Assembly (NCBI GenBank): GCA_946611605.1
Contig: CAMODU010000007.1
Coordinates: 1 to 41,053 of the forward strand
DNA length: 41,053 bases
Source of the DNA: an uncultured bacterium
GTDB taxonomy: Bacteria; Bacillota_I; Bacilli_A; RF39; UBA660
Reading direction: 5' to 3'
Below, piece after piece: positions 1 through 41,053 of the stretch. The notes under the pieces were generated by a model, which saw nothing but the letters and a program-made list of their open reading frames with translations, did no database searches and was not told the DNA's origin. Both the position numbers and the translations under genes were made by a program. Within the stretch, counting starts at the first letter, position 1; each line of letters begins with the position of its first letter.

Positions 1-952
1 TAGTTATTATATTTATATGATTATTATCGTTAGAATATACTTTATTATTATCAGTTTCCTTATTTCTTAAACTATCTTCTATATTATTACTATCTTTATT
101 AATTATTATAGGATATTTAGATAAACTATTCTTTTCTTCTATATCTATTGCTTTCTTAAATCCCTGATTAATGGATAATACTAATCCTAGAGATATTAAA
201 CCTATAGCAAAAGAGATACTTATCAATATATTCCTTTTCTTTTTATTATTTAAATGATTGTTAGCAAGCTTATGTGATTTTATCTTGCAAGACTTACCTA
301 TATCAATATTCTTATAATTATCCTTAATATTTAATTCATTTAAAATCTTACCATCCTGCATATGTAGTATATAATCAGAATATCTATGAGCTAGGCTCAT
401 ATCATGAGTTACAACAATAACTAATCTATCTTTAGATAACTCTTTTAAGATATTCATAATATCAACAGAGGTACTAGAATCTAAAGCACCTGTAGGTTCA
501 TCACATAAGAGAATCTTAGGATTCTTCATTATACCTCTTGCTATAGCAACCCTTTGTTTTTCTCCCCCAGATAAGAGATTAACCTTTTTATCCTTTAAGT
601 TATATATATTTAATTTTTTTAAAATAAGTTCATAATTATTATTAATTAATGATAAATTATCTTTTACCGATAAATAATCTATTAAATTATAGGATTGGAA
701 GATAAATCCTAAATATTTATTATGATACCAATTAAGATCTTTATTATTTAATTTAGTTACATCCACATTATTGATAAAGATACTTCCTTTAGAAGGTTTA
801 TCAATACCACCTATTAAATTGAGCAGAGTAGATTTACCAGATCCTGATACACCTACAATAGATATTAATCCTTTATTAGGTAAAGTAATATTAATATCTT
901 TAAGTACACTTTGATTATTGTACTCTTTAAATACATGTTTTAATCTTAACAT
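1..952 (-). CDS. ABC transporter ATPase fused to permease (partial, 3' end off the window)
   Basis: This reads open from an ATG at 952 to the window edge (317 residues seen). The first ~225 residues are a complete ABC nucleotide-binding domain: Walker A GVSGSGKST at 34-42, signature LSGGEKQR, Walker B ILLCDEPTGALD and switch VVTHD. A basic stretch (NNKKKRN) then leads into one hydrophobic helix (ILISISFAIGLISLGLVLS) and a hydrophilic, presumably extracytoplasmic region that is cut off. ATPase followed by a MacB/FtsX-type permease in one chain is known in Firmicutes for peptide or lipoprotein export and antimicrobial peptide defence; the substrate cannot be told. The Shine-Dalgarno AAAGGAG lies 4 nt before the ATG. 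A TATACT-like -10 sits upstream near 985, just after the HAD gene terminator, so it is probably its own transcription unit. Confidence 0.88.
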   Translation of the reverse strand, partial: MLRLKHVFKEYNNQSVLKDINITLPNKGLISIVGVSGSGKSTLLNLIGGIDKPSKGSIFINNVDVTKLNNKDLNWYHNKYLGFIFQSYNLIDYLSVKDNLSLINNNYELILKKLNIYNLKDKKVNLLSGGEKQRVAIARGIMKNPKILLCDEPTGALDSSTSVDIMNILKELSKDRLVIVVTHDMSLAHRYSDYILHMQDGKILNELNIKDNYKNIDIGKSCKIKSHKLANNHLNNKKKRNILISISFAIGLISLGLVLSINQGFKKAIDIEEKNSLSKYPIIINKDSNNIEDSLRNKETDNNKVYSNDNNHINIIT

Positions 953-1010
953 GTTTCTCCTTTCTACTCTTTCTCGATTAAATAGTATATATCATAATAA
1001 ATAAAAAAAA

Positions 1011-1027
1011 TAGAATAAACTATTCTA
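1011..1027 (-). terminator. intrinsic terminator of the HAD gene
   Basis: Stem TAGAATA/TATTCTA with a 3-nt loop, followed on the minus strand by eight T. The TAG stop of the HAD gene (1025-1027) forms the first three bases of the stem. Confidence 0.85.
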
Positions 1028-1591
1028 TTTTAGTAATTTTATATTATTTCCTTTAACTAAGTATGCTTTCTTAGCTAAATCTAATATAGGCTTATCAGAT
1101 TTAATTGAATCCGAATATGATTCTAATACCTTATATTCAACATACTTTTCATCTAATCTTCTAACCTTCTCAACATCATGACAGTTAAGGCCACTAGTTT
1201 TACCTGTATTCTTATCTATACGTGAAGCTATCAAGTCTTTTACCTTTAGCTTTCTACTTATTGGTAAAAGTAAGAATTCAGGTGATGCAGATATAATAAT
1301 ATCTTTATCATGTTTCTTATCTAAATAAAACTTCTTAATATTCTTATCATGTTTTCTCCAGAAAGAAATAACCTCTTCATCTACATTCTTAATATATCTT
1401 AAGAATTTATAGAAGTGTTCTTTCATTCTTGTTTTATCTACTAAATGTAATACATATAGTATCACAAATAATAAATCTTCAAATAATGTAATAAATATAA
1501 TAGGATGTCTTCTTAATTCATATAAGAAGAAATCAACAGTAGAATCACCATCATATATAGTTCCATCAAAGTCGTACAGATTAATCTTCAT
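1025..1591 (-). CDS. HAD-superfamily phosphatase, subfamily IB type
   Basis: A 188-residue soluble HAD hydrolase. Motif I is YDFDGTIYDGDST (nucleophile D7, acid/base D9), motif II is ISASPE near 101-103, and the metal-binding motif is SDSIKSD (D161, D166). The helical cap between motif I and II, rich in hydrophobic residues, and the SAS motif resemble SerB-like IB phosphatases; the substrate is unknown. I chose the ATG at 1591 because AGAAGGA lies just upstream and motif I then falls at residue 7, as usual. A longer reading from 1624 has no ribosome site. The start overlaps the end of tagO by 11 nt, so the two are translationally coupled and co-transcribed. A role in lipid-linked or cell-wall precursor dephosphorylation is possible only by neighbourhood. 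Confidence 0.8.
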   Translation of the reverse strand: MKINLYDFDGTIYDGDSTVDFFLYELRRHPIIFITLFEDLLFVILYVLHLVDKTRMKEHFYKFLRYIKNVDEEVISFWRKHDKNIKKFYLDKKHDKDIIISASPEFLLLPISRKLKVKDLIASRIDKNTGKTSGLNCHDVEKVRRLDEKYVEYKVLESYSDSIKSDKPILDLAKKAYLVKGNNIKLLK

Positions 1592-2636
1592 TCTCATCCT
1601 TCTTTTTATGTTCAAATAATACATCAGTAGTAAATATTAATATTAGGAATATAAATAATAATACGGCATATAATATCATACTTATTTTTCTATAACCTAA
1701 TACATATAGTATAGATACTAATGAGAATAAAGCATTTATAACATACATGATTAATACTGTTTTAGTAACAGATTTAGTTTTCTTTAATAATTGATGATGT
1801 AAGTGTTCTCTATCAGCATCACCAACTGATTGTCCTTTTAATAATCTTCTTTCCATTGCAAGTAATGTATCAAGAATAGGAACAAATAACATAATAATAG
1901 GAATTATTAATGATGTTATAGTAGTTGTCTTGAAACCTACTAATGCAATAATAGAAATCATATAACCTAGGAATAATGATCCTGTATCACCCATATATAT
2001 AGATGCAGGAGCAAAGTTATACATCAAGAATCCCAAGCATGATCCTGCTAGTATTAAACAGAATATTACATTTATACCTGATAAATCAGACATTATATAA
2101 CCTATGATAGCTGTAGTTAAGAAATATATTGTAGTAGTTCCAGCTGCTAATCCATCTAAACCATCAGCTAAGTCTATAGCATTCATGATAGCTACTATAA
2201 ATAATATAGTAAGCGGATATGAGAATATACCAAATGATATTATATGTCCAAATATTTGAATATGCTCAATAGCTATTCCACCATATACAGTTACTATTAA
2301 TGCACTTATTAATTGTCCTATTAGTTTCTCTTTAGCTTTTAAAGGAGAAATATCATCAATAATACCTGTTAGTATAATTATAAATGCACCAATCATAATA
2401 GATACTATTTGAGTATTAATAGGAGCAAATAACATATAACTTAACAAGAATGTTAAGAATATAGCAAGTCCTCCCATTGATGCAATAGGTACATCTTGTA
2501 CTTTTCTTTTATTTGGTTTATCCATAGCACCTATCTTCATAGCTATCCATCTAACTATAGGTGTAAGGAATAAAGTGAATAAGAAACTTACTAATACTAT
2601 TAAAAATATATTATATCCATTTATAAATAAGTTCAT
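1581..2636 (-). CDS. tagO: Undecaprenyl-phosphate GlcNAc-1-phosphate transferase (TagO/WecA family)
   Basis: A 351-residue polytopic membrane enzyme of the MraY/WecA superfamily. It would transfer GlcNAc-1-phosphate from UDP-GlcNAc to undecaprenyl phosphate, the first membrane step for teichoic acid or other surface glycans. Family motifs appear in order: DKPNKRKVQDVPIASMGG after the first helix, the Mg-binding DD pair at 94-95, NAIDLADGLDGLAAG near 152-166, MGDTGSLFLGY, and the cytoplasmic loop ending HLHH at 278-281 that marks the WecA/TagO branch rather than MraY. About ten membrane helices fit the usual length. The ATG at 2636 is preceded by GAGGTG at 5-nt spacing; the GTG at 2642 lies inside that site and is rejected. 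It forms an operon with the overlapping HAD gene. Confidence 0.93.
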   Translation of the reverse strand: MNLFINGYNIFLIVLVSFLFTLFLTPIVRWIAMKIGAMDKPNKRKVQDVPIASMGGLAIFLTFLLSYMLFAPINTQIVSIMIGAFIIILTGIIDDISPLKAKEKLIGQLISALIVTVYGGIAIEHIQIFGHIISFGIFSYPLTILFIVAIMNAIDLADGLDGLAAGTTTIYFLTTAIIGYIMSDLSGINVIFCLILAGSCLGFLMYNFAPASIYMGDTGSLFLGYMISIIALVGFKTTTITSLIIPIIMLFVPILDTLLAMERRLLKGQSVGDADREHLHHQLLKKTKSVTKTVLIMYVINALFSLVSILYVLGYRKISMILYAVLLFIFLILIFTTDVLFEHKKKDENED

Positions 2637-2653
2637 AAACACACCTCAATATA

Positions 2654-2662
2654 ATTATATCA
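2654..2662 (-). promoter_or_regulatory. extended -10 promoter of tagO
   Basis: TGATATAAT on the minus strand, starting only a few bases after the T-run of the ychF terminator. The predicted leader is about 15 nt. No convincing -35. Confidence 0.65.
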
Positions 2663-2670
2663 TAAAAAAA

Positions 2671-2686
2671 TAGACTATATAGTCTA
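2671..2686 (-). terminator. intrinsic terminator of ychF
   Basis: Perfect palindrome TAGACTATATAGTCTA followed by seven T on the minus strand. The TAG stop of ychF is the first codon of the stem. Confidence 0.85.
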
Positions 2687-3790
2687 TTTAGTTACATTAA
2701 ATCTAAAATAAGCAATATCTCCATCTTGCATTAAATAGTCTTTACCTTCAAGTCTAACTCTTCCTGCTTCCTTAACTTTTAATTCAGTACCATATTTTTC
2801 TAAATCTTCAAAAGACATTACTTCAGCTTTAATAAATCCTCTTTCAAAGTCTGTATGAATAATACCAGCACATTCAGGTGCTTTCATACCTTTCTTGAAA
2901 GTCCATGCTCTACATTCATCTTCACCTGCAGTAAAGAAAGTTGCTAGTCCTAATAAATCATAAGTTTCAAATATTAATTTATCTAAACCTGAATTAGTTA
3001 TTCCTAAGTCTTCCATGAATTCTTTTCTTTCTTCATCAGATAAACCAGCTAAGTCTTCTTCAATCTTACAAGACATTACTATAACTCCAGCATTTTCTTT
3101 TTCAGCATATTCAGATACAATCTTAGAATATTCATTATAACCTACAGCTACATCTTCTTCAGATACATTAGCTACATATATAATAGGCTTTTGAGTAATA
3201 AATTGGAAACTCTTAATAAATGGCATTTCTTCTTTATTAAACTCTATTCTTCTTAAAGGAGTATTAGCAAGTAATGCTTCCTTACATTTATTTAATACCT
3301 CTACTTCTAATTGTTCATTCTTATCCTTACTGAATTGAGCTTTCTTACCTATCTTATTAATTCTGTTTTCTACTATTTCTAAATCTGATAATACAAGTTC
3401 AGTATTGATTATTTCTATGTCTCTTATAGGATCAACATCACCTTCAACATGTATTACATCTTTATTTTCAAAACATCTAACTACTTCACATACAGCATCT
3501 ACTTCTCTTATATGAGATAAGAATTTATTACCTAATCCTTCTCCACCAGATGCTCCTTTAACTAAACCTGCAATATCAATAAACTCATATGCAGTAGGTA
3601 CTAATGATTTAGGATTATACATTCTATTTAAACAATCTAATCTTTCATCAGGAACAGTAACTACTCCTACATTTGGTTCAATAGTTGCAAAAGGATAATT
3701 AGCAGCTAATATACTTTGCTTTGTTATTGCATTAAATAATGTTGATTTACCTACATTAGGTAATCCTACAATACCAGCTTTTAAACTCAT
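2684..3790 (-). CDS. ychF: Ribosome-binding ATPase YchF/OLA1
   Basis: A 368-residue protein of the universally conserved Obg-related YchF family, a cytoplasmic ribosome-associated P-loop ATPase. The G1 loop GLPNVGKST is at 9-17; FIDIAGLVKGASGGEGLGNKFL is the G3/switch region. The position of the usual NKxD guanine-specificity motif reads VANVSEED, the NxxE type that makes this family prefer ATP. An internal coiled coil (about 130-200) and a C-terminal TGS-like domain (about 280-368, ending AYFRFNVTK) complete the usual architecture. It lies 22 nt downstream of a small unknown gene and is probably co-transcribed with it. Confidence 0.97.
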   Translation of the reverse strand: MSLKAGIVGLPNVGKSTLFNAITKQSILAANYPFATIEPNVGVVTVPDERLDCLNRMYNPKSLVPTAYEFIDIAGLVKGASGGEGLGNKFLSHIREVDAVCEVVRCFENKDVIHVEGDVDPIRDIEIINTELVLSDLEIVENRINKIGKKAQFSKDKNEQLEVEVLNKCKEALLANTPLRRIEFNKEEMPFIKSFQFITQKPIIYVANVSEEDVAVGYNEYSKIVSEYAEKENAGVIVMSCKIEEDLAGLSDEERKEFMEDLGITNSGLDKLIFETYDLLGLATFFTAGEDECRAWTFKKGMKAPECAGIIHTDFERGFIKAEVMSFEDLEKYGTELKVKEAGRVRLEGKDYLMQDGDIAYFRFNVTK

Positions 3791-3812
3791 AATATCACCA
3801 TCTCTTATTTTA

Positions 3813-4316
3813 TTATACTCTTCTAGTTATTACAATATTATTATCATCTTCCTCAAATGAGATAGTTGTTGATACACCATATTTCTCACATAAATCTATA
3901 TAATTTTGTAATTGTTTCTTATGATAATCTAAATCAAAACATAATCTTTGGAAATCTGGTTTTTGTAATTCTCTTTCAATTAATTCTCTACCAGTTACAT
4001 TAGGATCAAGTTCTTGATTAGTATATGTATAGTTTCTACTTATTCTAGATACTGCACGATCGTGTGTATCCATTTGCATTTCTTCTCTTAAATGAGCAAC
4101 TATATCAGCAATAATCATTTCTGTTTCTTTAGAGTATCTACCAGCCACACCACTTTCCAACTTAATACCAGCGATACCCATTTCTTGTATAGCTATACCT
4201 CTTAAGTAGTAAGGTAACATATCAGTTAAATAATCCCTTACTCTTCCATCTGGTTTTCTAGGAATTATATGACTAAAGTTTTCATCATAAAATTCTATTA
4301 ACACTTCGTTTTTCAT
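3813..4316 (-). CDS. Conserved-looking hypothetical protein, 167 residues
   Basis: I do not recognise this family. The protein is soluble and charged, with no signal peptide or membrane helix. It starts MKNEVLIEFYDENF, has a middle region rich in Arg and acidic residues (THDRAVSRISRNYTY), and ends in a short beta-like segment (ISFEEDDNNIVITRRV). It has its own extended -10 promoter (4342-4350) and the SD-like AAAGGGG, and is the first gene of a two-gene unit with ychF. That could hint at a translation- or ribosome-linked role, but this is only context. Confidence 0.8.
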   Translation of the reverse strand: MKNEVLIEFYDENFSHIIPRKPDGRVRDYLTDMLPYYLRGIAIQEMGIAGIKLESGVAGRYSKETEMIIADIVAHLREEMQMDTHDRAVSRISRNYTYTNQELDPNVTGRELIERELQKPDFQRLCFDLDYHKKQLQNYIDLCEKYGVSTTISFEEDDNNIVITRRV

Positions 4317-4341
4317 AGGTGTTCCCCTTTTCCGAATATGT

Positions 4342-4350
4342 ATTATAACA
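4342..4350 (-). promoter_or_regulatory. extended -10 promoter of the 167-aa gene / ychF unit
   Basis: TGTTATAAT on the minus strand, beginning at the end of the T-run of the htrA terminator. Confidence 0.65.
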
Positions 4351-4351
4351 A

Positions 4352-4375
4352 AAAAGTTAACAAATGTTAACTTTT
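4352..4375 (-). terminator. intrinsic terminator of htrA
   Basis: Ten-base-pair stem AAAAGTTAAC/GTTAACTTTT, 4-nt loop, then a T-run on the minus strand. The htrA TAA (4367-4369) lies inside the proximal arm. Confidence 0.85.
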
Positions 4376-5464
4376 CTTTCCTAATTCTAATTCAGTAGTA
4401 TTATCTTTACCATCTCTTGTATAAGAAATAGTTACTTTATCTCCTACTTTATATCTATTCAAATAATATTTGAAGTAATTAACTGATGTAATTACATGAT
4501 CATTTATCTTAGTAATTATATCTCCTTTTTTAAGTCCTGCTTGAGCAGCTGGAGAATTATCTTCTACAGTACCAATTACTACACCAGATAATCCTTCATA
4601 TGAATCAATTAAGCCTGCTTTATAAGCTTGAACTATTTCAGCTAAACCTACACCAGCATATGGTCTACTTACTTCACCTTTTTCAATTACTTGATTAGCA
4701 ACGTTTTCAACATATTCTATAGGTACAGCAAATCCAATATTTTCAATAGATGATGATGATAACTTAGAGTTTGTAATACCAATTACTTCTCCATTTGAAT
4801 TTGCAAGTGGCCCTCCTGAGTTACCTGAATTAATTGATGCATCTATTTGTAATAGATTAATATACCAAGATTCAGCATTAGTATTATAATTACCAAATAT
4901 ATTATTAGATGATGATGTCATTGGTAGTAATCTATCTTTACCAGATAATATACCTCTTGTAACAGTAAATTTTAAGTTCATGCTAACTGGTGTACCAATA
5001 GCAAATACTGTATCTCCTGATCTTAAATCTGTTGTAGTTCCAATTTTTGCTGTCTTCTTAATACTATTCTTATCTACTTTAATAACAGATACATCTGTAT
5101 ATTCATCTCCACCCATAACTTTACCAGTTGTAGTTGAAGCATCAGTAAATTCGATTGTTACTTCTCTATAGTTATCTGTTACGTGATAGTTAGTAATAAT
5201 ATATGCATTATTATCATCAGTCTTGTATACAAATCCTGATCCCCATCCAGCAACTTGTCCACCATTAGTTATTTCAACTATTACTGTAGCATCCATTAAT
5301 TCATCTACTGCATCTGCAATACCTTTATCAGTTACAGTTACTTCTTTTTCAGTCTTAGTAATATTTGTAGTTTGTATTATTTCCTTATTAATAGTTAGTA
5401 CAATATCTGCACTTACAAGTACAAATAATACAGCTAATACTACATATAAAATCTTTTTTTTCAT
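4367..5464 (-). CDS. htrA: HtrA/DegP-like membrane-anchored serine protease with PDZ domain
   Basis: 365 residues. An uncleaved N-terminal hydrophobic helix (about 5-24) anchors a trypsin-like domain outside the membrane. The catalytic triad is complete: H94 in ITNYHV, D124 in EYTDVSVIKV, S216 in INSGNSGGPL. A C-terminal PDZ domain (about 275-360; VEDNSPAAQAGLKKGDIITKIN) would recognise substrate termini. Such proteases degrade or refold misfolded secreted proteins. The ATG follows AGGAGATG and lies 11 nt after the Abi_2 gene, so the two form an operon. A longer Ser/Asn-rich loop before the catalytic Ser (TSSSNNIFGNYNTNAESWY) is a little unusual. Confidence 0.95.
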   Translation of the reverse strand: MKKKILYVVLAVLFVLVSADIVLTINKEIIQTTNITKTEKEVTVTDKGIADAVDELMDATVIVEITNGGQVAGWGSGFVYKTDDNNAYIITNYHVTDNYREVTIEFTDASTTTGKVMGGDEYTDVSVIKVDKNSIKKTAKIGTTTDLRSGDTVFAIGTPVSMNLKFTVTRGILSGKDRLLPMTSSSNNIFGNYNTNAESWYINLLQIDASINSGNSGGPLANSNGEVIGITNSKLSSSSIENIGFAVPIEYVENVANQVIEKGEVSRPYAGVGLAEIVQAYKAGLIDSYEGLSGVVIGTVEDNSPAAQAGLKKGDIITKINDHVITSVNYFKYYLNRYKVGDKVTISYTRDGKDNTTELELGKKS

Positions 5465-5475
5465 ATTAACATCTC

Positions 5476-6408
5476 CTAATCTAAATTTGTTAATTCATCA
5501 TAGTTTTTAGGGAATCCCATTCTATCTAAAACAGGATCAATCTTAATACTAGATAATTTTCCTTCTAATCTCGATATTTCATACGATACTTCATTCATGA
5601 ACATCTTAAAATCATCTTTTGATAATAAATATTTGAATATAAGTACTACAGCAAATAAATCACCTTTACCATATATATATTCATGATCTATAAAAGGTAT
5701 ATCTAAATCTTTATGATATCTATTATTAGGTATTACCTTTTGAGTTCTATGTTCAAATAATATATCTTCATGTGCACATAGATTACGATAATTAGATAAT
5801 ACTGGTAAGAACGCTAGCATATTTTCAACAGACACATTAAATTCTGTTGCTATAGCTTGTTGATCATCTTTCTTCATAATAGTAAATAATTCAGATGTAA
5901 TACCAAATGATAATACTTTAACTACTACCCATAAAGGAATAAATCCATAATTAGATATATAGTGTTTAGTAGCATCATGTTGAGAACCATTAACTCTTAT
6001 TTGTCTTTTCATCTTTCTTAATAAATCATTTACTTGTTTAGATTTTTCAGAACTATAGTTATAATTATCAGGTTTTAAATAATCTGATTCTACATAACCA
6101 TGTCTAGATGATAATACATAAGAGAAAATAGACTTACAGTTATTTTCTATTATTAATATATTCTTAAATATAATATTTCTTAATTGTCTATCAAATGAAA
6201 ATAAAGAATATAGTTCATTAAAAGTTGCATTAGGTAAAAACTTCTTTCTATTCTCAGGATTCATAAATAAATGTCTATAACCCATTAAGAAGAAATAGTT
6301 TTCTCTTAAAATTACATTCTTAGCATATGTAATATCTTCTATAGTTAAACCTTTATCATTTAATATCTCTATTTGCTCATCAAGAGTCTTGAATACTTTA
6401 TTTGCCAT
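5476..6408 (-). CDS. Abi_2 (AbiD/AbiF-like) family protein, putative HEPN RNase
   Basis: 310 residues matching the Abi_2 pattern: an N-terminal motif of the type 'KTLDEQIEILNDKGL', then ENYFFLMGYRHLF, and a conserved SFDRQLRNIIFKNILIIEN helix. A late NYRNLCAHEDILF segment contains the HEPN-type R-x4-H motif (R208-N209, H213), which is the catalytic signature of HEPN ribonucleases. Relatives include abortive-infection proteins that stop phage growth by cleaving RNA. Activity here is inference. It is the first gene of an operon with htrA downstream. Start ATG follows GGTGAAGG. A TATAAT-like -10 at about 6427-6432 lies upstream. Confidence 0.88.
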   Translation of the reverse strand: MANKVFKTLDEQIEILNDKGLTIEDITYAKNVILRENYFFLMGYRHLFMNPENRKKFLPNATFNELYSLFSFDRQLRNIIFKNILIIENNCKSIFSYVLSSRHGYVESDYLKPDNYNYSSEKSKQVNDLLRKMKRQIRVNGSQHDATKHYISNYGFIPLWVVVKVLSFGITSELFTIMKKDDQQAIATEFNVSVENMLAFLPVLSNYRNLCAHEDILFEHRTQKVIPNNRYHKDLDIPFIDHEYIYGKGDLFAVVLIFKYLLSKDDFKMFMNEVSYEISRLEGKLSSIKIDPVLDRMGFPKNYDELTNLD

Positions 6409-6461
6409 GAGACCTTCACCTATTATAAATTATACTACAACAATTATTAAAAATACATAAC

Positions 6462-6486
6462 ATGACTTTTAAATAGAAGTCAAATA
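6462..6486. repeat. short inverted repeat upstream of the Abi_2 gene
   Basis: TGACTT and AAGTCA arms around an AT-rich loop, between the terminator of the 125-aa gene and the Abi_2 promoter. It could be an operator; weak. Confidence 0.3.
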
Positions 6487-6494
6487 AATAAAAA

Positions 6495-6517
6495 ATGTAT
6501 AATCATTGATTATACAT
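6495..6517 (-). terminator. intrinsic terminator of the 125-aa gene
   Basis: Ten-pair stem ATGTATAATC/GATTATACAT with 3-nt loop, then TTTTTT on the minus strand. The TAA stop (6518-6520) directly abuts the stem. Confidence 0.87.
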
Positions 6518-6895
6518 TTAAGCTGCTAATTGATCTACTTTTCTAACTAATCTATGTATCTTTTGATCAGTTCTTTGCTCTCCTTCATTTTGAATATACA
6601 TACCTTGTTCTCTAGCAAATTGTTCAATTTGATTAATCTTAGTTCTAATTAATTCACAAGATTGTTTTAATTGATTTAATAATACTTTTATTTCATTCAT
6701 ATCTTCTAAGGATATTTCACCTTGAAATTCATCAATATAATTAACAGTAGAGTATGCTGAAAAAATCCAATCATCAATTCTGTTATAAGATACTCTTATA
6801 TCATCATCGATTGGTTCCGATACTAATTGTACAGCTGATTCATTAAACATTGTTAAAGACACTTTAACAAAAGGCACAATATTATTAGCTGCCAT
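6518..6895 (-). CDS. Hypothetical protein, 125 residues, helical
   Basis: Not recognised. Residues 1-60 look mixed alpha/beta (IVPFVKVSLTMFNES, IRVSYNRIDDWIFSAYSTV). Residues 60-125 are helical with Glu/Gln/Lys heptads. No signal peptide or membrane segment. The ATG at 6895 is spaced 8 nt from AGGAG; an in-frame GTG at 6904 overlaps that site and is rejected. It is monocistronic, with its own extended -10 promoter and strong terminator. Confidence 0.78.
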   Translation of the reverse strand: MAANNIVPFVKVSLTMFNESAVQLVSEPIDDDIRVSYNRIDDWIFSAYSTVNYIDEFQGEISLEDMNEIKVLLNQLKQSCELIRTKINQIEQFAREQGMYIQNEGEQRTDQKIHRLVRKVDQLAA

Positions 6896-6917
6896 ATTAC
6901 TCACTCCTACTATTACT

Positions 6918-6926
6918 ATTATAGCA
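6918..6926 (-). promoter_or_regulatory. extended -10 promoter of the 125-aa gene
   Basis: TGCTATAAT on the minus strand, about 16 nt before AGGAG. Confidence 0.6.
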
Positions 6927-6984
6927 ATTAATCGTATACTTAAGCACTTTTAAAGGCACTCTTTACAATAGTAATTTACATAAA

Positions 6985-7012
6985 AAAGATACTAATATTT
7001 CATAGTATCTTT
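6985..7012 (-). terminator. intrinsic terminator inside the end of the lipoprotein gene
   Basis: Ten-pair stem AAAGATACTA/TAGTATCTTT, then TTTT. The proximal arm is made of the last sense codons (K-D-T-M-K-Y) and the TAG stop (6992-6994) lies in the distal arm. Confidence 0.85.
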
Positions 7013-7474
7013 AATATGTACAAACTTATCTTTTTCACTTATATTACATTTAATATATAACATAGTATTCTTTATATAAGAAATATAATAATATGTATCA
7101 TCAGTTGTTATTTCAACTGTTCCCCATGAATCTCCCCCATTTTTAATTGGTTCAGGTCCTTGGTCTTCTTCACTATTTTCTCTTTCACTTTTAGATTTAA
7201 CTCCAGCAGCAACATATATATTCTTTACTTCATCTAAGAATATTCCTTGTACTTCCTTTTGTTTCTTTCCTTCAACAAAGAATGCAAGATGTGAATCACT
7301 AGAAGTTTGATATGCTTTATTAGCATATCCATAAGCTTTAGTATAATCAACTACTTCAAATCCTTGTTCTCTTGCTAATCTATTAAATTCATCACATGTA
7401 GAAGTTTTCTTTGTACATCCAGTGATAATAAGTATAGATAATAATAGTATTGTTAATAACTTGAATCTTTTCAT
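6992..7474 (-). CDS. Putative lipoprotein, 160 residues, unknown function
   Basis: MKRFK plus a hydrophobic core ending in the lipobox IITGC (C20) gives a classic lipoprotein signal, so the mature protein should be lipid-anchored outside the membrane. The mature part is small and charged, with a Glu/Asp-rich central linker (about 97-115) and a C-terminal beta-rich segment (DDTYYYISYIKNTMLYIKC). I do not recognise the family. Its ATG overlaps the stop of yitT by one base (TAATG), so it is the last gene of the coiled-coil/prfB/yitT operon and translationally coupled. Confidence 0.85.
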   Translation of the reverse strand: MKRFKLLTILLLSILIITGCTKKTSTCDEFNRLAREQGFEVVDYTKAYGYANKAYQTSSDSHLAFFVEGKKQKEVQGIFLDEVKNIYVAAGVKSKSERENSEEDQGPEPIKNGGDSWGTVEITTDDTYYYISYIKNTMLYIKCNISEKDKFVHIKDTMKY

Positions 7475-8286
7475 TAGAATGCCTTTCTATTGATAACATC
7501 ATATGTATCTGTTATAGCTACAAATGCATGTTTATCAATATCCATTATACCTGTCTTTAATTTATAGTAATCCTTAGCTGATATAACAGATAATATAATT
7601 GATTTCTTTTCTTGAGTAAAACCACCTTTTACATCTAATTCAGTTAATTCATATCCTAATGTACTCATTATATAATGTTTAACTTCTTTTTCTTTAGAAG
7701 TAATAACATAGAACATCTTACTATCATTTATATTGTATCTAGCCTTATTAATAATCATTCTAGTAACAACTACTATAAATAATGAATATATAGCTGCTTG
7801 ATATGATTGTTGGAAAACAAATATCATGATAATTAAGATATCAACTATAGCTGAATATATTTGAGTATGAATTCTAGTAAAATCACCTAAATCTTCTTCT
7901 ATTAAATAGATAGTACCAGCTTTATATCCTGATTGGTATATAAATGCATATCCAAATCCTATGAATATAGATGATACTAGTATTGTTAATACTTGTTCAG
8001 GTAATTCTAAACTAACATTAAAGTATGAAGTTGCTACCATAAATAATGGAATTAATAATGATGGTATTAGATATTTATATGTATTCTTCATATTAATTAA
8101 TAATGATACAAATATAATAATCATATTAATAATTAATATTATTAATGGAATAGGTATATTAATAATATCTTTAAATAGTATTGCCATACCATCAGTACCA
8201 AATGATACATAATTATTAGGTAATACAAATAAATTATAACCTATAGCAATTAATAAACATCCAATAATTAACTTTAGATACTTCAT
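7474..8286 (-). CDS. YitT family membrane protein (YitT_membrane + DUF2179)
   Basis: 270 residues. Five to six membrane helices (about 1-175) in the YitT pattern (IAIGYNLFVLPNNYVSFGTDGMA) are followed by a cytoplasmic DUF2179 domain (about 190-270; MFYVITSKEKEVKHYIMSTLGYELT, ending DKHAFVAITDTYDVINRKAF). The family is widespread in Firmicutes and its transport role is unproven. It sits 1 nt downstream of prfB, with GAGGG inside the prfB end as ribosome site, and overlaps the lipoprotein start by 1 nt. Confidence 0.92.
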   Translation of the reverse strand: MKYLKLIIGCLLIAIGYNLFVLPNNYVSFGTDGMAILFKDIINIPIPLIILIINMIIIFVSLLINMKNTYKYLIPSLLIPLFMVATSYFNVSLELPEQVLTILVSSIFIGFGYAFIYQSGYKAGTIYLIEEDLGDFTRIHTQIYSAIVDILIIMIFVFQQSYQAAIYSLFIVVVTRMIINKARYNINDSKMFYVITSKEKEVKHYIMSTLGYELTELDVKGGFTQEKKSIILSVISAKDYYKLKTGIMDIDKHAFVAITDTYDVINRKAF

Positions 8287-8287
8287 A

Positions 8288-9389
8288 CTAATCCCTCTTT
8301 AATCTAATATAACTCTCTATGAAACCTTGAATATCACCATCAAGAACTTTATCTGCTTGAGCTGTTTCATAGTTTGTTCTAACATCTTTAACTAACTTAT
8401 ATGGTTCCAACACATAATTTCTTATTTGAGAACCAAAGTTAATATCATCATTACCTTTTAATGAATTAATTTCATCATGTCTTTTTTGAACTTCTAATTG
8501 ATATAACTTAGATTTTAAAATCTTCATTGCTGTTTCTTTATTTCTTAATTGAGATCTTTCTTGTTGAGCATATATTACTATACCTGTTGGTAAGTGAGTT
8601 AATCTAACAGCAGAATCTGTTGTATTTACTCCTTGTCCACCATTACCTGATGCTCTAGTTATATCTATTCTAATATCTTCATCTTTTATTTCTATTTCTT
8701 TAGGAACATCTTCAATCTCTGGAGTAACATTAACAGCAGCAAATGATGTTTGCCTTTTACCAGCTGCATTGAAAGGAGATATTCTAACTAATCTATGTAC
8801 TCCTATTTCAGATTTAAGATATCCATATGCATATGGTTTAATTATATGAATCATAACTGATTTAATACCAGCTTCATCAGCTTCTTGGTAATCAACCATC
8901 TCATATTTATAATCATTCTTATCTAAATACATTTGATACATTCTAAGTAACATAGAAGCCCAATCTTGTGCTTCAGTTCCACCTGCACCAGGATGTATTT
9001 CTAAATAACAATTATATGAATCAAATTCTCCATTTAATAATGTAGATACTTCTAAGGAAGATAATTCTTCTTCTAACTTAGAATAACTATTATCTATATC
9101 ATCATATAATTCTTTATCTAAATCTTCTTTATATTCATTAAGTAATTCTAGATTATTATTTATATTAGATGATAAATATTTATATTTATCTAATATACTA
9201 GATATACTAGAATGTTCCATATTAACCTTAGCTAATTCATCTGGATCATTATAAATGCTAGGATCACTAAGTTTTTTATTTAATTCACTTAATCTATTCT
9301 CTTTGTTAGAGATGTCAAAGTGACCTCCCAATTGATTCTAATCTATTATTTAAATCATTATAACTTTTTAATAATTCATTATAATTCAT
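8288..9389 (-). CDS. prfB: Peptide chain release factor 2 (RF2), programmed +1 frameshift
   Basis: The real gene begins at the ATG at 9389 (GAGGT ribosome site). It reads 24 codons ending in CTT, meets TGA (9317-9315) and continues +1 as GAC to 8288, giving 366 residues, the usual RF2 length. Family marks: the anticodon tripeptide SPF at 204-206 (UGA/UAA specificity) and the peptidyl-hydrolysis GGQ at 250-252 in GNGGQGVNTTDSAVR. The N-terminal helical domain is complete only if the short first frame is included. RF2 releases peptides at TGA/TAA, so low RF2 favours the shift and more RF2 (autoregulation). It lies downstream of a coiled-coil gene whose TAA ends 1 nt before this ATG, and upstream of yitT. 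Confidence 0.96.
9314..9329 (-). promoter_or_regulatory. prfB programmed frameshift site
   Basis: GGGAGG (9329-9324), a 3-nt spacer TCA, then CTT TGA C. An internal Shine-Dalgarno three bases before the slippery CTT and a TGA followed by C is the classical RF2 autoregulatory arrangement. Confidence 0.95.
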
Positions 9390-9390
9390 A

Positions 9391-9954
9391 TTACATACCT
9401 CTTTTATGTTTAGAAACAATTTCGTTATCTATAGTTTCTAATCTATCTATACCCCAATGATGATTTTTCATATCAGATCTAAAAAATCTAATCTCAGCAT
9501 TTAAAATAGTAGCTAAATCTTCATTACCATCTTCTAATGCTTTTTCTAATTCATGATTTTTTATCTTAATAGCTTCACTTGTTTGAGATAATGCTTTAGA
9601 TAATTCGAACTCATCATACATGGATTGTTTAACATGATATATATTAGTTGTTTCAGCTAATACAGTACCATATTGAGTTAACAATATTTTAAAATAATCT
9701 TTATCCATCTCTGGTTTAAGATAATGTAATTCTGTTTCTAAAACAGATAATTCTTCTTGTAAACCTTTAATAGTTTTATCTCTTAATTCTTTTTCTTTTT
9801 GCCACATTTTAGAATCTGGTGATTGAGATAATCTAAATAGAGCATTACTTAATAGATCTTCATTCTTAATAGTTTCTTTTCTATTTTCTCTTACTCTTTG
9901 GATTATATCTAATCCCTTATCAAAAAAATCATCTTGATTAATAGTGTTTTCCAT
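9391..9954 (-). CDS. Hypothetical coiled-coil protein, 187 residues
   Basis: Not recognised. It is soluble and highly charged, mostly helical, with heptad-like stretches around 45-75 and 95-165 (LSKALSQTSEAIKIKNHELEKALEDGNEDL). Start ATG at 9954 follows AGGTGA at 5-nt spacing; the GTG at 9963 overlaps this site. First gene of the operon with prfB, yitT and the lipoprotein. No metal-binding or nucleotide motif is visible. Confidence 0.8.
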   Translation of the reverse strand: MENTINQDDFFDKGLDIIQRVRENRKETIKNEDLLSNALFRLSQSPDSKMWQKEKELRDKTIKGLQEELSVLETELHYLKPEMDKDYFKILLTQYGTVLAETTNIYHVKQSMYDEFELSKALSQTSEAIKIKNHELEKALEDGNEDLATILNAEIRFFRSDMKNHHWGIDRLETIDNEIVSKHKRGM

Positions 9955-9971
9955 CTTAATCACCTATATTA

Positions 9972-9980
9972 ATTATAACA
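9972..9980 (-). promoter_or_regulatory. extended -10 promoter of the prfB operon
   Basis: TGTTATAAT, then TAATATAGG leading straight into the Shine-Dalgarno. Confidence 0.68.
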
Positions 9981-9990
9981 TAATAAAAGA

Positions 9991-10008
9991 ATTAGTTATA
10001 TAACTAAT
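9991..10008 (-). terminator. intrinsic terminator downstream of the amylase
   Basis: Perfect palindrome ATTAGTTATATAACTAAT followed by TTCTTTTATT on the minus strand. It lies 94 nt after the amylase stop but only about 12 nt after the stop of the out-of-frame tail. Confidence 0.7.
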
Positions 10009-10019
10009 CCTTTATAATA

Positions 10020-10102
10020 TTAATTCATTCTTTTTCTTAATACTAATAATCCTAATGCAGAAATAAATAATGTTAATAAATAGATATGAATAAAGTCACT
10101 TT
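10020..10102 (-). pseudogene. out-of-frame membrane-anchor-like tail after the amylase
   Basis: Immediately after the amylase stop, the -1 frame stays open, reading SDFIHIYLLTLFISALG then LLVLRKRMN and TAA at 10020. A hydrophobic helix followed by RKR looks like the C-terminal anchor of a surface protein. No good start codon or ribosome site precedes it. The frame remains open a further ~13 codons back inside the amylase end. It may be a frameshifted amylase tail or the remnant of another gene. Confidence 0.4.
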
Positions 10103-11944
10103 TTACTTCTTTATAATTGCTGTGCAACCATATGGAGATAATCTATGCATTTGACTCTTCTTAAGAGTATATATCTTATCATTAGTTTCATATCTTTCTG
10201 GTATTAAAGGAGCATAATCTTCATTAGTTCTATTTATAGTTACTAATGCATCTCCTTCATTAGATAATCTTTCAAACATCATGTAATGGTGATTTATATC
10301 TACCATTTTTAAGTCTGCTTCTTTTAAGAAAGTTTGTTCTTTTCTTATTTGCCCTAGATACTTAAAATAATTTAATAATTCTTCATCTATTTTATCCCAA
10401 GTCATTGGGCATCTATTATTATGATTTCCCATACCTGTCATTCCTATTTCATCACCATAGAAGATTGCGAATATTCCTGGCATGAAATTCATACAGAAAG
10501 AATATGCTTCAAATATATCTTTTCCCTTTTGATATTCTTCAGGAGTTAATTTAAAATTGTTGAAATAGTCTGGGTTTTCATGACATTGAAATAAGTTAGT
10601 CCATGCATATTCTAAATATTCTCTAAAGTCATCTGATCCAAATATATTTATTACTCTAGTTATATCATGAGTGGATGTAAAATTCATTAATGTATTAAGC
10701 GTATCTTTAGGATATTCATTTAACATATCTTGAATAACACCGCTTAATTTACTAACATCAGTAAATTTAAAATATCTCATCAAAGCATCAACTAAAGGAT
10801 AATTCATTTGAGTATCCATGCATTTACCATTTGATATATATCCTCTATTTTCATGCATGGCATTCTTCCATACTTCACCAATTATAAGTCCATCTTTTTT
10901 ATTTCTCTTAACAGCTGTTCTAATACCTTCTAAAAATTCATCGTATAAATTATCAGCGACATCTAATCTTAAACCATCTATACCTAATTCAAACCATTGG
11001 TCAATTATTCCACCCTTACCATATATGTATTCTTGCCAATTCTTAGAATTACCATCACATACAGGTAAATCTTGGAAACCAAACCAATAATCAAAGTAAG
11101 TATTACCAGAGTTATACCATGTCTTATAGAATGAACCATAATAAGAATTAATATCTTGTTTAGCACCTATATTAGGATAATTACCATATTCATTAAAATA
11201 TTTAGAATCATTTCCTGTATGATCGAATACTCCATCTAGTATTATCTTTATATTTCTTTTATGTGCTTCATCACATAACACTTTTAAGTCATTATTAGTC
11301 CCTACATATGGATCAACATTTTCATAATCAGCTGCATCATATCTATGATTCTTAGGACTAGTAACTATAGGAGATAAATATATAATATCTACACCTAAAT
11401 CTTTTATATAATTTAATTTATCTGTAATTCCTTTTAAATCTCCACCATAGAAATCATGATCCCAATCAGCATCATATGGAACTGTAACTGGATCATCCCA
11501 GTTCTTTATAACTCTTCCTTTTATAGGTTCTAAGGGTTTATCACTACCTCTATTAAATCTATCAACAAATATATGATACATAATAGCTCCTTTAGCCCAT
11601 TCAGGAACTTCAAAGTTAACTGATAATTTATCATATTTTCTATAATCCATGTAATCTACTACTTCTTGATCAACATTCATGTATTTTCTTTTACTATTAG
11701 CAGTAAAAGTAAAATAATATCTATAAATAGCAGATGTATATAAAAATACATCATTCTTAAATATTACATATCCATCTTCATTATGATCAAATGATAACTT
11801 AAATGATTTATTCCCATGATTAGATTGAGTAACCATAAACATATCCTCTAACCATCCTTCAGACATAGGAACTGTAATAGTTACTTCATATGTTGCTCCG
11901 ACATCGTTTGATTCTTTTAATTTAATTGTATAACCTTGTTGCAT
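10103..11944 (-). CDS. GH13 alpha-amylase family glycosidase (neopullulanase/maltogenic amylase-like)
   Basis: 613 residues, no signal peptide, so presumably cytoplasmic and acting on imported maltodextrins or stored glucan. An N-terminal beta domain (about 1-115) precedes the (beta/alpha)8 barrel, beginning at WAKGAIMYHIFVDRFNRG. The four GH13 regions are present: LDGVFDHTG (D237, H242), GIDGLRLDVADN (nucleophile D328), IIGEVW (acid/base E357) and NFTSTHDITR (H426-D427). A C-terminal beta domain follows. Region IV has STHD rather than NHD, a tolerated variant. It has its own promoter right after the def terminator. Its TAA at 10103 has no terminator nearby, unlike most genes here. Confidence 0.93.
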   Translation of the reverse strand: MQQGYTIKLKESNDVGATYEVTITVPMSEGWLEDMFMVTQSNHGNKSFKLSFDHNEDGYVIFKNDVFLYTSAIYRYYFTFTANSKRKYMNVDQEVVDYMDYRKYDKLSVNFEVPEWAKGAIMYHIFVDRFNRGSDKPLEPIKGRVIKNWDDPVTVPYDADWDHDFYGGDLKGITDKLNYIKDLGVDIIYLSPIVTSPKNHRYDAADYENVDPYVGTNNDLKVLCDEAHKRNIKIILDGVFDHTGNDSKYFNEYGNYPNIGAKQDINSYYGSFYKTWYNSGNTYFDYWFGFQDLPVCDGNSKNWQEYIYGKGGIIDQWFELGIDGLRLDVADNLYDEFLEGIRTAVKRNKKDGLIIGEVWKNAMHENRGYISNGKCMDTQMNYPLVDALMRYFKFTDVSKLSGVIQDMLNEYPKDTLNTLMNFTSTHDITRVINIFGSDDFREYLEYAWTNLFQCHENPDYFNNFKLTPEEYQKGKDIFEAYSFCMNFMPGIFAIFYGDEIGMTGMGNHNNRCPMTWDKIDEELLNYFKYLGQIRKEQTFLKEADLKMVDINHHYMMFERLSNEGDALVTINRTNEDYAPLIPERYETNDKIYTLKKSQMHRLSPYGCTAIIKK

Positions 11945-11969
11945 ATTTCAAACTCCCTATCCTATATAA

Positions 11970-11978
11970 ATTATATCA
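11970..11978 (-). promoter_or_regulatory. extended -10 promoter of the amylase
   Basis: TGATATAAT followed by TTATATAGG, directly after the seven-T run of the def terminator. Confidence 0.68.
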
Positions 11979-11984
11979 CAAAAA

Positions 11985-12004
11985 AAGAAGTATGATTACT
12001 TCTT
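11985..12004 (-). terminator. intrinsic terminator of def
   Basis: Eight-pair stem AAGAAGTA/TACTTCTT, 4-nt loop, seven T. The left arm encodes the last Lys codons and overlaps the TAA stop (11996-11998). Confidence 0.85.
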
Positions 12005-12622
12005 AACTCTTACTTTTTCTTTATATTTATTTAATAATTCTTCATAAGGATCATCTTTTTGAATAATCTTATATCCTTCTTTTTGTCTTAACAATTTTCT
12101 CTCTGATAAAGGCATATATATTACTTCATCAGCAACATCCATATGTAATACACCATCTAAATGATCTAATTCATGTGATAAAACAGTTGCTTCAAAACCT
12201 TCAAACCATTCTTCTTGTACATCATAGTTTTCATCTATATAATTTACTTTCATAAGATATGGTCTTTTAACTTTACCACAGAAATTTAAACAACTAGCAC
12301 AGGCTTCCCAATACTCAGTTAATCCATATCTTTCTATAATTATAGGATTAATCAATACTCTACCTTCATTATATAATTTATCTTCAACAGATTGTTCATC
12401 TCTTTGCATTCTATTAATAATATCTATATCAGTATTCTTTAAATAAATAATTCTTTTAGGTATACCTATTTGAACTGCAGCCATAGCCATTACATCATGT
12501 TCTTTACAAAACTTACCTAATAATTCAATCTCGTATTTTAAATTTTTATCATGAATATTTACTTCTTTAGATACTTGTCTAAGATATTCCTCATTATCTT
12601 GTATTGTAATTGGTTCAATCAC
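11996..12622 (-). CDS. def: Peptide deformylase-like metalloenzyme
   Basis: 208 residues. The deformylase motifs occur in order but diverged: AMAAVQIGIP for GxGLAAxQxG, WEACASCLNF for EGCLS (Cys metal ligand), and LSHELDHLDG for QHExDHLxG (the two His ligands and the catalytic Glu). This would remove formyl groups from nascent proteins. The Cys-rich second motif (C-A-S-C-L-N-F-C-G) differs from textbook Def, and a paralogue elsewhere in the genome is possible. Start is GTG at 12622, spaced 5 nt from AAGAAGGTG; an ATG two bases upstream is followed at once by TGA. Own promoter, own terminator. Confidence 0.85.
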   Translation of the reverse strand: MIEPITIQDNEEYLRQVSKEVNIHDKNLKYEIELLGKFCKEHDVMAMAAVQIGIPKRIIYLKNTDIDIINRMQRDEQSVEDKLYNEGRVLINPIIIERYGLTEYWEACASCLNFCGKVKRPYLMKVNYIDENYDVQEEWFEGFEATVLSHELDHLDGVLHMDVADEVIYMPLSERKLLRQKEGYKIIQKDDPYEELLNKYKEKVRVKK

Positions 12623-12645
12623 ATAATCACCTTCTTAAGTTAATT

Positions 12646-12673
12646 ATTATATATGTTATAGAATAAAAATCAA
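12646..12673 (-). promoter_or_regulatory. promoter of def
   Basis: TTGATT (12673-12668), 16-nt spacer, TATAAT (12651-12646) on the minus strand. Confidence 0.6.
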
Positions 12674-12678
12674 TATAA

Positions 12679-12704
12679 AAAGAGTGATTTATTTTTCACT
12701 CTTT
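12679..12704 (-). terminator. intrinsic terminator at the secA stop
   Basis: Stem AAAGAGTGA/TCACTCTTT, then T-run. Codons for K-S-E form the proximal arm, and the TAA stop (12689-12691) is in the loop. Confidence 0.85.
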
Positions 12705-15193
12705 CCATGACATTGTTTATATTTCTTTCCAGATCCACACCAACAAGGATCATTACGTCCTATTTTCTTTTTAGCTTTATCTGGATTCTTAACCTTTTCT
12801 TTACCATCTGCATAGTTACCTTCTACTGGTCTAGCAGTAAAGTTTTGTTTAATTTCCATTCTTAATAAGAAGTTAGAAATAGATTCTTCAATACCATCTT
12901 GCATAGCTTCAAATATTTCATATCCTTCTTTAGCATATGCTTGTAATGGATTTCTTTGTCCATATCCACGAAGTCCAATACCTTCTCTTAAGTTATCCAT
13001 ATCAGTAATATGTTTAATCCATGCTTCATCAATAACTCTTAAAGAAATATGTCTTTCAAAATCTTGTACTATATTTTCAGGAACTATAGAAATCTTATGT
13101 TCATATTCTTCAATTAGTTTTTCAGATATAGCTTCATAAATTTCATCTTCAGATTTACCAGATAAATCTTCAACTCTGAATTTATCATGTTTAATAGATG
13201 GATTAACTGCATCTAATATACCTTCTAAGTCAGCATCAGTTAAATGTCCTTCTGGAGCTAAATGTGAATGAATCATATCATCTACATAATCTCTCATGAA
13301 ATCTAATACTACACCATGTATGTCTTCAGCATCTAATACTTCATTACGTCTCTTATAAATAACTAATCTTTGTTGAGATACTATGTTATCGTAATCAAGT
13401 AAGTTCTTACGCATATCATAGTTATTTCCTTCAACTTTCTTTTGTGCTGATTCAACAGATTTAGAGAACATCTTAGATCTAATTTGTTCCATATCATCTA
13501 AACCTAAGTTTTGAACAGCAGTCTTGATTGAATCAGGTACGAATCTTCTTAATAATTCATCTTCAAATGAGATGAAGAATTGTGAATAACCTGGATCTCC
13601 TTGACGACCAGCACGTCCTCTTAATTGGTTATCAATACGACGAGATTCATGTCTTTCAGTACCAATTACACATAAACCACCAAGTTCAGCAACGCCTTCG
13701 CCAAGCTTAATATCTGTACCACGACCAGCCATGTTAGTTGCAATAGTAACTGCACCCTTTTGACCAGCCTTTTCAATGATTTCAGCTTCTCTTGCATGAT
13801 TCTTAGCATTTAATACTTCATGTTTAATCTTAATCTTATCTAACATTCTAGATAATCTTTCATTGTTTTCTACTGAAATAGTACCAACTAAGATAGGTTG
13901 TCCTGTTTCATGTACTTGTCTAATGAATTCTACTATAGCCTTATACTTAGCAGATTCAGTAGCATACATGATATCAGCCATATCTTTTCTAATACATGGT
14001 TTGTTAGTTGGTATTTCAATAACGTACATGTTATATATTTCTCTAAATTCTTCTTCTTCAGTTTTAGCTGTACCAGTCATACCTGATATCTTAGCATACA
14101 TTCTGAAGTAATTTTGGAATGTAATTGTAGCCATTGTACGAGTTTCTTCATTTATTTGAACTCCTTCTTTAGCTTCAATTGCTTGATGTAGACCATCTGA
14201 GAATTGTCTACCTTCCATTAAACGACCAGTAAATTGATCAACTATAACAACTTTGCCTTCTCCATCAACTACATAATCAACATCTAAAGCCATACCATAG
14301 TTAGCTTTTAATGCTTGGTTAATATGATGAACAAGAGCAGTATTATTTGCATCATATAAATTATCTAATGAGAAGAATCTTTCAACTTTTCTTCCACCTT
14401 CTTCAGTTAACATAACTGATTTAGTCTTTAAGTCTACTGTATAATCTTCTTCTTCCTTTAAAGCCTTAACAGCTTTATCAGCTTCTTTATATAAGTTAGC
14501 TGAATTAACTTTACCACCTGAAATAATTAATGGAGTTCTAGCTTCATCAATTAACATTGAGTCAACTTCGTCTAGGATTACATAGTTTAATCCTCTTTGA
14601 ACTCTATCTTCTGGTCTAACAACCATATTATCTCTTAAGTAATCGAATCCAACTTCATTATTAGTTGAATAAGTTATATCAGCAGCATATGCAGCTCTTT
14701 TTTCTTCAGGACTTAATTCTCTTAAGTTAACTCCTACAGTTAAACCTAAGAATTCATATATAGGTCCCATCCATTCAGCATTACGTTGAGTTAAGTATTC
14801 ATTAACTGTTACAACATGAACACCTTTTCCTGTTAATGCATTTAAATATGCAGGTAATATAGTAGTTAATGTTTTACCTTCACCAGTTTTTAATTCAGCT
14901 ATATTACCAAAGTGAATAGCTAAACCACCTAATAATTGAACATAATATGGTTTTTCACCAATTATTCTCCAGGCAGCTTCTCTAACTGCTGCAAATGCTG
15001 GAACAATTATTTCTTCATCATTAACTGTTTTACCATTATCTAAAGCTTCTTTTAAATCCTTAGTAGTGTGCTTTAACTCATCATCACTCATCTTAGAATA
15101 TTTATCATCTAAAGCTTCTATTTTATCTGCAATTTTTCTAAATCTTTTTAGTTCTTTATACTCTGTATCAACTAATCCTCTAAGTAGTCCCAT
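12689..15193 (-). CDS. secA: Preprotein translocase motor ATPase SecA
   Basis: 834 residues. This DEAD-type motor pushes unfolded preproteins through SecYEG. Walker A TGEGKT lies near 103-108, DEVDSMLIDEARTPLIISG is the DEVD region, MAGRGTDIKLG and GRAGRQGDPG are helicase motifs V and VI, and a helical wing/scaffold is followed by a C-terminal zinc knuckle NDPCWCGSGKKYKQCHG that binds SecB or ribosomes in relatives. Start ATG at 15193 follows GGAGG at 7-nt spacing; an in-frame ATG at 15241 lacks a ribosome site. The leader is about 85 nt, long for this genome, and contains two hairpins and a mini-ORF. The hpf-secA adjacency is typical of Firmicutes. Confidence 0.98.
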   Translation of the reverse strand: MGLLRGLVDTEYKELKRFRKIADKIEALDDKYSKMSDDELKHTTKDLKEALDNGKTVNDEEIIVPAFAAVREAAWRIIGEKPYYVQLLGGLAIHFGNIAELKTGEGKTLTTILPAYLNALTGKGVHVVTVNEYLTQRNAEWMGPIYEFLGLTVGVNLRELSPEEKRAAYAADITYSTNNEVGFDYLRDNMVVRPEDRVQRGLNYVILDEVDSMLIDEARTPLIISGGKVNSANLYKEADKAVKALKEEEDYTVDLKTKSVMLTEEGGRKVERFFSLDNLYDANNTALVHHINQALKANYGMALDVDYVVDGEGKVVIVDQFTGRLMEGRQFSDGLHQAIEAKEGVQINEETRTMATITFQNYFRMYAKISGMTGTAKTEEEEFREIYNMYVIEIPTNKPCIRKDMADIMYATESAKYKAIVEFIRQVHETGQPILVGTISVENNERLSRMLDKIKIKHEVLNAKNHAREAEIIEKAGQKGAVTIATNMAGRGTDIKLGEGVAELGGLCVIGTERHESRRIDNQLRGRAGRQGDPGYSQFFISFEDELLRRFVPDSIKTAVQNLGLDDMEQIRSKMFSKSVESAQKKVEGNNYDMRKNLLDYDNIVSQQRLVIYKRRNEVLDAEDIHGVVLDFMRDYVDDMIHSHLAPEGHLTDADLEGILDAVNPSIKHDKFRVEDLSGKSEDEIYEAISEKLIEEYEHKISIVPENIVQDFERHISLRVIDEAWIKHITDMDNLREGIGLRGYGQRNPLQAYAKEGYEIFEAMQDGIEESISNFLLRMEIKQNFTARPVEGNYADGKEKVKNPDKAKKKIGRNDPCWCGSGKKYKQCHGKSEK

Positions 15194-15214
15194 AAATTTT
15201 CCTCCAGTAAATAA

Positions 15215-15268
15215 TATTTTATCATAAAATAATCGATACATAACAAAAAAATGTTATATTTCAACCAT
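15215..15268 (-). promoter_or_regulatory. secA leader: mini-ORF plus two hairpins
   Basis: Right after the promoter, TATAGGAAAA precedes ATG GTT GAA ATA TAA (15268-15254). Hairpin ATAACA/TGTTAT (15240-15257) overlaps its stop, and TATTTTAT/ATAAAATA (15215-15231) stands just before the secA ribosome site. Could control secA translation; inferred from sequence only. Confidence 0.4.
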
Positions 15269-15281
15269 TTTTCCTATATAA

Positions 15282-15290
15282 ATTATACCA
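15282..15290 (-). promoter_or_regulatory. extended -10 promoter of secA
   Basis: TGGTATAAT followed by TTATATAGG. Confidence 0.65.
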
Positions 15291-15323
15291 TATAATAGGT
15301 AAATAATATATAAATAATAAAAA

Positions 15324-15344
15324 AAGCATAGAAATTCTATGCTT
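15324..15344 (-). terminator. intrinsic terminator of hpf
   Basis: Stem AAGCATAG/CTATGCTT, 5-nt loop, seven T. The TAA stop (15343-15345) overlaps the base of the stem. Confidence 0.87.
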
Positions 15345-15873
15345 ATCTTGAATAAATAATACCGTAATTGTTATCTTTTCTCTTATAAATTACAGCAATA
15401 CACTCTTCATCTGCATCTTTATATACGAAAAATGAGTGTCCTAATAATTCCATTTGAAGAATAGCTTCTTCTTCACTCATTGGTTTAGTTTCAATATTTT
15501 TTCTCTTAACTATTTGATTATCTTCAACATCATCAAAGTCATCTTGTAAGAAAGCAAATGAAATTTCAGGTGCTTCATTCTTACGAGAATTTAATCTTGT
15601 TTTATTCTTTCTAATTTGTCTTTCAATAACTTCTTGAACTTCATCTATTGCAGCATATAAATCAGCATTAGATTCTTCAGCTCTTAAAGTAAATCCTTTA
15701 GCAGGAATAGTTACTTCGATAGTATCTTTGTTATTCTTAGATCTAATCAATACATGTGCATCGATTGTACTAGGATCATCAAAGTACTTATCTAGCTTAG
15801 CTAGCTTCTCCTTAATGTAAGCTTTAATTGCATCAGTTACAGCAATTTTGTCTCCACGAATATTAATATTCAT
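15343..15873 (-). CDS. hpf: Ribosome hibernation promoting factor, long form
   Basis: 176 residues. The N-terminal domain (about 1-100; MNINIRGDKIAVTDAIKAYIKEKLAKLDKYF, a basic helix ending RQIRKNKTRLNSRK) binds the 30S decoding site. The C-terminal domain (about 125-176; KPMSEEEAILQMELLGHSFFVYKDADEECIAVIYKRKDNNYGIIY) is the dimerisation domain that joins two ribosomes into 100S particles. Two domains make it the long HPF typical of Firmicutes. Own promoter (15894-15902), monocistronic, upstream of secA as in Bacillus. Confidence 0.96.
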   Translation of the reverse strand: MNINIRGDKIAVTDAIKAYIKEKLAKLDKYFDDPSTIDAHVLIRSKNNKDTIEVTIPAKGFTLRAEESNADLYAAIDEVQEVIERQIRKNKTRLNSRKNEAPEISFAFLQDDFDDVEDNQIVKRKNIETKPMSEEEAILQMELLGHSFFVYKDADEECIAVIYKRKDNNYGIIYSR

Positions 15874-15893
15874 GATATCACCTTCCTAACTTT

Positions 15894-15902
15894 ATTATAT
15901 CA
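15894..15902 (-). promoter_or_regulatory. extended -10 promoter of hpf
   Basis: TGATATAAT on the minus strand, about 10 nt past the smpB terminator T-run. Confidence 0.65.
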
Positions 15903-15913
15903 TTAAATGAAAA

Positions 15914-15935
15914 AAGTGAATATAATTATTCACTT
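15914..15935 (-). terminator. intrinsic terminator of smpB
   Basis: Nine-pair stem AAGTGAATA/TATTCACTT, 4-nt loop, T6. The TAA stop (15934-15936) overlaps the stem. Confidence 0.86.
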
Positions 15936-16359
15936 AATATCTTTCATTTCTTTCAAGGTCACGCTTCTTAATTGTTTCACGTTTATCATATAATTTTTTA
16001 CCCTTACATAAACCAATTAATAGCTTAGCATGATTATTCTTGAAATATAGTTTTAAAGGAACTAATGTTAATCCTTGTTCTTTTATTTCTTGAGATAATT
16101 TTAATATCTCTTTTTTATGAAGTAGTAACTTTCTTTGTCTTCTTTCATCATGATTAAATTGGTTACCTTCATCATATTTAGAAATAAACATATTAATAAC
16201 ATATACTTCATTATTCTTAATACGTGCATATGTATCTCTTAGATTAACTGATCCTTTTCTAATTGATTTTATCTCTGTACCAGATAATACTATTCCACAT
16301 TCTATTTCTTTAAGAATAAAGTAATCAAAATAGGCTTTTCTATTCTTAACTTCTATCAT
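15934..16359 (-). CDS. smpB: SsrA (tmRNA)-binding protein SmpB
   Basis: 141 residues. SmpB brings tmRNA to stalled ribosomes for trans-translation. The family core is clear: RKAYFDYFILKEIECGIVLSGTEIKSIRKGSVNLRDTYARI, then NHDERRQRKLLLHKKEI, LVPLKLYFKNNHAKLLIGLCKGKKLYDKRE, and a basic C-terminal tail that mimics an anticodon arm. Its ATG overlaps the rnr stop (ATGA), so translation is coupled to RNase R, its partner in degrading non-stop mRNA. No ssrA gene follows it here; hpf comes next. Confidence 0.97.
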   Translation of the reverse strand: MIEVKNRKAYFDYFILKEIECGIVLSGTEIKSIRKGSVNLRDTYARIKNNEVYVINMFISKYDEGNQFNHDERRQRKLLLHKKEILKLSQEIKEQGLTLVPLKLYFKNNHAKLLIGLCKGKKLYDKRETIKKRDLERNERY

Positions 16360-18503
16360 CTTGATTTAACCTTATCATTACTAGTTACTTCAGCAAAATC
16401 TATTTGAGAAGCTTCTTTAGAAGCACTGATACATTGAACTCTTACTCTAGTACCAATTCTAAATATCTTCTTAGAATTCTTTGCAATAACTGTATTTGTT
16501 TCTTGATCATAGTTATATATATCAGATGGCATATTTTCAAACTTTAATAAACCTTCAACTCTATTAGGAAGTTGTACAAATAAACCAAATGATTGAACAC
16601 CAGAAACTATAGCATCATATTCATCACCTATATGGTCTTCCATATAGTCTGCCATATACATATCATCTACAGCTCTTTCTAATTCATCAGCATTTCTTTC
16701 TCTATCAGATGATTGCTTAGCTATTTCATCTAAATGAGCATCCCAATAATTAATAGTCTTTTGATCAACTAAACCTTCAAAGAAATATGTTCTTAATAAT
16801 CTATGAACTTGTAAATCTGGATATCTTCTAATTGGTGAAGTGAAATGTGTATAACATTCTGATGCTAAACCAAAGTGTCCTATATTTTCTTTTTGATAAC
16901 ACGCTTTAGCCATTGATCTAATAGCTAACTTCATGATTATTTCTTTTTCTTCACCTTCAGCATCTATTTGCTCAATTAATTTCTTAAACATTTTTGGATT
17001 ATCTACATTTTTAAATTTACCAACTATTTGATGCCCTGACGAATTACAATAATCTATAAATTGTTGTATTCTATCAGGATTAGGAACAGCATGTACACGA
17101 TAAATAGATGGTAATCCTCTTACTAAATCATCATAGTATTGGAACTTTCTTGCAACAGATTCATTAGCAACGATCATGAAGTCTTCAATAACTTTTTCAT
17201 ATTCTCCTCTTTCTCTTGCAACAACATCTATTGCATGATGATTTTCATCAAATACGAATACAGGCTCAACAGTATCAAAGTCTGTTGCTCCTCTTCCCCA
17301 TCTTTCTTTTCTAATTAAATCATGCACATCTTTCATTTGTAATAATGTATCTACAAATGGTTCATATCCTTCTTCTATATCATTATTAAGTATTCTATTA
17401 CAATCTGTATAATTCATCTTCTTATTAGATCTAATAACAGATGGGAATACTTCTGAATTTATTACTCTACCTTGATAGTTAATTTCCATCATACATGATA
17501 TAGCTAATCTATCAACACCTTCATTTAATGAACATATACCATTAGAAATAATATGTGGTAATTGTGGTATTACTTTATCAGCAGGATAGTTAGAAGTAGC
17601 TCTAACTAATGCTTCTTTATCTAATGGCGAATTCTCAGTTATATAATAAGATACATCTGCAATATGAACACCTAATAAATAATTACCATCTTCAGACATC
17701 TCTAATGATATAGCATCATCTATATCCTTAGTATCTTTACCATCTATAGTAAAAATCATCTTGTCTCTTAAGTCTCTTCTTCCTTCCATATCTTTAGGAA
17801 GCACTTCTTGAGGTAATTCCTCTGCTTGTTTCATTGCATCTTCAGGAAATTCTTCAAATACATCATATTTAGCTGCTAATTCTTTAATATCCATTCCTGG
17901 ATCATCTTTATGCCCTACTTTAGCTCTAATATTACCAAAGTAATTATTACCACTGTGGATATCATCTAAAGCAACAGCTATTATTTCTCCTTCAACACAC
18001 TTACTTAATTCTTTATCATCTATAGTAATATTTATATTTGTATATTTTTTATCTTTAGGTACAAAACACTTACGTGATTTAACAACTTTTATTTCACCTA
18101 AGATATTCTTTTTATTTCTTTCAATTACTTTTAATACTTTACCTTCTGGTTTTGTTGGGTTTGATCCTAATACTTCAACTAATACTTTATCTCCATCTAA
18201 AGCACCAGCTAATAATCCTTTTTCAATATGAACATCTTTTTCAGAAGGATTTTCAGATAATAAGAATCCAAAACCTTTATCTTTTACATCAATGATACCT
18301 ATTTTAAAGTTAGTCATTTTTGAATATAATATATATTTCTTTTTTTGAGAATAGTATACATCTAATGATTCTTCTAAACTTCTAAGAGCATCGCATACTT
18401 CTTTAGTTTTTTCTACACTTTCAGCATTTAATTCTTTAGTTAGTTGTTCAATAGTTATACCTTCGTTCTTTTGTTGTAATAATTCTAATATTTGTTCTTT
18501 CAT
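16356..18503 (-). CDS. rnr: Ribonuclease R
   Basis: 715 residues. A processive 3'-5' exoribonuclease acting on structured RNA. Domain order: N-terminal winged-helix/RNase R HTH (about 1-65), cold-shock OB domains (about 65-215), RNB catalytic domain with the Asp cluster TIDGKDTKDIDDAISLE and GVHIADVSYYI, later NIGHFGLASECYTHFTSPIRRYPDL, and a C-terminal S1 domain (IGDEYDAIVSGVQSFGLFVQLP). Start ATG at 18503 follows AGGTGAT; the GTG at 18512 lies within that site. It ends with TGA overlapping the smpB ATG. Its own promoter separates it from secG, although the secG-rnr-smpB order is kept. Confidence 0.97.
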   Translation of the reverse strand: MKEQILELLQQKNEGITIEQLTKELNAESVEKTKEVCDALRSLEESLDVYYSQKKKYILYSKMTNFKIGIIDVKDKGFGFLLSENPSEKDVHIEKGLLAGALDGDKVLVEVLGSNPTKPEGKVLKVIERNKKNILGEIKVVKSRKCFVPKDKKYTNINITIDDKELSKCVEGEIIAVALDDIHSGNNYFGNIRAKVGHKDDPGMDIKELAAKYDVFEEFPEDAMKQAEELPQEVLPKDMEGRRDLRDKMIFTIDGKDTKDIDDAISLEMSEDGNYLLGVHIADVSYYITENSPLDKEALVRATSNYPADKVIPQLPHIISNGICSLNEGVDRLAISCMMEINYQGRVINSEVFPSVIRSNKKMNYTDCNRILNNDIEEGYEPFVDTLLQMKDVHDLIRKERWGRGATDFDTVEPVFVFDENHHAIDVVARERGEYEKVIEDFMIVANESVARKFQYYDDLVRGLPSIYRVHAVPNPDRIQQFIDYCNSSGHQIVGKFKNVDNPKMFKKLIEQIDAEGEEKEIIMKLAIRSMAKACYQKENIGHFGLASECYTHFTSPIRRYPDLQVHRLLRTYFFEGLVDQKTINYWDAHLDEIAKQSSDRERNADELERAVDDMYMADYMEDHIGDEYDAIVSGVQSFGLFVQLPNRVEGLLKFENMPSDIYNYDQETNTVIAKNSKKIFRIGTRVRVQCISASKEASQIDFAEVTSNDKVKSR

Positions 18504-18526
18504 AGATATCACCTTTCTCTAAAACA

Positions 18527-18535
18527 ATTATAACA
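18527..18535 (-). promoter_or_regulatory. extended -10 promoter of rnr-smpB
   Basis: TGTTATAAT on the minus strand, between the secG terminator and rnr. Confidence 0.65.
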
Positions 18536-18560
18536 CTTATAATATTAAATAATTAAAAAA

Positions 18561-18577
18561 AGGAAACGTTGTTTCCT
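18561..18577 (-). terminator. intrinsic terminator of secG
   Basis: Stem AGGAAAC/GTTTCCT, 3-nt loop, seven T. It starts 1 nt after the TAA (18579-18581). Confidence 0.85.
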
Positions 18578-18578
18578 A

Positions 18579-18806
18579 TTACATATGTAAATATTTTAAA
18601 TATAGTATTAATGATAATACAAAGAATGCTAATCCAAGGATTAAAGTTAATCTAGATAATACTAATTCAGATCCTCTTTCCTTAACATTAGAAAATAATT
18701 CAGCATTTCCTCCTGAAATAATTTGGCCACCATCTTGTGCCTTACTACTTTGTAATAATACTAATATAATTAGGATAACAGAAATTACTATTAATGCTGT
18801 TTCCAT
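18579..18806 (-). CDS. secG: Preprotein translocase subunit SecG
   Basis: 75 residues, the usual SecG length. Two membrane helices (about 2-20 and 52-70) flank the conserved cytoplasmic loop QSSKAQDGGQIISGGNAELFSNVKERGSELVLSRLT. SecG aids the SecYE channel driven by SecA. The ATG at 18806 is best spaced from AGGTGAT; two start codons upstream overlap that site. Confidence 0.94.
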   Translation of the reverse strand: METALIVISVILIILVLLQSSKAQDGGQIISGGNAELFSNVKERGSELVLSRLTLILGLAFFVLSLILYLKYLHM

Positions 18807-18869
18807 CCTCATCACCTGATTTCTTTAAATAATTTAACATAATAATTAATAATTATCAACAATTATTTG

Positions 18870-18898
18870 TATTATAAACTATTCGTAAATAAGTTTCA
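18870..18898 (-). promoter_or_regulatory. promoter of secG
   Basis: TTGAAA (18898-18893), 17-nt spacer, TATAAT (18875-18870) on the minus strand. The secG leader is then about 60 nt. Confidence 0.6.
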
Positions 18899-18926
18899 AT
18901 TAAATAATTTCTTTTATTATAGTTTA

Positions 18927-18935
18927 TGTTATAAT
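18927..18935 (+). promoter_or_regulatory. extended -10 promoter of femX
   Basis: TGTTATAAT on the plus strand, 29 nt before the GTG start. Divergent to the secG promoter. Confidence 0.65.
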
Positions 18936-18963
18936 TATTATATGGTAAAAGGGAGCGTTAGAT

Positions 18964-20202
18964 GTGAAAATAGTTAGCTTAACAACTCAACAATTTTTAG
19001 ACTTTGCAAGTTCACATCCTTTAAATAACTATATGCAAACTCAAAAGTATGCATTAGTTATGGCTGACTACGGATATGACTATGATTTTATTGGTTATGC
19101 TGATGGCGCAAATATAGTTGCAGCCACTTTAATGTTGTCTAAAACTATAACTGGTAAAACTAGATATGGATATGCTCCTAAAGGTTTCTTACTAAATTAC
19201 TATGATGATAATATATTAAAAGCCTTTATAAAAGATTTAAAAGAACATTATTATAAATTAGGATATGTATTTATTAAATTTAATCCTGAAATAATAATAG
19301 GTTCTACTGATAAAGCTCATAAATATATTATGTCCTATAATGGAAATGTAAGAATAATAGATATATTAAAAGAATTAAATGTTAAAAGAAGATTAGAATT
19401 AAAAGACTTTGATTTACTTGAACCTAAAGTAAATGCATATATTAATTTAAAAGAGTTTGATCTAAAGAATATACATAGAGATTACAGAAAGAAAATTAAG
19501 AAATGTATAAACTCAGGTATGAGTCTTACATTAGGTGATGTAAGAGAGATGGATAAAATATATCCTTTTATCAAGACTAAAAGACCTATTAGTTATTTTA
19601 GAACATTCTATAATGCATTCTCAAAAGATAATTCTATAGATCTATTATTTGTTAAAGTAGATTTTGAAAAAAGATTAACTTTAATAAGAGAAAAGTATGA
19701 AAAAGAACAAGTTAAAAATGATGAATATAATCTAATAATCCAAAAAGATCCATCTCCTAGAAATTTAAATAAGAAGATGGCATCAGATAAGAGATTGGAT
19801 GCATTTAAAGATAATATTATTAAAGCTACTGAAAGTTTAAAGCAACATAAAGAAGCAATTGTTGCTGGTGCATTAGTAGTTAAACATTTTAATAGAGTAT
19901 CTATTGTAGCATCTGGATATTCTGAAGAATTTAAATATATGAATCCTAATCATTTCTTACATTATGCAATAATTGAAAGATATAAACCATATTTTAATTA
20001 TTTAGATATGAACGGAATGACAGGCAAGTTTGAAGAAGAAACTCCTTATAAAGGATTAGATGACTTCAAAAAGAAATGGAATCCAACTATATTTGAATTC
20101 ATAGGTGAATTTGATGTTATATGTTCAACAAGAACATTTAAGTCATTAATAAAAACATCATTCATTGAAGATGAATTTAATCAACATTTAGATCATCAAT
20201 AA
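18964..20202 (+). CDS. FemAB family peptidoglycan interpeptide-bridge aminoacyltransferase
   Basis: 412 residues. FemABX enzymes add amino acids from aminoacyl-tRNA to the lipid II stem peptide. Family marks: an N-terminal NYMQTQKYALVMADYGYDYDFIGY segment, GKTRYGYAPKGFLLNYYDDN, LGYVFIKFNPEI, and a late GNAT-like half with YMNPNHFLHYAIIERYKPYFNYLDMNGMTG ending PYKGLDDFKKKWNPTIFEFIGEFD. A charged helical insertion at about 235-300 fits the coiled-coil arm of the family. The start is GTG at 18964 after GGGAG; an ATG two bases earlier runs directly into TGA. Monocistronic. The exact amino acid added cannot be told. Confidence 0.92.
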   Translation: MKIVSLTTQQFLDFASSHPLNNYMQTQKYALVMADYGYDYDFIGYADGANIVAATLMLSKTITGKTRYGYAPKGFLLNYYDDNILKAFIKDLKEHYYKLGYVFIKFNPEIIIGSTDKAHKYIMSYNGNVRIIDILKELNVKRRLELKDFDLLEPKVNAYINLKEFDLKNIHRDYRKKIKKCINSGMSLTLGDVREMDKIYPFIKTKRPISYFRTFYNAFSKDNSIDLLFVKVDFEKRLTLIREKYEKEQVKNDEYNLIIQKDPSPRNLNKKMASDKRLDAFKDNIIKATESLKQHKEAIVAGALVVKHFNRVSIVASGYSEEFKYMNPNHFLHYAIIERYKPYFNYLDMNGMTGKFEEETPYKGLDDFKKKWNPTIFEFIGEFDVICSTRTFKSLIKTSFIEDEFNQHLDHQ

Positions 20203-20204
20203 TA

Positions 20205-20226
20205 AAAAGACACGTGTGTGTCTTTT
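20205..20226. terminator. bidirectional terminator between femX and the 168-aa gene
   Basis: Nine-pair stem AAAAGACAC/GTGTCTTTT with loop GTGT and T-runs on both strands. It overlaps the stop of the convergent gene (20225-20227). Confidence 0.88.
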
Positions 20227-20731
20227 ATTTTGTATATTTCTTATGATCATTACTATATTTTGAATAACTATTAGTTATTTTATATTTCATAGTATTAACA
20301 TATTTATATCTTCTATCACCATGAACAATCATTCTTGGATTCTTCTTTTCAAATCCTAAAGGTAATATAAGATTAATAAGTGATTCATCACAATAAATAA
20401 TATTAGAATCAGAATCACCATATATATCTATTTTATTATCTTCACTATAATTAATATCATATATTTTCTTTGCTAACATTTCAGCATCTATATCACTTAC
20501 TTTATATATGTCATCAACAGTAACATTATATATTTCACAATTAGGTGAAGTACTATTAATTGTATTAGTTTCTTTATCGTATTCAAATCCTTTAGGCATA
20601 CGAAGTTTTCTTCCTCTTACAGAAGTATATATATGAGATTCATAATGAGGTTCTTCAGCAGGATCATCATATGCTATAAATACTCTATCATTATGTCTAG
20701 ATAATAATTGTAGAAATTCAACAAATGTCAT
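20225..20731 (-). CDS. Hypothetical protein, 168 residues
   Basis: Not recognised. It is soluble and acidic in the middle, Tyr/Asn/Lys-rich at the end. It begins MTFVEFLQLLSRHNDRVFIAYDD, which resembles the start of small phage- or ICE-type cytosolic proteins but proves nothing. The ATG at 20731 follows GGGAG; a longer frame to 20788 is excluded because it would run into the -35/-10 promoter. Confidence 0.78.
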   Translation of the reverse strand: MTFVEFLQLLSRHNDRVFIAYDDPAEEPHYESHIYTSVRGRKLRMPKGFEYDKETNTINSTSPNCEIYNVTVDDIYKVSDIDAEMLAKKIYDINYSEDNKIDIYGDSDSNIIYCDESLINLILPLGFEKKNPRMIVHGDRRYKYVNTMKYKITNSYSKYSNDHKKYTK

Positions 20732-20759
20732 ATACACATCTCCCTTTTTTAGGACTCTT

Positions 20760-20788
20760 ATTATAGTTAATATAATAATATTTGTCAA
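20760..20788 (-). promoter_or_regulatory. perfect consensus promoter of the 168-aa gene
   Basis: TTGACA (20788-20783), 17-nt spacer, TATAAT (20765-20760) on the minus strand. It is the only exact full-consensus sigma-70 type promoter I see in the window. Confidence 0.85.
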
Positions 20789-20793
20789 AAAAA

Positions 20794-20814
20794 TAAGAGA
20801 CTATTAGTCTCTTA
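20794..20814 (-). terminator. intrinsic terminator of the ABC permease gene
   Basis: AAGAGACTATTAGTCTCTT followed by ATTTTTTT on the minus strand, 1 nt after the TAA. Confidence 0.86.
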
Positions 20815-20815
20815 C

Positions 20816-22429
20816 TTATACTTGTATTTCATCAAATCTTTTATCAGATATCTTAGTTAATCTTAACCATAGTAGTCCTGCTAGAATAGTAAATATTATT
20901 ATAAATATTATTTGAACTACTCCATTTGATAATCCTGTTTGAACTAAACCAACAAGAATACCAATAGATATCGTAGCTAAGAACATACCACCAAATACTG
21001 ATACCATAGAACTAGTACTTTGCTTAACTACTTCAGTATCATTAGTAGCATCCATCTTAGGATATTTTAAATTAGCCATTATACCAATTAATTCAGCAAT
21101 AAATGGAAGTAATATAGTAGCATATAATATGCATATAATACTTACTATATCAAAATTAAATACTATAAATACTATAATATCACCTAATAATAGACAAGGT
21201 ATCATAATAACCATAGCAGTTATTACTTTATATAATACAATCATAGATGATTTAATAGGTAAACTTTTTAATATATTTATTGATTTACCTTCTAAAGATA
21301 TCATTGAACTAGTAATAGATGTCATGAATGCTGAGAATGCAAGTAATCCCATCAATGCAAGTGGCATATAATTCATAAATATATCAGGTGATACACCTTC
21401 CATCTTAGATGCTAATCCATTAATAATAGCATCATATTTAAAGCTTACAGCAACACATGCTGCAACAAACATAACTAAACCAAATCCAGCATTTGTAATA
21501 AATACAGGAGTAGATACAAATCTTGAAAATTCTTTCTTAACAAAAGATACTAATCTACTTCTACTCTTAATAATATATGGTTTCTTACTATGTACAACAG
21601 ATACACTTTTCATCTTAGAATTTAATTTAAAATAAACTTTACCAATTATTAATATAGATATAACAAATATAACTATATTAATTAATAACCATATTAATAA
21701 AGTAATAATATTAAAGTCTTTAACTAAAGATATATATGCACCAACTGGATAATACCATTTAGTTATAAAATCTTCTATTCTTTGTGCATTATTAGTCATA
21801 ACTGTCATTAAAGAACCCGCATTATATGATATATATAATACTAATAATAGAATAGACATAGTAAAAATAGTTTGTACTAAGTTCTTACCTTTAAACTTAG
21901 AAGATATATAAGTAGTAATAAATCCAAAGAATGAAGATATTACTATTGGAATAATAGGTAATATAAATAAAGCTATTATAGATAATAAATAGAATAACCA
22001 TGTCATATTCATATTTATTCCATATACTATCATTGCAGGTCCTAAGAACATTCCATTGAATAAGAACTCAAATGCATAGAACTTAAACATACGAACAAAT
22101 AATATAGTCTTCTTATCTACTGGTAAAGAGAATAATAATTGATCATCCTTACAATTAAATAATAAAGAACTAGCTTTATATAAGCCTTCAAATATAACTA
22201 CAATAGAAAACATAAATGCAAATAAAGATAAAGCAACTGATTGTTGATTCATAGGTTTAAATTGTTCCAACAAAGTATACATATATCCACCCATGTAACC
22301 AGCAAGTACTAATGCAAGAATTATAGGAACAAATACTTTAGTCTTATGATTTACCTTATTAGATTGAATCTTAAATAGACTCATATCTTGAGATAAACAG
22401 ACTTTTAATAATCTTAAAGTCTTATTCAT
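20816..22429 (-). CDS. ABC-2-like exporter permease, ~12 membrane helices
   Basis: 537 residues with about a dozen hydrophobic helices in two similar-length halves (about 30-270 and 305-530), separated by a basic cytoplasmic linker (VVHSKKPYIIKSRSRLVSFVKKEFSRF). A LISLEGKSINILKSLPIKSSMIVLYK segment resembles the coupling region of large ABC-2-like permeases (YthQ-type) of Firmicutes, and a matching LLFNCKDDQLLFSLPVDKKTILFVRMFK in the first half suggests internal duplication. The ATPase gene ends 1 nt upstream, so they form one exporter. Substrate unknown. Confidence 0.87.
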   Translation of the reverse strand: MNKTLRLLKVCLSQDMSLFKIQSNKVNHKTKVFVPIILALVLAGYMGGYMYTLLEQFKPMNQQSVALSLFAFMFSIVVIFEGLYKASSLLFNCKDDQLLFSLPVDKKTILFVRMFKFYAFEFLFNGMFLGPAMIVYGINMNMTWLFYLLSIIALFILPIIPIVISSFFGFITTYISSKFKGKNLVQTIFTMSILLLVLYISYNAGSLMTVMTNNAQRIEDFITKWYYPVGAYISLVKDFNIITLLIWLLINIVIFVISILIIGKVYFKLNSKMKSVSVVHSKKPYIIKSRSRLVSFVKKEFSRFVSTPVFITNAGFGLVMFVAACVAVSFKYDAIINGLASKMEGVSPDIFMNYMPLALMGLLAFSAFMTSITSSMISLEGKSINILKSLPIKSSMIVLYKVITAMVIMIPCLLLGDIIVFIVFNFDIVSIICILYATILLPFIAELIGIMANLKYPKMDATNDTEVVKQSTSSMVSVFGGMFLATISIGILVGLVQTGLSNGVVQIIFIIIFTILAGLLWLRLTKISDKRFDEIQV

Positions 22430-22430
22430 A

Positions 22431-23135
22431 TTAACCCTCTAATTCAAGGAATACTTTCTCTAATGATTTATCCCCTTTAACTTCTTTCATGCTACCAGTC
22501 TTAACTAATTTACCTTTCTTAATAATAGCTACTTTTGAACATAGTTTTTCAGCTACATCAAGAATATGAGTAGAATAGAATACTATCTTACCTTCTTTAA
22601 CCATTTCATTCATAACTTTTTTAAAATCAAATATAGCTTTAGGATCTAAACCAACGAATGGTTCATCCATGATTAATATTTTAGGATCATGTGCAAGTGC
22701 AGCAATTAATGCTATCTTTTGTTTCATACCATGTGAGAATGATAATATTTGATCATTTAGTACATTTTCTACTTCAAATAATTCAGCATACTTATGAATA
22801 TTATCTTCTCTAGTTTTCTGATCAACATCATACATATCACATATAAAATTAATAAAATCAATAGCTTTCATATTTTCATATAATTCAGGATTATCTGGAA
22901 CAAATGCCATATCCATCTTACATGCTATAGGATCATCCTTGATAGACTTACCATTTATTAAGATTTCTCCTTCATCAAAATCATGAATACCTACTATAGC
23001 TTTAATTAATGTAGTTTTACCTGCTCCATTATGACCTATGAAAGCAAATATTTCACCATCTTCAACAGTAAATGATACATTATCTACTGCTACTTTATCA
23101 CCATATTTTTTAGTTACATTTTTAATCTCTATCAT
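22431..23135 (-). CDS. ABC transporter ATP-binding protein (partner of the 537-aa permease)
   Basis: 234 residues, one complete nucleotide-binding domain: Walker A GHNGAGKTT near 34-42, Q-loop region AFVPDNPELYENM (Asp instead of the usual Gln, as in several ABC-2 exporters), signature FSHGMKQKI, Walker B ILIMDEPFVGLDP, and switch STH. The short chain and the HGMKQ signature fit the exporter class (drug, lantibiotic or polymer type). It precedes the permease gene by 1 nt. An extended -10 promoter follows the typA terminator directly. Confidence 0.95.
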   Translation of the reverse strand: MIEIKNVTKKYGDKVAVDNVSFTVEDGEIFAFIGHNGAGKTTLIKAIVGIHDFDEGEILINGKSIKDDPIACKMDMAFVPDNPELYENMKAIDFINFICDMYDVDQKTREDNIHKYAELFEVENVLNDQILSFSHGMKQKIALIAALAHDPKILIMDEPFVGLDPKAIFDFKKVMNEMVKEGKIVFYSTHILDVAEKLCSKVAIIKKGKLVKTGSMKEVKGDKSLEKVFLELEG

Positions 23136-23155
23136 ATTAATCTCTCCTTGATATA

Positions 23156-23164
23156 ATTATAACA
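23156..23164 (-). promoter_or_regulatory. extended -10 promoter of the ABC exporter operon
   Basis: TGTTATAAT, whose TG immediately follows the seven-T run of the typA terminator. Confidence 0.68.
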
Positions 23165-23168
23165 AAAA

Positions 23169-23187
23169 AAGAGACTATCAGTCTCTT
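23169..23187 (-). terminator. intrinsic terminator of typA
   Basis: Stem AAGAGACT/AGTCTCTT, 3-nt loop, seven T. It overlaps the TAA stop (23186-23188). The arms nearly match those of the ABC permease terminator. Confidence 0.87.
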
Positions 23188-24997
23188 ATTTATTTCTATT
23201 AGCTCTAATTCTTTCAGATGGATCAAGAATAGCTTTTCTTAATCTTATATCATCTGGAGTAACTTCAACATATTCATCATCAGCAATAAACTCTAAAGCT
23301 TCTTCTAATGAGAATGTTTTATATGGAACTAATGCTATAGCATCATCTGAACCAGATGCTCTTGTATTAGTTAATTGTTTATTCTTACATGGATTAACAT
23401 CAAGATCATTATCTCTATTATGGATACCTACAATCATACCAACATATACATCAGTAGCAGGACCAACAATTAATTGACCTCTTTCTTGTAAGTTAAATAA
23501 TGAGAATCCTAATGTTTTACCTTGTTCCATAGAAACAAGTACACCATTTTTTCTTGTAGTCATTTCACCAGCATAATCTTTATATTCATCAAAAGATCTT
23601 ACCATGATACCTTCACCACGAGTATTAGTTATGAATGAAGATCTATAACCAATTAATCCTCTTGTAGGTGCTGAGAACTCAAGATGATTATAACCATCTT
23701 CAGTGGTAGTCATTCCCATAAGAATACCTTTTCTTTCTTGGATATCAGATATAACTGTTGATGCATAATCTGATGGAACATTTATTAATACCTTTTCATA
23801 TGGTTCCATCTTTTTACCATCTATTTCTTTAATTAATACTTGAGGTTTAGATACACATAATTCATATCCTTCTCTTCTCATATTCTCTAAAAGAATAGAT
23901 AAGTGTAATTCACCTCTACCTGATACCTTATAACCATCAGATGAAGGCAATTCTTCAACCTTTAATCCTACATTAGTTTCTAATTCTTTATCTAATCTTT
24001 CTTTAATATGTCTTGTAGTTAAGAACTTACCAGATCTTCCTACAAAAGGTCCATTATTAACTAAGAAGTTCATAGATAATGTAGGTTCTTCTATATGAAT
24101 AGGTGGAAGTGGATTTGGTTTACCATGTTCACATATAGTGTCTCCGATAGATATAGTTGAACAACCAGCAACAGTAACTATATCGCCATAATATGCTTCT
24201 TGTTTTTCTACTCTATTTAAACCTTCATTAACAAATAACTTAGATACTTTAAATGACGATTCTTTACCTGAGTTATCAACTAGAGTTACTAATTCACCTG
24301 ATTTAATCTTACCTTTAGTTATTCTACCAATACCTAATCTACCAATATATTCATCATAAGCTAATGTAGATACTTGTAATTGTAAGTCATCATTTTCATT
24401 ACCTTCATAAGGTTTAACTTGATTAATTATAGTATCTAATAAAGGAGCTATATTATTATTAGATAAATCATCTTTATCTAATGATGCAATACCATCTCTT
24501 GCTATACCATATAAAGTAGTAAAGTCTAATTGTTCATCTGTAGCATTTAGTTCTACAAATAAATCAAATACTTCATCTATAACTTCAACTGGTCTAGCAT
24601 CTTTCTTATCTATCTTATTAATAAATAATATAGGTTTTAAGTTTTGTTCTAATGCCTTACTAAGCACGAATCTTGTTTGAGGCATTACTCCTTCAGCTGA
24701 ATCTACAATTAGAATAACTGTATCTACAGTTCTAATAATTCTTTCAACTTCTGATGAGAAATCAGCGTGTCCTGGAGTATCAACTATATTAATTTTATAA
24801 TCCTTATATTTAATAGCACAGTTTTTAGAATAAATAGTTATTCCACGTTCTCTTTCAATATTATCTGAGTCCATTACTTGATCTATTAATTCATCATGTT
24901 CATTAAAAACACCATTTTGTCTTAATAGAGCATCAACTAATGTAGACTTACCAGCATCAACGTGTGCAACTACTGCTACATTTATGATTTTATCCAT
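23186..24997 (-). CDS. typA: Ribosome-associated translational GTPase TypA/BipA
   Basis: 603 residues. BipA helps 50S assembly and stress translation. GTPase motifs: AHVDAGKST (G1), RERGIT (G2), DTPGHADF (G3), NKID (G4). Domains II, III (EF-G-like), V, and a C-terminal BipA-specific domain (ending VEVTPDDIRLRKAILDPSERIRANRNK) are all in place; the length is normal. Start ATG follows AAAGGG. Divergent from yfhO. Confidence 0.97.
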   Translation of the reverse strand: MDKIINVAVVAHVDAGKSTLVDALLRQNGVFNEHDELIDQVMDSDNIERERGITIYSKNCAIKYKDYKINIVDTPGHADFSSEVERIIRTVDTVILIVDSAEGVMPQTRFVLSKALEQNLKPILFINKIDKKDARPVEVIDEVFDLFVELNATDEQLDFTTLYGIARDGIASLDKDDLSNNNIAPLLDTIINQVKPYEGNENDDLQLQVSTLAYDEYIGRLGIGRITKGKIKSGELVTLVDNSGKESSFKVSKLFVNEGLNRVEKQEAYYGDIVTVAGCSTISIGDTICEHGKPNPLPPIHIEEPTLSMNFLVNNGPFVGRSGKFLTTRHIKERLDKELETNVGLKVEELPSSDGYKVSGRGELHLSILLENMRREGYELCVSKPQVLIKEIDGKKMEPYEKVLINVPSDYASTVISDIQERKGILMGMTTTEDGYNHLEFSAPTRGLIGYRSSFITNTRGEGIMVRSFDEYKDYAGEMTTRKNGVLVSMEQGKTLGFSLFNLQERGQLIVGPATDVYVGMIVGIHNRDNDLDVNPCKNKQLTNTRASGSDDAIALVPYKTFSLEEALEFIADDEYVEVTPDDIRLRKAILDPSERIRANRNK

Positions 24998-25026
24998 AAA
25001 AATCCCTTTTCTTTCATAACTATTAA

Positions 25027-25055
25027 ATAATATAACTTTTTATTCCTTTTTGCAA
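25027..25055 (-). promoter_or_regulatory. promoter of typA
   Basis: TTGCAA (25055-25050), 17-nt spacer, TATTAT (25032-25027) on the minus strand. Confidence 0.55.
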
Positions 25056-25086
25056 GAAAAATATACATCTCATTTTAATAATAATG

Positions 25087-25092
25087 TATAAT
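25087..25092 (+). promoter_or_regulatory. -10 element of yfhO
   Basis: TATAAT on the plus strand preceded by ATG; it lies 18 nt before the ATG. No good -35. Confidence 0.45.
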
Positions 25093-25109
25093 AAAGTAAG
25101 GTGAATAAA

Positions 25110-27680
25110 ATGAAGAAGATATTAAATATATTATCTAACTCAAAATTATATGTGATAACATTCATGTTATCATTATTTATAATATCTTTAATCTTTATTT
25201 TAAATGATGTAACTCCTTTTGGTGAGAAATCATTATTATGTGTAGATTTTTATCATCAATATGGTCCTATGTTAGGAGAGTTATATGATAAATTGCATTC
25301 AGGTGGTAACCTTATTTATTCATTTAATATGGGGTTAGGATTACCATTCTTTAGAAACTTCTTTAATTATTTATCATCACCTTTTAATATATTAATAATG
25401 TTATTCTCAAGAAATAATCTTGTTACATCATATACATTTATAATTGGTTTAAAAGCTGTAATAGCATCATGTACTTTTGTATATTTCTTATCACATAAAT
25501 TTAATACAAAGGAATTATTCTTAATACCTTTAGGAATAATATATGCATTCTCAGCTTACTATTCAGCTTACTATTGGAATATGATGTGGCTAGATGGATT
25601 AGTATTCCTACCAATTATAGCATTAGGTATTGAATATTTAGTTAAGGATGGTAAATGGAAACTATACACCATATCACTTGCTTTGATGCTTGTATCTAAT
25701 TATTTTATAGGATATATGATATGTTTCTTCTCTGTATGTTATTTCATAATATTTAATATACATGAATTACATTTTAAAAAAGGAGAAATAAAGAAAGCTT
25801 TAAAGAAGTTCTTTATTAATATAGTTAAATTTGGTTTTGCATCATTACTTGCTGGTGCATTAGTTGCTGTAGTATTAATACCTTTATTTAAATCTATTGC
25901 TTCTATATCCGCATCACATGGAACAATACCACTAACACAGTATTATAAATTTACTGTAGAAGATTATTTAAAGTTCCACTTAACTGGTGTACCAACAACA
26001 ACATTTGCATCTGATAGTATTACAGCTCCTAATATATCTGCAGGTATATTATCAGTAGCATTATTACTAGCATTTATACTTAACTTTGAAATACCTATTA
26101 AGACTAAGATATGTTATTTATTATTATTAGGAGTATTTATAATCGCATTCTTTAATCCAACACTAGATTACATACTTCATGGTATGCATGTACCAAATGA
26201 TTTACCTTATAGATATTCATTTATATATACATTTATATTTGTAACTATAGGATCATATGCAGCTGTTAATATGAAGAAACTTCCTTACATATTATCAATA
26301 GGAGGTTATGTATTCTTAATGGTACTTCTACTATCAATAACAACAGATAGTTGGACAGGATTAAATAGTAATATGATATATATAAATATGATACTACTTA
26401 CTTTATATTTTATATTCTATTCAGGTACTAAGTTTATTAGTTCATTAAAGAATGTATTCTTCTTAGCATTAGCTGCAGTAGCAGCTATAGATGTAGTAGT
26501 ATCTATTAATTATAATTGGAATATTACTCAAGTATTAGAAACATTCTATCAAGACTATAACGAAACAGAAGAATTACTACAATATGTAGATAACTATGAT
26601 AATTCAGAATTTTATAGAATAGAGAATGTACAAATGATGACTTTAAACGACCCATCATGGTACAACTATCATGGTATGACTACATTCACATCAATGGCTT
26701 ATGAAGATATGGCAATACTACAACATAAATTAGGTTTACCTGGAAATCATATTAATTCATACTATTATGTTCAAACAACACCAATATATGATTTGATGTT
26801 TGATATGAAGTACTTCATAGGTAATACTAATGATGATAAAAGATATACACCAATTAAAACTATAGCTGAAACAGCTAATCAATTTAACTATAATGTATCT
26901 TTAGGATATGGTACTAATAAAGAATTAAAAGATTGGTATTATAATTCAAGTAATCCTTTTGATAATCAAAACGATTATATAGAAAAAGCTACTGGTATAA
27001 ATAATGTATTAGAAAAGATGAGTCCTACTAGTACAAATGAAATATATAATGATGGTTCATTCTATATAGTAGAATATGAATATGATAATCCTGGAGATAA
27101 TATGTATTTCTATACTGAATCATATGCTGTAGATTATTTCATAATTGGAACTTGCTTATATTATAGAAATGATAATTATACTAACTATGAAGGAGTATCA
27201 GATAAGATATATTATTCAATGTTAGATAACTATGATGAAACTAAAATAATAAATATTAAATCTGAAGATAAAAAAGTATATGTATATGTTGGATATAATT
27301 CTTATATACCTAACGCATTTAATATGTATACTATAAATCAAGATAAGTTTAAAGATGCTTTTAATTATTTCAATAATAATAAAATGAATATAACTAAGTT
27401 TAGAGAAAGTTATATAGAAGCATATATTAATACTGATTTAGATTATGTATATACATCTATTCCTTATGATGAAGGTTGGAGTGTATATGTTGATGGTAAA
27501 AAAGTAGAAACATATAAACTTGCTAATGCATTACTTACATTCGATATTACTCCTGGAACTCATAAGATAGAATTTAAATATAGACCTAAATTCTTCTTAC
27601 TAGGATTAATAATATCAATTATAAGTATAATTATATTAATAATTAGTTTTAAATTAGATAAAAAGAAAAAGCATAAATAA
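25110..27680 (+). CDS. YfhO family membrane protein (putative lipid-linked glycosyltransferase)
   Basis: 856 residues. YfhO proteins are large GT-C-like membrane enzymes implicated in glycosylating lipoteichoic acid. The N-terminus shows the family features: CVDFYHQYGPMLGELYDKL after helix 1 with its acidic residue, NMGLGLPFFRNFFNYLSSPFN, and YYSAYYWNMMWLDGLVFLP, followed by about ten more helices up to ~475. A large extracytoplasmic domain (about 480-830, very Asn/Tyr-rich) ends YVDGKKVETYKLANALLTFDITPGTH, and a last helix with KKKKHK closes. Start ATG at 25110 after AAGGTGA; the GTG at 25101 lies in that site. Fits the tagO-type teichoic acid pathway present in the window. Confidence 0.9.
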   Translation: MKKILNILSNSKLYVITFMLSLFIISLIFILNDVTPFGEKSLLCVDFYHQYGPMLGELYDKLHSGGNLIYSFNMGLGLPFFRNFFNYLSSPFNILIMLFSRNNLVTSYTFIIGLKAVIASCTFVYFLSHKFNTKELFLIPLGIIYAFSAYYSAYYWNMMWLDGLVFLPIIALGIEYLVKDGKWKLYTISLALMLVSNYFIGYMICFFSVCYFIIFNIHELHFKKGEIKKALKKFFINIVKFGFASLLAGALVAVVLIPLFKSIASISASHGTIPLTQYYKFTVEDYLKFHLTGVPTTTFASDSITAPNISAGILSVALLLAFILNFEIPIKTKICYLLLLGVFIIAFFNPTLDYILHGMHVPNDLPYRYSFIYTFIFVTIGSYAAVNMKKLPYILSIGGYVFLMVLLLSITTDSWTGLNSNMIYINMILLTLYFIFYSGTKFISSLKNVFFLALAAVAAIDVVVSINYNWNITQVLETFYQDYNETEELLQYVDNYDNSEFYRIENVQMMTLNDPSWYNYHGMTTFTSMAYEDMAILQHKLGLPGNHINSYYYVQTTPIYDLMFDMKYFIGNTNDDKRYTPIKTIAETANQFNYNVSLGYGTNKELKDWYYNSSNPFDNQNDYIEKATGINNVLEKMSPTSTNEIYNDGSFYIVEYEYDNPGDNMYFYTESYAVDYFIIGTCLYYRNDNYTNYEGVSDKIYYSMLDNYDETKIINIKSEDKKVYVYVGYNSYIPNAFNMYTINQDKFKDAFNYFNNNKMNITKFRESYIEAYINTDLDYVYTSIPYDEGWSVYVDGKKVETYKLANALLTFDITPGTHKIEFKYRPKFFLLGLIISIISIIILIISFKLDKKKKHK

Positions 27681-27690
27681 TATGCTTTTT
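27666..27690. terminator. bidirectional terminator shared by yfhO and the kinase gene
   Basis: Ten-pair stem AAAAAGCATA/TATGCTTTTT. The yfhO TAA (27678-27680) is in the loop, and the convergent gene's TAA begins in the last base of the stem. The stops are 9 nt apart. Confidence 0.9.
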
Positions 27691-28607
27691 TAATTTAAGA
27701 ATAATTTACTAATATTTTTCTTTGGTAGTAATAGTTTGATTGTATGACAATTTTCAATATTATAAGTCATAGTATGTATTTCTAGTTTTTCGCCATCAAT
27801 ACACCAACTCTTTTTTAATCTATTTTTGAACTTTATCTTAATATTATTAGTTCTAAAAGATATAACATTCTTAACATCATTAGGATCTTTAATAACGGAT
27901 AATCCTAAAGCTCCAATTATATCCAATCTCTTAGATGCAGTAACAATATATACTTCAAACTTATCATCATCTAATTTAACATCTTTAAAGAATGAATCAA
28001 ATCCTGCTACTCTAGTAGCTGAACATATCATCATCATAGAACATGATATATCATGTGATTCACCATCTACTGTATAAGTTATATCATGCATCTTAGTATC
28101 ACCAAATAAGTCTTTAGCTCCATTTATAATATATGCAAGATATCCAAACTTCTTTTTTTCTTCTCTTGTTGTATCATATGCAATATTTAAGAATTTACCA
28201 AATCCTCCAACATATACAAATGGTCTTTTATTTATAGTTGGTATATCAATACTTTTGATTTCACCTGATAAACAATCTTTAATATTTTTATCTATATTAT
28301 CAGAATAACCAAACATCTTACCAACATCATTTGTAGTACCAACTGGTATATGAGCAAGTATTAATTTGTTTTGTCTTAAAGAATTACCATATACTATTTC
28401 ATTGAAAGTTCCATCTCCACCCATAGACATAACTAAGTCTACATATCCTATGTGATGAACAATCTCTTTTGCATGTCCTTTGTATTGAGTTGCAATAAAC
28501 TTTACTGAATAATCAAACTTTTCTATAAGCTTCTTATAATGAGGTATCATACTCTTCTTCAATGTGTGACCAGAATTCGGGTTATAAATAACAACACATG
28601 ACTTCAT
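27690..28607 (-). CDS. Diacylglycerol/lipid kinase family protein (DgkB/YegS-like)
   Basis: 305 residues of the DAGK catalytic superfamily. NPNSG (9-13) and GGDGTFNE (63-70) are the ATP-binding signature; PVGTTNDVG follows, and a C-terminal beta sandwich ends CIDGE, where the acidic pair is usually catalytic. In Firmicutes, DgkB recycles diacylglycerol produced by lipoteichoic acid synthesis, which fits the neighbouring yfhO and tagO; other lipid substrates are possible. Own promoter (28632-28659). Confidence 0.92.
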   Translation of the reverse strand: MKSCVVIYNPNSGHTLKKSMIPHYKKLIEKFDYSVKFIATQYKGHAKEIVHHIGYVDLVMSMGGDGTFNEIVYGNSLRQNKLILAHIPVGTTNDVGKMFGYSDNIDKNIKDCLSGEIKSIDIPTINKRPFVYVGGFGKFLNIAYDTTREEKKKFGYLAYIINGAKDLFGDTKMHDITYTVDGESHDISCSMMMICSATRVAGFDSFFKDVKLDDDKFEVYIVTASKRLDIIGALGLSVIKDPNDVKNVISFRTNNIKIKFKNRLKKSWCIDGEKLEIHTMTYNIENCHTIKLLLPKKNISKLFLN

Positions 28608-28631
28608 AATAATACCTCCTAACTAGCATAT

Positions 28632-28659
28632 ATTATAGTTAATTTTCATAAAAAAGCAA
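28632..28659 (-). promoter_or_regulatory. promoter of the lipid kinase gene
   Basis: TTGCTT (28659-28654), 16-nt spacer, TATAAT (28637-28632). Confidence 0.55.
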
Positions 28660-28674
28660 ATATTAATATATATA

Positions 28675-28683
28675 TGTTATAAT
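28675..28683 (+). promoter_or_regulatory. extended -10 promoter of the RNB gene
   Basis: TGTTATAAT on the plus strand, 20 nt before the ATG. Confidence 0.65.
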
Positions 28684-28702
28684 TATTTTACAGGGTGGTA
28701 AT

Positions 28703-30613
28703 ATGGACAATAAGTATAAAGAAGATGTTAAAAAGTTATTATTAATATATAAATACAATCCTGATTATAGAGATGAACTATATGATAGGTTGTTTTCAAG
28801 AAATAGAAATAAACTATTAATTGCTATGTTAGATTCGTTTGAACAGGAGATATCTAACTTCTCTTATGATGGAGAAAACGATATAACATATCTTTTTACT
28901 TTATTTGAATTATTGCCTGACGTTATAAGACGTAATCAATTCTTGCAACAAACAACAATAAATAGGTTTACTGATATTCATAGAAATATAAATGATTTAA
29001 TTCATACTAAACCAACTAACTTAACTAGAGATGAAACTAAAAGATATAAACTTCTTAAGAATATATTATTTAAGATGGAAGATACAATATTAAAATTCCA
29101 TTATGAAATACCAGATGACTATGATCCTACAAAAGGTGATTATATATCTTATATAATATTTAAAACTAAGAATCTAAATCATTTTAGAAATGCTATAGAT
29201 GAATTCCCATATATTATAAATATTAAATTAAAGGATGAAATACCTTTAATAAATAAAGTATTAGAAGAATATCTTAAAGCATTAGATAAATATGTATCTG
29301 ATATTAATCTAGGCCCAATTGATGATTTAATATATTATAAGAAAGTATTTAGTATGATAATGAAATCTCCTAAATTAGCATTAAATGATGAAGATAAAGA
29401 AGTATTACTTAATATGTTAAAGGATTATACTAACAATAAAGATTTAAGTGTTGTTAGGCAAAGAGAAAAGTTATCCTACTTCGTAAACTCAATCATGTTA
29501 ACTGTACTAGGAGAAGAAGAAGATAACTCTTTAACAAACCTTAACTATGAATATGAAGTACACGATAGTTTTAAAGCATCACATAATATTGAAGCAAAGA
29601 AAATATATGTATTAAATAAAGAGTTACAAGGTAAAAGAAAAAGAAGAAAAATATATACATTTGATGGTGAAGGTGCATATGAATTAGATGATGGGTTATC
29701 CATAGAAAAAAGAGATGGTATATTTCATCTAGGAGTTCATATTGCAAATCCAATGAAATACATTCCTCATAATTCAGTATTATATGATGAAGCCAAAAGA
29801 AGAACTAGATCCCTTTACTGTGGAACTGAATGTATTCCAATGTATCCATTTAATCTATCAGGAGATTTAATGAGTTTAAATCAAGGAGAATATAGATACG
29901 CTTTATCACATTACTTTGATATAGATGCAAGAACAGGTGAGTTATTAAAATATAGTATTAAGGATGAAATAATTAAAGTTACAAGGAATTGTACTTATAC
30001 TAACTTCAATGAAGACATAGTTCACGGATCAGATGACAACAATTACTATGATACTTTATTACATCTATGTGAAGTAGCACCTATATTATCAAGAGTATAT
30101 GATGAAAACTCAGTATATCAAGAGTACCATTCAGATAACTCAAGAACAATTGGTACATCTGTTGTTGAAAAATGTATGATATATACTAATTATAATTTAG
30201 CTAAGTTATTCTCTGATAGAGGATTACCTTACATATATAGATGTCATAAAATTAATGAAAAAGAAGTAAAAGAAATAGAAGACTTACAAGCAAGAATAAA
30301 ACTTAGATCAGATGATAAATCTGTATTAAGAGATTTAGAGATGTTAAAGAATATGTTCCCAAGAGCATATTACACATTAAATAATGTAGGTCATGAAGGA
30401 CTTGGTACAACATATTACTCACATGTAACATCTCCATTAAGAAGATTTGCAGATAATCTTGCAACTGAATGCGTATTTAAATTTATACTAGATGACTATA
30501 CAAGTGAAGATATAAAACGTTATAATGAATATATAGAACAAGTATCTGAAGAGATAAATCAAAAAAGAAGAACATTAGATGATTATGAATTAACTAGAAT
30601 TCATAGAAAATAA
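28703..30613 (+). CDS. RNB-domain ribonuclease-like protein lacking OB-fold domains
   Basis: 636 residues. The C-terminal half is an RNase II/R catalytic (RNB) domain: TFDGEGAYELDDGLS near 319-333 aligns with the canonical TIDGxxTKDIDDAIS, followed by LGVHIANPM, GLPYIYRCHKINE and NVGHEGLGTTYYSHVTSPLRRFADN. Three of the four metal Asp are kept (D321, D329, D330); the second is Glu (E327). The first ~280 residues are helical and charged, without cold-shock or HTH domains, and the protein stops soon after RNB, so no S1 domain. Normal RNase R is elsewhere in the window, so this is a divergent paralogue; activity uncertain. The DUF3592-like membrane gene follows after 15 nt in the same operon. Confidence 0.85.
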   Translation: MDNKYKEDVKKLLLIYKYNPDYRDELYDRLFSRNRNKLLIAMLDSFEQEISNFSYDGENDITYLFTLFELLPDVIRRNQFLQQTTINRFTDIHRNINDLIHTKPTNLTRDETKRYKLLKNILFKMEDTILKFHYEIPDDYDPTKGDYISYIIFKTKNLNHFRNAIDEFPYIINIKLKDEIPLINKVLEEYLKALDKYVSDINLGPIDDLIYYKKVFSMIMKSPKLALNDEDKEVLLNMLKDYTNNKDLSVVRQREKLSYFVNSIMLTVLGEEEDNSLTNLNYEYEVHDSFKASHNIEAKKIYVLNKELQGKRKRRKIYTFDGEGAYELDDGLSIEKRDGIFHLGVHIANPMKYIPHNSVLYDEAKRRTRSLYCGTECIPMYPFNLSGDLMSLNQGEYRYALSHYFDIDARTGELLKYSIKDEIIKVTRNCTYTNFNEDIVHGSDDNNYYDTLLHLCEVAPILSRVYDENSVYQEYHSDNSRTIGTSVVEKCMIYTNYNLAKLFSDRGLPYIYRCHKINEKEVKEIEDLQARIKLRSDDKSVLRDLEMLKNMFPRAYYTLNNVGHEGLGTTYYSHVTSPLRRFADNLATECVFKFILDDYTSEDIKRYNEYIEQVSEEINQKRRTLDDYELTRIHRK

Positions 30614-30628
30614 AAAGGTGGAGATTAT

Positions 30629-31321
30629 ATGTATAATATTGATGTATCTAATATTAAGAAAGATAATAGAATAAATTACATATTTCTTATTATAGGAATA
30701 ATAGCATTTATAGTTATGGCATCCATAGCATTCATAATTGCAAATAATGAAAATAAGCTTACTGCTTCAACTCAGTCATACAAAACTGAATATGAAGAAG
30801 TAGATGGTGATGATGGTACTATGTATAAGGCAGCATATTATTACAAAGTTGATAATAAAGAATATATATGTAGTCCTGACTTTAGGTCATCAAACAAACC
30901 AAGTGATAAGAGTAATACAATATATTACAATCCTAGTGATCCTAAACAATGTAGTACAAGTTCATTAAGAATATTCTTAGTTGCCATGTCTGCATTATTC
31001 CTAGTACCAATAGTATTTACTTTAATAGGATTATTTGGAATGAGACGTGTTAGCAATAGAATTAAAAAGATGAATGAACTTGCTACATATGGAAAACTAA
31101 TTAGAGGTTTAGAATTTGAAACTATACCATCAGGAACATATATAAATGGAAGAAATATTCCTCAAATAAAAGTTAAATATCAAATGCCAGATGGTACAAT
31201 ACACGAACTTATATCAGATAAAAGATATGATATGGTAGATGGGGCATATGGTAAAACAGTTGATTTATTAATTGATGAAAATGATCCATCAACGTATTTT
31301 ATAGATTTCAATATACAATAA
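30629..31321 (+). CDS. DUF3592-like membrane protein, two helices
   Basis: 230 residues. Helix 1 (about 17-39), an outside domain with KTEYEEVDGDDGTMYKAAYYYKVDNKEYIC and YYNPSDPKQC, then helix 2 (about 112-135), and a cytoplasmic tail with a second beta-like repeat of the same kind (GRNIPQIKVKYQMPDGTIHEL ... LIDENDPSTYFIDF). The 'Y-x-P-x-D/N-P' phrase is typical of DUF3592. Function unknown. It is co-transcribed with the RNB gene and ends at a strong terminator. Confidence 0.82.
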   Translation: MYNIDVSNIKKDNRINYIFLIIGIIAFIVMASIAFIIANNENKLTASTQSYKTEYEEVDGDDGTMYKAAYYYKVDNKEYICSPDFRSSNKPSDKSNTIYYNPSDPKQCSTSSLRIFLVAMSALFLVPIVFTLIGLFGMRRVSNRIKKMNELATYGKLIRGLEFETIPSGTYINGRNIPQIKVKYQMPDGTIHELISDKRYDMVDGAYGKTVDLLIDENDPSTYFIDFNIQ

Positions 31322-31346
31322 AAAAGAAGCGTTATGCTTCTTTTTA
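31322..31346 (+). terminator. intrinsic terminator of the RNB/DUF3592 operon
   Basis: Ten-pair stem AAAAAGAAGC/GCTTCTTTTT, 5-nt loop, T-rich tail. It starts right after the TAA. Confidence 0.9.
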
Positions 31347-31487
31347 TTTTAATTGGAGCGATTGGTTAAGTTATTTCAAACTTTTCCTCGCTGATGAGAA
31401 ATTAATAACTTATATATCAATTTCTATAAACATCTTACCATAAAATTATAATAATTCAAATAGAAATGCTAAAATTTGTAAAATTAA

Positions 31488-31496
31488 TGATATAAT
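31488..31496 (+). promoter_or_regulatory. extended -10 promoter of the APH-family gene
   Basis: TGATATAAT followed by TGATATAGG. The rest of 31347-31487 is AT-rich and shows no feature I can support. Confidence 0.65.
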
Positions 31497-31516
31497 TGAT
31501 ATAGGTTGGTGATAAA

Positions 31517-32530
31517 ATGGATTATTTTGAATTACAAGATTTTAATAAAAGAATCGGATTAAATACAGATTTAAAAAATATTTCTAAAAAAATATGTGAT
31601 GTTTATAACTTGGGAGAATTTATTTCAAATGAATTAATTGCCATTGGTTATGAGGATTATAATTACTATTTAATCACTTCAAAAGGAAAATATTGTGTTA
31701 AAATTTTTAGTAATTTTAGAACTAAAGATGATATTAAAAATTATTTAGAACGAATCAAGATGGTTGCAAATAGTAGTACAAATTCACCTAAACCTTTAAT
31801 TATAAATAATGATATTTCACTATCTTTAACTTATGAAAACAATCATTATGATATTTGTGTGTTTGAGTATATTGATGGAAAAAATTATTTTGAATTACAT
31901 GAAAAACCTAGTAATGAAGAAATTAAAGAATTAGCAAAACAAACTGCTATAATTAATAATCTAGATATTAAACCAAAGTTTATTTATGATGCTTGGGCTA
32001 TTATAAACTTCGAAGAAGAATATAAACAAAAAAGAAAATATCTTCCAGAAAAATATCAAGGTGAATTTGATAAATTGTTAAAAGAATTAAAAAATATTAA
32101 TTTTGATAAATTACCCAAAGCATTTGTTCATGGTGATATTATTAACACAAATGTAATGAAAGACAATAATTCTAAAATATGGATTATAGATTTTGCAGTT
32201 TCTAATTATCTACCTCGAATAATAGATTTAGCAGTTATTTCTTGTAATATGTGTTTAGATGAAATTTCTAAGAATAAAACATATGAAAATATTAAATTGC
32301 TATTAAGTGAGTACAACAAATATAATAAATTAACGGATTATGAATTAGAAGTATTTGGTATATTTTATAAATTGGCTAATGCAATGCATATTTTGCAACC
32401 TATATTTATTGCTAAAACAGAAGGAGACTCAGAAGAAAATCAGTATTGGTTAAATGAAGGAATAGTAGGATATTCATTTAGCGATGATGAAAAGTTTTCA
32501 AAAATATTAAGCAAAAAGGAAAGCTATTAA
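31517..32530 (+). CDS. Aminoglycoside phosphotransferase (APH)/choline kinase family protein
   Basis: 337 residues. An N-terminal lobe has the ATP lysine in YCVKIF (K62) and a hinge CVFEYIDGKNY. The C-lobe holds the catalytic loop FVHGDIINTNVM (H205, D207, N212) and the Mg-binding IIDFAVSN (D225). The APH fold covers antibiotic, choline, homoserine and other small-molecule kinases, so resistance is only one option. Isoleucine is coded mostly by ATT here, whereas core genes favour ATA, suggesting recent arrival. Own promoter. A frameshifted tail of 24 codons follows; the chain may be truncated. Confidence 0.83.
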   Translation: MDYFELQDFNKRIGLNTDLKNISKKICDVYNLGEFISNELIAIGYEDYNYYLITSKGKYCVKIFSNFRTKDDIKNYLERIKMVANSSTNSPKPLIINNDISLSLTYENNHYDICVFEYIDGKNYFELHEKPSNEEIKELAKQTAIINNLDIKPKFIYDAWAIINFEEEYKQKRKYLPEKYQGEFDKLLKELKNINFDKLPKAFVHGDIINTNVMKDNNSKIWIIDFAVSNYLPRIIDLAVISCNMCLDEISKNKTYENIKLLLSEYNKYNKLTDYELEVFGIFYKLANAMHILQPIFIAKTEGDSEENQYWLNEGIVGYSFSDDEKFSKILSKKESY

Positions 32531-32585
32531 AGAATTTGATTGTTTAGAAAATGTTTCAAAAGATAAAATTGTCGCACTAACTTAG
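32511..32585 (+). pseudogene. out-of-frame C-terminal tail overlapping the APH gene end
   Basis: In the +1 frame relative to the APH gene, 24 sense codons run to TAG at 32583-32585, reading AKRKAIKEFDCLENVS then KDKIVALT. The frame change would fall near an A5 run. The TAG sits inside the terminator hairpin, as true stops do in this genome, so this was probably the original end of the kinase. Confidence 0.45.
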
Positions 32586-32592
32586 TGTGGCA
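32570..32592 (+). terminator. intrinsic terminator downstream of the APH gene
   Basis: Stem TGTCGCACTAA/TTAGTGTGGCA with wobbles, followed by TTTATTTTTTT. Confidence 0.78.
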
Positions 32593-32638
32593 TTTATTTT
32601 TTTAATAAATTAGTAATTTGATAAAAATAATCCAAAAG

Positions 32639-32679
32639 AAAAAGATATTCTAGATTTTTCAAAACTAAAGTATCTTTTT
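32639..32679 (-). terminator. probable terminator of the metallopeptidase gene
   Basis: AAAAAGATA/TATCTTTTT arms around a 23-nt AT-rich loop, then CTTTTGG on the minus strand. Weaker than the others. Confidence 0.5.
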
Positions 32680-32685
32680 TATATT

Positions 32686-33804
32686 TCATTTTTTATGAAC
32701 TCCTTTATTGGTATCATGTATAAGATTATCAGATTCATCATATAAATTATTTATCATTTTTAAATTATATCCTGCTTTTTGTAGTTGCTCTATGTATGTA
32801 TTTATCTCCTCTTTTGAAGTTGTATGAGAGCTTCTTGCATTTTCATTCATTTTATCTATTATTTTTCTTATTTTTGGTAATGTTTTTTCTTTAATAGATT
32901 CTATTTGTAATATATCTTCGGTGTAACACATATCTACTAATTTAACAAGTTCTTCATATTCATCTTTTCCAACCCTTGAAACTAATTCATTTTTATTATC
33001 AGATATTCTTGAAATTTTAATATATTTTTTAAACTGTGCATAAAATTCATCTATCAAATAAAAATTATATTTATAAGGATATAGAAAGGGAATATTTAGA
33101 CAAAATGAAGAAAAATCTCCTCCCTTTGATTTAAAAATTTTTTCTATTTCCTCACTGGCTTTTTCATTAAGCAATTCTTCAACATTTCTTTCTCCACTGT
33201 TTTTATGAAAAACATCTACACTAAGACCTGTTTTTTGAACAACACCAATATGATTGTTATCTTCTGTTATAAAAGCAAGGGCATCTCTTGTAATAGCATG
33301 ATTAATTTCGTGAATTATTGCTCTTTCATTTAAAGCTAATATTTGAAATGAAATTAATCTGTTCATATTATTTATATTACCATAATTATAACTACGGGGA
33401 GCAGATTCACTTAACGATCTAAATAACCAATTAATAATAGAGTTATTGTTGACAATAGAGTCATTTGTCATACCGATTAAATTATCAGGTAATTTAATTG
33501 AATATTTTATTTTTTTAAGTATTTTTTCCAAAGGATGTTTTCTACGAGAATTACTAAAGTTAATAAAATCAGTATACTTATCTAAATTATCTATTTTAGG
33601 TAAATATTCATTTATTACAAAATCAATTGTGCTCCAATCTATGTAATAAATAAAAGTAATTTCATTATATCTTTTTTCAATTATATATCTAAACTCATCA
33701 CCATAATACTCAACGAATGATTCTATTAATATTTTTTTATTGTTCTCTAAAGACTGTTTAATTAAATGATTATATTTTTCTTTTAGTTTGTCGTATTTAG
33801 TCAT
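32686..33804 (-). CDS. Putative HEXXH zinc metallopeptidase, 372 residues
   Basis: I do not recognise a named family, but RAIIHEINHAITRDALAF carries a clear HEXXH (H165-E166-xx-H169), and 45 residues later RNVEELLNEKASEEI has NExxSE (E214 as possible third ligand), the thermolysin-clan (gluzincin) arrangement. No signal peptide or membrane helix, so cytoplasmic or exported by another route. The N-terminal 140 residues are charged and helical, the last ~90 helical with Lys/Glu repeats. It ends in TGA. Own extended -10 promoter. Lying between an APH-family gene and a relaxase, it is probably element cargo. A toxin, an anti-repressor protease or a housekeeping role are all open. Confidence 0.72.
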   Translation of the reverse strand: MTKYDKLKEKYNHLIKQSLENNKKILIESFVEYYGDEFRYIIEKRYNEITFIYYIDWSTIDFVINEYLPKIDNLDKYTDFINFSNSRRKHPLEKILKKIKYSIKLPDNLIGMTNDSIVNNNSIINWLFRSLSESAPRSYNYGNINNMNRLISFQILALNERAIIHEINHAITRDALAFITEDNNHIGVVQKTGLSVDVFHKNSGERNVEELLNEKASEEIEKIFKSKGGDFSSFCLNIPFLYPYKYNFYLIDEFYAQFKKYIKISRISDNKNELVSRVGKDEYEELVKLVDMCYTEDILQIESIKEKTLPKIRKIIDKMNENARSSHTTSKEEINTYIEQLQKAGYNLKMINNLYDESDNLIHDTNKGVHKK

Positions 33805-33827
33805 ATATCCTCCATTTCAATAATTTA

Positions 33828-33836
33828 ATTATATCA
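33828..33836 (-). promoter_or_regulatory. extended -10 promoter of the metallopeptidase gene
   Basis: TGATATAAT on the minus strand, 24 nt before the ATG; ribosome site GGAGG. Confidence 0.65.
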
Positions 33837-33912
33837 TTTAAATTAATATTTTTATATGTCTTATTTAAAAATCATAATATCTACTATAATTTTATTTAGA
33901 TAATCTATTTAA

Positions 33913-34005
33913 ACAACTGGAAGTATTACACTAGATAATTCAAACTTTCAAATTCTATATATGAATAATGCAAATCCTATTATATATGATGAAGAAGGAC
34001 AATAA
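33913..34005 (+). pseudogene. orphan 3' gene end (30 codons) before a plus-strand terminator
   Basis: A plus-strand frame without start reads TTGSITLDNSNFQILYM then NNANPIIYDEEGQ and TAA at 34003. It is followed 8 nt later by a strong plus-strand terminator but has no upstream coding. It looks like the stump of a gene removed when the neighbouring mobile segment arrived. Product unknown. Confidence 0.4.
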
Positions 34006-34012
34006 ACTTTTG

Positions 34013-34048
34013 AAAGATGATGGTTTAAAGTGATAAACCATCGTCTTT
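34013..34048 (+). terminator. strong plus-strand terminator, overlapping the mobV end
   Basis: Fifteen-pair stem AAAGATGATGGTTTA/TAAACCATCGTCTTT with one wobble and a 6-nt loop, then TTCTTTATC on the plus strand. The mobV stop (34025-34027) lies in it, so it may serve both strands, though the minus-side T-run is weak. Confidence 0.75.
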
Positions 34049-35359
34049 TTCTTTATCTTTTTTATCTTTATAAAATTCTTCAGCATATTCATCCATTTCA
34101 TCATTAATATGTTTAGTTGCTTTTTCAATTTCCTTTTTATTAAATAAATTAAATCTTCTTCTTGATTCCATTTCTTTTTTTTCTTTTTTCTTAACTTCTG
34201 GATCATATTGTTGTTTGAAATAATTAAGATTAATATTATTGTAATTAAATAATCTATTAATCAAATTTTGAATAAATTCAGGAAGTTTTTTAATTATTTT
34301 ATTTAAGTGATAGATAAGATAATCATTTTTTTCTTTTAAATCATTATATCTACTTTCATATTGATAATTTAATCTTTTTAAATCATCATTTTCCTCTTTT
34401 AATTTTTTATTTTCATCTAATAACTGATTTTTTGACTTAATAACAATTTTATTATTAATTTTTTTCTTTTTATCTATTTCATCTTTTATATCATCTTTAT
34501 CTTTGTTAAGTTTCGTTATTTGCTTATTAATAGTTTCTTTATTATCTTCTAAATCAGACACTTTATTTTCAAGATTAGATATTTCTTGTTTAAGACCTTT
34601 TACTCTTTCATTAAAGAGTTTTCTTTCGTATGATGTAATATCTCTGTTTTTACCTTTTTCTTTTTCTTTAAGTTTGGAATCTAAACCATAGGCAATATTA
34701 AATTCATTAATACATCTTTCTCTCATTTTGTCTTGGATAACTACTAATGATTCTTTTGTGAAAATAGAAGTTTTACCAACTTGTCTTGATAAACTAGTTT
34801 TACAATTTTCTTTAACTGGAACTCCAACTATATGCATATGTGGAGAGTGTTCATCAAAATGAATAGTAGCATTTGCTATATAGAAGTCTGGAACTATTTC
34901 TTTTAAATCTTTAAGTTGTTGTTCAAATACTTGTGTCATTTGATATTTATATTCTAAACTTTTCTCATCCCAGTATTCCATATTACCAAGTTCAATAACA
35001 ATTTCACAAGCAAGATCATGCTTTGTATCATTTGCAATCTTATTAAAGTAGTTATCAATAGTTCTATCATCTCTAGTTTGTTTATTATTGTATTCAATTC
35101 TTGCTTCCTCAAATAATTCTAGATATAAATCTTTAACATCTTTAACAATATCATTTGAACCTTTAATAGTTTTAATTAATTCTTGATTATTATCATATTG
35201 TCTTAAATTATGATGATTAACTTTTCCTAATTGCTTAACATTTTGAATAGCATTATTATTCTTTGATGTAGTACCTGATGGAGTATTCTTTGCTTCTTGT
35301 CTTGCTTTAATAGATTTGTTTTTATCATTACCTAAATGTAGTGAATAAGATAATTCCAT
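34025..35359 (-). CDS. MobV family relaxase (Mob/Pre plasmid mobilisation protein)
   Basis: 444 residues. MobV relaxases nick oriT of small mobilizable elements. Motif I-like KVNHHNLRQYDNN (HNLR at 50-53) and the metal-binding HFDEHSPHMHIVGVP (H167, E170, H174, H176) match the family. C-terminal to the catalytic half, about 240-350 is a long coiled coil (LENKVSDLEDNKETINKQI...), and the last 80 residues are basic. Start ATG follows AGGAGGTG. The last codons form part of a terminator-like hairpin. The non-coding segment upstream is the candidate oriT. Needs a conjugative helper, none of which is in the window. Confidence 0.92.
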   Translation of the reverse strand: MELSYSLHLGNDKNKSIKARQEAKNTPSGTTSKNNNAIQNVKQLGKVNHHNLRQYDNNQELIKTIKGSNDIVKDVKDLYLELFEEARIEYNNKQTRDDRTIDNYFNKIANDTKHDLACEIVIELGNMEYWDEKSLEYKYQMTQVFEQQLKDLKEIVPDFYIANATIHFDEHSPHMHIVGVPVKENCKTSLSRQVGKTSIFTKESLVVIQDKMRERCINEFNIAYGLDSKLKEKEKGKNRDITSYERKLFNERVKGLKQEISNLENKVSDLEDNKETINKQITKLNKDKDDIKDEIDKKKKINNKIVIKSKNQLLDENKKLKEENDDLKRLNYQYESRYNDLKEKNDYLIYHLNKIIKKLPEFIQNLINRLFNYNNINLNYFKQQYDPEVKKKEKKEMESRRRFNLFNKKEIEKATKHINDEMDEYAEEFYKDKKDKEKDDGLSL

Positions 35360-35778
35360 ACTTTTACACCTCCTAAATTATGAATATTGAAAATGGCACG
35401 AAAGTGGCTTTGTCATTATTCATAACTTCCTATATATCTTGTCAGAGACAAGATATGGAAGCTAAGGTTTACCACCTTAGAAACCGTTTATACTTTATTT
35501 CGTAATAACTATAAATAGTTAAAACTACATAAAGTATTGATAAAATAGAAAGCATTGCTTTTTATTTTATCTATGTAAATTATTCAAATAACTAAGATTA
35601 TTTTCATAATTTATTTAAACAAACTTTTCCCACTTTCATTGAACAGAGTTCAACAAAACGTGTTCGTTTGTTATTACTTTTTTAGAAAAAGTAAACAAAA
35701 ACTTTTTTATATGATAGGTAACATCAAAACGAAAAAGTGATTTTGTTTTGATATTGTTCCATTATTATTTATATTTTT

Positions 35779-35802
<24 letters not shown>
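35360..35802. other. 443-nt non-coding gap between mobV and recombinase; candidate oriT
   Basis: No credible gene. Perfect hairpins: ATATCTTGTC-AGA-GACAAGATAT (35434-35456); CTAAGGT/ACCTTAG (35462-35480); ATACTTTAT (35490-35498) with ATAAAGTAT (35529-35537) enclosing AACTAT/ATAGTT (35507-35520); TTACTTTTT-TAG-AAAAAGTAA (35674-35694); ATCAAAAC/GTTTTGAT near 35725-35755. TTATACTTTA at 35488-35497 resembles, from memory, the sequence beside the pMV158 MobM nick site. The position just upstream of mobV fits an oriT of this family. Confidence 0.55.
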
Positions 35803-37873
<2,071 letters not shown>

Positions 37874-37920
37874 AGATGTCCCTCCATTTCTAGAGAAGAT
37901 ACCTCTTTCATTGGTTATTT

Positions 37921-37965
37921 ATAATATCACTTTTTTTAGATTTGTCAATTCCCTGATTAGGGAAT
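37921..37965 (-). promoter_or_regulatory. promoter of the leader/recombinase with operator-like palindrome
   Basis: TTGACA (37948-37943), 16-nt spacer, TATTAT (37926-37921). The palindrome ATTCCCT-GATT-AGGGAAT (37948-37965) abuts the -35 on its upstream side, where a regulator could sit. Confidence 0.7.
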
Positions 37966-37976
37966 AGTAGTATCTT

Positions 37977-37989
37977 AAGAAGTTGGTAT
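37977..37989. repeat. 13-bp inverted repeat, left copy
   Basis: AAGAAGTTGGTAT, reverse complement of 38303-38315. The pair brackets the 91-codon gene. Confidence 0.75.
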
Positions 37990-37996
37990 ATAAATA

Positions 37997-38272
37997 TTAA
38001 TTTAGTTGTTTGATAAATGATTCTAAATCTTTAAGTTCAAGTTTATTTGATAAATTACCAACAAATAAAGTTTTAGAATAGTTAAAAGCAAGAAATGTAA
38101 TACCTTTAATAATTATTCTATGTGGTTCAATGTAAGAGAGATTAGTCTTATCAATATTTCTAATATTACCATTTATAATTGTTGGAGTAGTATTACAAAA
38201 ATTACATATAAACTCAATTCGTTTTTTTAGTTCTTTATCAAATTCTAATTCTTTCGTTACAATATTAATCAT
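37997..38272 (-). CDS. Hypothetical protein, 91 residues, between inverted repeats
   Basis: Not recognised. MINIVTKELEFDKELKKRIEF is a charged helix, a CNFC pair follows at about 24-27, and the middle is beta-like (RIIIKGITFLAFNYSKTLFVGNL). The ATG follows GAAAGG/CAGG. Only 27 nt separate it from the tRNA-Cys terminator, with no clear promoter in between, so expression may need terminator readthrough. Confidence 0.7.
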   Translation of the reverse strand: MINIVTKELEFDKELKKRIEFICNFCNTTPTIINGNIRNIDKTNLSYIEPHRIIIKGITFLAFNYSKTLFVGNLSNKLELKDLESFIKQLN

Positions 38273-38299
38273 ATAAACCTGTCCTTTCTTAACAACAAA

Positions 38300-38332
38300 A
38301 AAATACCAACTTCTTTTAGAAATTGATATTTT
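38300..38332 (-). terminator. intrinsic terminator of tRNA-Cys
   Basis: Fourteen-pair stem AAAATATCAATTTC/GAAGTTGGTATTTT with two wobbles and loop TAAAA, then T-run on the minus strand. The distal arm contains the right 13-bp repeat copy. Confidence 0.75.
38303..38315. repeat. 13-bp inverted repeat, right copy
   Basis: ATACCAACTTCTT, inverse of 37977-37989; part of the tRNA-Cys terminator arm. Confidence 0.75.
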
Positions 38333-38375
38333 CTATATTAAGTCTAAACTATAAAAGTTCGGACAGATTTCCCAA

Positions 38376-38449
38376 TGGAGGAGCCAGCAGGATTTGAACC
38401 AGCGCTCGGGGAGTTGCAGTCCCATGCCTTACCACTTGGCTATGGCTCC
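38376..38449 (-). tRNA. tRNA-Cys (anticodon GCA)
   Basis: 74 nt with encoded CCA. The acceptor stem GGAGCCA pairs with TGGCTCC, discriminator T, anticodon GCA at 38417-38415 in GGGACTGCAACTCCC, and T-arm GCTGGTTCAAATCCTGC. U73 and GCA identify Cys. The accessory block abuts its 3' side. Confidence 0.97.
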
Positions 38450-38456
38450 ATCACAA

Positions 38457-38488
38457 AAAAGATTATACCATAATAGATATAATCTTTT
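38457..38488 (-). terminator. intrinsic terminator of the 531-aa gene, superposed on the tRNA promoter
   Basis: Stem AAAAGATTATA/TATAATCTTTT, 10-nt loop, T6, ending 7 nt before the tRNA-Cys 5' end. Confidence 0.8.
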
Positions 38489-38491
38489 CAA
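38462..38491 (-). promoter_or_regulatory. promoter of tRNA-Cys inside the terminator hairpin
   Basis: TTGAAA (38491-38486), 18-nt spacer, extended -10 TGGTATAAT (38470-38462). The -10 is part of the distal terminator arm. Confidence 0.65.
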
Positions 38492-38494
38492 CAA

Positions 38495-40090
38495 CTATTT
38501 TAAATTAATATTATATGTAGTATTTCTAAATCTAAATGTTAGTTTTATACTAGTAGCTTTAATAACCCTTCTATCAATAAGCAAGAATACTTTACCTTCT
38601 GCTTCACCAGTTCTAACCATTTCAACAGGTTCAGTATATTCTCTATTATTTTCAACATATGTTATTGTTGCATAGTTCTCTACTACCTTACTAAACGTAT
38701 CAAATGTCTTAGTAAACTTAGAATCTTCATATATATTACCTTCAACATCAAGAACCATCATTGTTTTACTATCAACATTATTAGCAGTAATTAATGTATT
38801 ATATTTCTTACACTTTAACGCTTTATCACATATTACATATTTAGTATTAAAGTTTTCTTGTATTCCATATCCTTTAATCTTTAATTGGAATCTATTCTCA
38901 TTTAATACATCAGGAGCCATAGTTTGATCTAATGTCATATCCATCGTATCATCATCTACATCTGCATTAATACATGCTACTTGGAATTTAATATAATTAG
39001 ATATAACTTTCTTCTTCTTGTTAGAAACACTATATTCTACTCTTAATGTGAAATCAGTTGTATTTGTAGATTCAGGTATTTCAAATACAATATACTTATT
39101 TAGCATATTAGCACTAGGTATTCTAGTATTTTCAACATATGGTTGTCCCATATCTATAAAACGATCATTATATACTAATGTACCAGTCCATACTAATTGT
39201 TTATAATTTAATTTAATTCTTTCAAAATCTAATACCTTTTCTTCATTTGTTGTATTATTAAATGACATATCTATTACGACAAATTTAGATCCAGGTTTAA
39301 TCTTTCTACCATTAAAATCCTCAGTTGTTATATATGCTTTATTAACAACATATGTAATACCATTTATAGTTGATACTTGTTGAGCCTTTAATCTCTTTAA
39401 GTATTGGTTATAATATCTAATACCTAATATAACTAATACTATAAGTAATAATAAACCTATTATAGTTAATGCAACTGCATTCTCTTTAATATAATATTTA
39501 GTTTCACGAATAGTTCTTCTAGCAAATCTTTCATACTTATAATTATTTTGACCTACCATTAACTCGAACTCTTCCGAATCCTTTTCAGCTATCTTAAGTT
39601 CTGCTATGTCTTTTGAGAAATTAAATTGCTTTAAATTAAATCCTATACCTCTTATAAAACAGAAGGCCAAGAACACATATCCAGGGAATCTTACAAGAAC
39701 AAGTAAGTCTCTTAAGAAACTAAGAGTATCAACAGTTACTTCTTCGGTAATCATCTTACCCAAAATATTATATATATACATATATGCAGCAAGTGATCCT
39801 ACACTATATATAATCAAACCTAAATATAAATTAGTAGGTTTTTTCTTTTGAGTAAGTAACCAATAAACAACTCCACTTAATGCACCAGCAACAAATAAAT
39901 AAGTATAAATACTTTTATTAATATATATATCTGCTCCCGCATAAGTATAGATTCTAGAAGTAATTAAAGTATTAATAAATCCAGATAAACTAGATATGTT
40001 ATATATACTATAAGCTAAACATGCAAGTATGATTAAGTGTATTAATCTAAAGTGTTTTATGATAAATGCATATGGTTTTCTTAATATCAC
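38495..40090 (-). CDS. Multi-helix membrane protein with Ig-like (DUF4352-like) outer domain
   Basis: 531 residues, no confident family. Four helices in the first ~155 residues, a charged cytoplasmic segment (KIAEKDSEEFELMVGQNNYKYERFARRTIRETK), a fifth helix near 205-230, then a ~300-residue beta-rich outer part. Its first half (NGITYVVNKAYITTEDFNGRKIKPGSKFVVIDMSFNN) resembles DUF4352 immunoglobulin-like domains. The GTG start at 40090 is spaced 9 nt from AGGAG; a TTG at 40099 touches that site. Own promoter after the terminator of the neighbouring unknown gene. Expected at the cell surface. Confidence 0.78.
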   Translation of the reverse strand: MILRKPYAFIIKHFRLIHLIILACLAYSIYNISSLSGFINTLITSRIYTYAGADIYINKSIYTYLFVAGALSGVVYWLLTQKKKPTNLYLGLIIYSVGSLAAYMYIYNILGKMITEEVTVDTLSFLRDLLVLVRFPGYVFLAFCFIRGIGFNLKQFNFSKDIAELKIAEKDSEEFELMVGQNNYKYERFARRTIRETKYYIKENAVALTIIGLLLLIVLVILGIRYYNQYLKRLKAQQVSTINGITYVVNKAYITTEDFNGRKIKPGSKFVVIDMSFNNTTNEEKVLDFERIKLNYKQLVWTGTLVYNDRFIDMGQPYVENTRIPSANMLNKYIVFEIPESTNTTDFTLRVEYSVSNKKKKVISNYIKFQVACINADVDDDTMDMTLDQTMAPDVLNENRFQLKIKGYGIQENFNTKYVICDKALKCKKYNTLITANNVDSKTMMVLDVEGNIYEDSKFTKTFDTFSKVVENYATITYVENNREYTEPVEMVRTGEAEGKVFLLIDRRVIKATSIKLTFRFRNTTYNINLK

Positions 40091-40115
40091 TTTAATCAAC
40101 TCCTATTCTATATTA

Positions 40116-40124
40116 ATTATATCA
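40116..40124 (-). promoter_or_regulatory. extended -10 promoter of the 531-aa gene
   Basis: TGATATAAT followed by TAATATAG, after the T-run of the preceding terminator. Confidence 0.65.
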
Positions 40125-40130
40125 TAAAAA

Positions 40131-40161
40131 AAGATAAAATATATTAACTATATTCTATCTT
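40131..40161 (-). terminator. intrinsic terminator of the edge gene
   Basis: AAGATA/TATCTT plus ATATA/TATAT with an internal loop, then TTTTTTT. The TAG stop (40155-40157) is in the stem. Confidence 0.75.
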
Positions 40162-41053
40162 CTAAATACAAATATTTTGTTTATATAATCAAAGTTCCAT
40201 TCAAATGATTGAGCTAGTTTTTTCTCACCTTCATGAATTTTATAAGAGTACAATGTATTACCTGACATGTAATAAACTATATCATTGTTAGAATATAATA
40301 TATTATCTATCTTTAAATCACTTACTCTAATACCTATATCAGATTTATAAAACTTATAATACAATGTATCATTTAATTTATAATAACTATAAATATTATC
40401 ATATATAAACTCTGCTTGGTTATATATTAAATTATTTATATTAATATTAGTTCTACCATTCTCATAGAATAGAACCATATCACCCTTATTAATCTTTTTA
40501 ATTCTTTTCTTCTCAATATTTATTCTAAACTCTCTTTGATTAGATACATCAAATAAATATATATCATCATCAATATAACCCAAGAAGTATGAATCAAATG
40601 ATATATCAAATTTCAAATCCCACGAACTAATAGTTTTCTTATTATTATCATATATATAGAATTTATTAAATTCTCTTTTTTGATCATAGTCTGCAAATAT
40701 AATATAGTTTTTAAATTGATATACTAATTCATTAGTATATGATTCATTGGATAATACATTATAATCTTTATTATCAATTAAACTAGTATAACCGTATCCA
40801 TTCCAAATAAGATAATCAAAGCTATTATTATAAATAGATACATTTCTTTCTTCTTTAATTAAATTATCTTCTTTATTCAAAGTAATATCATTATCATAAT
40901 AATCATTATCTTTATTACATATAGTAGGACTATCTTCATTAAATACATTAATAGAAAATAATTTATAATTATCTCTATCAAATGAATTTATTGAATTAAT
41001 TATCTTTCTTTTCTTAGTATAATTATGAGTTATATCAAAATCATATTTAAAAC
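40155..41053 (-). CDS. Hypothetical protein, 5' end beyond the window
   Basis: The frame stays open through the window edge, so at least 298 residues are seen and the true start is outside; an internal TTG at 40880 has no ribosome site. The sequence is Asn/Asp/Tyr-rich with repeated short beta phrases (YLIWNGYGYTSL, YIIFADYDQKREFNKFYIYD, DDIYLFDVSNQREFRI, IVYYMSGNTLYSYKI), which could be blades of a beta-propeller. No family recognised. It lies upstream of the 531-aa membrane protein gene but is separated from it by a terminator. Confidence 0.75.
   Translation of the reverse strand, partial: FKYDFDITHNYTKKRKIINSINSFDRDNYKLFSINVFNEDSPTICNKDNDYYDNDITLNKEDNLIKEERNVSIYNNSFDYLIWNGYGYTSLIDNKDYNVLSNESYTNELVYQFKNYIIFADYDQKREFNKFYIYDNNKKTISSWDLKFDISFDSYFLGYIDDDIYLFDVSNQREFRINIEKKRIKKINKGDMVLFYENGRTNININNLIYNQAEFIYDNIYSYYKLNDTLYYKFYKSDIGIRVSDLKIDNILYSNNDIVYYMSGNTLYSYKIHEGEKKLAQSFEWNFDYINKIFVFRR

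What the first reader, a model, noticed from the sequence alone, without database searches (positions are those of the whole stretch)
28703..30613. RNB ribonuclease without OB-fold domains and with one catalytic Asp replaced by Glu
The catalytic core of RNase II/R is fused to a ~280-residue helical N-terminus instead of cold-shock domains, and there is no S1 domain. The TKDIDDAIS motif reads AYELDDGLS, so the second metal Asp is Glu. True RNase R is also present. With a DUF3592-like membrane protein in the same operon, it may be a specialised or membrane-linked RNase, or a non-catalytic RNA-end binder.
Basis: partly seen in the sequence, partly recalled or inferred. Interest (0 to 1): 0.62.

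Follow-up and report, generated by a model that had tools for sequence, protein, structure and literature searches.

The report
RNase R relative with helical N-terminus
This gene encodes a relative of the RNA-degrading enzyme RNase R that has no OB-type RNA-binding domains and carries a roughly 300-residue all-helical front part instead; it belongs to an unnamed protein family found here only in one family of small-genome uncultured Bacilli, in which most members keep the catalytic site while several distant relatives have lost it.

Summary
ORF 28703-30613 (636 aa) has one recognisable domain, RNB (315-588), a 300-residue N-terminus predicted as 13 helices without strands, and no S1. RNase R with both cold-shock domains and S1 sits in the same window. 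The D-to-E change is real and is a family trait: E in 35 of 42 close members and 43 of 90 overall. It replaces the Asp that contacts the RNA 3'-OH (E. coli D207), not a metal ligand. The three Mg-binding Asp plus Arg500 are kept in 83 of 90 members. Yeast mitochondrial Dss1, an active exonuclease, has the same DxxxxxELDD, so the change does not argue for inactivity. The N-terminal domain occurs in about a quarter of sampled genomes of the window's family and in none outside it. In 23 of 41 loci the gene follows dnaI; divergent dnaI-adjacent relatives in other genera have lost catalytic residues. The DUF3592-like neighbour is not a conserved partner. Best reading: a clade-specific, OB-less RNase R paralogue, probably an active 3'-5' exoribonuclease on unstructured 3' ends, targeted by a helical scaffold; some relatives look like pseudonucleases. 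Activity and substrate are untested.

The parts
28703..30613 (+). OB-less RNB protein, 636 aa
   Evidence: ORF; RNB domain by Pfam; 90 distinct family members
28703..29602 (+). N-terminal all-helical domain, residues 1-300 (13 helices, no strands)
   Evidence: AlphaFold2 models; no Foldseek match with E<=0.001; profile found only in the window's family
29645..30466 (+). RNB catalytic domain, about residues 315-588
   Evidence: Pfam PF00773 E 4e-52; VIA-align Z 35.7 to B. subtilis RNase R over model residues 292-634
29663..29692 (+). Active-site motif D321-x5-E327-L-D329-D330 (E. coli D201, D207, D209, D210)
   Evidence: alignment with E. coli RNase II and R
29681..29683 (+). Codon of E327, at the position of E. 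coli D207
   Evidence: E in 43 of 90 family members, D in 9, other in 38; D in 22 of 22 RNase R
30440..30442 (+). Codon of R580 (E. coli R500)
   Evidence: 89 of 90 members keep Arg
30503..30610 (+). C-terminal helix of the RNB fold; the protein ends here without S1
   Evidence: model helix 601-635; 52-68 residues from D584 to the end in all 42 aligned members
28692..28698 (+). Shine-Dalgarno-like AGGGTGG
   Evidence: sequence
30629..31321 (+). DUF3592-like membrane protein, possibly co-transcribed in this genome only
   Evidence: 15-nt gap; terminator-like hairpin 31321-31345; not a conserved neighbour
16356..18512 (-). RNase R of the same genome (comparator)
   Evidence: OB_RNB, CSD2, RNB and S1 by Pfam; SmpB next to it at 15934-16359

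Best explanation
A clade-specific paralogue of RNase R that lacks both cold-shock domains and S1 and has a helical, probably alpha-solenoid, N-terminal domain instead. The RNB core threads a single-stranded RNA 3' end to a Mg site formed by D321, D329 and D330 with R580; E327 takes over the 3'-OH contact of the usual Asp. It most likely removes nucleotides 3' to 5' (inferred). Without CSD/S1 it should not unwind duplexes, so it probably trims unstructured 3' ends or RNAs brought to it by a partner bound to the helical domain (inferred). Shown: architecture, family, active-site conservation, phylogeny, restriction to one bacterial family in the samples searched. Inferred: activity, direction, substrate, partner.
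For: RNB fold predicted intact (Z 35.7). In 90 distinct members D201 is kept in 90, D209 in 85, D210 in 87, R500 in 89, all four in 83. D201, D209 and D210 are the Mg ligands, and Dss1, an active enzyme, has the same DxxxxxELDD (PMC8097288). OB replacement is precedented in active members: Dss1 (beta-barrel, WH, HTH) and DrII (HTH replaces both CSDs and leaves an open surface that can take pre-tRNA) (PMC5758563). N-domain without strands in two models. The family separates from RNase R on a branch with SH-aLRT 99. The N-domain profile hits 100 of 386 genomes of the family, about 90 after removing linker-only hits to RNase R, and gives only a linker hit outside it in a class sample. dN/dS about 0.18 overall, similar in both halves.
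Against: No activity data. The segment that carries Phe358 in E. coli RNase II is missing in 43 of 44 aligned members, and E390 and E542 are not conserved. The D207 position is E, D, V, I, L, C, S or R across the family. Divergent dnaI-adjacent relatives have lost catalytic residues while the gene is retained, so a non-catalytic function may be what is conserved. The full model has pTM 0.54, so the placing of the two domains is not known.
Confidence: 0.62

Rival explanations
1. A pseudonuclease: the RNB tunnel binds RNA 3' ends without cutting and the helical domain works as a scaffold, comparable to fungal Ssd1.
For: Divergent relatives next to dnaI have changed D209 or D210 (KENV, REDA, LEDA, KEQA, KEDA in place of xDDx), and R500 is replaced in three; the 3'-nucleotide clamp segment is missing; the D207 position is relaxed.
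Against: The window protein and 83 of 90 members keep all three Mg-binding Asp and Arg500; Glu at this site occurs in active Dss1.
Confidence: 0.22
2. A membrane-linked RNase working with the DUF3592-like protein.
For: 15-nt gap and a terminator-like hairpin after the second gene in the window.
Against: Not adjacent in any other member examined; the homologue lies elsewhere or is missing in relatives; in the closest relatives the RNB gene is followed by a convergent gene.
Confidence: 0.03
3. A tRNA 3'-trimming or other processing enzyme with an open RNA surface like DrII, rather than a general decay enzyme.
For: DrII, with both CSDs replaced by HTH, has an open surface that can take pre-tRNA (PMC5758563); a separate full RNase R is present for general decay.
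Against: No HTH was identified in the N-domain; no RNA data.
Confidence: 0.13

Closest known systems
RNase R (TIGR02063; B. subtilis 8cdu/8cdv, M. genitalium 7dcy)
   Same: RNB fold (Z about 34-36, 20-26% identity), Mg-binding Asp, Arg500, Tyr253
   Different: No CSD1, CSD2 or S1; D207 to E; clamp segment lost; scores 158 bits against an equivalog cut-off of 598
Dss1, yeast mitochondrial degradosome nuclease
   Same: DxxxxxELDD active site; OB domains replaced at the N-terminus
   Different: Dss1 has beta-barrel + WH + HTH and keeps S1; here 300 residues of helices and no S1. The shared Glu is probably convergent (inference)
DrII of Deinococcus radiodurans (2R7D)
   Same: RNB core with both CSDs replaced by a helical element (RNB Z 28.6)
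   Different: Short HTH there against a 300-residue helical domain here
Ssd1, fungal pseudonuclease (7AM1)
   Same: Repeated active-site decay within an RNB lineage resembles the divergent relatives here
   Different: Ssd1 keeps CSDs; the window protein keeps the metal site

Membership tests
RNB superfamily (PF00773) | RNB domain above the curated cut-off | tested here: met
   177.9 bits, cut-off 29.3; structure Z 35.7
RNB superfamily (PF00773) | Mg-binding D201, D209, D210 and R500 | tested here: met
   D321, D329, D330, R580
RNB superfamily (PF00773) | Second Asp (D207) of DxxxxxDxDD | tested here: not met
   DGEGAYELDD; the second Asp is Glu. The same variant is conserved in Dss1, so this is not treated as excluding
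RNB superfamily (PF00773) | 3'-5' hydrolytic exoribonuclease activity | not testable with these tools
   needs biochemistry
RNase R | TIGR02063 equivalog cut-off | tested here: not met
   158.2 of 597.85 bits
[quoted passage not shown]
   no Pfam match; all-helical N-terminus; chain ends at the RNB C-terminal helix
RNase II (E. coli type) | TIGR02062 / PRK05054 equivalog cut-off | tested here: not met
   59 of 641.9 and 74.1 of 542 bits
Dss1 | DxxxxxELDD | tested here: met
   identical pattern
Dss1 | C-terminal S1 domain | tested here: not met
   chain ends at residue 636
DrII-like | N-terminal HTH in place of CSDs | tested here: inconclusive
   helical N-terminus, but no significant fold match
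Ssd1-like pseudonuclease | Loss of Mg-binding Asp | tested here: not met
   all three present

The most novel reading that the evidence does not exclude
One lineage of small-genome Bacilli carries a bacterial counterpart of fungal Dis3L2/Ssd1: an OB-less RNB paralogue, often at dnaI-X-thrS, whose helical scaffold has a conserved non-catalytic role while the nuclease site was lost repeatedly; the window's member would be one that still has a metal site.
Probability: 0.3. Interest if true: 0.75.

Novelty: new variant of a known kind. Interest (0 to 1): 0.5.

Why it matters
OB folds are regarded as standard RNA-binding parts of RNase II/R enzymes. A large natural family without them, with an intact metal site and a common Asp-to-Glu in its core clade, can show what the RNB barrel does alone and how substrates are brought to it. 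Relatives graded from intact to decayed active sites in one bacterial lineage would make nuclease-to-pseudonuclease evolution directly testable.

Tried and rejected
(1) Hidden OB folds at the N-terminus: rejected, no strands in two models. (2) Known fold for the N-domain: Foldseek best E 0.059; VIA-align best Z 9.6 to HEAT/ARM-type solenoids, below the level (about 13) that means more than a common arrangement for helical models. (3) YtxC (PF08812), which from memory lies between dnaI and thrS in B. subtilis: no YtxC in 58 genomes of the family; homology of YtxC to the N-domain was not tested. (4) Link to the DUF3592-like gene: not conserved. (5) Viral copies: 8 IMG/VR contigs encode RNB proteins; all read D at the D207 position and none has the helical N-terminus. 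(6) A first residue tally used a regular expression that forced D201/D209/D210; it was redone without it. (9) Literature searches found no description of this family; the library is open-access only.

Full report
Observation. The ORF at 28703-30613 is real, preceded by AGGGTGG. Pfam sees only RNB, residues 315-588; NCBIfam gives RNase R at 158 bits against a cut-off of 598. The same genome has three RNB genes: RNase R in the window with OB_RNB, CSD2, RNB and S1 next to SmpB, the present gene, and a 447-aa protein on another contig (L003).

Active site. Alignment with E. coli RNase II and R and 22 RNase R sequences maps D321, E327, D329, D330, Y372, Y432, E489 and R580 to D201, D207, D209, D210, Y253, Y313, E390 and R500. 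RNase R has Asp at D207 in 22 of 22. In 42 close members the position is E 35, V 3, D 2, I 2, while D321, D329, Y372 and R580 are invariant and D330 is kept in 41. In 90 distinct members it is E 43, D 9, other 38; D201 90, D209 85, D210 87, R500 89; all four in 83. PMC8097288 states that the first, third and fourth Asp coordinate Mg, that the second contacts the 3'-OH, and that Dss1 has a conserved E there, taken as tolerated in active enzymes. So the change is conservative and not at a metal ligand. The segment carrying Phe358, partner of Tyr253 in clamping the 3' nucleotides (PMC3293843), is missing in 43 of 44 members; a changed end product is expected (inference).

Architecture. AlphaFold2 gives 13 helices and no strand for residues 1-300 in the full model (mean pLDDT 74.7, pTM 0.54), and only helices in the domain alone (69.5, two sequences). 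The RNB part superposes on B. subtilis RNase R with Z 35.7 and rmsd 4.0 over 334 residues. The N-domain has no significant Foldseek match; its best VIA matches are HEAT/ARM-like (Z below 10), which for helical models may be only a common arrangement. The relative placing of the domains is not known.

Family and spread. The N-domain profile matches 100 of 386 genomes of the window's family; about 90 remain after removing short linker hits to RNase R of around 700 aa. In 149 genomes of the class the only hit outside the family was such a linker hit. A sheep-rumen Bacilli MAG carries a 59% identical copy. On an RNB tree built without column 327, the 90 members and 24 RNase R/II sequences fall on two sides of a branch with SH-aLRT 99; the 447-aa third gene lies inside the family, and it also matches the N-domain profile at E 2e-7. 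dN/dS against the 73% identical relative is about 0.18 overall, 0.17 in the N-domain and 0.20 in RNB (synonymous sites are near saturation).

Context. Of 41 loci, 23 have a DnaI-like helicase-loader gene directly upstream on the same strand and 21 have thrS within a few genes downstream; several have a DnaB_2 gene upstream of dnaI. In the window's genus the gene lies elsewhere, beside lipid kinase, YfhO and TypA genes. Reading downstream of dnaI in 39 genomes, chosen mostly because they lacked an N-domain hit, eight had an RNB-type gene next to dnaI. One is a full RNase R (L259); one (L263) has an N-domain match at E 3e-8; in L266 an OB-less gene sits beside a full RNase R. The eight OB-less proteins of the other seven loci show changed catalytic residues: KENV, REDA, LEDA, KEQA or KEDA in place of xDDx, loss of R500, or no recognisable motif. 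Adjacent genes do not prove a functional link, and an ancestral position is an adequate explanation.

DUF3592-like gene. The 15-nt gap and the hairpin at 31321-31345 make co-transcription plausible here, but relatives do not share the pair.

Conclusion. The protein is a member of the RNB superfamily but not of RNase R, RNase II or Dss1 by their defining features (DrII-type membership is inconclusive). It most likely works as a Mg-dependent 3'-5' exonuclease on unstructured ends with a helical recruiting domain. The pseudonuclease reading is the main rival and fits some relatives better than this protein.

Noticed in passing
L003:1363-2706 (own genome contig C13): Third RNB protein, 447 aa, with a 5-residue insertion inside the active-site motif (TIDYVKYTSGLKMLFDDAF); groups inside the OB-less family.
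   Followed up: partly
L263, L266, L268, L271, L275, L279, L290: Divergent RNB-type genes directly downstream of dnaI in other genera, with lost or changed catalytic residues; candidate bacterial RNB pseudonucleases.
   Followed up: partly
L266: OB-less RNB gene and a full RNase R gene side by side after dnaI, compatible with an origin by tandem duplication.
   Followed up: no
L102:3770-5107: IMG/VR contig with a 446-aa RNB protein that has a short N-terminus and Asp at all four positions; not close to the window family.
   Followed up: no
window 34025-35359 and 35803-37761 (- strand): Relaxase-like (Mob/Pre-type) protein and a large serine recombinase, judged by eye from the translations: probably an integrated mobile element at the right end of the window.
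   Followed up: no
window 31517-32530 (+): APH-fold kinase (PF01636) with weak similarity to ThrB-type homoserine kinase.
   Followed up: no
window 32686-33804 (- strand): 372-aa protein with HEINH, a zincin-like motif, and no Pfam family above its cut-off.
   Followed up: no
window 25101-27680 (+): YfhO/PgfM-like multi-pass membrane protein, conserved near the RNB gene in the genus.
   Followed up: no
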